The position numbers and the translations under genes are program-made. A stretch of DNA of 64,000 nucleotides, from assembly GCF_025685415.1 (NCBI RefSeq), contig NZ_JAGSYB010000001.1:2046001-2110000 (forward strand), given 5' to 3'. The stretch comes from Terriglobus aquaticus (lineage in GTDB: Bacteria; Acidobacteriota; Terriglobia; Terriglobales; Acidobacteriaceae). Under the pieces are notes generated by a model. It saw only the letters and a program-made list of their open reading frames with translations, did no database searches and was not told where the DNA came from. Below, piece after piece: positions 1-64,000 of this stretch; the stretch's first letter is position 1, and each line of letters starts with the position of its first letter.

Positions 1-3000
1 GCCCGCACCACAGCCTGTGGTGGACAGCAGAACGGCGGTAGCGAAGATGACTGTGGCGAGCAGGCCGGCGGCTCTGGTGCGGAGAAAACCCTGCCGCAGT
101 CGCCTGGTGAACGGAAGCAGCAGAAGCGCGACGGCAACGACGGAGGAGCCGCGCTGGAGCGGCGAACGCTCTACCTGGCTCTTGAGCGCGGGCACGGTGA
201 CGGCAAGTGTGACGTTCGTTGCGCCCGAGCCGCTGGCGACCGTGGAGGGCGTAAGCGTGTAGGTTGCGCCCGCGGGAAGGCCGGTAAGCGTGAAGCTGAC
301 CGGACCAACCAGGGTGGCGGCGACGGTCGGCGAGACCGTGAAGTGGTACGTACCCACGGAGCCGCGCAGCACCGATTGCGTGCCCGATGTGTTTGCGGCC
401 ACGGCAAGCGTGAAGTCGGCAACGACCTCCGTGACGGTGGCACTGCTGCCGGTGTAGTTCGCGTCACCGCTGTAGACGGCGGTGATGGTCTGCGATCCGG
501 CGGGCAAGGTGTTGAGGCTGAAGGTGGCGCTTCCGGTGGCATCGACCGGGGCGCTGCCGAGCACGCTGGAGCCGCTGGTGAACTGCACGGTTCCGGACGG
601 CGCGGGCGATCCGCCGGTGACGTGCGCGGTGAACGTAACCGCGGTGTTGAGCAGCACTGGCGTGGCTGACGAGGTGAGCGTGGTGGAGGATGTGCCGCGG
701 GTTACGGTGATGGTCGCGGTTGCGGAGCCGCCGCGATAGTTGGTGGCGTCAGACGGGGTAAAGCTGGCGACTACCGGGTAGGTGCCGGCGGGCAGAACCG
801 TGCCGGCGGTGATCGCCGTGCCGCCGGTGGTGTACACCAGGGTGCCGGGAACCGCTGCGCCGTTTGCGGTTGCGGTTGCATTCAGCGTTGCACCCAGAGC
901 ATTTCCGGAGGTGACACTGCCGCCCGCGAACGTGACCGTGACGGTTGCCGGATTGACGGTGATCGTAGCGGTGGCGGAACCGGCGCGATAGGTGTTGCCG
1001 TCGGTCGGCGTGAAGGTGGCAAGGACGGTATAGGTTCCGACCGGAAGCGAGCTAGTGGCAGAGAGCGTCGTTCCGTTCGTGGTGTAGACGAAGGTGCCGG
1101 GAATCGCGGCCCCATTAGAGGTTGCGGTTGCGTTCAGGGCGCTGCCCAGGCCGGTGCCGTAGGTGGTGGTGCCGCCGGCAAAGGTGATGGTGGACGTGGT
1201 CAGGTCGCGCACGGTCAGCACCACGGAGGCGGTGACCGTGACGTTGCCGTAGTGATCGGTGTCGGTCGGGACAAAGGTGACAGTGAGCGTGGCCGGACCG
1301 ACCGGGAGTACTGTGCCCGCGGTGGGCATGTACGTGTAAGTGCCGGCGAGCGGCTGGCCGTTGGGGTCGAGCGCCACCGCGTTGAGCTGGTTCTTGCCCA
1401 GCGGCGTCCCGACATTGATCGGCGCCGGCGTGTTCCAGACCAGTTTGGCTACCGGGCGTACCGAGATGACAGTTTGGGTGAGTTGGGGCGCAGGCGCGTA
1501 GTCGGAATTGCCGGGCTGGTTGGCCGCGACAACGATGGTGCCAACGCCGGTGACGACAAGCTGATTGTTGACGATGGTTCCCGGACCGGAGAGCACGGAG
1601 AAGACAACGGGAAGTCCCGTCTGCGTCGCGGGGTTCGTAACGGTGCTAACCGCGGTGCCGATGAGCGGAATGGGTGGCACGCCGTAGTTGACGGGGCTGG
1701 GAAGCTGGCCGAAGTTCACGATGATCTGCGGTGCCGGCTGCACTACGACCTGCAGATCCTGCTGCAAGGGCAGGAAGTTGGTGTCGCCCGGGTAGCTGAG
1801 CTGGAGCTTGTAGGTACCACCGTGCAGCATGCCGAGGGGCGCGTTCTCGTCGATGCTGTTTACGCGATCGGCAGAGTTGGAGGTGCCGGTCACAACGACG
1901 TTGCCGTTGCTGTCGAACAGTGTGTAGGTGACGACTCCCGAGGGCAGAGCGATGCCGGTGCCGGAGTACTGCCCGGACAGAACGTAGGTAGCGCGAATGT
2001 CCTGCCCGTACTCATAGGTGGGCAGGGACGCGGTGTAAACCGAGGCGGCGCGTGCCACGGTGACGTCGATGGTGGTGTTCTGGGTGCTGGCGGCGTAGTA
2101 GCTGTCGCCCGAGTAGGAAACCGCGTACGTGTGGCTGCCGGTGGAGGGGTGGACGACGGTGTAGTTGCCGTTGCCACCGCTCAGCGTTGCGGTGCCCAGG
2201 GTGGTGGACCCTTCGGTGAAGGTGAGAGTGCCGGTGGGCGTGGGCCCGGTGTGGGTCGCGTCGTAGACGGAGACGTTGAGCGAGACGGGCTGGCCGTACA
2301 CGGGGCCGGTGGGCAGAGAGACCAGCGCGATGGAAGCAGGTGCTGTGCCCGGAGCCGCGCCTGCGGCGCCCTGCACAGCGATGGCGTGCGTGATCTGCGC
2401 TGCGGGTGCAGCGGCAGAGGAAGTGGAGGCAGCGGCGCTGGCGCTTTCCGTGAGCACCACGCGGCTGGAGATGTTGCCCGAAGTGGTCGGCTTGAACTTG
2501 ACCTGGAGGGTGCAGGCCGCGCCCGGTGCGAGCGACTGTGCCGCGCTGCTGGCAGACAGTTGCGGGCACGTCTGCGCGTCGCCGAGCGGGAAGTCCGCGG
2601 TGGTGCTGGGGTTGGTTCCAGCGGCGGGCGTGGCAAGGGTGAGCGGGGCGTTGCCGCGGTTCGTCAGAGTGACGGTCTGCACGCTGTCGGAGCTGGTCTG
2701 CCCCACCGGCGTCTGCGCAAAGGTGAGGGTGGAGCTGGCGGCGCTGAACTCCGCGACGGTGGAGGCGTCAGCGCTGGTGAGAAGGAGGACGCTGCCGTCG
2801 CGAAGCGCCGCAGGGCTGACCGTGCCGGAGCGGAAGCGGGTTTCGGAGGTTGCCAGGACCGAGTGAGTGGTGCCGGTGGAAGCGTCGATGCGCCGCAGTC
2901 CCGAGGCGGCCTCGGCGAAGGTCAGGTCGCCGAGCGCGTCGACCGTGATGCCAGAGAGTGTGCCGAGCGCAGCGGTGTTGGCCGCGGCGCCGTCGCCGCA

Positions 3001-4062
3001 GGGCGTGTGGGCGCAGGCGGTGCCGGTGCCTGCGACGGTGCTGAGGATGCCGGTTGACGCGTCCACTCGGCGGATGCGGGAGGATGCGGCGTCGACGATG
3101 TAGAGGTCGCCGGCGGCATCGGACGCGAGAGCCGTGACGGAGCCGAACTGGGCGTGGACGAGGGTCTGGCCGTCGCCGCAGGTTGCGGTTGGATCGGTGC
3201 AGGCAGCGTTGGCCGCGAGGGCGGTCCAGACGCCGTTGTCCAGACGTTCCAGAGCGGTGCCGAAAGCGGCAATGAGGCGGCCTTGCGCGTCGACGGTGAT
3301 CGCTGAAGCCGGGGCGGAGGCACCTGCGGTGGTTGGCAGCGGGGCAATGGCGGTGACGGCGGTTGTTCCGGGGTCGACCCGCGAAATGCTGCCGCTCGCG
3401 CTGAGGAGGTACACGGTGCCGTCCACATCGGCGGCGAGGGAGGCAACCGGGTCGGAGGCCGGCAGACCGGTCGCAACCACGGAAGTCGTTCCGCTGACCG
3501 GGTCTACCTGCAAGATCTGGCCGGTGGAGCGGTCGGCGAGGTAGGCTACCCCGCTTGCCGAGGTGGTGAGCGCCGTAAAGCTGTGCGGTCCGGCGGAGGC
3601 GATGGCAACCGTGGAGACCACGCCGGGAGTGAAGGCCGCGGACGAGCCCACGCCGGTGCCAATGAGCCGCGCGGTGGCGAGGGTGCGTCCGTTGGCACCG
3701 GGCAGCGAAACCTGGCCGGAGACCGTTCCTGGAGCCTGCGGCGCAAAGCCGACGGCAAGCGTACAGGTGTCGCCGGCGGCGTAGGTTTGCTGAGCCGAGC
3801 AGGTGCCGCCCGGAAGGATGGTGAACTCAGACGTTGCCGTGGGTGCAAGCGCGACGCCTGCGGAACGCAGGGTCAGCGTGACCGTCTTCGCCGAGGAAAC
3901 TGCACCGACCGCCACGGCTGGGAAAGCCGTGGTTGCGGGTGCGGACGACGATACGGTCTGGGCCGGTGCTGTTTGGGCGGCTGCCCGGTTCAGACCCGGC
4001 AGCAATGCCAAAGCAAAAGCGGCGCACGCAGAGGCGTACACACGGAAATGGGGGCGTGACAT
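1..4062 (-). CDS. Giant secreted Ig-like repeat protein (3' end outside window)
   Basis: The reading frame stays open from an ATG at 4062 to the window edge (1354 codons, no stop), so the C-terminal end is missing. An N-terminal signal peptide (about residues 1-30, ending ...RAAAQ) is followed by a region like choice-of-anchor/ASPM domains, then beta-propeller-like stretches (for example YLADRSTG..ILQVDP), and then many bacterial Ig-like repeats with signatures such as VSYSGDSYYAAST and FVPTDTDHYG. Near the left edge two hydrophobic segments separated by a basic TRRQG-type linker precede a TTGCG motif. That is a layout I associate with acidobacterial Ig-repeat surface proteins. The likely role is an exported adhesin or surface-structure protein. 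Substrate and ligand cannot be read from sequence. Long plus-strand open frames opposite it are GC-rich shadows. Confidence 0.85.
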   Translation of the reverse strand, partial: MSRPHFRVYASACAAFALALLPGLNRAAAQTAPAQTVSSSAPATTAFPAVAVGAVSSAKTVTLTLRSAGVALAPTATSEFTILPGGTCSAQQTYAAGDTCTLAVGFAPQAPGTVSGQVSLPGANGRTLATARLIGTGVGSSAAFTPGVVSTVAIASAGPHSFTALTTSASGVAYLADRSTGQILQVDPVSGTTSVVATGLPASDPVASLAADVDGTVYLLSASGSISRVDPGTTAVTAIAPLPTTAGASAPASAITVDAQGRLIAAFGTALERLDNGVWTALAANAACTDPTATCGDGQTLVHAQFGSVTALASDAAGDLYIVDAASSRIRRVDASTGILSTVAGTGTACAHTPCGDGAAANTAALGTLSGITVDALGDLTFAEAASGLRRIDASTGTTHSVLATSETRFRSGTVSPAALRDGSVLLLTSADASTVAEFSAASSTLTFAQTPVGQTSSDSVQTVTLTNRGNAPLTLATPAAGTNPSTTADFPLGDAQTCPQLSASSAAQSLAPGAACTLQVKFKPTTSGNISSRVVLTESASAAASTSSAAAPAAQITHAIAVQGAAGAAPGTAPASIALVSLPTGPVYGQPVSLNVSVYDATHTGPTPTGTLTFTEGSTTLGTATLSGGNGNYTVVHPSTGSHTYAVSYSGDSYYAASTQNTTIDVTVARAASVYTASLPTYEYGQDIRATYVLSGQYSGTGIALPSGVVTYTLFDSNGNVVVTGTSNSADRVNSIDENAPLGMLHGGTYKLQLSYPGDTNFLPLQQDLQVVVQPAPQIIVNFGQLPSPVNYGVPPIPLIGTAVSTVTNPATQTGLPVVFSVLSGPGTIVNNQLVVTGVGTIVVAANQPGNSDYAPAPQLTQTVISVRPVAKLVWNTPAPINVGTPLGKNQLNAVALDPNGQPLAGTYTYMPTAGTVLPVGPATLTVTFVPTDTDHYGNVTVTASVVLTVRDLTTSTITFAGGTTTYGTGLGSALNATATSNGAAIPGTFVYTTNGTTLSATSSLPVGTYTVLATFTPTDGNTYRAGSATATITVNPATVTVTFAGGSVTSGNALGATLNATATANGAAVPGTLVYTTGGTAITAGTVLPAGTYPVVASFTPSDATNYRGGSATATITVTRGTSSTTLTSSATPVLLNTAVTFTAHVTGGSPAPSGTVQFTSGSSVLGSAPVDATGSATFSLNTLPAGSQTITAVYSGDANYTGSSATVTEVVADFTLAVAANTSGTQSVLRGSVGTYHFTVSPTVAATLVGPVSFTLTGLPAGATYTLTPSTVASGSGATNVTLAVTVPALKSQVERSPLQRGSSVVAVALLLLPFTRRLRQGFLRTRAAGLLATVIFATAVLLSTTGCGAG

Positions 4063-4216
4063 AGGTCGGCCTCGCATACCAGTGGTCGGTGCACGCCATC
4101 CCGGCGAATCGATTACCGGGGGACCTTACCTGTGTGCCGCGTTCATCACACTCCACCGGGGACGTGGGCGCCATGACCAAAGCTGGTGAATTACCTATTG
4201 GGTAAGGGAGGGCGAT

Positions 4217-4299
4217 GGTGTGCCGATATCCCCCAAAGGCGGCACACCCGCGCAGAAGTGCCTCAGCGATACACACAGGTGTATTGCTTTCAGGCACTT
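4217..4299. other. Two adjacent strong hairpins in the intergenic region
   Basis: The 275-base gap between the M61 peptidase stop and the Ig-repeat start holds two back-to-back inverted repeats. The first pairs GGTGTGCCG (4217-4225) with CGGCACACC (4240-4248). The second pairs AAGTGCCT (4256-4263) with AGGCACTT (4292-4299) and continues inward as AGCGATACAC / GTGTATTGCT (one G-T pair) around an ACAG loop. Neither is followed by a T-run on either strand, so simple intrinsic terminators are not obvious. They may be a transcript-end structure of the peptidase gene or part of the Ig gene leader. A third small hairpin (CCCGG/CCGGG, 4100-4120) lies closer to the Ig start. Confidence 0.5.
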
Positions 4300-4337
4300 G
4301 CCTGCTTCCAACAGGGTTGCGGTCTACAGCGGAGGTG

Positions 4338-6218
4338 TTAGCGGGCCTTGCTGCCGAGCCAGGCCGCGCGGAACTGCTGCTGTGCCGGTGTGAGGGCGGT
4401 TCCGGCCGTCTCGACGGCAACCAGCTCAAAGCGATTCGGCGGCGCAAGCGTGACGGAGGTGTTCACTTCTTGCCCGCCGCGGCGCCGGACGACGATCGCG
4501 ACGGAGTCCCCGGCCTTGTGCGCTGCGACGAGCTTGCCCAGGTCGTCCGCGGACGTGAGAGCTTTACCGTCGAGCGAGACGATTGCATCGCCGCGGTCGA
4601 TGCCAGCCTGGTAGGCGGGCGAACCGGTCGTGACCGCAGCCTGGATGACGAATCCGTTCTCCTGCTTTTCCAGGCGGGAGATACCGAGGAATGGCGGCCC
4701 GCTGACGGGGCGCAGATCGAAGCCGGCACGGAGCAGCAGCGAACGGTAGTCCAGCTTGTCGGTGCCGGCCATATAGCGGCGCACGAAGTCGGCGGCAAAG
4801 GCGGGATCGCCGCTGACGGTGGCAAGCTGCTGCTGCACGTCTGCCAGGGTGTAGGGATGGCCGACGAGACCGGGTGCGGGGCCGCCCGGCTTGCCGTAGG
4901 CGCGCCACATAGCACGCATGAAGTCATCCAGGGTTACGCGGCCGTTCGTGCGATCGCGCAGGGACAGGTCCAGACCAAGCGCGACGACTTCACCGTCGGT
5001 GTAGTAGGAGACGAAGGTGTTGTTGAAGTCCGTGGGAAAGAGATCGCTGGCGCCGTCGACAAACGGAGCCAGGCGGCTCATGTCGACGGGAGAGCGGTAC
5101 GAGCTCCCGGGCGTGTGCAGAACGTAGCTGAGCGCGCCGGCATACGCGCCCATGCCCTCCGCAGTGGATGCCAGGCCAGAGCGGATCAAGGCGAGCTCTC
5201 CGTAGTACTGGGTGAAGCCCTCGGCAATGAACATCTCGCCCGACATGTTGACGTCGGCGAAGTTGAAGGGTTCCAGCCCCTCGGGACGGATGCGTTCCAC
5301 GTTCCAGTTGTGGAAGTACTCGTGCGCGAGCGTCTGCAGGCTGAGCCGGTGGCCGGTCATCACGGTGCTGTTGCGGTGCTCCATGCCGTCGCCGTTGTCC
5401 CAGGGTTCGGCGTCGGCCAGGAAGGTGTAGGCGCCGGGTTCGTACTCGGGCAATTCTCCGAAGACGGCCTGCTCTTCCCGCACGATCTTCTCCGCACCGG
5501 CGAAGTAGGCGGCGGCCTCGGCATCGGAGGCGTTGCTGTGCGCGACCACGCGGATCGTCTGCGTCTTACCGCCGGGTGCAATCGGAGACACAGTGAACGT
5601 GTGCAGGCGGAAGTGACTCAGCTCTGCGGGGCTGTCCATGAGGTACTGCAGGTTGGGCGCGGTAAAGGTGTGCGGGTCCGCGGTGGGGTAAAGCTGTGTC
5701 GCAACCTGCCAGTCCGAGCCTTGCGGCAGCGTGAACGTTATGCGGACCGGGGCGTCGTCCAGGCCGTGCGCCCACAGGATGGTTGCCGGCCAGTTCAGGT
5801 GGGCGTGGGTGGCGTCGACGGCCATGAAGGTGCCGTCCACTCGATCGCCGAAGAGGTGATAGGTGACACGCACAGTGCCGTGATGGCCCGAGACCCGCCA
5901 GGTGCGCGGATTGGGTCGCGCGATCTCGAGCGGCTGCCCGTTCTCGTCCGTGAAGCGCTCTTCGAAGAGGTTGCTGGCGAACTCAAAGGCTGCATAGCGG
6001 CCCGGTGAAGAGCGGCTCATCTGCACGTCCAGCGGGCCTGCGGGAACGTTGTGGAAGACGGCGTCCACGTTGACCACGTGGTGGATCGCGTCGGGAAAAG
6101 CCAGGTGGTACTCGACGGTAGGCGCCGCCTGGGCCGAGAGGTGGGACGGCGCGAGCGCAACCAGAACGACTCCCGCGCAAAGGCGCGCGACACACCAGGG
6201 CAACGATGGCATTTTCAC
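4338..6218 (-). CDS. M61 family metallopeptidase with PDZ domain
   Basis: Predicted secreted zinc aminopeptidase of the M61 (glycyl aminopeptidase) family, 626 aa. A signal peptide (residues 1-30, ...SHLSAQ) leads into the N-terminal beta domain. The zinc site is visible as HEYFH at about 299-303, with the downstream glutamate in EGFTQYYGEL (about E333). A C-terminal PDZ domain occupies roughly 520-610 (AGIDRGDAIVSLDGKAL). This order is the normal M61 architecture and the length is typical. The first codon is GTG at 6218; an in-frame ATG two codons later (6212) is an equally good start because neither has a clear Shine-Dalgarno. It probably works in the periplasm or outside the cell on peptide N-termini; the substrate is unknown. 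Confidence 0.93.
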   Translation of the reverse strand: MKMPSLPWCVARLCAGVVLVALAPSHLSAQAAPTVEYHLAFPDAIHHVVNVDAVFHNVPAGPLDVQMSRSSPGRYAAFEFASNLFEERFTDENGQPLEIARPNPRTWRVSGHHGTVRVTYHLFGDRVDGTFMAVDATHAHLNWPATILWAHGLDDAPVRITFTLPQGSDWQVATQLYPTADPHTFTAPNLQYLMDSPAELSHFRLHTFTVSPIAPGGKTQTIRVVAHSNASDAEAAAYFAGAEKIVREEQAVFGELPEYEPGAYTFLADAEPWDNGDGMEHRNSTVMTGHRLSLQTLAHEYFHNWNVERIRPEGLEPFNFADVNMSGEMFIAEGFTQYYGELALIRSGLASTAEGMGAYAGALSYVLHTPGSSYRSPVDMSRLAPFVDGASDLFPTDFNNTFVSYYTDGEVVALGLDLSLRDRTNGRVTLDDFMRAMWRAYGKPGGPAPGLVGHPYTLADVQQQLATVSGDPAFAADFVRRYMAGTDKLDYRSLLLRAGFDLRPVSGPPFLGISRLEKQENGFVIQAAVTTGSPAYQAGIDRGDAIVSLDGKALTSADDLGKLVAAHKAGDSVAIVVRRRGGQEVNTSVTLAPPNRFELVAVETAGTALTPAQQQFRAAWLGSKAR

Positions 6219-6324
6219 GATGGGGACATGATACGACGTCTGTGGCGAGGCGCTTGCTTGGGTCTGCTGAGGGGCAACTGACGCTGTTTCTGAGCGGGCG
6301 AGTTCTTTTGCGGGGTGTGTCCGC

Positions 6325-6330
6325 TATAAT
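6325..6330 (+). promoter_or_regulatory. -10 box of the tRNA-Ser promoter
   Basis: A perfect TATAAT lies 43 bases before the tRNA-Ser. No convincing -35 hexamer sits 16-18 bases upstream (the best is TTCTTT-like). It fits a strong sigma-70 promoter for the stable RNA. Confidence 0.6.
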
Positions 6331-6373
6331 CAACTTCGTTCGCCGCCCAACCCAAGTTGGGCCGGCACGCCGC

Positions 6374-6466
6374 GGAGAGTTGGCCGAGTGGCTGAAGGCG
6401 GCGGTTTGCTAAACCGTTATAGGGTCAAAAGCTCTATCGGGGGTTCGAATCCCCCACTCTCCGCCA
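6374..6466 (+). tRNA. tRNA-Ser (anticodon GCT)
   Basis: A complete class II tRNA. The acceptor stem pairs GGAGAGT with ACTCTCC, and the D-arm begins TGGCCGAGTGG. The anticodon loop TTGCTAA carries GCT at 6408-6410. A long variable arm follows, and the T-arm contains GGTTCGAATC. The CCA end is encoded (6464-6466). The long variable arm and GCT anticodon identify the serine isoacceptor reading AGC/AGU. Confidence 0.97.
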
Positions 6467-6561
6467 CTTTTCCCTCTTAGCAATTGAGCTGCCCGTGCCG
6501 CTACGCATGACATGCGAGGCGCTACGGTGCTGCGTGTGAGGCGTTTCCGCTTCCGGGCTGC

Positions 6562-8061
<1,500 letters not shown>

Positions 8062-8422
8062 TCAGGGGTGCCACCTTCCCGTTGCGTCTGCCTCAGAGTC
8101 TCACGGGAAGGTCGGCCGGTGTGCAGCGGATTCGCGGAGACTTTCATGACTCGAACGCCGTGCAGCGCTCGTGCAGCCGCAGGAATGAGAGGCAGGAGTA
8201 GCCCTGGTGCGGTTGGGTCAGCGGCAGAGTGTGGCTTTTCTCCATCGCGAGGAACGGGAGCGTGAGGATGGGCGCGACAGGCGGGCCAGCGCGAGCCTGC
8301 AGCTTCGGAGCAGGCGGGAGCGGTGGGCAATGGGGGTGAGCGAGGTCTGCCTTTGGGAGATCTCCTGTTGCGTTTGGAGGAAGCAAAGACGGTACGGGAT
8401 CATGGGGCTCGCTTTCTGAGGG
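8062..8422. other. 361-base gap with no recognisable gene
   Basis: This lies between the aspartokinase stop and the GH1 start, both on the minus strand. Short open frames exist on both strands, but their translations are proline/arginine-rich and lack any known motif. None has a convincing start context. No terminator or riboswitch was recognised. Confidence 0.5.
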
Positions 8423-9874
8423 CTAGACCAGGTGCCAGGCCATGGCGTGTTCCCGCGCAAAGCCTGCGTCGGGGATTGCAGCCGCGGTTGCGGCGTTGTG
8501 CGGGAAGAACTCGGCGTGCAGCAGGCGGACGGCGTGGTCGACCTCTGCCTCGGTCAGCAGCAGGTTCATGCTGATGCGGTTCGCTCCGAGTGAGATCATG
8601 CCGACCTCGATCTCGCGAAGGCACTGCATGGCACGGGATGCGACACCCGGTCGTTCCTGAAAGTCCCCGACGAGACACACCAGCGCGCGCTTCGCTTCCG
8701 TTGCGACGTCAGCGAAGGCTTGGAGGTCCGGGACGATGGAGCTGAGATCTTCGGTCTGCTCCAGGGCGATGGAGATGCTTACCTCGCTACTAGCGAGCAT
8801 GTTGGCCGACGCTCCGTGGCGGTCGAGCACTTCAAAGACACGGCGCAGAAATCCATGCGACGCGAGAAGCCGTCGAGAGGTGACGTGCAGCACGGTCAAC
8901 CGCCGCTTGACGGCGATGCTGGTGAGCGCGCGGCCGGTGGCGGGCGGTGCCGCGGTGATCACGGTACCCTCGTTGGCCGGATCGCGCGAGTTCAAGACCC
9001 AGACGGGAACGCCCGTTTCGACTGCCGGAAGGATGGTTGCCGGGTGCAGAACCTTGGCGCCGAAGTAGGCCAGTTCCGAAGCCTGCTCGAAACTGATGGA
9101 GCGGAGGCGTGTCGCGTCGGGACAGATGCGCGGATCGGTGGTCATGACGCCGTTCACGTCGGTCCAGATCTCGATGGCGCTGGCGCGCAGGGCGCGGCCC
9201 AGCAGCGCCGCAGTGTAGTCGCTGCCGCCGCGGCCGAGCGTGGTGGTGATGCCGCCCGCGGTGGCGGCGATGAAGCCGCCGAGAATGGGAACAGCCTCTA
9301 CCTGCACGAGCGGAAGCACATGGGCCTGCGCCGCGGCGGCGATCAGGTCAGGCTGCGGTGTGGCGCGACCGAATCGATCGTCGGTGATGATGCAGGTGCG
9401 AGCGTCGACCAGGGCGCTGCTGATGCCGCGATGCTCAAACGCCTGCGCCACGATGAGCGACGAAAGCCGCTCACCAAAGCTGGCGATGAGGTCTGTGGTG
9501 CGGGCGGTCAGTTCGCCTACGGCGTTGATGCCGCCGAGCACGACATCGAGTTGCGCGAAGAGCGTGTCGAGATCGGCGAGGAGCGCAGGCAGCTTGCGAC
9601 CGACCAGGCCGGCTGCCACGTCGTGGTGGCGCACTCGCAACGCGGCGGTGAGCGCAACGGCGTCGGCCAGCCTGCCTTCGACGGCGTGCTGTGCGGCCGC
9701 GATTAGCTCGTCGGTGACACGGGCCATGGCCGAGACGACCACCACGGGACGCAACCTGCGATCGCGCCGGCCCTTGACGATGTCGATGGTGCGCTGGATG
9801 GCGGGAGCATCCTCAACCGAGGTGCCTCCGAACTTCATTACAACGAGCGGTCTACTTCCACTGTCGTCCGTCAC
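8423..9874 (-). CDS. lysC: Aspartate kinase
   Basis: Phosphorylates aspartate, the first step towards lysine, threonine and methionine. The kinase domain opens with VVMKFGGTSV (residues 11-20) and contains GGFIAATAGGITTTLGRGG-type and WTDVNGVMTTDPR motifs. Two C-terminal ACT domains (from about residue 310) fit feedback control by end-product amino acids. At 483 aa it is a monofunctional enzyme with no homoserine dehydrogenase fused. I chose GTG at 9874 because GGAGG sits 10 bases upstream and the protein then begins just before the conserved KFGGTS. An in-frame ATG at 9958 would add 28 unlikely residues. It stands alone, with no other lysine or threonine gene nearby. Confidence 0.93.
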   Translation of the reverse strand: MTDDSGSRPLVVMKFGGTSVEDAPAIQRTIDIVKGRRDRRLRPVVVVSAMARVTDELIAAAQHAVEGRLADAVALTAALRVRHHDVAAGLVGRKLPALLADLDTLFAQLDVVLGGINAVGELTARTTDLIASFGERLSSLIVAQAFEHRGISSALVDARTCIITDDRFGRATPQPDLIAAAAQAHVLPLVQVEAVPILGGFIAATAGGITTTLGRGGSDYTAALLGRALRASAIEIWTDVNGVMTTDPRICPDATRLRSISFEQASELAYFGAKVLHPATILPAVETGVPVWVLNSRDPANEGTVITAAPPATGRALTSIAVKRRLTVLHVTSRRLLASHGFLRRVFEVLDRHGASANMLASSEVSISIALEQTEDLSSIVPDLQAFADVATEAKRALVCLVGDFQERPGVASRAMQCLREIEVGMISLGANRISMNLLLTEAEVDHAVRLLHAEFFPHNAATAAAIPDAGFAREHAMAWHLV

Positions 9875-9969
9875 GAGCCTGCTGCCTCCGTGTCTATAGA
9901 CAACGGTAGAAGCTCGCACATAAGGAAGGCATAAGGGGACAGAATCGCAGCCGCGCAAGCTTTGCGGCA

Positions 9970-10000
9970 GCGGCCTCCGTGCATCGCATAGGGAGGCCGC
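9970..10000 (-). terminator. GC-rich hairpin downstream of the DUF2383 gene
   Basis: A 9-bp perfect stem (GCGGCCTCC / GGAGGCCGC) with a 13-base loop lies 12 bases after the DUF2383 stop on the minus strand. No clear T-run follows, so terminator activity is uncertain. Confidence 0.4.
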
Positions 10001-10011
10001 CGATCCGAAAA

Positions 10012-10440
10012 CTAGTTGGTCGAGTCGCGAAGCGCCTTGACGCGGTCGTGCGAGGCCTGGATTGAGGGCTGCTGCTGCAGCAGCACGGAGCGGACCGAGC
10101 CCGTGACCTCGCTGCTTTCCAGAGCTTCCTGGTAGGCCTTCTTGGCGGCATCTTCGCCCTGTTCCGCCGTCACCAGCAGCGTGTGATCGCCGCCGCCCAG
10201 ATTGGCTTTCAGGTCTCCCCAGATGCGGTGCGTGGTGCCGGAGACGGTTCCGCCAACATCTTCCGATAGGCCCGCGGCCGCGGCCACTTCGCGCGCGAAC
10301 GTCGCACGGGTCGAGGCTTCCTTGAGGAAGAAGCTCTTCGCCTCGGGATTCTTCAGGTGCTCACCGATGTCCGCATAGCCACGGGCACCATCGTTCAAGA
10401 CCTGGATCACAGTTTTTACAAGCGTACTCACTTCAGCCAT
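10012..10440 (-). CDS. DUF2383 (PA2169-like) four-helix-bundle protein
   Basis: A 142-aa soluble, mostly helical protein matching the DUF2383/PA2169 family (LNDGARGYADIGEHL near the N-terminus, HTLLVTAEQGED in the second half). Members are ferritin-like four-helix bundles of unknown biochemical role, often linked to stress or stationary phase. The start ATG at 10440 has GAGGAG 8 bases upstream. It is transcribed divergently from the type III PKS operon, so the 265-base gap may hold promoters for both. No metal-binding E/H pattern typical of true ferritins is evident to me. Confidence 0.8.
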   Translation of the reverse strand: MAEVSTLVKTVIQVLNDGARGYADIGEHLKNPEAKSFFLKEASTRATFAREVAAAAGLSEDVGGTVSGTTHRIWGDLKANLGGGDHTLLVTAEQGEDAAKKAYQEALESSEVTGSVRSVLLQQQPSIQASHDRVKALRDSTN

Positions 10441-10692
10441 AGCACAAGCTCCTCTGAGGCATAGGAGCGGTGACCGCGACTGGAGGTTGGCCGTTCGCGG
10501 GCGAGGCGCGAAGCGGCGTGTGGGGCTGCGAGGCGATGGGCTGTACCTCGCCCGCTCTGATGTTCGCGTTTGTTCCGATTGCCGAGTGACGCGATGTTGA
10601 GGAGGTACGCAAGTCGAGCAGCGGCTTTCTTCTCCTGCGCAACGGCGCATCTTTCCGGACCTCGCGGGGCGACGGCGACCCTGGGCATTCGG

Positions 10693-10698
10693 TACAGT
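10693..10698 (+). promoter_or_regulatory. -10-like TACAGT just upstream of the PKS start (leaderless)
   Basis: A TANNNT hexamer ends 7 bases before GTG at 10706. There is no Shine-Dalgarno and no clear -35. The spacing places the transcription start at or next to the start codon. Confidence 0.45.
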
Positions 10699-10705
10699 GG
10701 GCGAT

Positions 10706-11779
10706 GTGTCAACCTCTGCGGACGCGTACCTTGCACGAATCTCAACAGCGGTGCCGCAGCACGAGGTACACGACGCATTCCTGAAGTTTGCGCACGGCAT
10801 GCTGCAGGACCCGCGCAGCCGCGCTCTGTTGCTGCGCATGGCGGAACGCGCCGGAATCGAGCGGCGATACTCGCCGCTGAGTGTCAGCGGGCCGAGCGAG
10901 AACGAGGTGGATGCCTATGCGCTCTATCGCCTGGGTAGCTTCCCTGCCACTGCGGAGCGCATGAGGCTCTTCAAGCAATTTGCTCCTGCGCTGATGCGGC
11001 GCGCCGTGAAAGGCCTGGCACTTTCCCCCGAGGAGCGGGCGCGGGTTCGCCATGTGATCGTGACCACCTGCACCGGCTTCTACGCGCCGGGGCTCGACTT
11101 TGACGTAGTGGACGCGCTGGAGCTGCACCCCGGCGTGGAGCGAACCATGCTCGGGTTCATGGGCTGCTATGCGGCGATCAACGGACTGAAGCAGGCGCGG
11201 CACCTGGTGCGTTCCGAGCCGGACCATGACGTGGTGCTGGTGAACCTGGAACTGTGTACGCTGCACCTGCAGGAGACGCAGGACCTGAACAAAGTGTTGT
11301 CGTTCCTGATCTTCGGCGATGGCTGCGCCGCGTCGCTGATCACGTCGAAGCCGGGCGGGCTTCGCATGGACAGCTTCAGGGCTGTGCGGCTGGAAGGCAC
11401 GGCCGACCTGATCACGTGGAACATTGGTGACCAGGGATTCGACATGGTGCTGTCAGGCCAGGTGCCTGCAGCGGTTGGCGATGCCCTGCGACTGCACCGT
11501 GAAGAACTGGTTGAAAACGAGACGACGCTCTGGGCCGTGCACCCCGGTGGCCGGTCGGTGCTGGATGCGGTGGAGCAGGCGCTGGATCTGCCTGCGGCCG
11601 CGATGGAGCATTCGCGGGCGGTGCTACGCGATCACGGGAACATGTCGTCGGCCACGGTGATGTTTGTGCTGCAATCGATCCTGCGTTCCGCTCGGGCTGG
11701 GGAGCACGGCTGTGCGATGTCGTTTGGACCGGGACTGACGGCGGAAACGATGCGATTCGTCGCGGCAGGAGTGCGATGA
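10706..11779 (+). CDS. Type III polyketide synthase (chalcone synthase-like)
   Basis: Homodimeric ketosynthase that extends an acyl starter with malonyl-CoA and cyclises it to a resorcinol- or pyrone-type ring. Counting from the upstream GTG at 10697, the triad is Cys157 (GFMGCYAA), His282 (AVHPGGRSVLD) and Asn315 (DHGNMSSAT). The CTGFYAPG strand is also conserved. The length, about 357 aa, is normal. I prefer GTG at 10706 over GTG at 10697 because a TACAGT ends 7 bases before it and the conserved AYLARISTAVPQHEV then lies near the N-terminus. The stop overlaps the methyltransferase start (ATGA). The starter-unit pocket cannot be read by eye. The dedicated ACP and ketoacyl synthase downstream suggest a fatty or short carrier-bound starter, as in alkylresorcinol synthesis (inference). 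Confidence 0.93.
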   Translation: MSTSADAYLARISTAVPQHEVHDAFLKFAHGMLQDPRSRALLLRMAERAGIERRYSPLSVSGPSENEVDAYALYRLGSFPATAERMRLFKQFAPALMRRAVKGLALSPEERARVRHVIVTTCTGFYAPGLDFDVVDALELHPGVERTMLGFMGCYAAINGLKQARHLVRSEPDHDVVLVNLELCTLHLQETQDLNKVLSFLIFGDGCAASLITSKPGGLRMDSFRAVRLEGTADLITWNIGDQGFDMVLSGQVPAAVGDALRLHREELVENETTLWAVHPGGRSVLDAVEQALDLPAAAMEHSRAVLRDHGNMSSATVMFVLQSILRSARAGEHGCAMSFGPGLTAETMRFVAAGVR

Positions 11780-12477
11780 CGTTTGACGAGCGCGCGCACC
11801 TGACGGAGCTCATGGATGAACCCTGCACCTATGAGGAGTTCCGTGCCTGCCTGAGCGACCTGGCACGCGTGAACCGGTGGACGCGTGCCTACCAGCCAAC
11901 GCTCGAGTGGCTGCAACAGGTGGTGCGGCCCGGCGCTGAACCGATTCACATTGTGGATGTGGGTTGCGGCGGCGGAGACATGCTGCGAGAGGTGGAGCGC
12001 TGGGCTGAGCGCGAAGGCATTGCCGTGATGCTGACGGGCGTCGACCTGAACCCGTATGCCGCGCGGGCTGCACGGGAGTTCACGCCTGCGGGGTCGCGCA
12101 TCGAGTGGGTCACGGCGGACGCGTTCTCATTTACGCCGCGCGCTCCCATCGATTGCGTGATCAGTTCGCTCTTCACACATCACCTGGGCGACGACGAGAT
12201 CGCAAACTTCGTGCGCTGGATGGAGCAGGTGGCGAGCCGCGGATGGTTTATCAACGACCTCCATCGCGAACGGGTTCCATACTTCGGATTCCAGGTGCTG
12301 GCGACCCTGATGCGCCTGCACCCATTTGTGCGGTCTGACGGACCGGTCTCCATCCGGCGGGCCTTCCGAGAGGACGATTGGAAGCGCTACCTGTCCGCGG
12401 GCGGTGTGAGCTTCGACTCCGTGCGTGTCCTGCCGTTTCGACCGGCGCGTCTGTGCGTTGCGAGGGTGAAGGCATGA
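11776..12477 (+). CDS. SAM-dependent class I methyltransferase
   Basis: A 233-aa methyltransferase. SAM motif I is VDVGCGGGDML, with the acidic motif II in LTGVDLNPYAA and a motif-IV-like ..IDCVISSLFTHHL. No membrane segment is seen. It sits inside the PKS operon with 4-nt ATGA overlaps on both sides, so it almost certainly modifies the same product. An O- or C-methylation of a phenolic ring is the simplest guess. The fold resembles UbiE/COQ5-like and Methyltransf_12/25 proteins, but acceptor specificity cannot be deduced. Translational coupling would keep its level tied to the PKS. Confidence 0.88.
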   Translation: MTFDERAHLTELMDEPCTYEEFRACLSDLARVNRWTRAYQPTLEWLQQVVRPGAEPIHIVDVGCGGGDMLREVERWAEREGIAVMLTGVDLNPYAARAAREFTPAGSRIEWVTADAFSFTPRAPIDCVISSLFTHHLGDDEIANFVRWMEQVASRGWFINDLHRERVPYFGFQVLATLMRLHPFVRSDGPVSIRRAFREDDWKRYLSAGGVSFDSVRVLPFRPARLCVARVKA

Positions 12478-13616
12478 TCGCGGATGAGGCTCCGCTGATA
12501 CTTGGCGGAGGTCCCGCGGGAAGCATGGTGGCGCTGAAGTTGGCGCGCGCGGGCCGGCAAGTGACGCTGCTGGAAAAGAGCAAGGAAGCACACGACAAGG
12601 TTTGCGGCGACTTCTTGAGCCGCGAGTCGCTGGGGTATCTCGAGAGCGTCGGGCTGTCTCCGGAGACGCTGGGTGCCGTGCCGATCCGAACCGTGCGCGT
12701 GGTCACGCCGAAGTTTCAGAAGGAGAGCGCGCTGCCCTTCCCTGCATGGTCGCTGACGCGGCGCGTGCTGGATGAAGCTCTGCTGACAGAAGCGGCACGA
12801 CAGGGTGCGGAGGTGGTGCGCGACGCGCACGTTGCATCGCTGCTGCACGAGGACGCTGCGTGGATTGCAGTGTTGCGCGACGGGCGACGATGGTGCGCGC
12901 GCAACGCCGTGCTGGCCACCGGCAAGCTGGACGTGAACGGGTGGCCGCGGCCGGAAGGAACGCAGCCGGGCCTGGTCGCGTTCAAGATGTACTTCTGCCT
13001 GAGCGAGGAGCAACAGACGGAGCTGGGCGACGCGGTAGAGCTGGCCTTCTATCCCGGCGGATATACCGGGTTGCAGCGCGTGGAAAGTGGCAGGGCCAAT
13101 CTGACTATCCTGGTGGATGGGAGACATCTGCGCGCGAGCGGATCGCAGTGGACCGCGGTGTTGCAATCGGTGCTGGACGCGTCGCCGCACCTGCAGCACC
13201 GGTTGAGAGGCGCGGTGGAGATGTTGCCTAAGCCGCTGACGGCTTCACGTATTCCGTATGGTCACGTGCAGCGCGACGGCGAGGATGGTTTGTGGCGAGT
13301 GGGAGACCAGGCCGCGGTGATTCCCTCGCTGTGCGGCGATGGGACGGCGATTGCTCTACACTGCGGAGCGCTGGCCGCGGCCTGCATGCTTCGCGGCGAC
13401 GGTGCCCCGGCCTACCAGCGCAGGCTGCACCGGCAGGTCTCGACGCGGGTAGGGCTGGCGACGGGGATCTCGCGGCTGATGGTCGGGCATCCGGCCGCAT
13501 CTGACTGCCTGCGGGTGTTTCCCGGCCTCCTGCGCACGGTGGCGATGCTGACACGGATCTCCGACAGCGCACTCGAGGAGACGCGGAAGATCGCCGAGCA
13601 GGCCACCAAGGGATGA
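12474..13616 (+). CDS. FAD-dependent oxidoreductase (geranylgeranyl reductase/hydroxylase-like)
   Basis: 380 aa from the ATG at 12474, which overlaps the methyltransferase stop. The FAD Rossmann motif LGGGPAGSMVALKLARAG and the following E (LLEK) are at residues 8-32, then CGDFLSRESL. The second FAD motif GDQAAVIPSLCGDG lies near residue 285. This arrangement is shared by geranylgeranyl-reductase-like and aromatic monooxygenase/halogenase-like flavoproteins. I see no halogenase WxWxIP motif. In the operon it would hydroxylate, oxidise or reduce the polyketide ring, for instance turning a resorcinol towards a quinone (inference). A longer open frame starting at 12378 would run back through the methyltransferase gene and is rejected. 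Confidence 0.87.
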   Translation: MIADEAPLILGGGPAGSMVALKLARAGRQVTLLEKSKEAHDKVCGDFLSRESLGYLESVGLSPETLGAVPIRTVRVVTPKFQKESALPFPAWSLTRRVLDEALLTEAARQGAEVVRDAHVASLLHEDAAWIAVLRDGRRWCARNAVLATGKLDVNGWPRPEGTQPGLVAFKMYFCLSEEQQTELGDAVELAFYPGGYTGLQRVESGRANLTILVDGRHLRASGSQWTAVLQSVLDASPHLQHRLRGAVEMLPKPLTASRIPYGHVQRDGEDGLWRVGDQAAVIPSLCGDGTAIALHCGALAAACMLRGDGAPAYQRRLHRQVSTRVGLATGISRLMVGHPAASDCLRVFPGLLRTVAMLTRISDSALEETRKIAEQATKG

Positions 13617-13619
13617 GCA

Positions 13620-13916
13620 ATGACTGACATCGAACAGGAATGCATTCGCCGCATTGCAGAGGCCAAGGGTCTTCCTCTGCATGCTGTCCACCTTGGCACG
13701 GCCCTGGACGCGATCGGAGTCGATTCGCTGGATCGCGTGAGCCTGTCGTTTGACCTGGAGGAGCAGTACGGGATCCAGATCCCCGAAAGCAAACTGCAGA
13801 GCATCCAGACGGTGGCCGACGTGGCCACCGCGGTGCAGGAGGCGATGCCCCGAACGGCTGGGGCAGGCGCGAAGGGCCCGGGACCCGATGGTGACGCCTC
13901 GGTTGGCTCCGCTTGA
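13620..13916 (+). CDS. Acyl carrier protein
   Basis: A 98-aa carrier protein with the phosphopantetheine attachment serine in GVDSLDRVSL (S36). The helical region is normal for an ACP (about 78 residues), followed by an unusual glycine/proline-rich tail (KGPGPDGD). It lies 3 bases after the oxidoreductase stop, and its TGA overlaps the TTG start of the ketosynthase, so it is locked into the operon. It is probably a pathway-specific carrier rather than the housekeeping AcpP, because no fab genes are near. No phosphopantetheinyl transferase is in the window. Confidence 0.93.
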   Translation: MTDIEQECIRRIAEAKGLPLHAVHLGTALDAIGVDSLDRVSLSFDLEEQYGIQIPESKLQSIQTVADVATAVQEAMPRTAGAGAKGPGPDGDASVGSA

Positions 13917-15127
13917 GGCGCGTTGTTGTCACCGGAGCGGGATGCATCAGCGCCATCGGGAACGATGTCGCTACCTTTGCGGAAAACCTGTTTGCCGGCA
14001 GGACCGGCATTGCCGACCTCACGGATTTCCCCGCGGGCGATCTGCGCTTTTCCAAGGTGGCGGCGGTTCGTGACTTTGTTGCGTCGGAGTGGGTGAGCGC
14101 GGCGCAACGGCAGGTTGCGGAACGCACCGCTCAGTTCGCGCTGGCAGCGGCGCGACAGGCGATCTCCGCTTCCGGGTTGTTGGCGAGCATTTCGGGCGAG
14201 GACGTGGCGGTGATCCTTGGCTGCTCCACCGGCGGCCGCACGGCGGAGGAGCCGGAGACGGCGAAGCTGTACACGCAGGGCGGACGCGTGCATCCGCTGA
14301 CCGTGCCACGCACCATGGCCAGCAGCGGCACCAGTCTGGTGTGCATGGAACACGGCCTGACCGGGCCGGCGTACACGGTCACGACAGCATGTGCGTCCGC
14401 GACGCACGCCATCGGGCAGGCCTTTCACATGGTGCGTTCGGGCACCGTGCGAGCGGCAGTGACAGGCGGCCATGAAGCTCCGCTGACCTACGGCTTTCTG
14501 AAGAGTTGGGACAGCCTGCACGTGGTCTCGTCGACGGTGTGCCGGCCCTTTGCGAAGGATCGGGACGGCATGACCCTGGGCGAGGGTGCCGCCGTGTTCA
14601 CGCTGGAGGCGATGGACGAAGCGGTGGATCGCGGAGCCACGATCCTGGCGGAAATTGTTGGCTTCGGCATGTCGTCAGACGCGAGCCACATCACGCAGCC
14701 GCACGCAGCCGGCCCCGCCGCCGCGATGACCCGCGCGCTGCGCGATGCAGGTGCGGCGGCGCAAGACGTTGGCTATGTGAATGCGCATGGCACCGGGACC
14801 GAAGCAAACGACCGCGTGGAGGCGCAGGCGCTGCTCGAGGTATTTGGCGAGGCCGGGAGGGAGCTGCCGGTCAGCTCTACGAAGAGCCTGCACGGGCACG
14901 CGATGGGAGCGTCTGGCGCGCTGGAGTTTCTGGCCACGTGCCTGGCGGTGCAGCGGGGCACAGCGCCCGCAGCTGTGCCGTGCGCCGAGCTGGACGAGGC
15001 TCTCGGACTGCGGGGAATCCTTCGCGAGAATCAGGCGCTGGACAAGCCGGTTGCGCTATCCAACTCGTTTGCGTTCGGAGGCCTGAACGGCGTGATCGCG
15101 GTGCGCCGATTCGAAGCGGGTTCATAG
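13913..15127 (+). CDS. Beta-ketoacyl-ACP synthase (FabF/KAS II-like)
   Basis: A thiolase-fold condensing enzyme of 404 aa. The active site is Cys160 (TTACASATHAIG), His292 (NAHGTGTEANDR) and His327 (KSLHGHAMGASG), the full Cys-His-His set of decarboxylating elongating synthases, with Lys324. It is not a chain-length factor because the cysteine is present. The start is TTG at 13913 in a TTGA overlap with the ACP stop, followed at once by RRVVVTGAG, the usual N-terminal strand. Together with the adjacent ACP it would build or select the acyl chain passed to the type III PKS. No ketoreductase, dehydratase or acyltransferase lies beside it, so reduction would have to come from the general fatty acid machinery. 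Confidence 0.93.
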   Translation: MRRVVVTGAGCISAIGNDVATFAENLFAGRTGIADLTDFPAGDLRFSKVAAVRDFVASEWVSAAQRQVAERTAQFALAAARQAISASGLLASISGEDVAVILGCSTGGRTAEEPETAKLYTQGGRVHPLTVPRTMASSGTSLVCMEHGLTGPAYTVTTACASATHAIGQAFHMVRSGTVRAAVTGGHEAPLTYGFLKSWDSLHVVSSTVCRPFAKDRDGMTLGEGAAVFTLEAMDEAVDRGATILAEIVGFGMSSDASHITQPHAAGPAAAMTRALRDAGAAAQDVGYVNAHGTGTEANDRVEAQALLEVFGEAGRELPVSSTKSLHGHAMGASGALEFLATCLAVQRGTAPAAVPCAELDEALGLRGILRENQALDKPVALSNSFAFGGLNGVIAVRRFEAGS

Positions 15128-15207
15128 GCCTGGATTCATTGGCGTGCTGTTGGACAGCTTCACACGCTGAAGAACGTTGCAGCCAGGAGAGAGCACGGCG
15201 ACGGCCT

Positions 15208-16641
15208 CTACGCTTCACCGTTGCGGCGAAGTTGCCGGCCTTCGCGAATCGTCTGCACGATGCCTCCCAGCCGGCGAGCGAATCCGCTGGCATACATGGA
15301 CCGCACCACGGCCAGCAGCAGACCAACCTGCGCGGGCCTGGGTTCGCCATAGTGCGAAAGCTTGGACGACCGCTGCACAGAGACTGTCTTGACCGCGGTC
15401 ATCTCCAGCAGACCCTCCGCGCCCTGGGTCGCGCCGAAGCCGCTGAGCCGGCGACCGCTGAAGGGAACACGCGGATCGGCTGACGGAAAGATGAGGTCGT
15501 TGATGAAGACGGAGCCGACCTCCAGCCGGTTCGCCAGCGTGCGGCACTCGTCTTCCCTGCCGAAGATCGAAGCCGTGAGGCCGAAGGGACATTGCTTCTC
15601 CGCAGCCAGCACCTCATCGATGGTGGCAGCGGGGATGAGCGTGATGACCGGCGCGAAGATGTCTTCCTGCGCGATGGCCATGGCGGCACTGCCGTTCTCG
15701 ACCAGGATGGGGCGGACACTGCCTTCCGTTTCGTCCTGGTGAATCATTGCGCCGCTGTCCGCGGCCTGCTGAAGCAGGCGGCTCAGGCGCTGGCGTGTTC
15801 CCTGCGCGAGGGCGACGGGAGCGATGGCGCGGAAGGCTTGGCGAAGTTGTTGCACAAGCTGCTGCGTCTGCTGCGCGGATGCACCCACGTAGAACAGCCG
15901 CCGCGGTGCCATGCAGGTGCAGGAGCCATTCAGCCGCATGCCAAAGCTGATCGCCCGCACCACGCGGCCGAGATCGGCCCCGGGGAGAACGATCACCGCG
16001 TCACAGCCGGAAAGCTCCACGACGGCCGGCGTGAGGTGGTCCGCCAACTGGTGCAGCAAGGCGCGACCGGACGTGGCAGAGCCGGTGAGAAATACCTTGT
16101 TGACGCCGCTGGCAATCGCCTGCTGTGCGGCGGCAACCGACTCGTCCGTGACGCGCAACAGGCCGTCTGGCAGGCCGGCACGCTGGAGGATGGCAGCAAA
16201 GCGGTTTGCGATCGCCGCGCCGCCGAGACCCGGCTTCCAGATGACCGCGTTGCCGGCCGCAAACGCCTGCACTGTCTGCACCCCGGGCAAGAACAACGGG
16301 TAGTTCGACGGCCCGATCACGAGCACGGTACCGAGCGGCACACGGAGGACTTCGCTGTGTACACCGCTCATCCACAGCGGCAGGCCCCGCCGGTTCGGCT
16401 TGCGCGGGCGCAGCAGCCGCTCCGCGGCGGTCTCCAGGTAACGCATGGCGGCCAGCAGCGGCAGCACTTCGGACGAAAGCGAGTCCAGCGGCACACGCGA
16501 GCCGGAACTGTCCTCGGCGAAGATAAGGTCCCGCGCGTTCTCAGCCAGGAGGCTTCGAGCGCGGGCCAGAACTTTGATTCGATCGCGGACTCGAAGTGCC
16601 GCCCACTGCTGCTGTGCCTGTGTTGCTTGTTCTTCGCCCAC
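15208..16641 (-). CDS. Aldehyde dehydrogenase family protein
   Basis: 477 aa, NAD(P)-dependent aldehyde dehydrogenase superfamily. The coenzyme region is seen in VIGPSNYPLFLPGVQ and VFLTGSATSGRALL. The general base glutamate is in VVELSGCDAV (ELGG in most members) and the nucleophile is one of the cysteines in NGSCTCMAPRR. The C-terminus carries FSGRRLSGFG. The start is GTG at 16641, with TAGCTT ending 6 bases before it and no Shine-Dalgarno. It converges on the PKS operon (80-base gap) and is the only other metabolic gene between it and the TonB receptor. It could act in the same pathway or on unrelated aldehydes. The altered motifs suggest a specialised subfamily. Confidence 0.85.
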   Translation of the reverse strand: MGEEQATQAQQQWAALRVRDRIKVLARARSLLAENARDLIFAEDSSGSRVPLDSLSSEVLPLLAAMRYLETAAERLLRPRKPNRRGLPLWMSGVHSEVLRVPLGTVLVIGPSNYPLFLPGVQTVQAFAAGNAVIWKPGLGGAAIANRFAAILQRAGLPDGLLRVTDESVAAAQQAIASGVNKVFLTGSATSGRALLHQLADHLTPAVVELSGCDAVIVLPGADLGRVVRAISFGMRLNGSCTCMAPRRLFYVGASAQQTQQLVQQLRQAFRAIAPVALAQGTRQRLSRLLQQAADSGAMIHQDETEGSVRPILVENGSAAMAIAQEDIFAPVITLIPAATIDEVLAAEKQCPFGLTASIFGREDECRTLANRLEVGSVFINDLIFPSADPRVPFSGRRLSGFGATQGAEGLLEMTAVKTVSVQRSSKLSHYGEPRPAQVGLLLAVVRSMYASGFARRLGGIVQTIREGRQLRRNGEA

Positions 16642-16691
16642 ATTTGAAAGCTAGACCGTAGCCGCTGCGGAGGCAAACGCGATTCGTTCCC

Positions 16692-16727
16692 AAAGCAAAA
16701 GGCAGGGCCGCAAATTGCGACCCTGCC
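16692..16727 (-). terminator. Intrinsic terminator of the TonB-dependent receptor gene
   Basis: On the minus strand GGCAGGG...CCCTGCC (with inner GTCGC/GCGGC pairing) is followed by TTTTGCTTT. It begins 23 bases after the receptor stop. Confidence 0.75.
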
Positions 16728-16749
16728 CGAGTGGCCCCACTTTGCCGGT

Positions 16750-19700
16750 TTAGAACGTGTAATGCAGTTGAAGTTGAATGATGCGCGGCAGACTGCGCGT
16801 GTTGGTGATCTGGCCGAAGTTAGTGTCCGTCACCGTATTGTCGGGATTGCCATAGCTGGCGATGTTCAACGCGTTGAAGGCGTCCGCACGGAAGCCCAAG
16901 GCCTGCCGCTCGGTGATGTGGAAGTCCTTGAATGCGGAGAAGTCTACCTGGCGATAGCCGGGCGTACGCTCCGATCCCACAGCAGCGGTACCGAAGCTGT
17001 TTGGAAGCTCCGGACCATACGCGCAGGTGCCATTGAAGGAGCCAGTGCATGGTGTAGCGGACGGGTCTGTACCGAACCAGTTCTGCACAGTACGGTTGAC
17101 AACCCGCAGCTTGCGGTACTGGTTCGCCCGCTGCTGGCCGTAGCTGTTGGCATTACTGTTATCGGGCGAGTAGATCGTGATCGGGAAACCCGAGTAGATC
17201 GTCGCCGAAGAGGACACGGCCCATCCGCCCAACGCAAGGTCGACAAGGCGATTGGTCGAGTTACCGAACTGCTTGCCGCGCCCGAACGGAACCTCATACA
17301 GGACCAGTGCCGTGAAGTTGTGGCGCACGTCCGTTGCTGACGGGCCGTAGTCGGCGCGGCTGTTATACGCATCCTGCCACGCACCGTTGTGCACCTGGGT
17401 GTTGGCAGCACCATAGTTTCCGGCGCTATTGGTCATAGCACGGCTGTACGTGTAGTTGAGCGTGTAGGTGAAGCCGTACTCGCCGCGGTCGCGCAGTGTT
17501 GCTTGGCCGCCGTTGTAGTTCATCATGGCGTTCGATTCGGTGACCAGCAGCTTGGAGCCCTGCCCAACGAGCCCTGCGAACGGAGTGGTCGTTGCCGCTG
17601 TGACAGTTCCGCCGTTCTGGGCAAGCAACTGAATCTGCGCTGAAGTCAATTCGTTCGCGTTGCGGTAGTCCGCAAGGTGCTGACCGGTTTCGCCAACGTA
17701 ACTCACGGCGAGCGAGAGCTTGTTGTTGAGCTCGTACTCGGTCGTCAGATTGAACTCGTGCAGATACGCAGGACGAATGTGCTGCGGCCACGCACCGAAG
17801 CTGGCACCGCCGGTGTTGATGCCGTTGATGCTGAAGCCATTGGCGGCGTGGATGGGAGCACCGGGGCTGTACGCGATGTTCGCGGCCGGATCTGCAGCGG
17901 TGGGCGTCGCTGCATTTGGCTGCGAGTACACCAGAAACGGGCTCTGGTACGTGAGGCGCTGGTTGTTGGCATCGCCTTCGAAGAAGCTGGTAGTGCCGTA
18001 GCCGCCGCGGAAGACAAGGCGCTGCTTGGCTTGATAAGCAAAACCGAAGCGCGGCTGAATCTGGTCCGTCGTGGGCTGGTAGCACGAGATGTTGTCGCAC
18101 ACGAGCGAGCCCGCCGGAGCTCCGTTCGGAACGGAACCGGCATACTCCACCTTGCCCATGTTGGGACCGTCCAGCAGAACGTTGGCGGTCTTGTTGTTGA
18201 CCTCGTTCCAGCGCTGGTCGTACTCGTAGCGGACGCCGAAGTTCAGGGTCAACTTGTCCGTGGCTTTCCAGTCATCCTGGAAGAAACCTGCGGTCCGCCA
18301 CTGCCGGTTGCCGACCAGGCCGCTGCCGCCAGGGATGGCGATGCTGTCCTGGTTAGCGCGATCCAGAACGAAATCAGCACCGCTGTAGCCAGTGTCGGTG
18401 CCGTTCGGGCCGGTGAAAATGCCGTTGTAATTGAACTGTCCTGTGGAACCCTGTGCGCCAGACAGAGCATAGTTCTGCTGATAACGGATCGCCTGTACGC
18501 CCACGCTGAAGGTGTGGCGACCGTGTTGGATGGTCAGGTTGTCGTAGTACGAGAAGGTGTTGTCGCGCAGGATCTGCGGCGCGCCTGGCGAGCCGATAGA
18601 GCTGAAGTTGTCGCCGATGCCCTGGTTGGAGAAGCCCACGTACTGCTGGGTTCCGAACGGGATGCCGACGACCTTGTTTCCTGTGAGGCCAAAGACGCCG
18701 GTGGGGTCGGTGGGTACACCCTGATCCCAACGCACGCGCAGGAAGCCGACCCGGGCTTCGTTCACGATGGTTGGCGAGAAGGTGTGGACCCAGGAGGTGC
18801 CAAACATCTTCGTGGGAAACGAGTTCTGTGAGGGGAAGCTGAGCGCGAGCACGGCGACGTTGCCGTCATACGCGTCAGACTGCGCGTAGAAGCCTGTGAT
18901 TTTATCTTCCGCGCGGGGATCCCACTCGATCTTCACGTCGCCCTGATTGCTTGCGAGAAAGGTCCGGGTCGGTCCTACGAAATTGTTCTGCACCAAGCCG
19001 TCGACCGGGGTGGCGTTGGGCAGCGGGTACAGCTCAGGATGGGCAAACAAGTAGCGGGCCACTGGGCTGACGATCGGCACCTGATTGTTGACGTAGGGAG
19101 CGAAGTTGTTCTGCGTGTCGTAGAGCTGCTTGGGCACGGCGGAGAAGTCGCCGTTGCGCATCGCCTGCGTGAAGACGCTGGCGGTGCCGGTACCGCCCTG
19201 GTGGCGGCGATTGCCTTGGTAGTCCACGAAGAAGAACAGCTTGTCGCGCTTGATCGGGCCACCAAAGGTGCCACCGAACTGTGTCTGCGTGAACGGATTG
19301 ATGGGCTGGATGTCCGCCGGGTTCGGGTGATTCTTGTTGGCCCAGGAGTTGGCGTTCAGCTTGTCGCTTTCCAGGTAGGCAAAGGCCGAGCCGTGGAACT
19401 GGTTGGTGCCGCTCTTCAAGATGCTGACGATGTCGCCGCCGTTGACGTTGCCATAGCTGGCGGGCGCATTGGCCGTGATCACGCGCACTTCGGCAAGCGC
19501 ATCGGGCGACGGGTTGTAGCCGATCAGGTTGTTCTGACCTTCGTTCTGATCGATGCCGTCGAGCGTGTAGTTGTTTGCTTGGGCGCGGTTGCCGTTTACG
19601 GCGACGATGCCGTTGTTGTACGTGTTGCGCTCCAGCGCGTTGCCGCCGGTCAGGCCGCCAGGATCGGTGTTGACCGCGCCGGGCTGGAAGAGAGTGACGG

Positions 19701-20169
19701 AGGAAAAGTTGCGACCGTTGAGCGGAATGGTGGCGATCTGCTGTTCGGACAGCGACAGGCCGATGGTGCCGTCGGAGGTGTCCAGGATGGGCTGCGTCGC
19801 CGCGGTGACATCTACCGTGGTGCTTGCGTTCACGGTCACGTGCGCGTCGATCTTGGCGACTTGACCGATTTCAAGCTGGAACTGCGGCACGGTCAGCGGA
19901 GCGAAGCCGGTGGCCTCGACCTCCACGCGATAGGCGCCGATGGGGAGAAAGCGGACCGAGTACACACCAGCATCGTTACTGGTGGCCGGAGTTCGGACGC
20001 CGGTCGTGACGTTCACTACCGTTACGGTCGCGCCGGGTACCGCGGCACCACTCGGGTCAAGAACCGTACCCGTGACCGTACCGGTAACCGTTTGCGCTTC
20101 CGCTGCCGCAAACGACATACAGGCCACCGCTGCCAGCGACCAATACCTTGTTGCTCTTCCAAACTGCAT
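16750..20169 (-). CDS. Oar-type TonB-dependent outer-membrane receptor
   Basis: A 1139-aa outer-membrane protein. A signal peptide (1-25, ...AAAEA|Q) precedes a carboxypeptidase-regulatory-like domain (about 28-110, TVLDPSGAAVPGATVTV). A plug-like region (NGRNFSSVTLFQPG) and a large beta-barrel follow, ending in an aromatic LHYTF as barrel proteins do. Acidobacteria carry many such Oar-like receptors, thought to import oligosaccharides or other large nutrients. I chose ATG at 20169 (MQFGRATRYW) because GGAGG lies 8 bases upstream; the longer frame begins with a TTG that overlaps this Shine-Dalgarno. It is divergent from the GH13 alpha-glucosidase, which suggests glucan or alpha-glucoside uptake, but this is inference. 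Confidence 0.93.
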   Translation of the reverse strand: MQFGRATRYWSLAAVACMSFAAAEAQTVTGTVTGTVLDPSGAAVPGATVTVVNVTTGVRTPATSNDAGVYSVRFLPIGAYRVEVEATGFAPLTVPQFQLEIGQVAKIDAHVTVNASTTVDVTAATQPILDTSDGTIGLSLSEQQIATIPLNGRNFSSVTLFQPGAVNTDPGGLTGGNALERNTYNNGIVAVNGNRAQANNYTLDGIDQNEGQNNLIGYNPSPDALAEVRVITANAPASYGNVNGGDIVSILKSGTNQFHGSAFAYLESDKLNANSWANKNHPNPADIQPINPFTQTQFGGTFGGPIKRDKLFFFVDYQGNRRHQGGTGTASVFTQAMRNGDFSAVPKQLYDTQNNFAPYVNNQVPIVSPVARYLFAHPELYPLPNATPVDGLVQNNFVGPTRTFLASNQGDVKIEWDPRAEDKITGFYAQSDAYDGNVAVLALSFPSQNSFPTKMFGTSWVHTFSPTIVNEARVGFLRVRWDQGVPTDPTGVFGLTGNKVVGIPFGTQQYVGFSNQGIGDNFSSIGSPGAPQILRDNTFSYYDNLTIQHGRHTFSVGVQAIRYQQNYALSGAQGSTGQFNYNGIFTGPNGTDTGYSGADFVLDRANQDSIAIPGGSGLVGNRQWRTAGFFQDDWKATDKLTLNFGVRYEYDQRWNEVNNKTANVLLDGPNMGKVEYAGSVPNGAPAGSLVCDNISCYQPTTDQIQPRFGFAYQAKQRLVFRGGYGTTSFFEGDANNQRLTYQSPFLVYSQPNAATPTAADPAANIAYSPGAPIHAANGFSINGINTGGASFGAWPQHIRPAYLHEFNLTTEYELNNKLSLAVSYVGETGQHLADYRNANELTSAQIQLLAQNGGTVTAATTTPFAGLVGQGSKLLVTESNAMMNYNGGQATLRDRGEYGFTYTLNYTYSRAMTNSAGNYGAANTQVHNGAWQDAYNSRADYGPSATDVRHNFTALVLYEVPFGRGKQFGNSTNRLVDLALGGWAVSSSATIYSGFPITIYSPDNSNANSYGQQRANQYRKLRVVNRTVQNWFGTDPSATPCTGSFNGTCAYGPELPNSFGTAAVGSERTPGYRQVDFSAFKDFHITERQALGFRADAFNALNIASYGNPDNTVTDTNFGQITNTRSLPRIIQLQLHYTF

Positions 20170-20400
20170 TTGCACTGCCTCCAAAAAGGGACTGCTCGAT
20201 CGTTGTGTTCACACAGAAATGCCTTCCCGAATCAGGGAAGGAGTGAAGGATCCGTCTGTGCGGATATCTTCCGGAACGGCCCGAACTATGCTCGGAGCCG
20301 ACGAGAGATTAGACGGCACGATCGGCGTCGAAGTTTCTCTTTCCCGACGTGCAAGCCCGGGGTCCTTCGCCAGCATGACGATGAACGGACGCTGCTTTGT

Positions 20401-20410
20401 GAAACGATTT
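20401..20410. promoter_or_regulatory. Possible LacI-family operator half-palindrome
   Basis: GAAACGATTT contains the AANCGNTT core typical of LacI/PurR-family sites. It lies between the divergent receptor and alpha-glucosidase genes, about 50 bases before the latter. The outer arms are not symmetric, so the call is weak. Confidence 0.25.
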
Positions 20411-20447
20411 GAGACACGCGCTCTGGATGCCCGACCCGGACGCGGCC

Positions 20448-20453
20448 TACAAT
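20448..20453 (+). promoter_or_regulatory. -10-like TACAAT just upstream of the GH13 start (leaderless)
   Basis: The hexamer ends 7 bases before ATG 20461, with no Shine-Dalgarno between. Transcription would begin at or beside the A of the ATG. Confidence 0.5.
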
Positions 20454-20460
20454 CGCTTGC

Positions 20461-22239
20461 ATGTCCTGGAGCCTGCACCTGCGCACCGCCGTCGCGGCCG
20501 CCCTGCTTACCTGCCCTGCCTTGCTTCCTGCCCAGCAGTTGATTAACGGCTACGAGCCCAAATGGTGGAAGGAAGCGGTGGTGTACCAGGTGTATCCGCG
20601 CTCGTTTAAAGACAACAACGGTGACGGCATTGGCGATCTGCCGGGCATCACGTCCAAGCTGGACTACCTGCAAAAGCTGGGCGTGAATGTGATCTGGTTG
20701 AGCCCGCATTTCGACTCTCCCAATGCCGATAACGGATACGACATTCGTGATTATGAAAAGGTGATGACGGAGTTCGGCACCATGGCCGACTTCGACAGCC
20801 TGCTGGCCGGCGTGAAGCAGCGCAAGATGCGCCTGATTATCGACCTGGTGGTCAACCACACCTCCGACGAGAACAAGTGGTTCGTCGAGTCGCGCAGCAG
20901 CAAGACGAATCCCTATCGCGACTTCTACATCTGGCGGCCGGGCCATACGCTGCCTGACGGCACACGCACGCCGCCCAACAACTACCCGTCGTACTTCAGT
21001 GGATCAGCGTGGACGCTGGATCCGAAGACGAACGAGTACTACCTGCATTACTTTGCGGCCAAGCAGCCGGACCTGAACTGGGCCAATCCCAAGGTGCGCC
21101 ACGAGGTGTACGACATCATGCGGTTCTGGCTGGACAAGGGCATTTCCGGCTTTCGCATGGACGTGATCCCGCTCATCTCAAAGCCGACCGGCATGCCTGA
21201 CCTGACGGCGGAGCAACTGAAAGCTCCACCGAATGCGTATGCCAATGGACCGCACCTGGCCGAGTACTTGCAGGAGATGAACCGCGAGGTGCTTTCGAAG
21301 TACGACGATATGTCTGTGGGCGAGGCGACCGGAACCACGCTGGCGCAGACGAACGCGCTGGTGGATGACCGTCGCCATGAGCTGAACATGATCTTCAACT
21401 TCGACGCGATCAAGCTGGGCCGCGGCGACTTCGGCCCGAGTTCCCTGGGCGCGTGGTCCTTGCCCGACCTGAAGGCCATCTATGACGCTCACGCAACGGT
21501 GCTGACCAAGCACGATTGGGATACAGTCTTTCTTTCCAACCACGACAACCCGCGCGTCGTTTCCACGTTCGGCGACGACTCGACGGACGCTCTGCGCACT
21601 GCGTCGGCCAAGCTGCTGGAGACGATGATCCTAACGCTGCGCGGCACGCCGTTCCTGTACGAAGGCGACGAGCTGGGGATGACGAACTACCCTTTCAAGA
21701 AGCTGTCCGACTACGACGACATCGCCATCAAAAACGCGTACAAAGCCGAGGTAGAGACCGGCAAGATTTCGGCGGAGGCGTTCCTGGCCTCGCAGGCGAA
21801 GACTACGCGCGACAACGCACGTACGCCCATGCAGTGGGACAGCTCGCCGGAGGGTGGGTTCACCACCGGCAACCACCCGTGGCTTGCCGTGAACCCGAAC
21901 TACAAGACGATCAATGCGGCGGCCGAAGATAGCGATCCCAACTCGGTGCTGAACTATGTGCGGGCTTTGCTGAAGCTGCGCAGCGGCACGAAGGCCTTTG
22001 TGTACGGCGATTACCACGACCTGGATCCGAAGGACGCGCACGTGTACGCCTACACGCGCGAACTGGGCCCGGAGAAGTACCTGGTCGTCGAGAACTTCAC
22101 GTCCAGCCCCGTGACCTACACGCTGCCGGGCGGCGTGAAAGCCTCTACGTTGCTGCTCTCGGATTACGCGAACAGCAAGGAGGCGAACACGTCAACGCTG
22201 CGGCTTGCGCCGTGGGAGAGCCGGATTTATAAGCAGTAG
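20461..22239 (+). CDS. Secreted GH13 alpha-glucosidase (oligo-1,6-glucosidase type)
   Basis: 592 aa with a cleavable signal peptide (1-25, ...LLPAQ). The GH13 regions are clear: DLVVNH (128-133), GFRMDVI with nucleophile D234, SVGEATG with acid E288, and FLSNHDNPR with transition-state D362. YQVYPRSFKD and GDGIGDLPGI place it in the GH13 subfamily 31 group (oligo-1,6-glucosidase, alpha-glucosidase, isomaltulose synthase). Valine after the nucleophile is the residue usually linked to alpha-1,6 preference in that group. It is likely periplasmic, releasing glucose from isomalto-oligosaccharides taken in by the divergent TonB receptor (inference). It has no Shine-Dalgarno; see the -10 hexamer. 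Confidence 0.93.
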   Translation: MSWSLHLRTAVAAALLTCPALLPAQQLINGYEPKWWKEAVVYQVYPRSFKDNNGDGIGDLPGITSKLDYLQKLGVNVIWLSPHFDSPNADNGYDIRDYEKVMTEFGTMADFDSLLAGVKQRKMRLIIDLVVNHTSDENKWFVESRSSKTNPYRDFYIWRPGHTLPDGTRTPPNNYPSYFSGSAWTLDPKTNEYYLHYFAAKQPDLNWANPKVRHEVYDIMRFWLDKGISGFRMDVIPLISKPTGMPDLTAEQLKAPPNAYANGPHLAEYLQEMNREVLSKYDDMSVGEATGTTLAQTNALVDDRRHELNMIFNFDAIKLGRGDFGPSSLGAWSLPDLKAIYDAHATVLTKHDWDTVFLSNHDNPRVVSTFGDDSTDALRTASAKLLETMILTLRGTPFLYEGDELGMTNYPFKKLSDYDDIAIKNAYKAEVETGKISAEAFLASQAKTTRDNARTPMQWDSSPEGGFTTGNHPWLAVNPNYKTINAAAEDSDPNSVLNYVRALLKLRSGTKAFVYGDYHDLDPKDAHVYAYTRELGPEKYLVVENFTSSPVTYTLPGGVKASTLLLSDYANSKEANTSTLRLAPWESRIYKQ

Positions 22240-22298
22240 ATTCGAGGCTGGCGTTCGATCGCCCAGGCAGCGATACGTGGGTCTCTAAGTAGCCGTCG

Positions 22299-22337
22299 AA
22301 AAAAGTAAGGCATAGCTCTCGCTATGCCTTACTTTTT
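22299..22337. terminator. Bidirectional intrinsic terminator
   Basis: A near-perfect palindrome: an A6 run, GTAAGGCATAGC, TCTC loop, GCTATGCCTTAC and a T5 run. It lies between the convergent GH13 and GH19 genes and would stop both transcripts. Confidence 0.92.
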
Positions 22338-22354
22338 CTGTCACTCAGGACTAA

Positions 22355-23242
22355 TTAGAAGACCACGTCTACCGTCCAGATATCCCACTCGTCCACTTCG
22401 GCCGCCTGCATGTTCGCGAGCGTGCCAGAGGCCGGCACCATCGATTCCAGGAACCACTTGGCGCGCTGCAACAGGCGCTTGCGGTCGTCGAGGCCGTTGG
22501 TGCCGCCGTTGATCTTGCGCGTGATGCCGACAACATCGTCCTTGTCGGCCAGTGTGTTCAGCGCATGCGTCTGCCAGAACCAGATAGCGGCCTGTACGGC
22601 AAGCGCGGGATCGTCGCAGATGCGGCGCGGCGCATCGCCGGTGGTGAAGTCCGCGGCAACCGACTTGCCGAAGGCGATGTAGTTTGCCCGGCCGGTGAGT
22701 TGGATCAAGCCGCGGCCCTTGAAGCGCGGGCCGTCCCCTGGCTGCGTGTTGCCCAGATCTTTGCGGCCTTCGTAAGCTTCGCCGCTGGCAATCTCTTCCG
22801 TGTAGCGCAGCTCTCCACTCTCGTGGCCAACCTGTGCCAGGAAGTGGCTGCGGCGCAGCGGACTGTTGATGTCCGCCGCGCTCATGGCCGCGACCAGCGG
22901 AGCGAAGAACCGCGCAATGGTCGTGGCCGGCGCGTGGACATATATGCCCTGCAGCCGTGCGGCTGAAAAACCTGTGGCCATGCCCTGCCGCAGCGCGCGC
23001 AGGGTCGAGCCCTGCCGTGGGTCGTTCCCCGCTTCGGGGGTGACGAGGCCCGCTGTGTCGTGACCGCCCAGTACACCGTGCTGGTAGAGCTCGATCGCAG
23101 CAATCGTGCCCGGGCCGCACACGCCGTCCGCGGCCATCGCAGGCGATGCTTGGGGCGAGTTCATCTGCAAGAGGAGCTGGACGGTCCGCACATCGTCCCG
23201 GCTGTTGGTGCCGCCTCGCCCCACCGTTGCCGCGATGCACAT
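22355..23242 (-). CDS. GH19 chitinase/lysozyme-like enzyme with peptidoglycan-binding domain
   Basis: 295 aa. An N-terminal peptidoglycan-binding-1-like domain (about 14-60; VRTVQLLLQ, DGVCGPGTIAAIELYQ) is joined to a GH19 catalytic domain. Candidate catalytic glutamates are E141 (VGHESGELRY) and E150, followed by RFKGRGLIQLTGRANY, the GH19 signature. No signal peptide is visible, so release would need lysis or another export route, as for phage endolysins. The substrate is probably peptidoglycan glycan strands rather than chitin. I chose ATG at 23242 because TACCGT ends 7 bases before it and the upstream extension is arginine-rich and unlike a protein domain. No phage genes accompany it. Confidence 0.88.
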   Translation of the reverse strand: MCIAATVGRGGTNSRDDVRTVQLLLQMNSPQASPAMAADGVCGPGTIAAIELYQHGVLGGHDTAGLVTPEAGNDPRQGSTLRALRQGMATGFSAARLQGIYVHAPATTIARFFAPLVAAMSAADINSPLRRSHFLAQVGHESGELRYTEEIASGEAYEGRKDLGNTQPGDGPRFKGRGLIQLTGRANYIAFGKSVAADFTTGDAPRRICDDPALAVQAAIWFWQTHALNTLADKDDVVGITRKINGGTNGLDDRKRLLQRAKWFLESMVPASGTLANMQAAEVDEWDIWTVDVVF

Positions 23243-23249
23243 GCGCCTG

Positions 23250-23255
23250 ACGGTA
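23250..23255 (-). promoter_or_regulatory. -10-like TACCGT just upstream of the GH19 start (leaderless)
   Basis: A TANNNT hexamer on the minus strand ends 7 bases before ATG 23242. There is no Shine-Dalgarno. Confidence 0.4.
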
Positions 23256-23369
23256 GCACAGCGTGGCGAAAGATTTCTTCGCACAGCAACGCGATTGGTT
23301 TTACTCTCACATCTCGTGCGCCGCGCGGGCACCTGACCCGCGCCGCCCCTGGAGGTGAACCACCCTACA

Positions 23370-24710
23370 ATGCCTGCAACCGCCACTCTCGCCGAAGCCC
23401 GCCCGAGGAAGCATTCCTCCCTGCGCAAGATGCGCCTGATGCCCCTGTTGGCCGCCACGTACTTCATGGTCTCCGGTGGACCGTACGGCCTGGAGGACAT
23501 CATCGGCGATGCCGGCTACGGCCGCGCCCTCCTCATCCTTCTGCTGTTGCCGTTTGTGTGGAGCCTCCCCACGTCGCTGATGCTGGGCGAACTGTCCGCG
23601 GCGATTCCGGTTGAGGGTGGCTTTTACGCCTGGGTGCGTCGCGCCATCGGGCCGTTCTGGGGTTTTCAGGAGGCCTGGCTTTCGCTGGCGTCTTCCATCT
23701 TTGACATGGCGATCTACCCGACCACGTTTGTGCTCTACCTGGGGCACCTGGCGCCCGCGCTAACTGCAGGGCATCGTGGCCTCTTCATCAAGCTTGCGGT
23801 CGTGGCGCTGGCCACGTTGTGGAACCTGCGCGGCGCTGCGTCCGTGGGGCATGGTTCGGTGTGGATGTGGGTGGTCGCGCTTTCACCGTTTCTGATCCTG
23901 GTAGGCCTGGGTGGGTGGATGGGGCTCCACGCCGGGCACGCCGCGATGGGTCCGCCGGCGCGTCTGGCGCTGGGCCCGGCCATCCTGGTGGCCATGTGGA
24001 ACTACATGGGCTTCGACAACGCCAGCACCATTGCGAATGAAGTGCACGAACCGCAGCGCACCTACCCCCGCGCCATGCTGCTGGCCGCGCTGATGATCAT
24101 GCTGACGTACCTGCTGCCGATTGGTGCCGTGGCGTGGGCGGGCATCGCGCCCGATCGCTTCTCCACCGGCGCATGGGTCGACGCGGCGCGCCTGCTGGGC
24201 GGGCCCGCGCTGGCCGTCGCCGTTGTGCTCGCAGGATCACTGGACAGCATGGGCACATTCAACGCGCTCACGCTCAGCTACACGCGCCTGCCGTACGCGA
24301 TGGCGTGCGACGGACTGTTGCCGCGCGTGTTCACGCTGCGCAACAAGCGCGACGTGCCGTGGGTGGCCCTGCTGGCGTGCTCAGTGGGATGGGCGCTTGC
24401 GTTTGGACTCACGTTTGAGCGTCTTATCACCATCGACCTGCTGCTGTGGGGTTTGTCGCTGGTGCTGGAGTTCGCTGCGCTGGTTCGCCTGCGCGTGACG
24501 GAGCCAGACCTGCCCCGCCCCTTCCGCATCCCCGGACCCCTTGCGGTGCCGATCCTGCTGGGGGTTGGTCCAACTGCGCTGATTGCCTTTGCCTTGTGGA
24601 CAGCGAGGGATGAACGCGCGGCAGGCATGCCGGCCGCGCTGTTTGCAATGCTGATCGCCTTGGCAGGCCTACCAGTGTATGCCCTGTTGCGGCGCCGCAA
24701 AACCGCATAG
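23370..24710 (+). CDS. APC-superfamily amino acid permease
   Basis: 446 aa, very hydrophobic, with about 12 predicted membrane helices. Features include the N-terminal FMVSGGPYGLEDIIGDAG, which resembles the GG-containing first helix of APC transporters, VEGGFYAWVRRAIGPFWGF and WNYMGFDNASTIANEV, all typical of amino acid/polyamine symporters. It probably imports an amino acid or polyamine with protons; the substrate is not predictable. ATG 23370 is preferred over an in-frame GTG at 23355 because the latter overlaps the GGAGGTGA Shine-Dalgarno. It is divergent from the GH19 gene and followed by a strong terminator. Confidence 0.9.
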   Translation: MPATATLAEARPRKHSSLRKMRLMPLLAATYFMVSGGPYGLEDIIGDAGYGRALLILLLLPFVWSLPTSLMLGELSAAIPVEGGFYAWVRRAIGPFWGFQEAWLSLASSIFDMAIYPTTFVLYLGHLAPALTAGHRGLFIKLAVVALATLWNLRGAASVGHGSVWMWVVALSPFLILVGLGGWMGLHAGHAAMGPPARLALGPAILVAMWNYMGFDNASTIANEVHEPQRTYPRAMLLAALMIMLTYLLPIGAVAWAGIAPDRFSTGAWVDAARLLGGPALAVAVVLAGSLDSMGTFNALTLSYTRLPYAMACDGLLPRVFTLRNKRDVPWVALLACSVGWALAFGLTFERLITIDLLLWGLSLVLEFAALVRLRVTEPDLPRPFRIPGPLAVPILLGVGPTALIAFALWTARDERAAGMPAALFAMLIALAGLPVYALLRRRKTA

Positions 24711-24735
24711 CCGCACACGCGTTGATTCACAAAGC

Positions 24736-24766
24736 AGAGGGGGCGACCTCATTGGTCGCCCCCTCT
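24736..24766. terminator. Strong bidirectional hairpin between permease and fucosidase genes
   Basis: A 13-bp perfect stem, AGAGGGGGCGACC / GGTCGCCCCCTCT, with a TCATT loop. It lies 25 bases after the permease stop and 7 bases after the minus-strand fucosidase stop. T-runs are short, but stem stability is very high. Confidence 0.75.
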
Positions 24767-24773
24767 CTGTCGC

Positions 24774-26408
24774 TTAGCTCTGGATCTTCAGCACATATGC
24801 ATATGGATTCGGTTTGTCCGGAGGCACCGTCACGACCAGCGCTTCCCCGGTCTGCTGAAAGTTCAGCGGGGCGGTTGCGCCGATCAGATCCACGCGCTGA
24901 ACAGGCCGCGGCAGAGCATGTTCACCGCCGCGACGCAGCGTCTTGATGCGAACTGTGCCGTCCATGGGCCATGCCAGCACGAAGGCGTAGAGCATGTCGC
25001 CTTTGCGGGTGAAGCGAATGTCTTCTGCCGTGTGCGGCCGCGTCTTTTCGCTGAAGTCTTTCGTGATCGGCTCCGGCGGCCCCTCGCCGTAGACGTCGTA
25101 CGGTCGTGTGCCGTAGATCGCTTCGCCATGCTGCGGAACCCACGACGCCAGCGCCTGCAGAAAGGCGTGCTCGTCTTCGTCGATGGCGCCATTGCCGCGG
25201 ACCGGGATGCTGAGCAGCAGATTGCCGTTCTTGCTGATCACGTCGATCAGCATGGCGATCACCACCTCCGGCGTTTTGTAGCGGTGCTGCTCGAAGATGC
25301 GGCGGTCGTAGTGCCAGTCGCCAATGCAGGTGTCGGTCTGCCACGGCTCGGCAAGGATCTCGGTCGAGCGAGAACGTTCGATATCCAGCGTGAACGCGCC
25401 GGCGTGCTCGGGCGTGGGTTTCTTCGCGAAGATCACGCCCTGCTGCGACCCATTTCGCGCGATCGAGCTGTTGTAGAAATGCGCCGTTACATCGAGGCCC
25501 TTCTGCCCCAGGGGGATCTCTTCGTCGTCGAAGTAGACCAGGTCCGGTTCGTACTTATCGAACAGATCGCGCGTGCGCATGGCCCAGTGCTGCGCGAATT
25601 GTGGGTTTTCCGGCGGATCCTCTTCGTGCCACTTGCCGTCGTGCGCATCGTGCCACGCCCTCTGCGCTGCAATGGTGTTGATGCCGTCGGGAATGACCAG
25701 ATTGCGGCCGCTATACAGCTCCTGCGGGTCGTAGCCCTGCCACCATTTGCCGTTGCCATCGGCCTTGGTCAGCGTGTACGCGTCATAGCGAACGTTCGCC
25801 TTTGGCCCGATGGCGTCGTAGCCGTATGCGGTCTGGAACCAGTGCCACGCGTGCGAGCTGTGGTTACTGACACCGAATCGCATGCCGTGCGCCTTCGCCA
25901 CGCGCCGCCACTCGCCAATGATGTCGCGCTTGGGCCCGATGCGCGTTGAGTTCCACGAGTGGTACGTCGAGTCGTAGTTGTCGAAGTTGTCGTGGTGATT
26001 GGCCAGCGCAAAGAAGTACTTCGCGCCCGCAGCCTGGTAAAGCTGCATCAGTTGCTCGGGCTGCCACTGGTCCACCTTCCAAAGGTGATCGAGTTGCATG
26101 AAGCCGAACTCCGACGGGTGGCCGTAGTTCTTCACGTGGAAGTCGTAGGTGTCGTCACCCTGCATGTACATTTTGCGGGCGTACCAGTCCCCGTGCTCGG
26201 GAACGCACTGCGCGCTCCAGTGGGCCCAGATGCCAAATTTGACGTCGCGAAACCACTCGGGCGTGCGGTACTGCTTCAGCGATTCCCACGTTGGCTGAAA
26301 CGGCCCGGAGGCAATTGGCTGCTGCCCAAACAGGGATCCGGCCCGGCTAACCGCGGCTGCGGCAGCCGCACTCTTCAGCAAACCTCTGCGTGACAAACGT
26401 CCTGACAT
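24774..26408 (-). CDS. Tat-exported GH29 alpha-L-fucosidase
   Basis: 544 aa. The twin-arginine signal SRRGLLKSAAAAAA is at the N-terminus. GH29 features are FGIWAHWSAQCVPEHGDWYAR, the histidine pair in ALANHHDNFD, and the probable nucleophile in LVYFDDEEIP (about D294). The C-terminal region looks like the usual beta-sandwich. It is a retaining enzyme releasing fucose from glycans in the periplasm or outside. I chose the second ATG (26408) because TACTAT ends exactly 7 bases before it; the first ATG (26417) lies inside that hexamer. No fucose catabolic genes are near. Confidence 0.92.
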   Translation of the reverse strand: MSGRLSRRGLLKSAAAAAAVSRAGSLFGQQPIASGPFQPTWESLKQYRTPEWFRDVKFGIWAHWSAQCVPEHGDWYARKMYMQGDDTYDFHVKNYGHPSEFGFMQLDHLWKVDQWQPEQLMQLYQAAGAKYFFALANHHDNFDNYDSTYHSWNSTRIGPKRDIIGEWRRVAKAHGMRFGVSNHSSHAWHWFQTAYGYDAIGPKANVRYDAYTLTKADGNGKWWQGYDPQELYSGRNLVIPDGINTIAAQRAWHDAHDGKWHEEDPPENPQFAQHWAMRTRDLFDKYEPDLVYFDDEEIPLGQKGLDVTAHFYNSSIARNGSQQGVIFAKKPTPEHAGAFTLDIERSRSTEILAEPWQTDTCIGDWHYDRRIFEQHRYKTPEVVIAMLIDVISKNGNLLLSIPVRGNGAIDEDEHAFLQALASWVPQHGEAIYGTRPYDVYGEGPPEPITKDFSEKTRPHTAEDIRFTRKGDMLYAFVLAWPMDGTVRIKTLRRGGEHALPRPVQRVDLIGATAPLNFQQTGEALVVTVPPDKPNPYAYVLKIQS

Positions 26409-26415
26409 GCGGACC

Positions 26416-26421
26416 ATAGTA
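26416..26421 (-). promoter_or_regulatory. -10-like TACTAT just upstream of the GH29 start (leaderless)
   Basis: The minus-strand hexamer ends 7 bases before ATG 26408. It overlaps the alternative ATG at 26417, which argues against that start. Confidence 0.5.
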
Positions 26422-26492
26422 CGCCCTGCTATATACGTTTACCTGAACGCGAATCGCTGACCTTCATCCATGCAACTTCGGCGCAAAGAACC

Positions 26493-26514
26493 GGGCTCGG
26501 CCATAGCCGAGCCC
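26493..26514 (-). terminator. Hairpin after ppa
   Basis: A 9-bp perfect stem GGGCTCGGC / GCCGAGCCC with a 4-base loop, 22 bases after the ppa stop. On the minus strand it is followed by GGTTCTTT, a weak T-rich tail. Confidence 0.6.
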
Positions 26515-26536
26515 AATCGTTTGAATGCGGAATGAA

Positions 26537-27067
26537 CTACTTCGCGTTCTTCGCCTTGTATGCAGCGACGGACTTTTCGATGACCTCGCGCGCATACTTC
26601 ACGTCGCGCCATCCCTGGATTTCAACCTTCTTGCCTTCCAAGTCCTTGTAGGTAGAAAAGAAGTGAACGATCTCCTTCAGCTTGTGCGGGTGAATCTGCT
26701 CATAGCTGTTGATGTCGAAGTAGCGCGGGTTTGCGCAGCCGACCGCCAGGATCTTTTCGTCGCCCTCGCCGCCGTCAATCATCTCCATCAAGCCGATTGG
26801 ACGCACTTCCTGCAGGCAGCCGGGGAAGCTGGGTTCGTCGACCAGCACCAGCACGTCCAGCGGATCGCCGTCGTCGCCCAGCGTGGACGGCAGAAAGCCG
26901 TAGTCACCGGGATAGTGCACCGGCGAGTACAGGTTGCGATCGAGTTTGAAGACATGGAGCTGCTTGTCGTACTCGTACTTCATCTTCCCTTCGTAAGGGA
27001 TTTCAATGATCGCGTTCACGACCTCAGGCGCCTTTGCGCCCAACGGCAACTCCAGATAATTCGGCAT
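26537..27067 (-). CDS. ppa: Inorganic pyrophosphatase (family I)
   Basis: Hydrolyses pyrophosphate to two phosphates and drives biosynthetic reactions. 176 aa, the usual size of the bacterial soluble enzyme. The metal-binding signature is D66-G-D68-P-L-D71 (GDDGDPLDVLVL), with YPGDYGFLP before it and EGDEKILAV (the third conserved Asp region) after. It is cytoplasmic and hexameric by family analogy. It is transcribed alone, divergent from purS. Upstream there is only a loose GGACGAG Shine-Dalgarno candidate. Confidence 0.97.
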   Translation of the reverse strand: MPNYLELPLGAKAPEVVNAIIEIPYEGKMKYEYDKQLHVFKLDRNLYSPVHYPGDYGFLPSTLGDDGDPLDVLVLVDEPSFPGCLQEVRPIGLMEMIDGGEGDEKILAVGCANPRYFDINSYEQIHPHKLKEIVHFFSTYKDLEGKKVEIQGWRDVKYAREVIEKSVAAYKAKNAK

Positions 27068-27257
27068 CGATGTTCTCGTCCAGATTCAAAAAGTAATACC
27101 GGCTTAGCCGGTCGTGCTTCCCTCACCTGCTCCCAGCCATTTGCCGGGCGCAGGTTCCGCGTAAAACGGCGCAGAAACGGCAGCAACCCCACGAGCATAC
27201 CCGCTCTTTCCGATTTCGGCCAATGACCCAACTCGGTCAGTTGACGAACACACGGAT

Positions 27258-27263
27258 TACACT
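27258..27263 (+). promoter_or_regulatory. -10-like TACACT just upstream of purS (leaderless)
   Basis: The hexamer ends 6 bases before ATG 27270. No Shine-Dalgarno is present. A TTGACG lies 11 bases before the hexamer, too close to act as a normal -35. Confidence 0.45.
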
Positions 27264-27269
27264 AGCCCC

Positions 27270-27512
27270 ATGCGTGCTCACGTTTACGTCACCCTGAAGC
27301 CCACTGTGCTCGACGCACAGGGTCAGACCATCGCCAACGCTCTTCGCCGCATGCAGCACCCGGGCGTCGAATCCGTGCGCCAGGGGAAGTACTTCGTGCT
27401 CACGCTGGCCGATACGCTCTCGACCGACGACGCCAAGGCCGAGGTGGAGCGCATCGCCTCTGGCGTTCTGACCAATCCGGTCATTGAGGACTACACCTTC
27501 CGCATCGAGTAG
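27270..27512 (+). CDS. purS: PurS subunit of phosphoribosylformylglycinamidine synthase
   Basis: 80 aa, the normal PurS length. The sequence shows the family pattern VYVTLKPTVLDAQGQTIANAL, GVESVRQGKYFVL and a C-terminal NPVIEDYTFRIE. PurS forms a complex with PurQ (glutaminase) and small PurL, channelling ammonia in purine synthesis. In many bacteria purS, purQ and purL are adjacent. Here it is alone, followed 13 bases later by an unrelated exported aminotransferase, so the partners must be encoded elsewhere. ATG 27270 follows TACACT by 6 bases and has no Shine-Dalgarno. Confidence 0.94.
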   Translation: MRAHVYVTLKPTVLDAQGQTIANALRRMQHPGVESVRQGKYFVLTLADTLSTDDAKAEVERIASGVLTNPVIEDYTFRIE

Positions 27513-27525
27513 ATGTAAGAGGCGC

Positions 27526-28806
27526 ATGACTTCCAGACGCAACTTCCTGAAGAACGCCGCAGCTTGCGCGCCGGCCTCCGTCCTTGCGCAGGCATCGTCC
27601 TCTGGGCAAGGCATGCCGCCGCCGTCTTACAGCATCGCCGACCTTCCGCAGCACTATGACGTCGACCGTTCCGTCATCAATCTGGAAAACGCCTACTGGG
27701 GCGTGATGCCGCGTGAGACTGCCGCCGCGTATGCCGAGAACATTCAGTACGTGAATCGACTGAATTCTGTTTTTGCGCGCAACACGTTGGCCGATCACAC
27801 GATGAACGCGCAGTTCGACGACGCCCGTGCCAGCATCGCTTCCCTGTTGCACTGCGACACGGAAGAGATCGCGCTGACCCGCTCCGGCTCCGACGGCCTG
27901 CAGAGCCTGATCGTGAATTACAACCTGTTGAAGCCAGGCGACGCGGTGATTTACTGCGACCTGGACTACGACGCCATGATCTTCGCGATGGAGTACCTGC
28001 AGGAGCGGCGCGGCGCGCAGATTGTCCGCTTCACCATGCCCGAGCCGGCGACCACGGCCAACATTTTGGCCGCGTACGAAGACGTTCTGAAGCGCACGCC
28101 GAACGCGAAGCTGCTTTTGGTCACGCATGTCTCAAACCGGACCGGGCTGGTTACGCCCGTGCGCGAGATCGTGGCCATGGCACGCGCACGCGGCGTGGAC
28201 ACCATCGTCGATGCCGCGCACGGCATTGGCTGCCTGGACGTGACGCTGCCCGACTTCGGCGCGGACTTCGTCGGCTGGTCCATGCACAAGTGGCTCGCCG
28301 CGCCGCTCGGCACCGGTGCCGTGTACATCCGCAAATCGCGCATCCCCGACATTGAGATCGCGTTCGACAATCACGACGTGCCGACCGACGACATTCGCGC
28401 GCGCATCCCCGCGGGCACGGTGAACTTCGCCGCATTCATGACGATTCCCGCCGCTATCGACTTTCATCGCAAGGTCGGCCCCGCAGCCAAGGAGCGGCAG
28501 CTACGCACGCTGCGCAATCGCTGGGTCGACGCTGCCCGCAGCATCCCTGGTGTAGGGATCACCGTGCCCGACGACCCGGCGCGCTACTGTGCCATCACCA
28601 GCTTTCGCCTGCGCGGCATGCACACCGACGCCGAGGCCGAACGCGTGCAGCACGTTCTGTTGCAAAAGCACAACGTCCACACGGTTGCCCGCAAAGGCGT
28701 TCATCAAGGGCCGGTGATTCGTGTGACACCTGCGCTCTTCAACACGCTCGCCGATTGCGATGCACTCGTGCGGGCGCTGGAAGCCGAACAGAATCTCTTC
28801 GCGTAG
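27526..28806 (+). CDS. Tat-exported class V aminotransferase (cysteine desulfurase/epimerase-like)
   Basis: 426 aa, PLP-dependent fold type I. The start ATG 27526 (AAGAGG upstream) gives a twin-arginine signal SRRNFLKNAAACAPASVLAQ. PLP contacts are D229 and H232 (IVDAAHGIG) and the Schiff-base lysine K255 (GWSMHKWLAAPLG). It resembles isopenicillin N epimerase and NifS-like proteins. I do not see the mobile catalytic cysteine loop of true desulfurases. The substrate is unknown. Export by Tat is expected for a folded cofactor protein but is uncommon for this family's housekeeping members. It lies directly behind purS and may share its transcript. Confidence 0.88.
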   Translation: MTSRRNFLKNAAACAPASVLAQASSSGQGMPPPSYSIADLPQHYDVDRSVINLENAYWGVMPRETAAAYAENIQYVNRLNSVFARNTLADHTMNAQFDDARASIASLLHCDTEEIALTRSGSDGLQSLIVNYNLLKPGDAVIYCDLDYDAMIFAMEYLQERRGAQIVRFTMPEPATTANILAAYEDVLKRTPNAKLLLVTHVSNRTGLVTPVREIVAMARARGVDTIVDAAHGIGCLDVTLPDFGADFVGWSMHKWLAAPLGTGAVYIRKSRIPDIEIAFDNHDVPTDDIRARIPAGTVNFAAFMTIPAAIDFHRKVGPAAKERQLRTLRNRWVDAARSIPGVGITVPDDPARYCAITSFRLRGMHTDAEAERVQHVLLQKHNVHTVARKGVHQGPVIRVTPALFNTLADCDALVRALEAEQNLFA

Positions 28807-28886
28807 AACTGACAGGCCGATTCTCACGCGCAAGAACAAAGTCGCCCTCGATGCGCTTCAGGTAGCCGGGCTATGCTGAGAGAGGC

Positions 28887-30023
28887 ATGGGTGCGTTGCG
28901 TCTTGATAACCTGACAATCCTGTTGTGTTTGCTGGCGTCCGCCTTTCTGTTTGCATGCTCTTTCGGAGCAGTGTGGGTCAGCAACCGGCGTAGCAGGAGC
29001 GCCGGACACTTCAGCCTGGCCTTTACTGCCGGCGCACTCAGTTGCTTCCTCTTCACGTTCGTTCAGGCCAACGGATGGTGGGGCATCTTCCTCAACACAG
29101 TGGTGGGCGACACCCTGGTGAGCGTCTTCACATCCTTGCTGCACGTTGGGATACGAAGGCAGATCGGTTTGTCGCGCCACCACCAGTTGATCGCGACACT
29201 GCCGGTTGTCCCGTTCTGTTGCCTCGTCTTCTTCACGGAGCATCGCGATTCCATGCTGGCGCGGATCCTGGTGCTCGCTCTGTATGGCGTTGCAATTAGG
29301 ACCTGGGTGGGCATCGATCTGCTGAAGAGCGGCAGGCCTGGGACGCAACGGGCCTTGGCATACGTGATGTTCCTGTTTGGCGCGCTCAGCCTTTGGCAGG
29401 GGTTAGGGACCATCGCCGTCGGGGCGCCCGCAGATTACATGCGAGCCGACCTGGTCCAGTCATCCGTACTCTTTCTCTTTCTGCTCTTCGTACTCGCTTC
29501 AGGCCTTCTGCTCTTTTTGTTGTTGAACGATGACCTGGTGCAGCGGCTGGAACATGATGCCGAGCGCGATTTTCTTACAGGCGCGTTGAATCGCCGCGGC
29601 TTCGAACGCGCCCTGATAGCGGAACTGGAACGCAGTGCGCGCCATCGGCAGGCGCTGGTGCTTGGCCTGTTGGATCTGGATCACTTCAAGCGCATCAACG
29701 ACACCAACGGACATGCCGAAGGTGACCGCATCCTGTGTGAAATCACCCGGGTCGCTACCGCATCGATTCGTCCCTATGACTACCTGGGACGCTTCGGCGG
29801 AGATGAGTTTGTCCTTCTGCTGCCCGGAACTAGTTTGGGTGAGGCGAAGGCAGTCGCGGAGCGCATCCGCGCAGAGATTGCAGCGCGTCTGCAGTCCGTC
29901 TCCATCAGCATCGGACTCACCGCAGGCGTCGCGAGTGACAGCATGGACAGCATTGTGCGGCGCGCCGATGAAGCTCTGTACCGGGCCAAGCAGGACGGGC
30001 GAAACGCAATCGCTCTTGCCTGA
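28887..30023 (+). CDS. Membrane diguanylate cyclase (GGDEF)
   Basis: 378 aa. Six or seven hydrophobic segments fill residues 1-215, then a GGDEF domain runs from about 225 to the end. The catalytic motif is GGDEF (304-308), and the product-binding inhibitory site RPYD (295-298) sits five residues before it, so it should make c-di-GMP with feedback control. LDLDHFKRINDTNGHAEGD is the canonical metal and substrate region. The N-terminal sensor resembles no named domain that I recognise. ATG 28887 has AGAGAGG just upstream. It has no EAL partner and no neighbouring response regulator. Confidence 0.95.
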   Translation: MGALRLDNLTILLCLLASAFLFACSFGAVWVSNRRSRSAGHFSLAFTAGALSCFLFTFVQANGWWGIFLNTVVGDTLVSVFTSLLHVGIRRQIGLSRHHQLIATLPVVPFCCLVFFTEHRDSMLARILVLALYGVAIRTWVGIDLLKSGRPGTQRALAYVMFLFGALSLWQGLGTIAVGAPADYMRADLVQSSVLFLFLLFVLASGLLLFLLLNDDLVQRLEHDAERDFLTGALNRRGFERALIAELERSARHRQALVLGLLDLDHFKRINDTNGHAEGDRILCEITRVATASIRPYDYLGRFGGDEFVLLLPGTSLGEAKAVAERIRAEIAARLQSVSISIGLTAGVASDSMDSIVRRADEALYRAKQDGRNAIALA

Positions 30024-30130
30024 GCCTTGCCTGTTACTGCGTGACGCCTACGCTGTTCAACCCGCTAACCGATGCGATGTGCTCGTGCGGCTCTGTACGA
30101 CCAACATACGTTCCGGCCTAGCGCGCAGAC

Positions 30131-30568
30131 TCAGCGCACCAGCACATCCAGCATCAGGATTGCTGCGATCGCAAGTGCCGCGATGCGCACCCGATGCCTT
30201 CCGTCCCAGATGCGGTGGATGCGTTGCCAATTGGGCGCACCCTGGGCGATGCGAGTGTTGAGTGGCACCAGCACAAACAGCGAGATCACCGAGGTCAACA
30301 CCCAGATCGCGTCCGCGGCCAGCAAGAGATCGCGTCCTGCCTCATGCCAGCGCAGCCACGTCTGCACAAACAGCAGCAAGGTGCACACGGGATACCAGAC
30401 CGGCATCACGCGTCCCATCACAAGCGCGAATCTGCTGAGCATCTTCAACTGCGCTTCGGCTTCCAGCCGCCACGCCGCTGGATTGACAAAGGCGGAGACA
30501 GAGAACTCGACGCCAACCACGGTAACAACCAGAAAGACGGTAACTACGTTCAAGATATGCATCGGCAT
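30131..30568 (-). CDS. DUF1772 (anthrone oxygenase-like) membrane protein
   Basis: 145 aa with four predicted membrane helices. The conserved family features are PAAWRLEAEAQLKM after helix 1, MGRVMPVWYP, and the C-terminal RWDG-like region RIHRIWDGRHRVR. DUF1772 includes fungal anthrone oxygenases, but bacterial members are mostly uncharacterised. It is divergent from an HxlR regulator with an 89-base gap containing a palindrome, a common layout in which HxlR controls its neighbour in response to electrophiles, quinones or aldehydes. Function beyond this is inference. Confidence 0.82.
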   Translation of the reverse strand: MPMHILNVVTVFLVVTVVGVEFSVSAFVNPAAWRLEAEAQLKMLSRFALVMGRVMPVWYPVCTLLLFVQTWLRWHEAGRDLLLAADAIWVLTSVISLFVLVPLNTRIAQGAPNWQRIHRIWDGRHRVRIAALAIAAILMLDVLVR

Positions 30569-30628
30569 GCTCCTGTTGACTCCTTGGCTTCAGACGCCGT
30601 CCAATCGAACCTGATGCAAAAAGCAACA

Positions 30629-30644
30629 CTGACAAAGATGTCAG
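30629..30644. promoter_or_regulatory. Palindromic operator candidate for the HxlR regulator
   Basis: CTGACA-AAGA-TGTCAG is a perfect 6+6 inverted repeat 13 bases before the HxlR start, in the gap shared with the divergent DUF1772 gene. It fits binding by a winged-helix dimer. Confidence 0.55.
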
Positions 30645-30657
30645 CGGAGGCGGAGTG

Positions 30658-30993
30658 ATGGGCGTGTCGAAGAAGGAGATCTCGCCGTGCCCCATCGACG
30701 TGACGCTGAGCGTGATCGACGGCCGATGGAAAGGCACGATTATGTGGCGACTGCTGGACGGGCCGATGCGAACCAGCGAACTCCGCAAGAGCATTCCTGA
30801 GATCACGGAGCGCATGCTGATCCGTCACCTACGAGACATGACCGCCAGCGGCATCCTGCACCGGCAGCAAGACCAGCAATCGTCTGTGCGAGTGCAATAC
30901 TCGATCACGCCCTATGGCATGACCCTGGTGCCCGTGCTGGACGCGCTTTGCACCTGGGGACGGCAGCACCTTCAACGGCAGATCTCTTCGTAA
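30658..30993 (+). CDS. HxlR-family transcriptional regulator
   Basis: 111 aa, a single winged-helix domain. It shows CPIDVTLSVIDGRWKGTIMWRLLDGPMR, the typical HxlR N-terminus with a cysteine, and then ELRKSIPEITERMLIRHLRDM, the recognition helix region. The N-terminal cysteine is often the redox or electrophile sensor in this family. ATG 30658 lies 7 bases after GGAGG; an in-frame GTG three bases earlier is less well spaced. It probably represses itself and the divergent DUF1772 gene through the CTGACA palindrome. Confidence 0.93.
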   Translation: MGVSKKEISPCPIDVTLSVIDGRWKGTIMWRLLDGPMRTSELRKSIPEITERMLIRHLRDMTASGILHRQQDQQSSVRVQYSITPYGMTLVPVLDALCTWGRQHLQRQISS

Positions 30994-31045
30994 AGGAGGC
31001 TTCATCTCTCACGCAACTTCATCCACGGCACTGGTCCGCTTCCGC

Positions 31046-31795
31046 ATGCCGGAGAGCCTCGACCTGATGCGACGGCGTCATGAGCTAGCAGAACTGCGCA
31101 AGCTGCTGTTGAGCCGCGAGCAGACGCTGGGCGAACTGCGCGCGCACTTGATCAGCTTTGAGGGCCGTTACCTGCGGCAGGTGGGCCTGCTGTATCGGCG
31201 GCTGGATGAGTGGGAGCAAAAGATTGCGGAGCTGCACGGCAGAGCCGCGGAACCCGAGAGCGAGTCTGACGAGTGGCACGCGGAAGATGTATCCAACTCG
31301 TTCGATCCCCTGGTGTTGAAGACCGCCTACCGCGACCTGGTGAAGCTACTGCATCCCGACTTCGCCGCCGATGCCGACGACGAGCAACGCCGCACTTACC
31401 TAATGTCGCTCGCCAATGAGGCATACCGGCGGCAAGACATTGCTGCGATCCGGCGCATGCTCAGCGGCTATGATCCGGCACTCGATCTTACTTCCGCGAG
31501 AAGCTCGCACGAGGAAGCAGTGCGCCTTTCCGCCATGATCTTTCAAGTGACGCAGGACCTGGAGGCCGCAAACCTGCAGATTGAGGAGTTGCAACGCTCC
31601 GAATCTGCGAAGCTGCAACAACGCACGTTAGAAGCCGCCCGGCAGGGCCGCGACCTACTGGCGGAAATGGCCGCACGCGTGAACGGCAGCATTGGTCTTG
31701 CCATGCGGCGGTATGAACTGGACCTGTCACGCAAGCAGCGACCGTCGAAGGGTATGAGCGTGGAATCTCTGGTAACGGCCGAGATCAAGCTGTGA
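31046..31795 (+). CDS. Coiled-coil protein with central J-like domain
   Basis: 249 aa. Residues 1-68 are a charged helical coiled coil. Residues 85-150 resemble a DnaJ J-domain, with YRDLVKLLHPDF carrying the HPD tripeptide (103-105) needed to stimulate DnaK ATPase. Another helical segment follows. It has no Gly/Phe or zinc-finger region, so it is a class III type J protein that may recruit DnaK to a specific client. Start choice is open. A strong AAAGGAGG at 30992-30999 is followed only by an in-frame ATC (31004) rather than a normal start, so either ATG 31046 is used without a Shine-Dalgarno or translation begins at a rare ATC codon. Confidence 0.78.
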   Translation: MPESLDLMRRRHELAELRKLLLSREQTLGELRAHLISFEGRYLRQVGLLYRRLDEWEQKIAELHGRAAEPESESDEWHAEDVSNSFDPLVLKTAYRDLVKLLHPDFAADADDEQRRTYLMSLANEAYRRQDIAAIRRMLSGYDPALDLTSARSSHEEAVRLSAMIFQVTQDLEAANLQIEELQRSESAKLQQRTLEAARQGRDLLAEMAARVNGSIGLAMRRYELDLSRKQRPSKGMSVESLVTAEIKL

Positions 31796-32030
31796 CCCCG
31801 AGATAGGAGTGACACGCCTCAGCTCCGGCTAGACCGAACGCTGGCCTAGTAAGCTCAGGTATGTCTCCAGATGCGCTGCGACCCTTCAAGTAAGGGAGCC
31901 ACCTGGTCTCGCGGATGGTACGGCATTCACCAACAAGATGCTTGACACTCGGGGACGCCCTACTTAGTCTTCTTCTGCTACTAAATAGTCATAGAGAAAT
32001 TGTTCCAACTTTGCACTTCGTCTGTGTTTA

Positions 32031-33197
32031 GTGTGCTGGACCTTGGAGAGAACGTTGCAAATTCAGTATCGGGATCCGTCCCTTCCGGAACGCAGGCGAT
32101 CGACAGATACCTGGGCGTACCACTTCGCTGCGATCATCCAATCCGCGGAAATCGCGATTGTCAGCAAGGATCTCGACGGCATTGTGACGAGTTGGAATCC
32201 AGCCGCAGAGCAGATCTTCGGGTATACGGCCCAGGAGATGATCGGGCAATCCATACGCCGGGTGTTTCCGCCCGACCGGCTCTGGGAAGAGGATCTGATC
32301 CTGAGCAAAGTTCGCAACGGGCAGCATGTGCACCATTACGAATCGCAACGCGTGACGAAGTCTGGCATGGCGATCACCGTAGCCCTAACGATCTCGCCGA
32401 TCAGTGACGCCTCCGGCAAGATCATCGGCGCATCGAAGATCGCTCGTGACGTCTCAGAGGAGCGGGAGTTCCGGCGTGCTGTGGAGCGCGCAAAAGATCA
32501 GTTCATTTCCAATGTGTCTCACGAATTGCGCACGCCGCTCACCAGCATCAAGGCAGCCCTGAAGTTACTGGAAATGGGTGGTAGCCGAAACGACGATCCA
32601 CGTTCCGCCGCGCTCTTCCGCATCGCGAATGATAATGCGGAACGCCTTCTGCGCCTGGTAGATGACTTGCTCGACTTCCAGCGGCTGGAGGCGAAGACGA
32701 CGATCGACCTTCGCACGTGCCGCATTACGGAGGTGGTGCGCCCCGCGGTGGAGTCGGTGAGCGCACTCGGCGAGTTGCGGAGCGTGGAACTGCTCTGTGA
32801 CATGGCGGAGGTGAGCGATGACACGGCTGTCATGGCCGATCCGACCCGCTTACAACAGGTGCTGCTCAACCTGCTGGCGAACGCACTCAAACACTCCCCG
32901 CGCGAAAGCAAGATCCAGATCAAGGTGGCGCCGGAAGGCAACGATCTGTCCATCCGAGTGATCGACGAGGGCAGCGGCATACCCGAGGATCAGCTGGAAC
33001 GAATCTTCGAGCGGTTCGAGCAGGTGGATAAGACGGACGCGCGGCATGAGGGCGGGGTTGGGCTTGGCCTTGCCATCAGCCGAAACATCGTGGAGCAGCA
33101 CGGTGGCAGGATCTGGGCCGAACGGAACGATGCCAAAAAGCCGGGAGCGCCTGGATCCACGTTTACGTTGATCCTGCCGTGCGCAGCCGTTCTGTAA
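32031..33197 (+). CDS. PAS-domain sensor histidine kinase
   Basis: 388 aa, apparently cytoplasmic (no membrane helix). One PAS domain (about 30-143; GIVTSWNPAAEQIFGYTAQEMIG) is followed by the dimerisation helix with phospho-acceptor H164 (NVSHELRTPL). The ATPase domain shows the N-box NLLANALKHSP, the G1 region DEGSGIPEDQ and the G2 region GVGLGLAIS. No receiver domain or response regulator gene is adjacent, so it is an orphan kinase. The first possible start is GTG 32031. TTG 32055, with GGAGAG a few bases upstream, is an attractive alternative that keeps the whole PAS domain. Confidence 0.94.
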   Translation: MCWTLERTLQIQYRDPSLPERRRSTDTWAYHFAAIIQSAEIAIVSKDLDGIVTSWNPAAEQIFGYTAQEMIGQSIRRVFPPDRLWEEDLILSKVRNGQHVHHYESQRVTKSGMAITVALTISPISDASGKIIGASKIARDVSEEREFRRAVERAKDQFISNVSHELRTPLTSIKAALKLLEMGGSRNDDPRSAALFRIANDNAERLLRLVDDLLDFQRLEAKTTIDLRTCRITEVVRPAVESVSALGELRSVELLCDMAEVSDDTAVMADPTRLQQVLLNLLANALKHSPRESKIQIKVAPEGNDLSIRVIDEGSGIPEDQLERIFERFEQVDKTDARHEGGVGLGLAISRNIVEQHGGRIWAERNDAKKPGAPGSTFTLILPCAAVL

Positions 33198-33370
33198 ACC
33201 GGCGCTGTGGAACTTCGCGTGAGCCACGGCAGCAGTTCAGCTTCTCGCGCCGGCAGTGCGGAAGCGATCTGCGCTTCTGCGCCGTAGGCGATTCACGAGC
33301 AGACCGGGCTGGCTAGGATGCAGGCCGCTTCCCTTGCATCCACACAACCGCTATCCTCATCCCACACACC

Positions 33371-33748
33371 ATGCGCACGCTCCGCGCCACTTTCGCAGCC
33401 CTTGTGGGCGCCGTCTTCGCCCTGGGTCTGTACCTGGCTTGGTTCTTCAAGTTCACCGGGCAAAGCAGCCCGTGGGAAGGCGCCAGTGTCGGCTTCATAG
33501 TGCTGACCGGCGTGATCGCCGCCGTGTGCGGCCTGCTAGGCGGCCTGGCGGGCGCCCTGCTGGCGCCGGAGACGCCCCGAGGTACCGCGGACGCAATCGC
33601 GGCCCTGATCGCATTGGGTGCTGCCTTCGCCGAAACACACACGCCCGGCCAGCACCACTACCCACAGGCGCTCGCTCTGCTCGTTGCCGCGCCCGCCGCC
33701 TATGTCGCAGGCCGCCTGCGCCGCCCGGCTCCCGCGGTTTCGCGATAG
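33371..33748 (+). CDS. Small membrane protein of unknown function
   Basis: 125 aa with about four hydrophobic segments (7-28, 40-65, 72-90, 98-115) linked by short loops. I recognise no family. Composition and codon use match the surrounding genes, and the frame is bounded sensibly by the histidine kinase and the GH79-like gene, so it is probably real. It ends 27 bases before the GH79-like start and may be cotranscribed. Confidence 0.6.
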   Translation: MRTLRATFAALVGAVFALGLYLAWFFKFTGQSSPWEGASVGFIVLTGVIAAVCGLLGGLAGALLAPETPRGTADAIAALIALGAAFAETHTPGQHHYPQALALLVAAPAAYVAGRLRRPAPAVSR

Positions 33749-33775
33749 GCTGCACCAGCGGCGTACAACTGAAGT

Positions 33776-35308
33776 ATGTCGACGCTGACTCGCCGAACAT
33801 TTCTCGCGCAGACCCTCGCCGCATCCGCCACGCTCGCCATCACGGCACAGGATCCGACCGGCACCCTTCCCTCCGCAACACTCCGTCTGCCGGCCGGACC
33901 CGCCGGACCCAAAGTGCCGCACGACTTCATCGGCCTCTCGTACGAGGTGATGCAGTTGGAGGACCCCACCTTCTTCTCTCCGGCGAACGTCGGCTTGGTT
34001 CAGCAGTTTCGGAATCTCAGCCCACACGGCGTTCTGCGGCTGGGCGGCAACACCAGCGAGTTCTCTTGGTGGAAGGCGACGCCCGACCAGCAGCCGCCCC
34101 ACCGCGTGGGCAATGTGAATGATCCGGGAGAGCCGCCACCGACGACGATTTACGCTGTAACCCCGGAGGCCATCCGCAACCTGCGCGGGTTCCTGGATGC
34201 GACCAGCTGGACCTGCATCTACGGTTTGAATCTGGGCTACGGCACGGTGGAGACCGATGTGGCAGAGGCGACCTTTGTCTACGAAACGCTGGGCTCGCGG
34301 CTGCAGTACTTTCAGGTGGGCAACGAGGTCGACCTATTCAGCCGACACCTGCGCGATAAGAACACATGGAACGTGGACACGTACCTGCAGAACTGGCTGC
34401 AGATCGCCCGAGCCGTTCAGAAAGCCTGCCCCAACGCCAGCTTCGGCCTGCCCGACGTGGCGAGCGACGTGACCTGGCTCACACAGATCGCGGAACGCTG
34501 GCCATCGCTGCCGGACAAGCCGCACGTGACGACGCTTTCGCACCACTACTATGCGGGCGGTCCTCCGGCTAATCCGAAGCTCACGGCCGAGAGCCTGCTG
34601 GTCGCTTCGCCCAAGGTCAGGCAGGATGCCGAGTTGACGAAAGCGGCGGCAGATCGCATGGGACTCCGCTACCGCATGACCGAAGGCAACACCTGTTACC
34701 AGGGCGGCAAACCCGGCGTGAGCGACGTGTTCGCCGCCGCGTTATGGGGTGCGGAGTACGCATTTCATCTGATGCAGGCCGGCTACAGCGGCCTGAATCT
34801 GCACGGCGGCTCCGGGCACGCACAGGCCGTGAGCGTGGGAGGCAGCCTGCGCGGCGAGGCGCTGATGCCGGACCCGAATGCACCGCATCCCAAGCCGTTC
34901 TACACGCCCATTGCGAACGAGGGAACGCTGGCCGGGTCGGGCGTGGACGGCAAGCTGAACGGTACCTATGTGCTGGAACCCGTGGGTGCCGGCTTGAAGT
35001 TTGCCGCAGCCTTTGCTGGGTGCCAGATGGTCCCGGTCACGCTGGAGTCGAATTTGAACGTCAGCGCTTACGCAGCGCGGCGCGCGGACGGCAAGGTTCT
35101 TGTCGCGATCCTGAACAAGAAACCCTCACAGGTACTGTCATTGACCGCGCCAAACTTCCAAACATTGGCGACGCTTACTGGTGCTTCGCTGGAGGCACAC
35201 GCGGCGCAGGTGAGCGCTGTAGTCCGCGAGACCAGCAGCAGGCGGAGTTCCGCCGGGCAGACGTTCCTGCTGCCGCCGCACTTCGCGACACTGATCGTCC
35301 TGGAATAG
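33776..35308 (+). CDS. Tat-exported GH79-like glycosidase (beta-glucuronidase family)
   Basis: 510 aa. The signal TRRTFLAQTLAASATL is of twin-arginine type. The fold and motifs agree with glycoside hydrolase family 79: acid/base glutamate E184 in QVGNEVDLF, nucleophile E303 in YRMTEGNTCYQGG, HGVLRLGGNTSEFSWW near the N-terminus, and a C-terminal beta domain from about 410. Family members remove glucuronic or 4-O-methyl-glucuronic acid from proteoglycans or arabinogalactan. The precise substrate is unknown. Together with GH1, GH13 and GH29 it indicates a plant- or microbe-polysaccharide lifestyle. Confidence 0.87.
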   Translation: MSTLTRRTFLAQTLAASATLAITAQDPTGTLPSATLRLPAGPAGPKVPHDFIGLSYEVMQLEDPTFFSPANVGLVQQFRNLSPHGVLRLGGNTSEFSWWKATPDQQPPHRVGNVNDPGEPPPTTIYAVTPEAIRNLRGFLDATSWTCIYGLNLGYGTVETDVAEATFVYETLGSRLQYFQVGNEVDLFSRHLRDKNTWNVDTYLQNWLQIARAVQKACPNASFGLPDVASDVTWLTQIAERWPSLPDKPHVTTLSHHYYAGGPPANPKLTAESLLVASPKVRQDAELTKAAADRMGLRYRMTEGNTCYQGGKPGVSDVFAAALWGAEYAFHLMQAGYSGLNLHGGSGHAQAVSVGGSLRGEALMPDPNAPHPKPFYTPIANEGTLAGSGVDGKLNGTYVLEPVGAGLKFAAAFAGCQMVPVTLESNLNVSAYAARRADGKVLVAILNKKPSQVLSLTAPNFQTLATLTGASLEAHAAQVSAVVRETSSRRSSAGQTFLLPPHFATLIVLE

Positions 35309-35341
35309 CGCGGCAGTGCCGTCCGCTCGCGCAAAGGAGAA

Positions 35342-35367
35342 GCGCGACCACTTCACAGCGGTCGCGC
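35342..35367 (-). terminator. Hairpin between convergent genes
   Basis: An 8-bp stem GCGCGACC / GGTCGCGC with a 10-base loop, 23 bases after the small secreted-protein stop on the minus strand. It is followed on that strand by a pyrimidine-rich TTCTCCTTT, so it could end either transcript. Confidence 0.5.
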
Positions 35368-35390
35368 CCTCGTTCCTGCGTGCGATTCAA

Positions 35391-35696
35391 TTACTGCGGC
35401 AGACCGGCAGCGTCGGCCTTTGCGTTGGCCTTGTCCTGGTCCTTGGCGGCCTTCTTCGCCTCATGCGTTCCGAGTGCCTTAGCGGTGTGCTTATCGGCCT
35501 TGGCCTGTTCCTTGTAGGCCTTCTTGGTAGCGCCAGAGTTCAGCTTTGCCGCTTCCTGGTCTGCTTTGTGATCGATCTTGGCCTGCGCTTGGTCGACCTT
35601 GCGCTGATCCTGGTTCGTGGTGTCCTGCTGGGCAACAAGTGTTCCGGTGGCGAGAAAGGCCGCGAGCGTGAACGCTGCAAAGGTGTGCTTGCGCAT
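35391..35696 (-). CDS. Small exported Lys/Ala/Asp-rich protein
   Basis: 101 aa. A signal peptide (1-22, ...GTLVAQ) is followed by a highly charged, low-complexity helical region with repeated QAKAD/KADK-type units. No cysteine or recognised domain is present. GAGGAG lies 11 bases before the ATG. Composition suggests an extended periplasmic helix. I do not recognise the family. Confidence 0.65.
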   Translation of the reverse strand: MRKHTFAAFTLAAFLATGTLVAQQDTTNQDQRKVDQAQAKIDHKADQEAAKLNSGATKKAYKEQAKADKHTAKALGTHEAKKAAKDQDKANAKADAAGLPQ

Positions 35697-35782
35697 TGTG
35701 AGTCAATCTCCTCATTTGTAAGATGTCGTTTCCGCGGCAACGGTATGCGTCAGAAGTTTCACGGATCGGGTAGTTTTGGGAG

Positions 35783-36064
35783 ATGCGTTGGCAGATTCGG
35801 ATTGCGCTCTGGGCAGTGGGGATCGTTGTCGGCAGCTTTGTCCTTGACCAACTGATCTGGACCCTGAGCGGATCGCCCGTTCGGCAGGTCGAAGTCAGGG
35901 TGCTGACAACGATGGAGCTGAAGAACCACAAGGAAGATTACGGCACGCCTAACACCCAGGTGATCGCCTGTGAGGCGTCGCTGTTGCCCTTTCCAGGCTC
36001 AGGGGGCTGGAGTAGACCTTGCTGGTGGCTCCAAAGGCACAGCGAGGTCATCCGGCGCTACTAG
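35783..36064 (+). CDS. Small membrane-anchored protein, unknown
   Basis: 93 aa. One N-terminal membrane helix (7-27) is followed by a periplasmic tail with two cysteines and a Trp/Pro-rich motif FPGSGGWSRPCWW. GGGAG lies next to ATG 35783, and TAGTTT also ends 6 bases before it, so both leadered and leaderless starts are possible. No function can be proposed. Confidence 0.55.
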   Translation: MRWQIRIALWAVGIVVGSFVLDQLIWTLSGSPVRQVEVRVLTTMELKNHKEDYGTPNTQVIACEASLLPFPGSGGWSRPCWWLQRHSEVIRRY

Positions 36065-36276
36065 CCGCTCTGAGTACCGGACGCGGGTATTCGACCCCGG
36101 CGCTCACTGGAAGCGTGGGCGATGCCGCTCTTTGACTGCAAAGCCTGCGAAGTTGGCTGCTCACAGCATCCCGGCTTCGCGGATTGGCGTCCCAAGCAGC
36201 AAAGTCGGCGCTCCCCCCAACGAGGCGCCGCTTTCTCAGTCACATCATTCAGCACACAGGAAACAGGAGATAGCAC

Positions 36277-36936
36277 GTGAAACGTCTCGTTTTCCCCATC
36301 GCCGCAGCCATGCTGGTGGCGGCCTTCTCAACTCAGGCAAGAGCCACTCCGTACACCGTCTTGGTCAGCGGGCCGGGCGTCAGCGGAACCATCACGCTCA
36401 ACTACGGAACCACGACGGATTCCAAGACTCCTTCGGGTTACGAGATCACGGGCGTCAGCGGAACCTTTACGGACACGAACAACGGGCTGAACATCGTGAA
36501 CGGCACCATTACGGGCTTGGAAAGTCTGAACCGGACGGCGCCGGAACCGACGAACCATCTGGCTCCGAACGACTTCAGCGCTTACGCCGTGGCGCAGCCG
36601 TTCGGGCCGGAGCAGAGCACCGCGCTGCACTATGACAACCTGTTCTATCCGACGGGCTCGCCGCAGACTGCGACGGATTATCCGTTCTCGGGTGGCGTGC
36701 TTGATATCTACGGCGTGCTGTTTGATGTGGACGGCTACGTGGTCAACCTTTGGAGCAACGGCGTGCAGCCGGTGATCGGGCTCAACTACGGTGTGGCGGT
36801 TGCCAATCACGATCAGGCGTTCGATTACGTGCAGCCGGCTGGGGTGGTTCCGACGCCGGAACCTGCTTCGCTGTCCCTGCTGGGCACGGGTGCGATCGCA
36901 TTGCTGTCACGCCGGCGGTGGTTGCGCAGGAGCTGA
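36277..36936 (+). CDS. PEP-CTERM sorted exported protein
   Basis: 219 aa. A signal peptide (1-23, ...TQARA) precedes a beta-rich, Thr/Gly/Asn-rich domain. The C-terminus is a textbook PEP-CTERM sorting signal: PTPEPASLSLLG, a short hydrophobic segment, then RRRW. Such proteins are processed by an exosortase and usually accompany exopolysaccharide systems. No exosortase or EPS gene is in the window. The start is GTG 36277, with GGAG 8-11 bases upstream. The 212-base leader (36065-36276) contains a GACTGCAAAGCC stretch that recalls GEMM riboswitch elements, but the rest of that fold is not evident. Confidence 0.9.
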   Translation: MKRLVFPIAAAMLVAAFSTQARATPYTVLVSGPGVSGTITLNYGTTTDSKTPSGYEITGVSGTFTDTNNGLNIVNGTITGLESLNRTAPEPTNHLAPNDFSAYAVAQPFGPEQSTALHYDNLFYPTGSPQTATDYPFSGGVLDIYGVLFDVDGYVVNLWSNGVQPVIGLNYGVAVANHDQAFDYVQPAGVVPTPEPASLSLLGTGAIALLSRRRWLRRS

Positions 36937-36950
36937 CTACGGAGCCTTCG

Positions 36951-36987
36951 AAGCCCGTCCTTCTTCGCTGGATTGAAGGACGGGTTT
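36951..36987 (+). terminator. Terminator of the PEP-CTERM gene
   Basis: A 13-bp stem AAGCCCGTCCTTC / GAAGGACGGGTTT (one G-T pair) with an 11-base loop, starting 15 bases after the stop. The 3' arm ends in TTT. Confidence 0.8.
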
Positions 36988-37044
36988 CGGAACTGATCTG
37001 AGCCATGCGCAAAGGTTGAGTGCTGCGAGGCCGTGGTGCGGCAC

Positions 37045-37566
37045 TTAATTGGCTGCGGGTGGGCCGCCGGCCGCGGCGGGGTTGACGGTGACGTTGTGGA
37101 AGCTGTCGATCTGCCACGTGCTGTTGTTCCTGGACAGGACGAGCTGGAGCTTTACGTGGACTGAGCCGTCGGGAAAGAGTGGCGTGCCGGGCGGCGTGGA
37201 ACTCATCTTGGAGAGGACGCCGTCGACGTCGGCGATGGCGACGTCGGGCCGGACGAACTTCAGGTGGCCGAGTGTGAACTCGTTGTGGCTGCCTTTGTAG
37301 ATTGTGGCGAAGATGCGCTGGTGTTGCGCTTCGAAGGGTGCGCGGCCGTAGGTTTGCATGCCGATGATGTTGGTGAAGCTGCCGTCTTCGGCGAAGGTCG
37401 AGGCGAAGGCGTGGGCGTCGCCGCGATTCCAGGCGTCGGCAAGGTTCTGGATGATGGTTAGGATGGCCGCTCGGTTCGCGTCCTGCTGCGCGGTGGCGGC
37501 GGCTGGAGCGGCGATGGGAAGAAGTGCGGCGAGGAACAGCAAGGACGAGCGAAGCGCGACGTACAT
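37045..37566 (-). CDS. Exported SgcJ/EcaC (SnoaL-like) fold protein
   Basis: 173 aa. A signal peptide (1-26, ...AAATAQ) is followed by one NTF2/SnoaL-like domain of the SgcJ/EcaC type (IIQNLADAWNRGDAHAFASTFAEDGSF, then RAPFEAQHQRIFATIYKGS). These small alpha+beta barrels act as steroid-isomerase-like enzymes or simple binding proteins. AGGAG precedes the ATG. No partner gene helps with function. Confidence 0.85.
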   Translation of the reverse strand: MYVALRSSLLFLAALLPIAAPAAATAQQDANRAAILTIIQNLADAWNRGDAHAFASTFAEDGSFTNIIGMQTYGRAPFEAQHQRIFATIYKGSHNEFTLGHLKFVRPDVAIADVDGVLSKMSSTPPGTPLFPDGSVHVKLQLVLSRNNSTWQIDSFHNVTVNPAAAGGPPAAN

Positions 37567-37689
37567 GGAGCTTCTCCTGGGTGTGGCGGAATAGTATCAG
37601 GTCCCAGATCTGCTGCCAGCGCTTTGGCTACCCCCTCCCGTGAGTTTTGCAAGTTCTTCATTCGAGGTGGGTTGGCTTTAGGATGCCCT

Positions 37690-37725
37690 GTAAGTTCCTC
37701 TTTCCCGGGAACTTAGGCGTAAGTT
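37690..37725. promoter_or_regulatory. GTAAGTT-type motif cluster in an AT-richer gap
   Basis: GTAAGTTCC (37690-37698) and GGGAACTTA (37707-37715) form a 7-bp inverted repeat. GTAAGTTA begins at 37719, 12 bases after the start of GGGAA. Further copies are TTAACTT (37752) and TAAGTT (37815). The whole 299-base gap 37567-37865 is AT-richer than its surroundings and holds no gene. A similar arrangement occurs at 44968-44995. Confidence 0.35.
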
Positions 37726-37865
37726 ATTCTTCTCTCGCGAATTAGCTGTTCTTAACTTCTGTTGGTTTCCTCTATCTCTATTGTAGAGATTGGAAGCGAT
37801 ATCCATGCCAACTATAAGTTGTTGCTGTGGCTTAGCTTAGGTCTGAGAGGGGCTTGACAGCATTG

Positions 37866-38471
37866 CTATTGTGCGGGGGCTGGCGGTCTTGCAGCGGGCA
37901 TGTGGCCGCCTACGTCTATCAGGAGCAGGCCGGAGTATTTGCCCGGGGCGAGGGCGGCGACGACCATCAGGTACTCGTTGCCGCGCTGGAAGACGCCGTA
38001 GCGAACGTCTTCGGTGACGGCGGCCATGGTGTCGATGGTGAGATTGCTGTAGGGCGAGGCGGTGGCGTCGATGAGCGGCTGGGCCAGCTCCATGACGAAC
38101 TGGTAGCCGCCGCAGCCTTTGCCGATGCAGGTGTAAACCGCCGTGTAGTGGGCGGCGACGAGCTGGTCGCGCGTGCGGTTGAAGGCGGCGAAGGTGGAGG
38201 TGGAGGGTGGGCCGGAGAAGGCCACCTTGTCCACGGCGCCGGTTGCGGTGACGGTCTTCTGGAAGTGGTCCTGCACGTTGGAGTTGTAGGGGCCGAGCGG
38301 CACCTTGAACTCGTCGGAGTCGGTGTGGGAGGCGGCGACGATGATGCTGTTCGCGGGCCGCGGCGCCACGGGCCAGTCCACGCTGCCGGGGTAGTCACTG
38401 GTGGGCATTTGCGCCGAGACAGGAAGCGCTATCACCAGGGTGGCGAGCAGAAGGCGGACAGAGGCTTGCAT
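37866..38471 (-). CDS. Exported DUF4892-like protein
   Basis: 201 aa from ATG 38471. A signal peptide (1-21, ...PVSAQ) leads to a domain resembling DUF4892 (DYPGSVDWPVAPRPANS, DEFKVPLGPYN, FSGPPSTSTFAAFNRTRDQL, and a CIGKGCGG cysteine pair). The function of the family is unknown; members are periplasmic or outer-membrane associated. I preferred this start to ATG 38501 because TAGACT ends 7 bases before it and the signal peptide is then ordinary. It borders an AT-richer islet of two unknown genes. Confidence 0.72.
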   Translation of the reverse strand: MQASVRLLLATLVIALPVSAQMPTSDYPGSVDWPVAPRPANSIIVAASHTDSDEFKVPLGPYNSNVQDHFQKTVTATGAVDKVAFSGPPSTSTFAAFNRTRDQLVAAHYTAVYTCIGKGCGGYQFVMELAQPLIDATASPYSNLTIDTMAAVTEDVRYGVFQRGNEYLMVVAALAPGKYSGLLLIDVGGHMPAARPPAPAQ

Positions 38472-38478
38472 GCGCACC

Positions 38479-38484
38479 AGTCTA
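38479..38484 (-). promoter_or_regulatory. -10-like TAGACT just upstream of the DUF4892 start (leaderless)
   Basis: The minus-strand hexamer ends 7 bases before ATG 38471. There is no Shine-Dalgarno. Confidence 0.4.
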
Positions 38485-38647
38485 GTGCAGATGCCTCCCA
38501 CGAGGGATCAGCTAAACTCTTTCCCCCTTGAGCGGCCGGAGCTTAATCGTTGGTTGCGGCGATCGCGATGTTCGCGCGAGACCCACCTCGCAAAGAACGC
38601 GCTGTATGAAACACCTGTGCGATTAGGCGGAGGTAGGGTCTACCGAT

Positions 38648-38670
38648 CATCCGCTGTGCACAAGCGGATG
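38648..38670. other. Inverted repeat in the gap before the islet gene
   Basis: CATCCGCT / AGCGGATG, a perfect 8-bp stem with a 7-base loop (GTGCACA, itself palindromic). It lies in the 288-base gap 38472-38759, which otherwise holds nothing I recognise. It could be an operator or an end marker of the inserted islet. Confidence 0.35.
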
Positions 38671-38759
38671 TAGCGCGTAAGCTCCTTAAGCGGACCTTCT
38701 GATAGGTTGATTGTGAGCTTTTCCGCGTCAGTAGGCCGACTCATAAAACCTAAGAAGAC

Positions 38760-40289
38760 ATGAAGCCCTCACAGAGACTCCAACTCCGACGCAAGTTCAG
38801 CGAGTTACTCCTAAGCAGCATCTCCAACCTACCAGCGTTCCAAGGAGGGTGGATATCACATCTCCAAAGCATCAGAACGTCACAGATCTCCGACCAGCAA
38901 GACCTCACAAGAGCATTGTCAGACGAGGATGCTCCGCAGCTTGAGCTCACGGATCTCTTTCTCACTGAAGTGTTCTTTGTTGAGCACTTCGCAGACCTTC
39001 AAAAGCAGATGCGCCGGCTGTTCCCGCTAGATCCTTACAAGTTGGCGTCTAGTCATGATCCGCTAGAAGAATCGGACTCGATGAACGCTGGTCGTTGGTC
39101 ATTTGTCGGCAGTCTACTTGGCGAAAATAAATTTTTTCCCCTTCAAAGCGCAATAGTTAGTGATATGCCCAACGAAGTAGAACGAGTCGACATCGAGCTG
39201 TATAAGCTGATCCCTTCTGCGTGGGTACTCGTTTTTCGCGCAAGACTTAAGCCAGCGGCATCAGAGGCTTTGAACAATATTCTAAGAAGGCCTCCGCTCG
39301 GTTGGGTGACTCTTGCCACTTGGTTCCCTTTCGGAAGATTTGCCTGGGCCCATGGTGGAACGTCGTCTGAAAACGCAGCAAAGGATCTTGTTCGACAGGA
39401 ACTCAGCTCAATAAAGCGCAAGGTTTCGATCTTCGTTGGTCACCATTTCACTGGATTCTTCTGGAAATCCGGCAGAGATACTCTGCCCGTAATCGAGCAG
39501 TTATGGGTTAAGCAAGAGGCGCGGGAATTTGGAGCGACAGACTCTGCGAAGCAGGTTCGGCTTTGGCCACGCATAGTCTTCCCGGACAGCGGCCATTGGG
39601 ACCGGTATGTGTATAAGAATTGGGAGGTCATCCCGAGGACTCACACCTCAGATGCAAGACTTACGAAATACAGCATCGAGGCAAACGAGGACGATCTCTA
39701 CTCAATCGATCAACATTGCGGGGCTTCGCTCTCCGCTAGTTATGCAATTTTAGAAGTCGTTCTGAGCTTAAGGCGCCGGCTCGAGAGTATACGCAGCCCG
39801 ATCTATTCCCTATATCGCAAGCGGCAAAACGCAAAGCATCTTGCGAAGACCCTGGCTCTCCATCGGGATGCCCTCACATCCGCGTATGATCTTCAGCGAT
39901 TGGCGCTTGAGAAGAAGCAAATTCGATCAAGGACTTGGTTATTTGACATTAATCTGTTCTGCTCGTCAGAACCGAATCACCGATCCGAAGCCCTGGGCAA
40001 AAGGCTAGAACTTATTGCCGACTCCTTGCTTTTGGAGAGCCGTGATTACGCAGATTTGCTACTAAAACGGAATGAAACCGAAGCTGCCAACCGCAATCTT
40101 CAAATAATGCTATCGCTTCAGAGACGAACATACGCGGTCACTGTGCTCGCACTCACAATCAGCCTTTGTGCCCTGATCGGCTCTAAGGGAATACGCAAAG
40201 CAGTCAATCTGGCGAAGGACAGATTGAGTTCCGCACACACGCTAAAGAGCGCGCCACTCGCGCAAGACCTCGTGCGAAGATTCAGATGA
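38760..40289 (+). CDS. Unrecognised 509-aa protein with C-terminal membrane helix
   Basis: I recognise no family. The protein is mostly soluble, with aromatic-rich stretches (GWVTLATWFPFGRFAW, VGHHFTGFFWKSG). Long charged helices run from about 330 to 460 and may form a coiled coil. One membrane helix sits near residues 463-482 (TYAVTVLALTISLCALIG) before a short basic tail, so it is probably tail-anchored. Codon use is visibly less GC-biased than in all neighbours (many AT-ending codons), pointing to acquisition by transfer. Its 3' end overlaps by 8 bases the convergent gene at 40282, which shares the odd composition. A defence or envelope role is only a guess. Confidence 0.7.
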   Translation: MKPSQRLQLRRKFSELLLSSISNLPAFQGGWISHLQSIRTSQISDQQDLTRALSDEDAPQLELTDLFLTEVFFVEHFADLQKQMRRLFPLDPYKLASSHDPLEESDSMNAGRWSFVGSLLGENKFFPLQSAIVSDMPNEVERVDIELYKLIPSAWVLVFRARLKPAASEALNNILRRPPLGWVTLATWFPFGRFAWAHGGTSSENAAKDLVRQELSSIKRKVSIFVGHHFTGFFWKSGRDTLPVIEQLWVKQEAREFGATDSAKQVRLWPRIVFPDSGHWDRYVYKNWEVIPRTHTSDARLTKYSIEANEDDLYSIDQHCGASLSASYAILEVVLSLRRRLESIRSPIYSLYRKRQNAKHLAKTLALHRDALTSAYDLQRLALEKKQIRSRTWLFDINLFCSSEPNHRSEALGKRLELIADSLLLESRDYADLLLKRNETEAANRNLQIMLSLQRRTYAVTVLALTISLCALIGSKGIRKAVNLAKDRLSSAHTLKSAPLAQDLVRRFR

Positions 40290-41169
40290 TTGTTATTTGA
40301 GCGGGGGCGGTTTCGCTCAAAAGCGAGCTAATTAGCTGAAGACCGCGTGATGGTGGCGCGCTCTCTAACGCTATAGAGAATGAACAATCGAGAAAGCTAG
40401 CTCCGGATGCAATATTCCCGCCTTGATAGATGATCTCACTTCGAATGAAACTCAGCTCGTACAGACTGAAACCTTGCGCATCCGCTTTAGCAAAGGCGAC
40501 ATCTCCCAGATTCGCTTGGCAATCACGATAAACAAGCCTGACACGCGTCAACATGCTTCCCATGCCCAATGTAAGGTGACCGTCTCTAACGCCCAACGGC
40601 ATCGGTATAGGAGAGAGGGGCACCTTCGCTACCTGCTTGCTGGAGCAAGGCGGAAGACCATCACGAGTTTCGGAAAACTTGGCGGTGGTGACTAATGAAA
40701 CAGTTTGCCAATACGCGGCATCTTGCTTGGTGCGTTCGTCGCTTCGAGCCAAAGAGAGGCTGACTGTATTAACGACGGCCCTGGGCATTGAGGTGCGTGT
40801 TTTTGCCGCTAGACGGAAGAGCGTCTGTGTTTCCTGAATGGTGACTGCTGTAGGTCGCGCGTCAGCCTTTGCATACGCACGGTCCAAGAGTTTGACGAGC
40901 TCCTCTTGGATGGTCCGCCTGACATTTTCTATGTCTCCGCGCTGCTTGACTTCTTCTTCTTTGATATTGGCTATATCGCTGCGCATTGTCGCAAGGTCCC
41001 CAGCAACGTAGTACCTAACTCCTCCGAACAGCGCGGCGGGAATTCCGAGGATTAGTACTACGAATCCAATACGCTTGCCCCAGACGTCAAGCCAAGCTGG
41101 ACCTTGCTGGTTGGCACCTGTCCGCTGATTCACGACTTGACCACTGTAGGAAGCCTTCTTGCGTGCCAT
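40282..41169 (-). CDS. Unrecognised 295-aa membrane-anchored protein
   Basis: A basic, disordered N-terminus (1-28) leads to one membrane helix (32-54, IGFVVLILGIPAALFGGVRYY), then a coiled coil (58-100, NIKEEEVKQRGDIENV...). A C-terminal domain with two cysteines is rich in beta-like residues (from about 150). No family is recognised. It converges on and overlaps the 509-aa gene and shares its lower GC, so the two probably arrived together. The opposed membrane anchors (one N-terminal, one C-terminal) would allow both to sit at the inner membrane. The start ATG 41169 lies 43 bases beyond the end of glmS, also on the minus strand. Confidence 0.68.
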   Translation of the reverse strand: MARKKASYSGQVVNQRTGANQQGPAWLDVWGKRIGFVVLILGIPAALFGGVRYYVAGDLATMRSDIANIKEEEVKQRGDIENVRRTIQEELVKLLDRAYAKADARPTAVTIQETQTLFRLAAKTRTSMPRAVVNTVSLSLARSDERTKQDAAYWQTVSLVTTAKFSETRDGLPPCSSKQVAKVPLSPIPMPLGVRDGHLTLGMGSMLTRVRLVYRDCQANLGDVAFAKADAQGFSLYELSFIRSEIIYQGGNIASGASFLDCSFSIALESAPPSRGLQLISSLLSETAPAQITII

Positions 41170-41188
41170 TCCCGCACCCTAACACGTG

Positions 41189-43126
<1,938 letters not shown>

Positions 43127-43132
43127 TTGTGC

Positions 43133-43138
43133 AGTGTA
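43133..43138 (-). promoter_or_regulatory. -10-like TACACT just upstream of glmS (leaderless)
   Basis: The minus-strand hexamer ends 6 bases before the glmS ATG, with no Shine-Dalgarno between. Confidence 0.45.
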
Positions 43139-43183
43139 GATGGAGATGAGGGCGGCTGAGGTGTGGAATCTACGGCGGAGGGG

Positions 43184-43864
43184 CTACAACTTTTTGGTCC
43201 GCACCTTGCCAGTCGCCAGGTCGATTTGCACTAGGTCGCCGGTGTCGCGCCTGAAGTCGAGAGTCCGGTTGTCGGAGGATAGAGACCATGTGCCTCCGGA
43301 GTACCACTGGGGAGAGAAGTCCATCTGGAGCTCGGGCCGCGTTGGCGGTGGAATGATCTCGTGCAGAGGGATGTTTCGAACCAGCACACCGGCGTTTGGA
43401 CCATCGTATTTGCCGGGTGCCTCAACAACTTTCTCGCAACACCGATAGATCTGCACCGCAGCTCCGGAGGCAGGCAAGTTGTTGCCGATGAGGACCAGGA
43501 ACTGAGCATCACTTGTGACGAACAGGTGCTCACAGGCGGGAATATAGCCGTCCGCCTGGCGCTTGAAGCTGATCGTCCAAGTTGAGTACGGCTCCAACGT
43601 GGAATCAGGCCAATACTGTGTCCGGCCTTTGACTCTTAGTGATTGATTCCATTCCTTCAGTGGAGTCGTAACTCGATACGTCGAGCTGAGTACCTTGCGA
43701 ATGTGGGACGGGTCCGGATCGTCATAGGTCAGGTCGCGCGTGACGAGTACGTGGCCGTCACCGGAGAGTGCGCTGCCCACGCAGGACGGCATTGCCCCTG
43801 CGCGAGCAGTCATCGAGCCGTAGAACAACGTGAAAAGTGCAAAGGCGATGCCGACAGTGCGCAC
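43184..43864 (-). CDS. Exported protein of unknown function
   Basis: 226 aa, starting at GTG 43864 with AAGGGA upstream. A signal peptide (1-22, ...MTARA) precedes a beta-rich domain with four or more cysteines, including a CC pair (YRCCEKVVEA). I recognise no family. It lies 12 bases downstream of the next exported gene (43877-44737) on the same strand, so the two are likely one transcription unit. Confidence 0.65.
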   Translation of the reverse strand: MRTVGIAFALFTLFYGSMTARAGAMPSCVGSALSGDGHVLVTRDLTYDDPDPSHIRKVLSSTYRVTTPLKEWNQSLRVKGRTQYWPDSTLEPYSTWTISFKRQADGYIPACEHLFVTSDAQFLVLIGNNLPASGAAVQIYRCCEKVVEAPGKYDGPNAGVLVRNIPLHEIIPPPTRPELQMDFSPQWYSGGTWSLSSDNRTLDFRRDTGDLVQIDLATGKVRTKKL

Positions 43865-43876
43865 GAGATTTCCCTT

Positions 43877-44737
43877 TCACTGCTTTGGACTGACGCCCTC
43901 GCCTTTCGGTGGGGCCGCCGGGGCGTAGGCCGTGGGTGTGTCGGGGTCTGCGGGGTTCAGGCGGTGTTTGGGCGGAAGGGGGCCGGTGAAGCCGACGGGG
44001 ACCTGAAGCTGCTCGCGGGGGCTGCCGTCGCCGAAGCGGCGATGGAGGAACGGGATCTTATGGCCGTCGAGGATTTCGGCGGCGAAGTGTGAGGCAGGGC
44101 GGGTGGCGAAGCCGGTGAGGGCGTTGGTGGTGCCGCGCTGGATGGTGAAGCGGGGATCCTGATTGGGGTACCAGAAGGCGTAGGCGACGAGCGAGCCGGA
44201 GAAGCCGCTGAGGATGCCGGTGGGCGAGGCGGTGCGGTGGCCGTCGGCACCGTGGCGGGCGGAGAAGTCGGCGAGGGCGGCGTTCCAGATTTTCTGGCGC
44301 AGGGTGCAGCCGTGGCAGATGAGGTAGCGATTGTCCTCGTGCAGGAGGGCGCCAAAGGTGTAGCGGGTGCCCTGGTTGATGACGCGCTGGCCATAGGCCG
44401 CGCCGAAGCGCTTGCCGAAGCCGGCGGCATCGTTGTCCCAGTAGATGAGGTCAGGACGCTCTTTGTACTGGCGGTAAATCGCACTGATGACGGTTCCGCC
44501 GATGGCGGCGGGGGAGATGAGGCCTGCGCCGAAGGAGTGGAGGCGTTCGCCTTCGGTCTGTGAGCGGTAGTGGCGGCCGTTGACCAGAGGCAGAGGATTG
44601 GCTTGGTCGGTAGATGCAGCGGCGGAAGGTGCGTCCGGCAGGGCTTGAGAGGCGGCAGGCAGCGTGCAAAGGAGCAGCAGGAGTGGCAGAGAAGATCGCA
44701 ACGGGGTCTCCGTGTCGGAAATTGGCAGTCCGTTCAT
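43877..44737 (-). CDS. Exported protein of unknown function, outer-envelope type
   Basis: 286 aa from ATG 44737, which gives a normal signal peptide (residues 12-34, LRSSLPLLLLLCTLPAASQA). Earlier in-frame ATGs would bury it behind 57 odd residues. The mature part contains LHEDNRYLICHGC, ADFSARHGADGHRT and FSGSLVAYAFWYPNQDP, motifs I associate with a recurring acidobacterial exported family without assigned function. Two cysteines sit in a CHGC arrangement. It is the first gene of a two-gene unit with 43184-43864. The divergent gap to 45031 holds palindromes. Confidence 0.7.
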   Translation of the reverse strand: MNGLPISDTETPLRSSLPLLLLLCTLPAASQALPDAPSAAASTDQANPLPLVNGRHYRSQTEGERLHSFGAGLISPAAIGGTVISAIYRQYKERPDLIYWDNDAAGFGKRFGAAYGQRVINQGTRYTFGALLHEDNRYLICHGCTLRQKIWNAALADFSARHGADGHRTASPTGILSGFSGSLVAYAFWYPNQDPRFTIQRGTTNALTGFATRPASHFAAEILDGHKIPFLHRRFGDGSPREQLQVPVGFTGPLPPKHRLNPADPDTPTAYAPAAPPKGEGVSPKQ

Positions 44738-44861
44738 AGACGCGTGAAGGGGTCGGCAAGGTTCAACCGGATGTGGCAGGAGCGGGCGCGAGCATGGGCA
44801 GAGTGCGGAGTCAGGCGTCAGCCTGACCCTGCGTGATGCTGGGAGGCACTGAGCGTGCTGA

Positions 44862-44920
44862 TGCATAACATGCAAGAAAGCCAATGTATACACATGCATA
44901 TCGCGCATAGTTATGCATGT
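44862..44920. promoter_or_regulatory. ATGCAT-type palindromes in a divergent gap
   Basis: TGCAT-AAC-ATGCA (44862-44874) and ACATGCAT-N13-ATGCATGT (44892-44920) are perfect inverted repeats in the 293-base region between the divergent exported-protein and small membrane-protein genes. They look like operators for a dimeric regulator. Confidence 0.4.
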
Positions 44921-44967
44921 TTGCTGTTTTTGGGCGCATTCACGCTAGATTCACTGGACAGGTGAGG

Positions 44968-44995
44968 GTAAGTTCCGGGAAACTAAAAGTAAGTC
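44968..44995. promoter_or_regulatory. GTAAGTTCC motif upstream of the small membrane protein
   Basis: GTAAGTTCC (44968), GGGAAACTA (44978) and GTAAGTC (44989) recur in nearly the same order as at 37690-37725. The GGGAA-to-GTAAGT spacing is 11-12 bases in both. Confidence 0.35.
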
Positions 44996-45030
44996 GAGCC
45001 AAACGTACTTCCTCGACATTGGATATTTGT

Positions 45031-45357
45031 ATGCTTCACAAGAAGATAGTGACTTCGATCCAGGAGCGTTCTACCGAGCGGGCCGGTTTGCAATTGGTGC
45101 CGAAAGGTCACACGGCTGCGGCACCTGCCACCAAGGCCTGGCCTGAGCTATTGAGCATTTCGGCGCGGCGTTGTTCAGCCTTTTTTGCCGAGGCCGCGGT
45201 TCTGGTGCTGGTGTTCGGCGTTCTGGACTTTTTTATGCAGCACGGCCGCATTGAAGGCGGATGGGTGCTGGGTGCATTTGCCATTTCGGTGGCGTTGCTG
45301 ATGGCGAGCGTTGGGACGGAGTTTTCTGCGCGGCGCTGGCTTGGAGCGCAGCCCTAG
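45031..45357 (+). CDS. Small two-helix membrane protein
   Basis: 108 aa. A soluble basic N-terminus of about 45 residues precedes two membrane helices (about 51-70 and 78-95, AAVLVLVFGVLDFFM and VLGAFAISVALLMASVG). No family recognised. ATG 45031 follows GGATATTTGT, a poor Shine-Dalgarno. The gene is supported by the strong terminator 21 bases after its stop. Upstream lie the ATGCAT palindromes and a GTAAGT motif cluster, so it may be regulated. Confidence 0.62.
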   Translation: MLHKKIVTSIQERSTERAGLQLVPKGHTAAAPATKAWPELLSISARRCSAFFAEAAVLVLVFGVLDFFMQHGRIEGGWVLGAFAISVALLMASVGTEFSARRWLGAQP

Positions 45358-45377
45358 CGTTGCTCACCTGGAAGATG

Positions 45378-45410
45378 AAGAGGCCGAGTGATCTCGGCCT
45401 CTTTCTGTTT
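45378..45410. terminator. Bidirectional intrinsic terminator
   Basis: An 11-bp stem AAGAGGCCGAG / CTCGGCCTCTT with a TGAT loop, then TTCTGTTT. It lies between the convergent small membrane-protein gene and egtD. Confidence 0.85.
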
Positions 45411-45434
45411 GTGGGTTTCCTGGATTGAGGGGCG

Positions 45435-46475
45435 CTACGCGGCTACGGTGGCCAGAGTTACCGCGAAGTAGTTTTGTGGGTCGGTGTAAGTGTGAGTTAC
45501 CGCGAAACCACCTTCCCGGAGTAAGTGGCGGATGCTATCCGGAGTGAACTTGTAACTGTTCTCCGTGTGAATGCTCTCGCCGGCCTGGAAGGGGATGCTG
45601 AGATTGAGGCTGGGGATAGAGACCTGTTGCGTTCGGGTGCTCCGGAGGTGCATCTCGATGCGCGAAGCTTCGCGGTTGTAGCGGGCGACGTGACGGAAGG
45701 TGCTGAGGTCGAAGCCCGCGCCGAGTTCGCGATTGAGGCGGCGAAGCATGTTGAGGTTGAAGGCCTCGGTGACGCGATCGGCGTCGCAGTAAGCGGCTTC
45801 GAGGATTGCCGTGTCTTTGACCAGGTCGGTGCCGAGCAGAAGGGTGTCGCCGGGACGGAGCTGGGCGCGGAGGTTCCGGAGGATGGCCACGGCCTCGTCG
45901 TGGCCGAAGTTGCCGATGGACGAGCCGATGTACAGCGCCAGGGTGGGGCCGTCGTGCAGGGCGATGGCGAGGTCGTCGGTGACGTAATTGGCAACCTGGG
46001 GCTGCAGGTTGACCTGGGGCAGGGTCTCCGTGAGGGTGAGGCAGGCCTCGGCGATGGCGGACTCCGAGACGTCGATGGGCAGGTACTCGGTTTCGCCTTG
46101 GGCGCGAACGGCAGCGGCGAGCAGGATGCCCGTCTTGGTGGCGGTGCCGGCGCCGAGTTCGAGCAGGCGCAGCCGACCAGCGCCGTCCGGGGTGGGCTGG
46201 CCGTCGCCGGTCGCCTGATGCCAGGACTGGAAGGCGGCAGCGATGATGCGGTCGGCCTCGGCCTGGAAAATGGCGCGCTCTGTGCGGGTGAGGTAGTACT
46301 CCGGCAGAAGGGTGATCTGTTCGAAGAGGCGGGAGCCCTCGGCGTCGTAGAAGAGCCACGCTGGCAGGGACTTGCGGGGTGCCGTGAGGCCTTCGCGAAC
46401 GGCGGCGGCGATGGCGGAGTTGGCGGGTGCGAGTGCGGTGGCCGGCGTCTCTGGAGGGGCGGAGAAGGTGCTCAT
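45435..46475 (-). CDS. egtD: L-histidine N-alpha-methyltransferase (ergothioneine synthesis)
   Basis: Adds three methyl groups from SAM to histidine, making hercynine, the first step to ergothioneine. 346 aa. The EgtD signature is seen in WLFYDAEGSRLFEQITLLPEYYLTR, the SAM site in LLELGAGTATKTGILL, and YIGSSIGNFGHDEA. The C-terminal HTENSYKFT provides the substrate-binding Glu-Asn-Ser region. I chose ATG 46475; upstream in-frame residues run through a dispersed repeat. It follows egtB on the same strand (152-base gap) and is therefore second in the operon. Confidence 0.95.
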   Translation of the reverse strand: MSTFSAPPETPATALAPANSAIAAAVREGLTAPRKSLPAWLFYDAEGSRLFEQITLLPEYYLTRTERAIFQAEADRIIAAAFQSWHQATGDGQPTPDGAGRLRLLELGAGTATKTGILLAAAVRAQGETEYLPIDVSESAIAEACLTLTETLPQVNLQPQVANYVTDDLAIALHDGPTLALYIGSSIGNFGHDEAVAILRNLRAQLRPGDTLLLGTDLVKDTAILEAAYCDADRVTEAFNLNMLRRLNRELGAGFDLSTFRHVARYNREASRIEMHLRSTRTQQVSIPSLNLSIPFQAGESIHTENSYKFTPDSIRHLLREGGFAVTHTYTDPQNYFAVTLATVAA

Positions 46476-46553
46476 TAAGGGTGTTTCCTGGTTACGAATT
46501 GGTGCGCAGAGGTGGGTATAAGGCGCGTGAGCTATGTAACGTCGGCCAAAGAG

Positions 46554-46582
46554 CAGGTCCTTCGCTGCGCCCGGATGACACC
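46554..46582. repeat. Dispersed intergenic repeat copy
   Basis: On the minus strand GTCATCCGGGCGCAGCG followed by AAGGACCTGCTC matches the form of a short repeat I know as common in acidobacterial intergenic regions. It lies between egtB and egtD. A shorter, degenerate look-alike is at 20361-20379 (GGTCCTTCGCCAGCATGAC on the plus strand). Confidence 0.5.
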
Positions 46583-46627
46583 TTTCGACCTTGCGGACGG
46601 CGCCGTTGCCCGGGGTGATCCAGCGGA

Positions 46628-48013
46628 TTAGAAAGCTCGGGCGAGGCGGATGCCGCTGAACTGCCAGCGGGTGGCGGGCGAAAAGAAGTTGCGATAAGTG
46701 GCGCGGGCGTGGGTTTGTGGCGTGACGCAGGAGGCGCCGCGGAGAATGACCTGGCTGGACATGAACTTGCCGTTGTATTCGCCGAGGGCGCCAGGCAGGG
46801 GTTTGTAGCCGGGGTAACCGATGTAGGGGGTGGCGGTCCACTGCCAGCAGGGGCCGAGGAGTTGCGAGAGGGATTCGGTCGTGGCGGGAGTGGGATGGAG
46901 GGTGTTGGATTCGAGGAGGTTGGGCGTGTCCTGCTGAGCGGGGAAGAACGAGGATGGTTCGCTGAGCTCAGGATGGCTCTGCCGCTGTAACTCGTTGGCT
47001 TGATGGACGGTGGCGTGCTCCCATTCGGCTTCGGTGGGGAGTCGACAACCACGCCAGCGGGCGAAGGCGTCGGCTTCGAAGAGGCTGACGTGACAGACGG
47101 GCGTGTCGAGCAGCTCCGCGAGGTTGCGCCAGCCGCCGAGGGTGAAGACGCGCCAGCCGTGCGGGTCGTCGTGCGACCGCTGCCAGTAGAGCGGGGCCTG
47201 CCAGGCTTCGTGCTCGACGGTGTCCCAGCCTTCGGAGAGCCAGAGTTCGGGGCGGCTGTAGCCGTTGTCGTTGAGGAAGGCGAGGTATTCGCCGCAGGTA
47301 GTGAGCCGGTTGGCGATGGCGTAGGGCTGCAGGTAGACCTGGTGCCGCGGCGTCTCGTTGTCGAAGCAGAAGTCGAGCGGGTCCGCGGAGTTGAGCGGGT
47401 AGCCGATGTCGACGAGACCGCCTTCGAGGTCAATCCACTGCTGCGCGGGCGCCTGCCCGTCGAAGGCATCGGGCGATTGCGCGCGGAAGGCGGGCTGCAG
47501 CGGGTTGGTGAAGAAGGCGTGCTTGATGTCGGTGAGCGCGAGTTCAAGGTGCTGCTGCTCGTGATTGAGGCCGAGCGTGATGCGACGGAGGACGCTGTCG
47601 AGGTCGGCGGCCGGGAGGTCGGGGTTAGCGAGCAGGCTGGCGATGGCGGCGTCGACGTGGGCGCGGTAGGCGAGGATTTGGTCGAGCGACGGGCGCGAGA
47701 AGGAGGCGCGCAGCTTCTTTTCGGGGATCTCTTCGCCCAGGGACTTGTAATAACTGTTGAACAGCCAGTGGAAGTCGGGGTGGAAGGGCCGGTAGGCGGG
47801 CGCGAACGGAGAGAGGACGAAGGTTTCAAAGAACCAACTGGTGTGCGCCTGGTGCCACTTGACCGGGCTCGCCTCCGGGCAGGACTGGACCATCTGGTCC
47901 TCTGCCGAGAGCGTGGCGCAGAGGCTGGAGGTGGCGGCACGGACGGTTCGGTAGTGCTGCGCGAGTTGCAGTGCGGCGGCGGAAAGGCTCGGTGCGGCAG
48001 GCGTGGTTGCCAT
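46628..48013 (-). CDS. egtB: EgtB, non-haem iron sulfoxide synthase (ergothioneine)
   Basis: Couples a thiol (cysteine or gamma-glutamylcysteine) to hercynine with O2 through an Fe(II) centre. 461 aa from ATG 48013. The N-terminal DinB-like domain supplies ligands in WHQAHTSWF (H57) and NHEQQHLEL (H151, H155). The C-terminal FGE-sulfatase domain shows FARWRGCRLPTEAEWEHA, CWQWTATPYIGYPG and a terminal GIRLARAF. No egtA, egtC or egtE is adjacent. Characterised acidobacterial EgtB enzymes can use cysteine directly, so a two-gene route plus a separate C-S lyase is plausible (established for related enzymes, inferred here). Confidence 0.95.
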   Translation of the reverse strand: MATTPAAPSLSAAALQLAQHYRTVRAATSSLCATLSAEDQMVQSCPEASPVKWHQAHTSWFFETFVLSPFAPAYRPFHPDFHWLFNSYYKSLGEEIPEKKLRASFSRPSLDQILAYRAHVDAAIASLLANPDLPAADLDSVLRRITLGLNHEQQHLELALTDIKHAFFTNPLQPAFRAQSPDAFDGQAPAQQWIDLEGGLVDIGYPLNSADPLDFCFDNETPRHQVYLQPYAIANRLTTCGEYLAFLNDNGYSRPELWLSEGWDTVEHEAWQAPLYWQRSHDDPHGWRVFTLGGWRNLAELLDTPVCHVSLFEADAFARWRGCRLPTEAEWEHATVHQANELQRQSHPELSEPSSFFPAQQDTPNLLESNTLHPTPATTESLSQLLGPCWQWTATPYIGYPGYKPLPGALGEYNGKFMSSQVILRGASCVTPQTHARATYRNFFSPATRWQFSGIRLARAF

Positions 48014-48273
48014 GGAAGGGTCTCTGGATAGAACGGGATGGGATGTGGCTTTGGATGCACCGGGAGGACGCCTGGACCTCTTTTTTGAGGCAGCAGACTC
48101 CGGCAGCAGAACTGGGACCAGCATGATGCAAGGGTAAGGGCGGTGTCGAGAGGCAGGCGCGTAGCCGTAAAGCGATGCGGAACATCTGACATCTTCCCAA
48201 GAAGAAGCTGTGGGATTAGACTGCAGGCACCGGAACCAGTGCAGCCCGATCGCCGGACCCGGACAAAGGCCGA

Positions 48274-49209
48274 GTGAGGTGCGTCTTCCCTAAGACGTTT
48301 GACCGGCAACTCGAATGGCGAACAACGCCGCCCGCCGCGGCAGAGCGGGCGCGCCCGGATGCGCCGGTGGCTGGAAGCGCGGCTTCCCTTTCACAACGGA
48401 TTCAACTGGCATGGAGAGGGGCGGCGGGAGCGCTTGCCAGCGTGCTGGCACCTGGAGAGTGCCAGGTGTGCGGTGGCGGCTTGCTGGACCTGTCCCGGGT
48501 AGCCGTGTGCGAGAGATGCCTGGAGAGCGTGCGACCGGAGACTCTGCCGTGCTGCCATCTGTGCGGCGAACGGTGTGCCGTGGAGGAGATTGCTGGGGCG
48601 GGGTTTGGTCGTGCAGCCGACTTGCGGTGTGAGGCCTGCAGCGCCGAGGCGCCGGGATTTGCGCGGGCGTTCGCGTTTGGGCCTTATAGCGGAAACCTGC
48701 GCGCGCTGATCCGGCTGCATAAGTTCGAGGGGACGCAGGAACTGGCGGTTCCACTGGGTGCCCGGCTGGCCACGGTGTTGCGGAGCGTTGCCGCGGAGAC
48801 TGAGGCTCCGGTACTGCATGTTGTTGCTGTGCCGCTGTTTGGATCGCGGCGGCGCTACAACCAGAGCGAACAGATGGCCGACGCGGCACTGCGGGAGCTA
48901 CGGCGGAGCGGCGAGGCGGGGCGGTTTCTTGCAGCGCACCGAGTCCTGCGGCGCGTGCGCGCGACGGAAAGCCAGAGCCATCTGACCCCGGCACAGCGGA
49001 AGAAGAATGTTCGCGGCGCGTTTGCCGTACGTGGCGACGTGATCGGATGGACCGCCGTGGTGGTGGACGACGTGTACACCACCGGTGCTACCGCAGCGGA
49101 GTGCACGCGGACGTTGCGGGAGGCGGGCGCCGCCAATGTTTACGTGGTGACGCTGGCTCGAACGCAGCCGGAACGAGTGGAGCGTTGGGGCGCGTTGGAC
49201 TTGGGTTAG
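48274..49209 (+). CDS. ComF-family phosphoribosyltransferase-like protein
   Basis: 311 aa, including an unusual N-terminal extension of about 55 residues. A zinc-ribbon region with CQVCGGG, CERC, CCHLCGERC and CEAC pairs is followed by a type I phosphoribosyltransferase fold carrying the PRPP motif VVVDDVYTTGATA. ComF proteins help single-stranded DNA enter the cytoplasm during natural transformation, and related GntX-type members have other roles. No com operon surrounds it. The start is uncertain: GTG 48274 is the first possible, with no clear Shine-Dalgarno, and the extension may be partly untranslated. Confidence 0.88.
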   Translation: MRCVFPKTFDRQLEWRTTPPAAAERARPDAPVAGSAASLSQRIQLAWRGAAGALASVLAPGECQVCGGGLLDLSRVAVCERCLESVRPETLPCCHLCGERCAVEEIAGAGFGRAADLRCEACSAEAPGFARAFAFGPYSGNLRALIRLHKFEGTQELAVPLGARLATVLRSVAAETEAPVLHVVAVPLFGSRRRYNQSEQMADAALRELRRSGEAGRFLAAHRVLRRVRATESQSHLTPAQRKKNVRGAFAVRGDVIGWTAVVVDDVYTTGATAAECTRTLREAGAANVYVVTLARTQPERVERWGALDLG

Positions 49210-49268
49210 CTGAGGGCTGAGCCACGCGGTGGCGGGCTACGAGTAGAGGACCGAGGAGGTAGGGGACG

Positions 49269-49901
49269 ATGATGTCGAGCAAAGTGCGCAAGCAGAAGTC
49301 GCTGGCAAAGTGCCACGCCCTGCACGCGGGAAGCGCACGGGATGAGCTGGGGCGGGAACGGCAGCGGGGAGCGACGCCGCTGCAGACGCCTGTGTTGGTA
49401 CTGAATGCGTCGTATGAGCCGATCAATATATGTGGAGCTCGGCGGGCGCTGGTGCTGGTGCTCAAAGGCATTGCCCGCACTGAAGAGGAACAGGGCTCGA
49501 CGTTGCATGCCGCGCGAGTGAAGATGGCGCTGCCGTCGGTGATCCGATTGCTGGAATACCGGCGGATTCCGCACCAGACGCGGGCTCTGTCGCGCAAGAA
49601 TATTCTGTTGCGCGACCGCAATACGTGCCAGTACTGTGGGGCGATACTAAGCGCCAGCGAGATGACGCTGGATCACGTGCTGCCGCGATCGAAGGGTGGG
49701 CTGTCCACCTGGGAGAACCTAGTGGCGTGCTGCCACGACTGCAACCGGCGCAAGGGAAACCAGTTGCTGCACGAGCTGACGGACATGCAGTTGCAGAGAG
49801 AGCCCCGTCCGTTCACGCTGCACACATCGCGGCACATCATGCGTATGCTGGGATCGGCGGATGCGAACTGGAGGAAATACCTGTATTTCGAGGCGGAGTA
49901 A
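49269..49901 (+). CDS. HNH endonuclease domain protein
   Basis: 210 aa. The HNH region reads LLRDRNTCQYCG...MTLDHVLPRSKGGLSTWENLVACCHDCNRRKGN, with two CxxC zinc pairs and the catalytic DH. The N-terminal half (VLVLNASYEPINICGARRALVLVLKG) is the standard leader of a widespread chromosomal HNH family whose members are not mobile homing nucleases. The role is probably nucleic-acid processing or repair, not established. ATG 49269 is preceded by GAGGTAGGGG. It follows comF by 59 bases and may be cotranscribed. Confidence 0.93.
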   Translation: MMSSKVRKQKSLAKCHALHAGSARDELGRERQRGATPLQTPVLVLNASYEPINICGARRALVLVLKGIARTEEEQGSTLHAARVKMALPSVIRLLEYRRIPHQTRALSRKNILLRDRNTCQYCGAILSASEMTLDHVLPRSKGGLSTWENLVACCHDCNRRKGNQLLHELTDMQLQREPRPFTLHTSRHIMRMLGSADANWRKYLYFEAE

Positions 49902-50161
49902 AGGGCTGCTGTGATGTCGATAAACGACGGTTCGACGTCATAAAGCGATACACAGATTGCTAGAGTTTGATTATTGACTTAGGAAGGTGGGTGACTGATA
50001 AGTTAGAGTAAGTGAGGCTGGCAAGCCTAATTACATCAGTAACTTCCATCACTGTACAAGTTTGCAACACTTATAACTTGCTCGACACAGTGCTGTCTCC
50101 AAACTAAGGTGGTTCTTGTCAGGCGGATAACACAACCGCCAAGCAAACAAGGAGACTACCC

Positions 50162-50341
50162 ATGAAGACCCTGCGCACCGTTGCTATCGCCCTCGCCCTC
50201 ACCGCCGCCGCCACTGTTGCTTCGCTTCCCTCAGTGAACGCTGGCGACACGACCGCCAAAGGCAAGGTAATGCAGGCTTCTGCTCCTGTTCCGACGTGCC
50301 CCCCGGGAGACCCGAACGCTTGCGGTATGTTCAGCCGCTAA
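50162..50341 (+). CDS. Small exported peptide with conserved-looking CPPGDPNACG tail
   Basis: 59 aa, preceded by AAGGAG 7 bases before ATG 50162. A signal peptide (1-27, MKTLRTVAIALALTAAA...) leads to a short mature part of about 30 residues ending PTCPPGDPNACGMFSR. The two cysteines, seven residues apart, could form a disulfide loop rich in Pro, Gly and Asp. The small size, own ribosome site and position 85 bases before a multi-helix membrane protein suggest a peptide signal or surface peptide with a dedicated partner. No bacteriocin or lasso motif that I know is present. The upstream gap 49902-50161 contains GTAAGT/TAACTT repeats but no gene. Confidence 0.75.
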   Translation: MKTLRTVAIALALTAAATVASLPSVNAGDTTAKGKVMQASAPVPTCPPGDPNACGMFSR

Positions 50342-50426
50342 GCTCCGCTCTTCCTCTCGAGATTTAGGTTAGAGTTTCCTTTCTGACACGGGCTTGAGTA
50401 TGCTCCTTCTAGGAGGAGCCTCGCCC

Positions 50427-51443
50427 GTGTTCAGTGTCCAGTGGAACTCGCCACTCGGGTCGCTCGATCTGCTCCTCGGCGTTATCACGTTTGCTCTTCT
50501 AATCCGTTCGCGATCCCTGAAATCCTACTGGCCGCTTCTGTACATTGTGCTGTGGCAGATCCTGCCATTCCTTACGTTTCAGTGGTTGCACGATTCGAAG
50601 CCCTTCCCTGCCGTCATCTGCTACGACATCTACTTCTATTGCTACTGGTCATCGTTCGCCTGCGCTGCAGCTTGTTCCGTGCTGCTAACGTACACGATCT
50701 TCCAGGAGGCGCTGAAGCCATTGAAAGGGCTGCAGAGTCTTGGCCAAGTGATGTATCGATGGGTCCTTGGAATCTCCTTCCTCGTGATCGTGAGCAGTGC
50801 TTTAGGATCGACGGCCAGCAGCGATCTGCCGATGATCCGCGTCGTGAGCGAGTTGATGCGGCTGAGCGGCCTGTTGGTGATGTGCCTCCTCATCTTCGTG
50901 GGTTTCACGATCAGACCGCTCGGGCTCAGCCTTCGAAGCCGGACGTTTGGGGTGAGTGTTGGAATGGCGGCAGCGATGGTCGCTTACATGCTGCTGACCG
51001 GCCCGCTGTTTGTGAAGCGGTACCTGTACGCTTCCGGTAATACGCTGATGACGGCGGCTGGCTTGATCTCCCAGTTGATTTGGATCTGGTACTTCGCCGT
51101 GCCGGAGCCGCAACGCAAGTTCCTGCTGCTGCCGACGACCTCACCGTTTCACCAGTGGAACCTGGTTTCGGAGCGGATGGGGTATGACCCGGGATATGTT
51201 GCGATTGGCGGGATTGCTCCTGACGCGCTGAGTGGATCGGAGCGCGAGGTGTTTGAGCGGATCGCCGCGCAGGACACCGGAAGATTGCCGCGACTGCAAG
51301 AAGTCGGCGGGGAGAGTCCGATCCCGGCGGGTTGGAGTTCCGCGACGGCCGAGGCGACCGAGCGGTTCAGCCGGGCCTGGGATTTCCGGTACGTCGAAGA
51401 AGAGGCGATCAAAAAGGAAAAGCGGGATCAGGCGCATTCCTAG
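50427..51443 (+). CDS. Seven-helix membrane protein, unknown
   Basis: 338 aa. Seven hydrophobic segments fill residues 9-225, then a soluble tail of about 110 residues ends in charged KKEKRDQ. I recognise no family. The 7TM-plus-tail plan resembles integral-membrane sensors. GTG 50427 is preferred because AGGAGGAG lies 9 bases upstream; the frame is open back to TTG 50394. It follows the CPPGDPNACG peptide gene by 85 bases with no terminator between, so receptor, exporter or processing partner are all possible (inference). Confidence 0.75.
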   Translation: MFSVQWNSPLGSLDLLLGVITFALLIRSRSLKSYWPLLYIVLWQILPFLTFQWLHDSKPFPAVICYDIYFYCYWSSFACAAACSVLLTYTIFQEALKPLKGLQSLGQVMYRWVLGISFLVIVSSALGSTASSDLPMIRVVSELMRLSGLLVMCLLIFVGFTIRPLGLSLRSRTFGVSVGMAAAMVAYMLLTGPLFVKRYLYASGNTLMTAAGLISQLIWIWYFAVPEPQRKFLLLPTTSPFHQWNLVSERMGYDPGYVAIGGIAPDALSGSEREVFERIAAQDTGRLPRLQEVGGESPIPAGWSSATAEATERFSRAWDFRYVEEEAIKKEKRDQAHS

Positions 51444-51835
51444 TTCGTTGTTGCTCGGAATCCGACTTCAGAGAAATGCCAAACAGTGCGAGAGAGATCG
51501 TGTGTCAGTGCAGGCCGACAAGCCTGCACTCAAAGCCGCATTGCACACGAGATCGTTTCCGCTTGACCTGAGGATTGCCAATTGGAACGCTCGTTTTGCA
51601 AGTCTCCTGAGCAAATGATCCTTTACTGAGGAAGCAGCAGTCCAATCTGCGTGCCGGCTCGCCGTAGCTGGTCGGTGAGGCGGAAACAACTAAGCTCAGG
51701 TTGGCCGAACTTACAATTCAAGCCACGCTAAGCATGGCTCAGTGGACCAAGCACCCAAGATAGAGACAAGAAGAACGGCCGCTCCGAAGAGCGGCCTTTC
51801 GAGCGTTACGAGTAAGTGGAAGTAAGTGCTTCGAC
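51444..51835. other. 392-base gap with hairpins, no gene
   Basis: It holds AGTGCAGGC / GCCTGCACT (51507-51530, 6-base loop), possibly ending the membrane-protein transcript, and the rpsA terminator. Direct GTAAGTGGAAGTAAGTG repeats (51812-51828) lie just after the rpsA stop. No open frame looks coding. Confidence 0.5.
51777..51796 (-). terminator. Terminator of rpsA
   Basis: An 8-bp stem GGCCGCTC / GAGCGGCC with a 4-base loop, 39 bases after the rpsA stop. It is followed on the minus strand by GTTCTTCTTGT. Confidence 0.75.
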
Positions 51836-53728
<1,893 letters not shown>

Positions 53729-53919
53729 GGTTTCCAGATCGGTGCTCAGGGGTTTGCTCTCAGGTAAAAGTGTTGGATCGTAGTCGGGATGGGGAGAGAG
53801 ACGGCAGGAATCCCACGAAAGTTGCAGGCGACGCAACGGCGTGACCTTCCGGCCACGGTTGCTTCGTATGCGAGATGTGAGGTGTCGCTGGCGGTCTCGT
53901 CGCGCCCAAGCTCAAACTT

Positions 53920-53949
53920 AGTATAGCGCTGTGAAAAACTTGGGGTCAA
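53920..53949 (-). promoter_or_regulatory. Sigma-70 promoter of rpsA
   Basis: On the minus strand TTGACC (53949-53944) and TATACT (53925-53920) are separated by 18 bases, a good consensus match. This predicts a leader of roughly 190 bases for rpsA, in which autoregulation by S1 would be possible. The 344-base gap 53729-54072 has no gene. Confidence 0.75.
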
Positions 53950-54072
53950 TGCGAGGGGGGTGCGAGGAAAGCGGTTGCTGGCGACACCTTGTGCCAACCT
54001 GCGGATCTGGGCTGGCGGGGGTCGGGGCAGGACGGCTGCGCCAGGCGCCGGGCTGCCGCATACTGAAGGCAC

Positions 54073-54648
54073 ATGGATCAACTTTGGACTCCCTGGCGGT
54101 ACGCCTACACAACGGGACAGGGCACCTCGGCGCGGAAGGGCGTACCGGCGGAGCTGACGGATTTTCCGGATGACCACGGGTCGGTGTTTCTGAACCTGAT
54201 CGGGGCCGTGCAGTGGGCAGAACGGAGCGGCAGGATGAGTCGGGTCGCGGCCGAGCGCGCCGGAAATGTGCTGCTGCAGGCCGAGTGGAACTTTGTCTGC
54301 CTGAATGCATTTCCCTACACCAGCGGACACCTGATGGTGGTGCCGTACGAGCGGGTGGCGTCACTGGCTGCGTTGCCGGCGGAAGCAGCAGCCGAAATGA
54401 TGAGCCTGGCGCGGCGGATGGAGACCGCTCTGCGGTCGGTCTACCGGCCGGATGGAATCAACCTGGGGATGAACCTGGGAGAGGCGGCCGGAGCGGGCGT
54501 GGCGGATCACCTGCACCTACATATGTTGCCGCGGTGGGTTGGGGATACGAACTTCATGACGGTGGTCGGCGAAACGCGTGTGCTTCCGGAGGTGTTGGCC
54601 GATACCTGGGCCAGGCTGCGGAAGGCGCTGGGAGAAGCTGTGGAGTAG
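54073..54648 (+). CDS. HIT-family nucleotide hydrolase/phosphorylase-like protein
   Basis: 191 aa. The histidine triad is HLHLHMLPR near residue 141, preceded by LGEAAGAGVADH. The N-terminal part contains WNFVCLNAFPYTSGHLMVVPY, as in Fhit/Ap4A-type branches. Such enzymes cleave dinucleoside polyphosphates or nucleotide-amidates. CATACT ends 8 bases before ATG 54073, a poor leaderless context. It stands alone, divergent from rpsA. Confidence 0.92.
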   Translation: MDQLWTPWRYAYTTGQGTSARKGVPAELTDFPDDHGSVFLNLIGAVQWAERSGRMSRVAAERAGNVLLQAEWNFVCLNAFPYTSGHLMVVPYERVASLAALPAEAAAEMMSLARRMETALRSVYRPDGINLGMNLGEAAGAGVADHLHLHMLPRWVGDTNFMTVVGETRVLPEVLADTWARLRKALGEAVE

Positions 54649-54775
54649 CGACAAGACGGATCGCTGGAGTGCCCGAGGTTCGCCCGGGTTGCTTGTGTGA
54701 TGAACAGTTTGTTGACTGGCGTACAACTTTGGTACTCCGGTGAGCATCTTTCTTGGTAACAAGAGAGGGCATCCC

Positions 54776-55048
54776 ATGACCTGGAAGCCGCTTTCCCCGT
54801 CCAATCGACTCCTTCCGTTCCGGAACGCCTGTGGCAGTTCAAACCGGACCAACCTGTTAGACAGACTGCAAAACTTCAATCAACTGCAAAGCCGGCCCAA
54901 GGTGGCAGAGGTGCCTCCTACCGCAACGGGCTCGGTCGAAGAGCAGGATGCAGTACTGAGCGGGATGACTCGCTCGCTGCACCGCCGTCTAAGCGCGCTG
55001 AACCTGCCGACAATGAACTCCGTGACTGGACAACGCCGCGTCGCTTGA
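54776..55048 (+). CDS. Small hypothetical protein
   Basis: 90 aa, soluble, with Ser/Arg/Asn-rich composition and no known motif. AGAGGG lies 6 bases before ATG 54776. An in-frame GTG at 54740 is the alternative start. Support for a real transcript comes from the perfect intrinsic terminator 48 bases after the stop. I cannot suggest a function. Confidence 0.45.
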   Translation: MTWKPLSPSNRLLPFRNACGSSNRTNLLDRLQNFNQLQSRPKVAEVPPTATGSVEEQDAVLSGMTRSLHRRLSALNLPTMNSVTGQRRVA

Positions 55049-55096
55049 TTGCCATCCGTATGTAGGGATTGATCTCTGTTCCTCCCCCAGACCACG

Positions 55097-55124
55097 AAAG
55101 CCGCTCCCATCGGGAGCGGCTTTT
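55097..55124. terminator. Intrinsic terminator
   Basis: AAAGCCGCTCCC / GGGAGCGGCTTT with a 3-base loop, followed by T. It lies between the small hypothetical gene and the 3' end of the DUF4097 gene and works in both directions. Confidence 0.88.
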
Positions 55125-55147
55125 GCATTTGGGGTTGAGTTTGACCG

Positions 55148-57283
55148 TTATTGCGGTGGTGTCTGCGGAGCGGGTGTGGACTGCCGACGTGCTCGTTCGG
55201 CCTCCTGCCGCGCCCTCGCTCCTTCCCGCTGCGCCTCCTCCCTGGCGCGTTCGGCCTCACGCTGTGCCTGCTGGCGCTCCTGCTCGGCCTCCTTGCGGGC
55301 CTGTGCTGCGTCGCGAAGGGCCTCCTGGCGTGTGCGGTCGGCTTCGGCGCGAGCCTGTTCGGCCTGACGCTGGCCCTCCGCGCGGGCCTGCGCGGCTTCC
55401 TTCAGAGCGTCAGCACGAGCCTGTGCGGCTTCCTTCAGGGCTTCGTCCTTTGCGCGGCTAGCTTCCTTTTGCGCGTCGGCGATCTCCTTCTGCGCGTCCT
55501 TCAGGCTCTGGCGAGCGTCGGGCGGCAGATTTGCGAGGGCAGACATGGGCGGAACCGGCGGCACTGGCGAGACCGGCGCCATGGGCGCCATCGGAACCTG
55601 GCCGTTGCGCTCCAGCGCGATGTTGCCGTGCGTCGTCATGAGGTGAATTGCCGGTCCACCCGAGCCGACCGCGGCGGAAAGAGTGCCACGGCGCGAAGAG
55701 TTCGCAGAGGTGTTTGTCGTCGTCCCGCTGTTGGGGAAGTTGTTCTCCACGGTGCCGTCGCTGGTCTCGGCGGCAAGGGTGAAGTGGGCGGAAGCGGGTA
55801 GCGACAGGGTGACGTCGCCATCGCGATTGTCCACGTTGATGGCACCGACCGGGGCAACGGCCGTGATGTCGACGCTGCCGCTGCTGTTGGTCACCTGCAG
55901 GTCGCCGGTGACTCGATCCAACGTGATGTTGCGGCTGCGAGTGTGAACGGCGAGAGGGCCGCTGGCTCCGCGGGCGGTGAACTCATCGTCGGAGTCGAAG
56001 GAGACCTCGCCGTCGACGCGTTGCGCGGCGAAGTTGATGCGGCCGGCGTTGTAGGTGACGGGGCCGGAGACGTGCTGCAGGTGACCGCTCCCGAAGAACT
56101 GCCCATTGACGTTGACGGTGCCGTTGATGTCGTTGAGGTTGACCTCGTCGCCGCTGCCGGAGAGTTGAATGGCGCCCTGAACGCTATGGATCTGCACGGA
56201 GCCATGGCGAGCGTTGCAGCGGACCTGCACGTCGCCTGTGATTGCCGCCACGTCGACATCGCCGCGGTTGGCGTTGATGGCGACCGGAGCGTGGAAGCTG
56301 TGTACGGCGGCGTCGCCGTGGTTGGAGTTGAGAACGATGTGGACGCCGCGCGGCACAGTCAGGCTGAGTGCGGCGGAGCTGTGGTCGGAACTGGCGATGC
56401 GAAGGACCAGCTCCGAGTCAGTGCCGGTGAACTGGGGCGTGAGATCGGACAGCATGCTGGCCGCCCGGTCGTCGGTGTTGGCGAAAACTTCCTTGTGCTC
56501 AGACAGGTGAATCAGGCCGTCATCGCTGGTGCCGTCGACGGTGACGTCGCCGTGGTCGTTGTGGATCTCAAGCGTGCCGTTGGCGGCGATGCTGTGGGTG
56601 ACGGCCGCGGCGTCTTCTTCATGCTTGGAGCCGAAGATCTGGTTCAGGGTTTCGCCCGTGAAGCCCAGGGTCCAGTTGTCGCCGACGCGGTGCAAGCCGC
56701 CCTGGGCAGCGAGGCCGAAGAGCGAGATCAGGATCAGCAGCCATACCGTGCTGCCACCGACGGCGAAGCGCATGGGAACCCCGCGATTCCTGGTCGTCGC
56801 GCGGGCGATGCCCCACTCCACCAGCCGGAGAACGCCGGCAGCGATGAGGACCAGAGGCCACCAGCGCGCAAACCAGCTCAGCAGGAGAGACAAGGCGATG
56901 TGCCCGCTGTAGACCATGAGTGCGACGACAGCGATGCCGATGAGCAGCAGCGGCCCGATGATCGACTGGGCACGGTTGCTGCGGCGGTAGGCGCGAAGCT
57001 GGGCGCGCTGTGCCTCAGTAGCCAAGCGGGCCTGCTGCTTGGCGGCGCGGACCTGCTGGCGGGACGCTTCGCGCTGGTACTGCGTCCACGCCTTGGCCTG
57101 TTCGCGCTGGGCGCGGGCCTGGTCTTTCTGTGCCTGCGCCCAGGCACGCTCCTGCTCGCGGCGGACGCGGGGATCCGTCGAGAAGGGCTGGGTGTAGGGC
57201 TGGTTACGCGGGTCGCCGGGCGGGAAGGGACCGGTGGGACCGCCGGGGTTCGAGGGCGGTGGAGTGTTGGGAGGGGTCGACAT
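55148..57283 (-). CDS. DUF4097 beta-strand-repeat membrane protein with coiled-coil ends
   Basis: 711 aa, last gene of the sigma operon. A Pro-rich start and an Arg/Gln/Ala-rich helix (about 38-100) precede three membrane segments (about 107-127, 130-155, 176-192; IIGPLLLIGIAVVALMVY). A DUF4097 right-handed beta region (200-530) follows, with repeated GDVTVDG, GDVDVAAITGDV and GSVDITAV units. The C-terminal 150 residues are a long charged helix of A/Q/E/R repeats (EALKEAAQARAD..). The membrane part resembles LiaF/LiaI-like stress proteins. The usual DUF4097 protein lacks such a long charged tail. It starts 2 bases after the TM2 gene and so is coupled to it. It probably senses or reinforces the envelope under stress (inference). 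Confidence 0.88.
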   Translation of the reverse strand: MSTPPNTPPPSNPGGPTGPFPPGDPRNQPYTQPFSTDPRVRREQERAWAQAQKDQARAQREQAKAWTQYQREASRQQVRAAKQQARLATEAQRAQLRAYRRSNRAQSIIGPLLLIGIAVVALMVYSGHIALSLLLSWFARWWPLVLIAAGVLRLVEWGIARATTRNRGVPMRFAVGGSTVWLLILISLFGLAAQGGLHRVGDNWTLGFTGETLNQIFGSKHEEDAAAVTHSIAANGTLEIHNDHGDVTVDGTSDDGLIHLSEHKEVFANTDDRAASMLSDLTPQFTGTDSELVLRIASSDHSSAALSLTVPRGVHIVLNSNHGDAAVHSFHAPVAINANRGDVDVAAITGDVQVRCNARHGSVQIHSVQGAIQLSGSGDEVNLNDINGTVNVNGQFFGSGHLQHVSGPVTYNAGRINFAAQRVDGEVSFDSDDEFTARGASGPLAVHTRSRNITLDRVTGDLQVTNSSGSVDITAVAPVGAINVDNRDGDVTLSLPASAHFTLAAETSDGTVENNFPNSGTTTNTSANSSRRGTLSAAVGSGGPAIHLMTTHGNIALERNGQVPMAPMAPVSPVPPVPPMSALANLPPDARQSLKDAQKEIADAQKEASRAKDEALKEAAQARADALKEAAQARAEGQRQAEQARAEADRTRQEALRDAAQARKEAEQERQQAQREAERAREEAQREGARARQEAERARRQSTPAPQTPPQ

Positions 57284-57285
57284 GG

Positions 57286-58701
57286 CTAGCGAACCTCCTC
57301 TTCGTTGCTGGCGGACGAGGTGGACTCGGACCTGGTGCTATAGGAGGCCGAAGGAGCGGCGGCTGCAGGCACAGGGCCATAGCCGTCACGGAACGCGGGC
57401 GGCTCAAGCAGCATGCGGTTGTAGAGAGCCCGGTCGGCAATCTGGAGCAGGCCGAAGAGAATCAGCAGGTACGGCCAGAGATAGTTCCAGGAGGTCACGC
57501 CCGCTCCTGCAATGGTTTGCAGGACGCCGACCACAAGCACGGTGAGACCGAAACGGGCCTGGTGAAGCAGGCTCCACTGATATGCCGCGGTGCCCGGCTG
57601 GTACAGCTTGCGCGTGACCGAGGTCTGCGTGACAAGAAGAATCGTGCCGAAGACGAAGCAGCTTGCCGCGCCGAAGATGTAGCCGCGCCAGTAGAAGTTG
57701 TGAGCCAGCGAGCCGGCCAGAGCGACGATGCCCAGGCCGATGAGCCAGATGGCACCAACCGGAATGCCGGAAGCCGCGGCAGCCGGAGGCATGGGCGGAA
57801 TGGCCGCAGGATCGTACGGAGCGTACGTGGCCTGATAGCCAACGGGCGCGCCGGTCGCATCCGCAGTGGCCTGACGGCGAACCGCCTCGGGGTAATCGGG
57901 GTGCCATGGTGGCGGCATGGTGACACCCGGGAAGGTCGCAGGCGGGACATACGCACCGGGAGCCGCGGCGTAGGGTGCTGCGGTGTACGCGGGGCCGTCG
58001 GTGACGGGTGCAGCGGCGGGCGCTGCAGGGTCGACCACGGGGCCGGCGTAGGGATTCGAGGTGCGTGCCGGGTCAGCCGCAGAGGCGCTGCCGGGGGCGG
58101 GGCGAGCCATGAAGTCGCCCCAGTTTGGGTTGGACGGCACGCCGAACCGCTCGCCGATGTTGTTGAGGCCGAAGGGATCGGGCGCGACCAGGCCGTCGCG
58201 GCGGGCGCGGGCGGTTTGGTACGCGTCGAAGACCATGTAGAAGATCCAGCCCGCGACGAACAGACCGAAGATGTCCAGGTGTTCGGCGATCTTGGTCAGC
58301 ACGGCGAAGATGATGATGTGCGCAACACCCTTGGCGAACTGGCCGTTGTACATGGCGCCAACGCCGGGGATGAAGCCCAGCAGGGCGGCCAGACCGGGGT
58401 TAGGACTGCCGGGTGGCGGCGGCACAGGGATCGGGCCGGGCGCACCGTAGCCGGGCGGCGGAGGGGCGTATCCCGGAGGCGGCGGCGGTACGTAGCCGGG
58501 AGCGGCGTAGGGATCGGCGCCTTGGTTGGCGGATGTGTAGCCGCTGCCCGGTGCGGTGTAGTTGCCTTCCTGGTGATACGAGCCAGCAGGCTGGCCGGCG
58601 GAGTAGCCGGGCGCGCTGGAGGAGGTGCTATCGCCGGAGTTACCGGTGTAGGCGCCCGGGGTGCCGGCTTCGTTGAAGTTGGAATCGTAATTGCCGTTCA
58701 T
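57286..58701 (-). CDS. TM2-domain membrane protein with Pro-rich N-terminus
   Basis: 471 aa. Residues 1-100 are Gly/Pro/Tyr/Ser-rich, with PPPPPGYAPPPPGY repeats. A TM2-like hairpin follows (about 102-165; ALLGFIPGVGAMYNGQFAKG and DIFGLFVAGWIFYMVFDAYQTARARRDG), then a Pro/Ala-rich linker. Four more helices at about 305-430 resemble the LiaF-type N-terminal region. Its start overlaps the anti-sigma stop by 4 bases and its stop is 2 bases before the DUF4097 start. Function is unknown; the operon context implies envelope stress. Confidence 0.85.
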   Translation of the reverse strand: MNGNYDSNFNEAGTPGAYTGNSGDSTSSSAPGYSAGQPAGSYHQEGNYTAPGSGYTSANQGADPYAAPGYVPPPPPGYAPPPPGYGAPGPIPVPPPPGSPNPGLAALLGFIPGVGAMYNGQFAKGVAHIIIFAVLTKIAEHLDIFGLFVAGWIFYMVFDAYQTARARRDGLVAPDPFGLNNIGERFGVPSNPNWGDFMARPAPGSASAADPARTSNPYAGPVVDPAAPAAAPVTDGPAYTAAPYAAAPGAYVPPATFPGVTMPPPWHPDYPEAVRRQATADATGAPVGYQATYAPYDPAAIPPMPPAAAASGIPVGAIWLIGLGIVALAGSLAHNFYWRGYIFGAASCFVFGTILLVTQTSVTRKLYQPGTAAYQWSLLHQARFGLTVLVVGVLQTIAGAGVTSWNYLWPYLLILFGLLQIADRALYNRMLLEPPAFRDGYGPVPAAAAPSASYSTRSESTSSASNEEEVR

Positions 58702-59564
58702 ACGCGAGCTCCTTCTCCGCGATTGCCGGCTGCGGACGCCGCTGGAAGCAGGGACTGAACAGGAAGGAGCATGGCCGAGGGCCGAAGCGGTTCACGGGGC
58801 TCTGGTTGAGGACGGGGCGCGTGGAGGCGAGAGTGCGACTTGTTGCCGGCACCTGGATCGGGCTGCGGATCCTGCTTCGCCGGGGCTGGAGCGGGCTTGC
58901 CGGCGTTGCGATCGTCATCGGCCTGCCGCATCTCGTTGACGCGGGATTCGAGCTCGTAGACGATGCGGAGATTGTCGTAGTAGCGGACTACGCGCGCCTT
59001 GCCGGCCCAGAAGCTGTGATTGATGCTGGTTGGCGAAAGGCTGCTGAAGCGGAAGTCGCGCGGCGAGATGCCGAGCAGGTTCATGGTGAGCGCGATGGAG
59101 AAGAACGCCATGGCGGCTGTCATGGCAAAGCGCGGCTGCATGGCTGCGTGCACGATGCGCTGGTGCCACTTACGGCGTTCCGGCTGCCGGAACGGGAGCA
59201 CGGTTGCCAGGTGGCCGGCGGGGTAGTCGTTGCGCGGAAGCCCGACGAGGATGGTTTCGCCGCGGCGAATGGGAAGGGCGACCTCTGGATTGCCGGAGGT
59301 TTGCGCCAGGATGCGGGTGAGCAGAAGCGAGGACGGCTCGGGCGGGTCGGACTTGAGGTCCTCAAGAAAGCTGAGGCCTTCGAGTGCGTCCGCGTAGACG
59401 CGGGAGCAACCGGGGCAGCCGGCCAGGTGGAGATCGAACTGGGTCTGATCGTCGGGCAGGAGGGCGCCGTCGATGGCGTCCTGGATCATGCGCTCGCACT
59501 GCGCGCAGGTGAGCCTGCTGCTGGGAACGCGGGCGGTCGCGGGATGGAGCATGTCGTCGTTCAT
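58698..59564 (-). CDS. Anti-sigma factor with zinc-finger (ZAS-type) domain
   Basis: 288 aa. The N-terminal zf-HC2 domain has CAQC (20-23) and HLAGCPGC, which gives the Hx3Cx2C zinc motif of anti-sigma factors. One membrane helix (about 148-166, FAMTAAMAFFSIALTMNLLG) separates it from a periplasmic part with an ELESRVNEMRQ helix and a Pro-rich, charged tail. It should hold the upstream ECF sigma at the membrane. Its ATG overlaps the sigma stop (ATGA), the common arrangement for cognate pairs. The periplasmic half shows no known sensor domain. Confidence 0.9.
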   Translation of the reverse strand: MNDDMLHPATARVPSSRLTCAQCERMIQDAIDGALLPDDQTQFDLHLAGCPGCSRVYADALEGLSFLEDLKSDPPEPSSLLLTRILAQTSGNPEVALPIRRGETILVGLPRNDYPAGHLATVLPFRQPERRKWHQRIVHAAMQPRFAMTAAMAFFSIALTMNLLGISPRDFRFSSLSPTSINHSFWAGKARVVRYYDNLRIVYELESRVNEMRQADDDRNAGKPAPAPAKQDPQPDPGAGNKSHSRLHAPRPQPEPREPLRPSAMLLPVQSLLPAASAAGNRGEGARV

Positions 59565-60451
59565 TGGGCGGCACCTCCAGTGGCAGCGGAGCGGGTGACG
59601 CCTTCGCGCTGCAGAATACGGGCGAGCTCGGCACGGCCGCGGCTGATACGGCTTTTCACTGTACCCTCCGGAACGCGCAGAACCTGGGCGATCTCTTTGT
59701 AATCCAGATCTTCCAGATCGCGGAGGATGACCGCCTCGCGAAGTTCGGGCGAGATCTGCTTGAGCGCGACCTGGATGCGTGCACGCATCTGGCGGCGGGC
59801 AACGGTTTCGAACTGGTCGACGCGGTTGTCGGCGAGCTGGTCGGCGCGGGTGGGGCCGTCGCCCTCGTCGCCCAGGCTGACGTCGAGCGAGTCGGTGGCG
59901 CGGTCCTGGCGGGTGCGGCGGAAGTGGTCGACCAGCAGGTTGCGGGTGAGCGTGACGATCCAGGTCTGGAAGGCGCCCTTGGACGGGTCAAAGCTCGACA
60001 GCGAGCGATAGAGCTTGATGAAGACGTCCTGGGTCAGGTCTTCGGCGTCGGTCTGGGAGCCGGTGAAGCGATAGCAGATGCCGTAGATGCGGCGGTGCTG
60101 CAGGCGCACCAATTGCTGCCAGGCACCGGCATCGCCTGAGATGCAGGCCAGGGCGAGTTCCCGAAGCTGTTCCTGCTCCGCGGCGCGAGCAGGGTCCAGT
60201 GAGGCAGCGGATTTCGCAGGGTGGGACGCGACACGGTCGGGCTCACCGGAGGTGGGGTCTTGCACAAAGCTCACGACGGACTCGGCTTGGGATTTTTCGA
60301 GTGTAACGCGGTGCGGAACCGGTGGGCCGCCGGACGGAGCCGGAGCTGGCCGAGCGGGACGCCTGGAGGGCTGCGATGGCACCGCCGGGGTCGCGGGCCA
60401 GAGCGTCGGCACGGGGGCGAACGGTGGAAGCGAGATGGGCAGGGTAGCCAT
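59561..60451 (-). CDS. ECF RNA polymerase sigma factor with N-terminal extension
   Basis: 296 aa. Sigma region 2 is seen in YRFTGSQTDAEDLTQDVFIKLYRSL and TLTRNLLVDHFRR. Region 4 is LREAVILRDLEDLDYKEIAQVLRVPEGTVKSRISRGRAEL. About 100 Pro/Ala/Ser-rich residues precede region 2, unusual for ECF factors. I chose ATG 60451; TATATC lies 6 bases upstream and no Shine-Dalgarno is present. A shorter protein is possible. It heads a four-gene coupled operon (anti-sigma, TM2, DUF4097) and is likely autoregulated. Divergent promoters toward the SGNH hydrolase share 76 bases. Confidence 0.9.
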   Translation of the reverse strand: MATLPISLPPFAPVPTLWPATPAVPSQPSRRPARPAPAPSGGPPVPHRVTLEKSQAESVVSFVQDPTSGEPDRVASHPAKSAASLDPARAAEQEQLRELALACISGDAGAWQQLVRLQHRRIYGICYRFTGSQTDAEDLTQDVFIKLYRSLSSFDPSKGAFQTWIVTLTRNLLVDHFRRTRQDRATDSLDVSLGDEGDGPTRADQLADNRVDQFETVARRQMRARIQVALKQISPELREAVILRDLEDLDYKEIAQVLRVPEGTVKSRISRGRAELARILQREGVTRSAATGGAAQ

Positions 60452-60514
60452 GGAAGTGATATACGCAGGCCGCAGGCCTCCGGTTCCATGCCGGCGCTTC
60501 CGGGCGTCGAGCGA

Positions 60515-60520
60515 TACACT
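60515..60520 (+). promoter_or_regulatory. -10-like TACACT just upstream of the SGNH gene (leaderless)
   Basis: The hexamer ends 7 bases before ATG 60528. No Shine-Dalgarno is present. Confidence 0.45.
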
Positions 60521-60527
60521 CGGCGGT

Positions 60528-61847
60528 ATGCGCCGCCTTGCTTGTGTGTTACTTGCTTTGTCTTCGGTATCGATGTGTGCCCAGAAATACGGCTGGTTGG
60601 GAACCTGGACGACGGCAAACATGCCAATGGGTGAGACAGAGCGGGCGAAGCTGCACCTGGGGCAGGAGACGGTCACGGTGCGGCAGGTGGTTCACCTGAG
60701 CCAGGGCGGGAAGATGGCACGGGTGACGTTTACGAATGAGTTCGGGACGGCACCGCTCGAGATTTCGTCGGCGCACGTGGCGTTCCTGGCGGCGGGATCG
60801 AAGATCCTGGTCAATACGGATAAGCCGCTGCTGTTCCACGGGCAGGCTGGTGTGACGATTCCGGCGGGCGGTTTTGCGGCGAGCGACGCCGTGACGCAGG
60901 TGACGCCAGCGTACGGCGAGATGGTCATCACGATGGTGCTGCCGGCGCAGGCCATTCCTGTGGTGACGCAGCACAGCCTCGGCCTGACGGCGACCTACAT
61001 CGTGCCGGGCGAACGGGTGAGCGACGAGCAGTTTGCGCCGCCGAGCACGCCTCCGCCGGGGCTGACGGCGCCGGATGTGACGGCGCCCGTTCAGCAGGCG
61101 GATCGAAAGGCAACGCCGATTGTGAAACAGGTTGGGCCCTCCGCTGCCACGACCCAGGGTGATGCGGCGGGATCGCCGACCATCGTGAGCTCGTATCTGT
61201 TTCTGAAGGACGTGGAGGTAGACGCCGGGAAGAAGTCGAAGGCGGTGGTCTGCTTTGGCGATTCGATCACGGACGGGATGGGGTCGACACCGGAAACGGA
61301 CCGCCGTTACCCGGACCAGTTCAGCGGATTGCTGAGCGCGACCAAGCACGAGGTCAATGTGGCCGTGCTGAACGCGGGCATCAGCGGCAACCGGCTGTTG
61401 CAGGACGGCGCCGGGCCAAAGGCGAGCGACCGGTTTGACCGCGACGTGCTGAGCCAGGCCGGGGTGACCCACGTGATTGTGCTGGAAGGGATCAACGATA
61501 TTGGGCACGGCGGCGTGACGGCGCAGCAGGTGATCGATGCCCTGACAGCGCTGGCCCAGCGCGCCCATGCCAAGGGGCTGAAGATTTTCGGTGGGACACT
61601 GACGCCGTACGAAGGGGCGAAGTACTACACGCCCGAGGGCGAAGCGATCCGGCAGCAGGTGAATGCGTTTGTGCGGGCGAACACCGCTTTCGACGGCGTG
61701 ATCGACTTCGACAAGGCGACGCAGGACCCGCAGCACCCAACGCAGTTCCTGCCCAAGAATGACCATGGCGATCACCTGCACCCGAGCGATCTGGGTTACA
61801 CGGCGATGGCGTCGGCGATCAACGTGAAGTGGTTCCGAAAGAAGTAG
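60528..61847 (+). CDS. Exported SGNH/GDSL hydrolase
   Basis: 439 aa. A signal peptide (1-18, ...VSMCA) is followed by a beta domain (about 20-230) and the SGNH fold. Block I is FGDSITDG with Ser246, block II GISGNRLL, block III GINDIG with Asn323 and block V GDHLHPSDLG with Asp416 and His419, so the catalytic set is complete. Members are carbohydrate esterases, lipases or lysophospholipases. The extra N-terminal beta domain suggests a polysaccharide esterase. ATG 60528 is favoured over an upstream frame that runs through the sigma gene. Confidence 0.9.
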   Translation: MRRLACVLLALSSVSMCAQKYGWLGTWTTANMPMGETERAKLHLGQETVTVRQVVHLSQGGKMARVTFTNEFGTAPLEISSAHVAFLAAGSKILVNTDKPLLFHGQAGVTIPAGGFAASDAVTQVTPAYGEMVITMVLPAQAIPVVTQHSLGLTATYIVPGERVSDEQFAPPSTPPPGLTAPDVTAPVQQADRKATPIVKQVGPSAATTQGDAAGSPTIVSSYLFLKDVEVDAGKKSKAVVCFGDSITDGMGSTPETDRRYPDQFSGLLSATKHEVNVAVLNAGISGNRLLQDGAGPKASDRFDRDVLSQAGVTHVIVLEGINDIGHGGVTAQQVIDALTALAQRAHAKGLKIFGGTLTPYEGAKYYTPEGEAIRQQVNAFVRANTAFDGVIDFDKATQDPQHPTQFLPKNDHGDHLHPSDLGYTAMASAINVKWFRKK

Positions 61848-62009
61848 GGATCGCGCCCTGATCTGTTAGGCAAGCCATGGATCGAGCGCCGGGTGAGTGG
61901 GGCATTGATTGTCCACTTTGACGGAACCATTGGACTGCTTGCTTTTGTTGACGACGCACAGGTATGTTTCACGGCACTTATATGAAGCCGGCATCCTACC
62001 TCCTGAATC

Positions 62010-63479
62010 ATGTCGCAATTCGTGGAACCTCGAAGTAGCGTGTCCGGCTCGCAGGACACATCGAGAAAGCCCTGGGGCACCGGAGGCTTTCTTTCGCGTT
62101 TGGGCGGAGAGATTCGGCCAACGCTGAAGATCGGCGGGCCGCTCGCACTTGGAGAGCTGGGCTGGATGTCGACCTATATCGTCGACGCCCTGATGATTGG
62201 CAGGCTGCCGCACTCGGCGCTGGCGATTGCGGCGAGCTCGCTGGGAAACACGATCTACTACGCGATCGTCTTCTTCGTGATCTACCTGTTGAACGGCATG
62301 GAAGCGATGGTGCCGCAGGCTGTGGGCCGGGGAGATCGCGGAGAAGGTGTGCGGCTGCTGGGGCAGTCGTTCTGGATTGTGCTGATTGGCACGCCGGTGG
62401 TGATGGGAGCGACGATGGCTTCCCTGCTGCTGCTGCCGCACTTCGGAACACCTCCTGAGGTTGTGGCGGAGGCGCGGACATATCTGAACGCGCTGATCTG
62501 GTCGACAGGTCCATTGCTGGCTTACATGGCGCTGCGCCGGTACCTGCAGGGCATTAGCCGGGTGTTGCTGGTAAGTGTGAGCCTGATCACGGCTGGCGTG
62601 GTGAACTGGGCCGGCGATTGGGCCTTTTTGTTCGGCCACCTGGGTCTACGGCCGATGGGAGTGGCTGGTTCCGGCTGGGGCACCTGCGTGGTCCGCGTGT
62701 GGATGCTGCTGCTGCTGGTGGTGGGGGTTGCGCACGCGTTGCGGCACGAAGGCTTGCGCTTCGAGTGGTCGATGTTGCGGCCGGATTGGTCGCGGTTGCG
62801 GCCGATGCTGAAGATCGGTTTGCCGAGCGGCATTGATTTTTCGCTGGACCTGTTGCAGGCGACGGCGCTGGGTGTGCTGGCCGCGAAGCTGGGAACGACC
62901 CTGCTGGCGGCCAACCAGGTGGTGCTGGACCTGACCGCATTTCTGTATATGGTGCCAACCGGTTTGAGCTATGCGGCGATCATTCGCGTGGGCCAGGGCT
63001 ATGGGCGAATGGAGCTTCGGCAGATTCGGCGGTCCATTACGACAGTGGTGGCGCTGAGCGCAGGATTCACCCTGCTGGTAGCGATCCCGTATGTGGGCTG
63101 GAGCCGTGTGTGGGCCGGCATGTACACGAATGATTCCGCGGTGGCAGCGGCCGCGGCGCCCCTGTTCCTTTTTTGCGCGGTGGGATTGCTGGCGGACTCG
63201 ATCGCGGTGAGTTATGCCGGTGCGCTGACCGGGTTGAGTGACACGCGATCGCCGCTGGTTGCGAACCTGATCGGCAACTGGGTGTTGGGCGTTCCAACGG
63301 CGTGGTGGCTCGGCGTTCACATGGGGTTTGGTTTGCGTGGCATCTGGTTCGGACGCATTGTTGGATCCACGGTTCCCGTACTGATTCAGAGCCTGGCGTG
63401 GAACTATCACATGCGAAAGCTGGCGCGGACGAGCGAACCGGCAAAGCTGCCGATTATGATTCCTTCCCCGGCGAAGTAA
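62010..63479 (+). CDS. MATE-family efflux transporter
   Basis: 489 aa with about 12 membrane helices in two halves. The repeats are seen in LALGELGWMSTYIVDALMIGRL and LPSGIDFSLDLLQATALGVLAAKLG. MATE pumps export drugs or metabolites with Na+ or H+. The substrate is unknown. No partner regulator is nearby. The start ATG 62010 lacks a Shine-Dalgarno; TACCTC, a near-miss for TANNNT, ends 7 bases upstream. Confidence 0.93.
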   Translation: MSQFVEPRSSVSGSQDTSRKPWGTGGFLSRLGGEIRPTLKIGGPLALGELGWMSTYIVDALMIGRLPHSALAIAASSLGNTIYYAIVFFVIYLLNGMEAMVPQAVGRGDRGEGVRLLGQSFWIVLIGTPVVMGATMASLLLLPHFGTPPEVVAEARTYLNALIWSTGPLLAYMALRRYLQGISRVLLVSVSLITAGVVNWAGDWAFLFGHLGLRPMGVAGSGWGTCVVRVWMLLLLVVGVAHALRHEGLRFEWSMLRPDWSRLRPMLKIGLPSGIDFSLDLLQATALGVLAAKLGTTLLAANQVVLDLTAFLYMVPTGLSYAAIIRVGQGYGRMELRQIRRSITTVVALSAGFTLLVAIPYVGWSRVWAGMYTNDSAVAAAAAPLFLFCAVGLLADSIAVSYAGALTGLSDTRSPLVANLIGNWVLGVPTAWWLGVHMGFGLRGIWFGRIVGSTVPVLIQSLAWNYHMRKLARTSEPAKLPIMIPSPAK

Positions 63480-63702
63480 ACCTGTGCGCCCGTGGGCTGA
63501 GCCGATTCACACAAACGCGGGGGAGGAAAGTTTGCACCGACCGGGCTACCAAAATTTCTTTCCTCGGCCTGTAAGAACGCGTATGTTCAACGTCAACCGC
63601 GACCCCGAGTCCCGATTCGCGCCTGTGCGGAACCGGGATAGCAAACGAGATGCGGGCGCAGACCTTTCACTCTAACCCTGTTGTTCTTTGAGGCCTGACC
63701 GT

Positions 63703-64000
63703 ATGTACTCTGTGTGCAAACGCTTTCTCTTCTCCTGTGTGCGCCCCGGGACGGTGGCGTTTCTGCCGCTGCTGCTGAGCGCAAGTGCTGTGACGATGCA
63801 GGCGCAGTCGGTGCTGGGAAGCATTACCGGAAGCGTGAAGGATGCGAGCGGCGCGGCGATTCCCAACGCCACTGTGCGGCTGCACCGCACCGAGACGAAC
63901 ACAGACCGGACTGTGCTGGCGGACCGCGACGGCAACTTCACGGCGCTGAATGTGGACGCGGGAACGTACGACATCACCGTTACCTCAGCCGGATTTGCAA
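63703..64000 (+). CDS. Oar-type TonB-dependent receptor, N-terminal part (cut by window end)
   Basis: 99 codons are visible from ATG 63703 (GAGG 9 bases upstream) with no stop before the edge. A signal peptide (1-34, ...VTMQAQ) precedes a carboxypeptidase-regulatory-like domain (GSITGSVKDASGAAIPNATVRL, then GNFTALNVDAGTYDITVTSAGFA). This is the same start architecture as the full receptor at 16750-20169, so a receptor of about 1000-1200 aa is expected. The gap 63480-63702 contains only a weak inverted repeat (GAGGAAAG 63523 / CTTTCCTC 63558). Confidence 0.88.
   Translation, partial: MYSVCKRFLFSCVRPGTVAFLPLLLSASAVTMQAQSVLGSITGSVKDASGAAIPNATVRLHRTETNTDRTVLADRDGNFTALNVDAGTYDITVTSAGFA

Follow-up and report, generated by a model that had tools for sequence, protein, structure and literature searches.

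A type III polyketide synthase operon of Terriglobus with its own acyl carrier protein and ketoacyl synthase: a candidate phenolic-lipid pathway

How bacterial type III polyketide synthases (T3PKSs) acquire their acyl starters, and choose among them, is still mostly an open question, and the use of an acyl-ACP has been reported for a few enzymes (available parts of PMC6274091 and PMC8086630). The locus analyzed here lies in a 64,000-nt stretch of Terriglobus aquaticus DNA (the window), and raises this question in a compact form: what are an acyl carrier protein (ACP) and a FabF-type ketoacyl synthase (KS) doing in one operon with a T3PKS, a methyltransferase (MT) and a FAD-dependent oxidoreductase (FAD enzyme)? 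We consider it probable (roughly 0.6) that the operon makes a phenolic lipid, in which the ACP and KS would build the acyl starter for the T3PKS and the ring would then be methylated and oxidized. The literature searched yielded no description, for Acidobacteriota or for sphingomonads, of a T3PKS accompanied by an ACP and a FabF-type KS, nor any paper joining type III PKS, Novosphingobium and acyl carrier protein. A compact natural set of a T3PKS and a private ACP/KS pair, with matched relatives that lack the pair, makes the role of the carrier testable by comparison. The set also draws attention to a lipid family of soil acidobacteria and sphingomonads that is still unexplored, and may provide a small cassette for setting the tail length of engineered phenolic lipids.

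The operon and its neighbourhood

The plus-strand order T3PKS-MT-FAD-ACP-KS was confirmed, as were the positions of all six open reading frames, including the convergent aldehyde dehydrogenase (Table 1). Adjacent genes overlap by 4 nt (ATGA, ATGA and, for ACP/KS, TTGA), apart from a 3-nt gap between the FAD and ACP genes. The first-pass annotation had described a tight unit of five genes with intact catalytic residues, and this description was borne out: the reading frames and all four junctions were reproduced, Pfam and NCBIfam agree on the families, and the T3PKS Cys-His-Asn, the ACP phosphopantetheine site (Ser36, in a GVDSLD motif) and the KS Cys-His-His triad, intact as in FabF (motifs KSLHGH and NSFAFGG), were all found. 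That the five genes form one operon-like unit is supported. For the T3PKS, the GTG at 10697, in the same frame, is another possible start.

Table 1. Position and family evidence of the five operon genes and the convergent gene.
Product	Length (aa)	Coordinates	Strand	Remarks
Type III polyketide synthase	357	10706..11779	+	GTG start; Pfam PF02797/PF00195 above cut-off
Class I SAM methyltransferase	233	11776..12477	+	Pfam Methyltransf_25; NCBIfam
FAD-dependent oxidoreductase	380	12474..13616	+	Pfam FAD_binding_3
Acyl carrier protein	98	13620..13916	+	PP-binding 41.3 bits, cut-off 20.8
FabF-type ketoacyl synthase	404	13913..15127	+	TTG start; Pfam, NCBIfam
Aldehyde dehydrogenase, convergent		15208..16641	-	Pfam Aldedh; judged outside pathway

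The neighbours scanned with Pfam between 4.3 and 22.2 kb are the aldehyde dehydrogenase, a DUF2383 protein, an amino-acid kinase, a GH1 protein, an M61 peptidase, an alpha-amylase and an outer-membrane beta-barrel protein (16750-20184). As had been proposed, no ligase or acyltransferase is among them; the parallel claim for a transporter stands for this interval unless the barrel is one. The aldehyde dehydrogenase was considered as a pathway gene and rejected, because it seldom lies close to the operon in relatives: a match was found in one of the 16 orthologous loci (L043, 30% identity, more than 7 kb from the T3PKS) and in none of the 80 best loci from named genomes, and a single 296-bit match was seen in locus L264, about 5.4 kb from the T3PKS. 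It is probably not part of the pathway.

A conserved core and a recurrent ACP-KS pair

All five genes are kept in the same order in 9 of the 16 orthologous loci, which is more than chance would give. A tenth locus (L038) carries the ACP-KS pair and is without the FAD match only, so that the pair is present in 10/16 loci and was not seen in the other six. The ACP/KS overlap is 4 nt in nine of the ten called pairs, that of the window included, and 10 nt in L046. The co-occurrence of the five genes in relatives, which the first-pass annotation had put forward as a check, therefore holds, and the clade to which the KS belongs is also linked to T3PKSs in two genera. The 80 best loci from named genomes, three of which are shared with the orthologous set (L031/L078, L033/L079 and L041/L084), gave a FAD match in 72, an MT match in 51 and both in 48 (window proteins as queries, E<=1e-2; a contig end counts as a miss). 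The ACP-KS pair is present in two of them, both Terriglobus; it was not seen in the other 78, some of them on short contigs. The full set of five is present in Terriglobus roseus DSM 18391 (L031/L078). Locus L142 has an ACP-like match and no KS, and in relatives another 24 neighbourhoods around distant T3PKSs (L047-L070) gave no KS match. As judged by eye, there is no clear excess of genomes in the rest of the family in which an ACP-KS pair co-occurs with an unlinked T3PKS. Since the pair was not seen at many T3PKS loci, the T3PKS core works without it. On these comparisons T3PKS-MT-FAD is a widespread conserved core, and ACP-KS an add-on without which many relatives do. The five-gene pathway originally proposed is to be read accordingly: its members co-occur, but it is rather a core of a known kind plus an ACP-KS add-on.

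In the KS tree, the window KS falls in a clade of 31 sequences (support 100/100), 29 of which lie within 9 kb of a T3PKS; one exception, L190, lies on a contig of 3.2 kb whose start is within the MT gene. This clade spans Terriglobus and a sister genus, g34, and accompanies two non-orthologous T3PKSs, the Terriglobus type and a PKS11-like one in g34 (L187, the sole g34 T3PKS so compared, scores 326 bits to PKS11). In sphingomonad plasmids, ACP-KS stands directly before the T3PKS in five of the seven loci opened. The KSs of these plasmids form a separate clade (100/100), so that the recruitment of the pair looks independent. Judged from these trees, the linkage has apparently been repeated independently, and a functional tie between the ACP/KS pair and the T3PKS is very likely.

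The sampling behind the trees was as follows. Identical or contained sequences were removed, and the T3PKS tree was thinned of rows more than 82% identical (124 to 92). Among the 127 T3PKS-bearing genomes, 80 were searched for KSs, 10 fell within an earlier KS search and 37 were left out, and G566, with KS and T3PKS on different contigs, was left out of the KS tree. Some group labels of the first KS tree mislead, since duplicates took the place of labelled copies (the window KS appears as L219); the later KS tree is the one to be used. In this later tree, the second, FabF-like KSs of L279, L280 and L284 were counted as T3PKS-linked by distance, and the group labelled 'hk' contains L218, the motifs of which differ from those of FabF-like KSs.

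Another reading of the pair is that it serves general membrane fatty-acid synthesis as a spare FabF/AcpP, standing in the operon only for shared regulation, while the T3PKS draws on the general pool of acyl-CoA or acyl-AcpP. A general role is possible in that NCBIfam scores the KS as FabF-like but below the cut-off of the housekeeping FabF equivalog TIGR03150 (369.8 vs 493.75 bits); most T3PKS relatives show no ACP-KS, and in other members of the family and class related ACP-KS pairs occur with no T3PKS alongside. The genome, however, already has a FabF-like KS (C1:3273663) beside an ACP (C1:3275024), as well as a third KS, the operon ACP being one of four PP-binding matches. Moreover, the KSs that are linked to a T3PKS group in a clade of their own, which spans two genera and two types of T3PKS, and the linkage recurs in sphingomonads with another KS branch. 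We therefore regard a membrane role as unlikely.

The position aligned with FabF Ile108 was compared among the KSs. It is Thr in the window KS, and small in all 36 KSs of the clade of 31 and the sphingomonad group (A/T/C in 31/31 and S in 5/5, respectively), whereas it is large (V/L/I/F) in 14 of the 15 nearest related KSs and Ile in 8/8 FabF-like KSs. Four further KSs that adjoin a T3PKS break this pattern, with Leu in L188 and L292, Val in L189 and Ile in the FabF-like L293, and the KS of L198 has Thr, yet no T3PKS is nearby. A placement of the window KS with NodE was dropped, no NodE-named model being among the NCBIfam matches listed. Tentatively, and at somewhat less than even odds, ACP-KS may be a transferable starter-building cassette that has served two non-orthologous T3PKSs, with a second version assembled independently in sphingomonads and the KS acyl pocket opened at the FabF Ile108 position in both. 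If this were so, the T3PKS would escape the general acyl pool by means of a private carrier docking on it, and would dictate its own tail, be it longer, branched or still beta-keto.

Acyl supply and ring chemistry

Only two PF00501 (AMP-binding) matches were found in the genome, one acetate-CoA-ligase-like and one FadD-like (calls made on partial stretches, both below NCBIfam cut-offs), and neither is near the operon. The idea that loci lacking ACP-KS are supplied by a clustered acyl-CoA ligase was rejected, since the two ligases of the genome match only 4 of 121 T3PKS loci, and these matches are weak (27-29% identity). Two of the four, L103 and L267, the latter listed among the 12 alphaproteobacterial loci, are the same record. 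The initial premise that type III PKSs need no ACP proved too general for bacterial enzymes. An ACP-bound chain is fed to the T3PKS in the case of germicidin synthase, SCO7671 and the cylindrocyclophane enzyme CylI (PMC6274091, PMC8086630). With these precedents in addition to ars, a direct transfer of the acyl group from carrier to T3PKS is plausible.

In the proposed pathway, the dedicated KS would lengthen a fatty acyl chain, attached to the dedicated ACP, by condensing it with malonyl units, and the other steps of fatty-acid synthesis would be borrowed from the cell. Once finished, the acyl group would leave the ACP for the catalytic cysteine of the T3PKS; this enzyme would add malonyl-CoA units and close the ring by aldol cyclization, most likely to a 5-alkylresorcinol. 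The MT would then methylate the ring, and the FAD enzyme would oxidize it toward an alkyl-hydroquinone or quinone. The operon carries no ketoreductase, dehydratase or enoyl reductase, as would fit a KS that makes an unreduced 3-oxoacyl-ACP which is handed on as such, the KS providing the first ketide and the T3PKS the rest; a beta-ketoacyl-ACP starter for a Streptomyces coelicolor T3PKS is in print (cited in PMC6274091). The free-standing reductases of the cell could nevertheless act on the ACP, and the chains used by germicidin synthase are short to medium (PMC6274091), whereas here the residue aligned with the tunnel Cys205 of PKS18 (C184) is kept. Such a split of the ketides is quite unlikely in our view.

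The T3PKS has the chalcone/stilbene synthase fold and the Cys-His-Asn of a type III PKS; its AlphaFold model has a mean pLDDT of 91, and the 50 Foldseek matches listed for it are type III PKSs, as judged by title or by named chain. In 43 aligned sequences Cys154 and Asn312 are invariant, as are W238 and M247, and His279 is conserved in at least 90%. The closest solved sequence among the matches listed is PKS18 (142.8 bits), an alkylpyrone synthase. W238 is presumably the equivalent of ArsB Trp281, a mapping made by spacing and CHS numbering; ArsC (3VS8), through which a PDB alignment was sought, is not among the 60 matches listed in one T3PKS search or among those listed in another. ArsB Trp281 and ArsC Gly284/Met293 are reported to bear on cyclization (PMC6274091). 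In the alignment the pyrone synthase PKS11 also has Trp at the W238 position, and hence this residue does not settle the ring type. The product class, which the first-pass annotation had left between resorcinol, pyrone and quinone lipids, is narrowed only slightly, toward resorcinol-type cyclization, by the indirect evidence of Trp238/Met247.

The MT shares 35% identity over 187 aligned positions with its counterpart in a planctomycete MT-FAD-T3PKS operon, and is likely a ring C- or O-methyltransferase. The FAD enzyme, which matches NCBIfam TIGR02032 and QhpG, both below the cut-offs, belongs to the geranylgeranyl reductase/monooxygenase superfamily and is likely a ring hydroxylase. Alternatively, the product could be an alkylpyrone lipid, with the MT and FAD enzyme modifying a pyrone or resorcylic acid. 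The proximity to PKS18 and the Trp shared with PKS11 argue for this product, while the W238/M247 pattern, the homology with the planctomycete-type operon and a FAD enzyme that suits a phenol argue against it; on balance a pyrone is rather unlikely, and we retain the phenolic lipid.

Comparison with known systems

In rhizobia, NodF and NodE, a private ACP and a private KS of the FabF type, shape the acyl chain of a single special lipid, the other fatty-acid-synthase enzymes being those of the cell. No Nod-factor genes were seen here, and the likeness is in arrangement only. Germicidin synthase (Gcs), SCO7671 and the Cyl system (CylB/CylD/CylH-CylI) share with our proposal a T3PKS fed by an ACP-bound chain, but Gcs and SCO7671 were shown with hexanoyl-ACP and CylI is fed through type I PKSs, unlike here. 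For Gcs, SCO7671 and CylI, a free-standing ACP and FabF-type KS in the same operon are not described in the available text of the sources.

The ars operon of Azotobacter vinelandii (ArsA-D) likewise joins acyl-supply machinery and T3PKS. ArsD is a multidomain FAS protein; as was noted at first pass, genes of this kind are absent from the present operon, whose ACP and KS are separate single-domain proteins. ArsA is also multidomain, and acyl groups pass directly from its ACP domain to ArsB/ArsC (PMC6274091), whereas here the single-domain ACP and KS are joined by MT and FAD genes. Related Acetobacteraceae T3PKSs are reported to have about 29% identity to ArsC and their closest sequences in Azospirillum, Methylopila, Microvirga and Paracoccus (PMC8776678, in its available part).

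The nearest parallel to the core is given by the hidABC-type operons (MT, oxidoreductase and T3PKS), known for the cyanobacterial hierridins and in 58 planctomycete T3PKS operons; T3PKSs from planctomycete MT-FAD-T3PKS operons yielded alkylresorcinols upon expression in C. glutamicum (PMC10896814, available part). Here, too, a class I MT, a FAD oxidoreductase and a T3PKS are in one operon, and the T3PKS carries Met where CHS has Phe265, a feature reported for HidC and its clade (PMC8086630). Identities to the proteins of the Paludisphaera (planctomycete) operon are 35% for the T3PKS, 29% for the FAD enzyme and 35% for the MT. The hidABC-type order is MT-oxidoreductase-T3PKS, whereas here the T3PKS comes first; a hidC-hidA-hidB order also exists (PMC8086630), so that gene order may not be essential. 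What this operon has in addition to the hidABC type are the ACP and KS genes.

Gene content of the operon and its Terriglobus orthologues

The first-pass annotation had described five plus-strand genes and a convergent aldehyde dehydrogenase, and its positions agreed exactly with our re-reading of the sequence. Pfam and NCBIfam bore out the families it had assigned, i.e., a type III polyketide synthase (T3PKS), a class I methyltransferase (MT), a FAD oxidoreductase (FAD), an ACP, a FabF-type ketoacyl synthase (KS) and an aldehyde dehydrogenase. The predicted structure of the T3PKS (mean pLDDT 91; input alignment of 43 sequences) had solved type III PKSs among the structural matches listed, and PKS18 was the closest solved sequence among the sequence matches listed (142.8 bits). 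The host genome is 4.16 Mb in size.

Coordinates of the operon genes and of single features observed near it or in other fetched loci
Feature	Location	Position	Strand	Remark
DUF2383 gene	window	10012-10440	-	divergent, upstream of operon
T3PKS	window	10706-11779	+	
MT	window	11776-12477	+	
FAD	window	12474-13616	+	
ACP	window	13620-13916	+	
KS	window	13913-15127	+	
Aldehyde dehydrogenase	window	15208-16641	-	convergent
ACP-like match	L142	1798-2037	-	35% identity; just upstream of alphaproteobacterial T3PKS, divergent
Cyclopropane-fatty-acyl synthase family gene	L273 (Mesorhizobium sp. INR15)	7990-9264		after T3PKS-MT-FAD
Two FabF-type KS genes	L271 (genome of L148, Mesorhizobium caraganae record)	G121:C89:4694-8344		~1.3 kb apart; KSxHAH motifs in both

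T3PKS orthologues (57-71% identity) were found in 15 of the 18 congeners searched and in one other genome of the family. Downstream of the T3PKS-MT-FAD core, the ACP-KS pair was present in ten of these 16 loci, nine of them with the complete five-gene set, and absent in six. The ACP-KS-bearing locus that gave no FAD match (L038, G015:C407) reads T3PKS-MT-ACP-KS, with ~85 bp between the called MT and ACP genes; the missing match is either a deletion or an assembly effect. In three of the six loci without ACP-KS (L039, L043 and L044) two other genes separate MT from FAD, and a YceI-like gene comes after FAD (Pfam run on L039). In a 17th congener (G009) only the MT-FAD-ACP-KS end was visible, on a contig of 3.2 kb.

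Distribution of the core and of the ACP-KS pair

Among named genomes, the best 80 loci (identity 53-70%) came from Acidobacteriota, from Alphaproteobacteria (e.g., Mesorhizobium, Methylobacterium and Azospirillum) and from a small number of records with other labels. With the window proteins as queries, FAD was detected in 72/80, MT in 51/80 and both in 48/80, and ACP-KS in two, both Terriglobus (L078 and L079); L142 had an ACP-like match and no KS. A set of 385 alphaproteobacterial genomes, sampled separately, yielded T3PKS matches at E<=1e-80 in 13. Twelve of these loci were fetched, one of which (L267) duplicates the record of L103; MT and FAD were present in 11, and KS was absent from all 12. 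The cyclopropane-fatty-acyl synthase gene of L273 hints at varied tail chemistry next to the core.

A T3PKS was present in 127 of the 396 genomes of the phylum searched, and KS was searched for in 80 of these 127. By coordinates, KS and T3PKS lay <=9 kb apart in 19/80: 17 of the 20 genomes of the sister genus g34, along with G776 and with G636, whose KS is FabF-like. When a KS search of 120 relatives was set against the T3PKS search, and the loci were fetched and checked, G051, G098 and G086 proved to carry a KS next to a T3PKS of another, distant type. Including G051 brings the g34 count to 18/21; 24 other fetched neighbourhoods of distant T3PKSs (L047-L070) gave no KS match. The g34 T3PKS is PKS11-like in the one tested (L187), and the cluster consists of a TPR-like protein, T3PKS, FAD in some species, then ACP and KS, with SpoIIE-like and glyoxalase-like genes inserted in some clusters. 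In L278-L285, from several g34 genomes, the ACP and KS genes are separated by genes for, among others, a SpoIIE-domain and a glyoxalase-like protein; some of these loci also have a second KS, of the FabF-like type (motif YVGSGIGA), close to a GT2 gene.

In a KS tree of 71 rows, 12 Terriglobus-type and 19 g34 KSs formed one clade (support 100/100), and 29 of these 31 have a T3PKS within 9 kb. The exceptions are L190, whose contig starts inside the MT gene, and L294, with the T3PKS 153 kb away; G566, outside this tree, is probably a further exception. Comparative genomics gives good support to the ACP-KS/T3PKS link, with the KS very likely a partner of the T3PKS.

Related genomes also have KS genes that share 45-50% identity with the window KS, with no T3PKS match nearby and varied neighbours (L191-L202; an ACP match adjoins the KS in 11 of the 12, L202 being the exception). 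In a different family of the class, the same conserved genes surround an ACP-KS pair at four loci (L203-L206).

Seven of the 17 sphingomonad plasmid loci listed were opened; ACP-KS directly preceded T3PKS in five and was absent from two. The Sphingobium yanoikuyae locus has all five genes in one run, and the four Novosphingobium loci with ACP-KS have T3PKS-FAD together and MT divergent upstream. The KSs of these five loci share 39-41% identity with the window KS, from which the window genome's own FabF-like KS (38%) is hardly farther, and the KS trees place them in a clade of their own on a long branch. In the T3PKS tree, 11 of the 18 rows of the Terriglobus clade (99/94) are ACP-KS carriers; the others make up a single five-member sphingomonad clade (100/95) and three rows of the distant T3PKS type. 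From these sequences, the sphingomonad ACP-KS looks to have been recruited independently of the Terriglobus-g34 version.

Pocket and tunnel residues

At the KS position aligned with the Ile of FabF GSGIGG, which we take to be Ile108, all 31 members of the clade have A, T or C and all five sphingomonads S. Among the 15 nearest related KSs, 14 have V, L, I or F (including the T3PKS-adjacent L188, L189 and L292, with L or V) and one T (L198); I occupies it in 8/8 comparison FabF-like KSs and in the T3PKS-adjacent L293. In Bacillus subtilis FabF, the I108F change is reported to put a residue into the acyl pocket (PMC3996569). The small residue fits a pocket that is wider or longer in the two main groups linked to T3PKS, a reading that does not extend to all T3PKS-adjacent KSs. 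In the window T3PKS, C184 aligns with PKS18 Cys205, which PMC6274091 describes as a tunnel residue and which is mutated in 1TEE (C205F). W238 and M247 do not vary across the 43 sequences and are spaced like ArsC 284/293 (PMC6274091).

Accessory genes and the proposed pathway

YceI is a lipid-binding family, and a YceI gene occupies a position similar to that of DUF2147 in three loci. A DUF2147 gene adjoins the operon at seven Terriglobus-type loci that have ACP-KS (L031, L032, L033, L035, L037, L038 and L046), at four acidobacterial ones that lack it (L045, L088, L109 and L123) and at three in sphingomonads (L209, L212 and L214); Pfam was run on three of all these loci. Near the window operon there was no DUF2147 match within 8-18 kb. 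The DUF2147 protein may be secreted and bind the product, and a secreted lipid carrier is plausible as a shared element of these T3PKS loci.

The operon most likely encodes a phenolic-lipid pathway, in which the private KS would build a starter on the private ACP, the ACP-bound starter would be handed to the T3PKS, and methylation and oxidation would follow; the handover and the product are what we infer. The Paludisphaera MT-FAD-T3PKS operon, of the planctomycete type treated in PMC10896814, showed gene-by-gene homology to the window core. The T3PKS-MT-oxidoreductase operon type is known, and what is new is its variant with a recurrent acyl-supply cassette.
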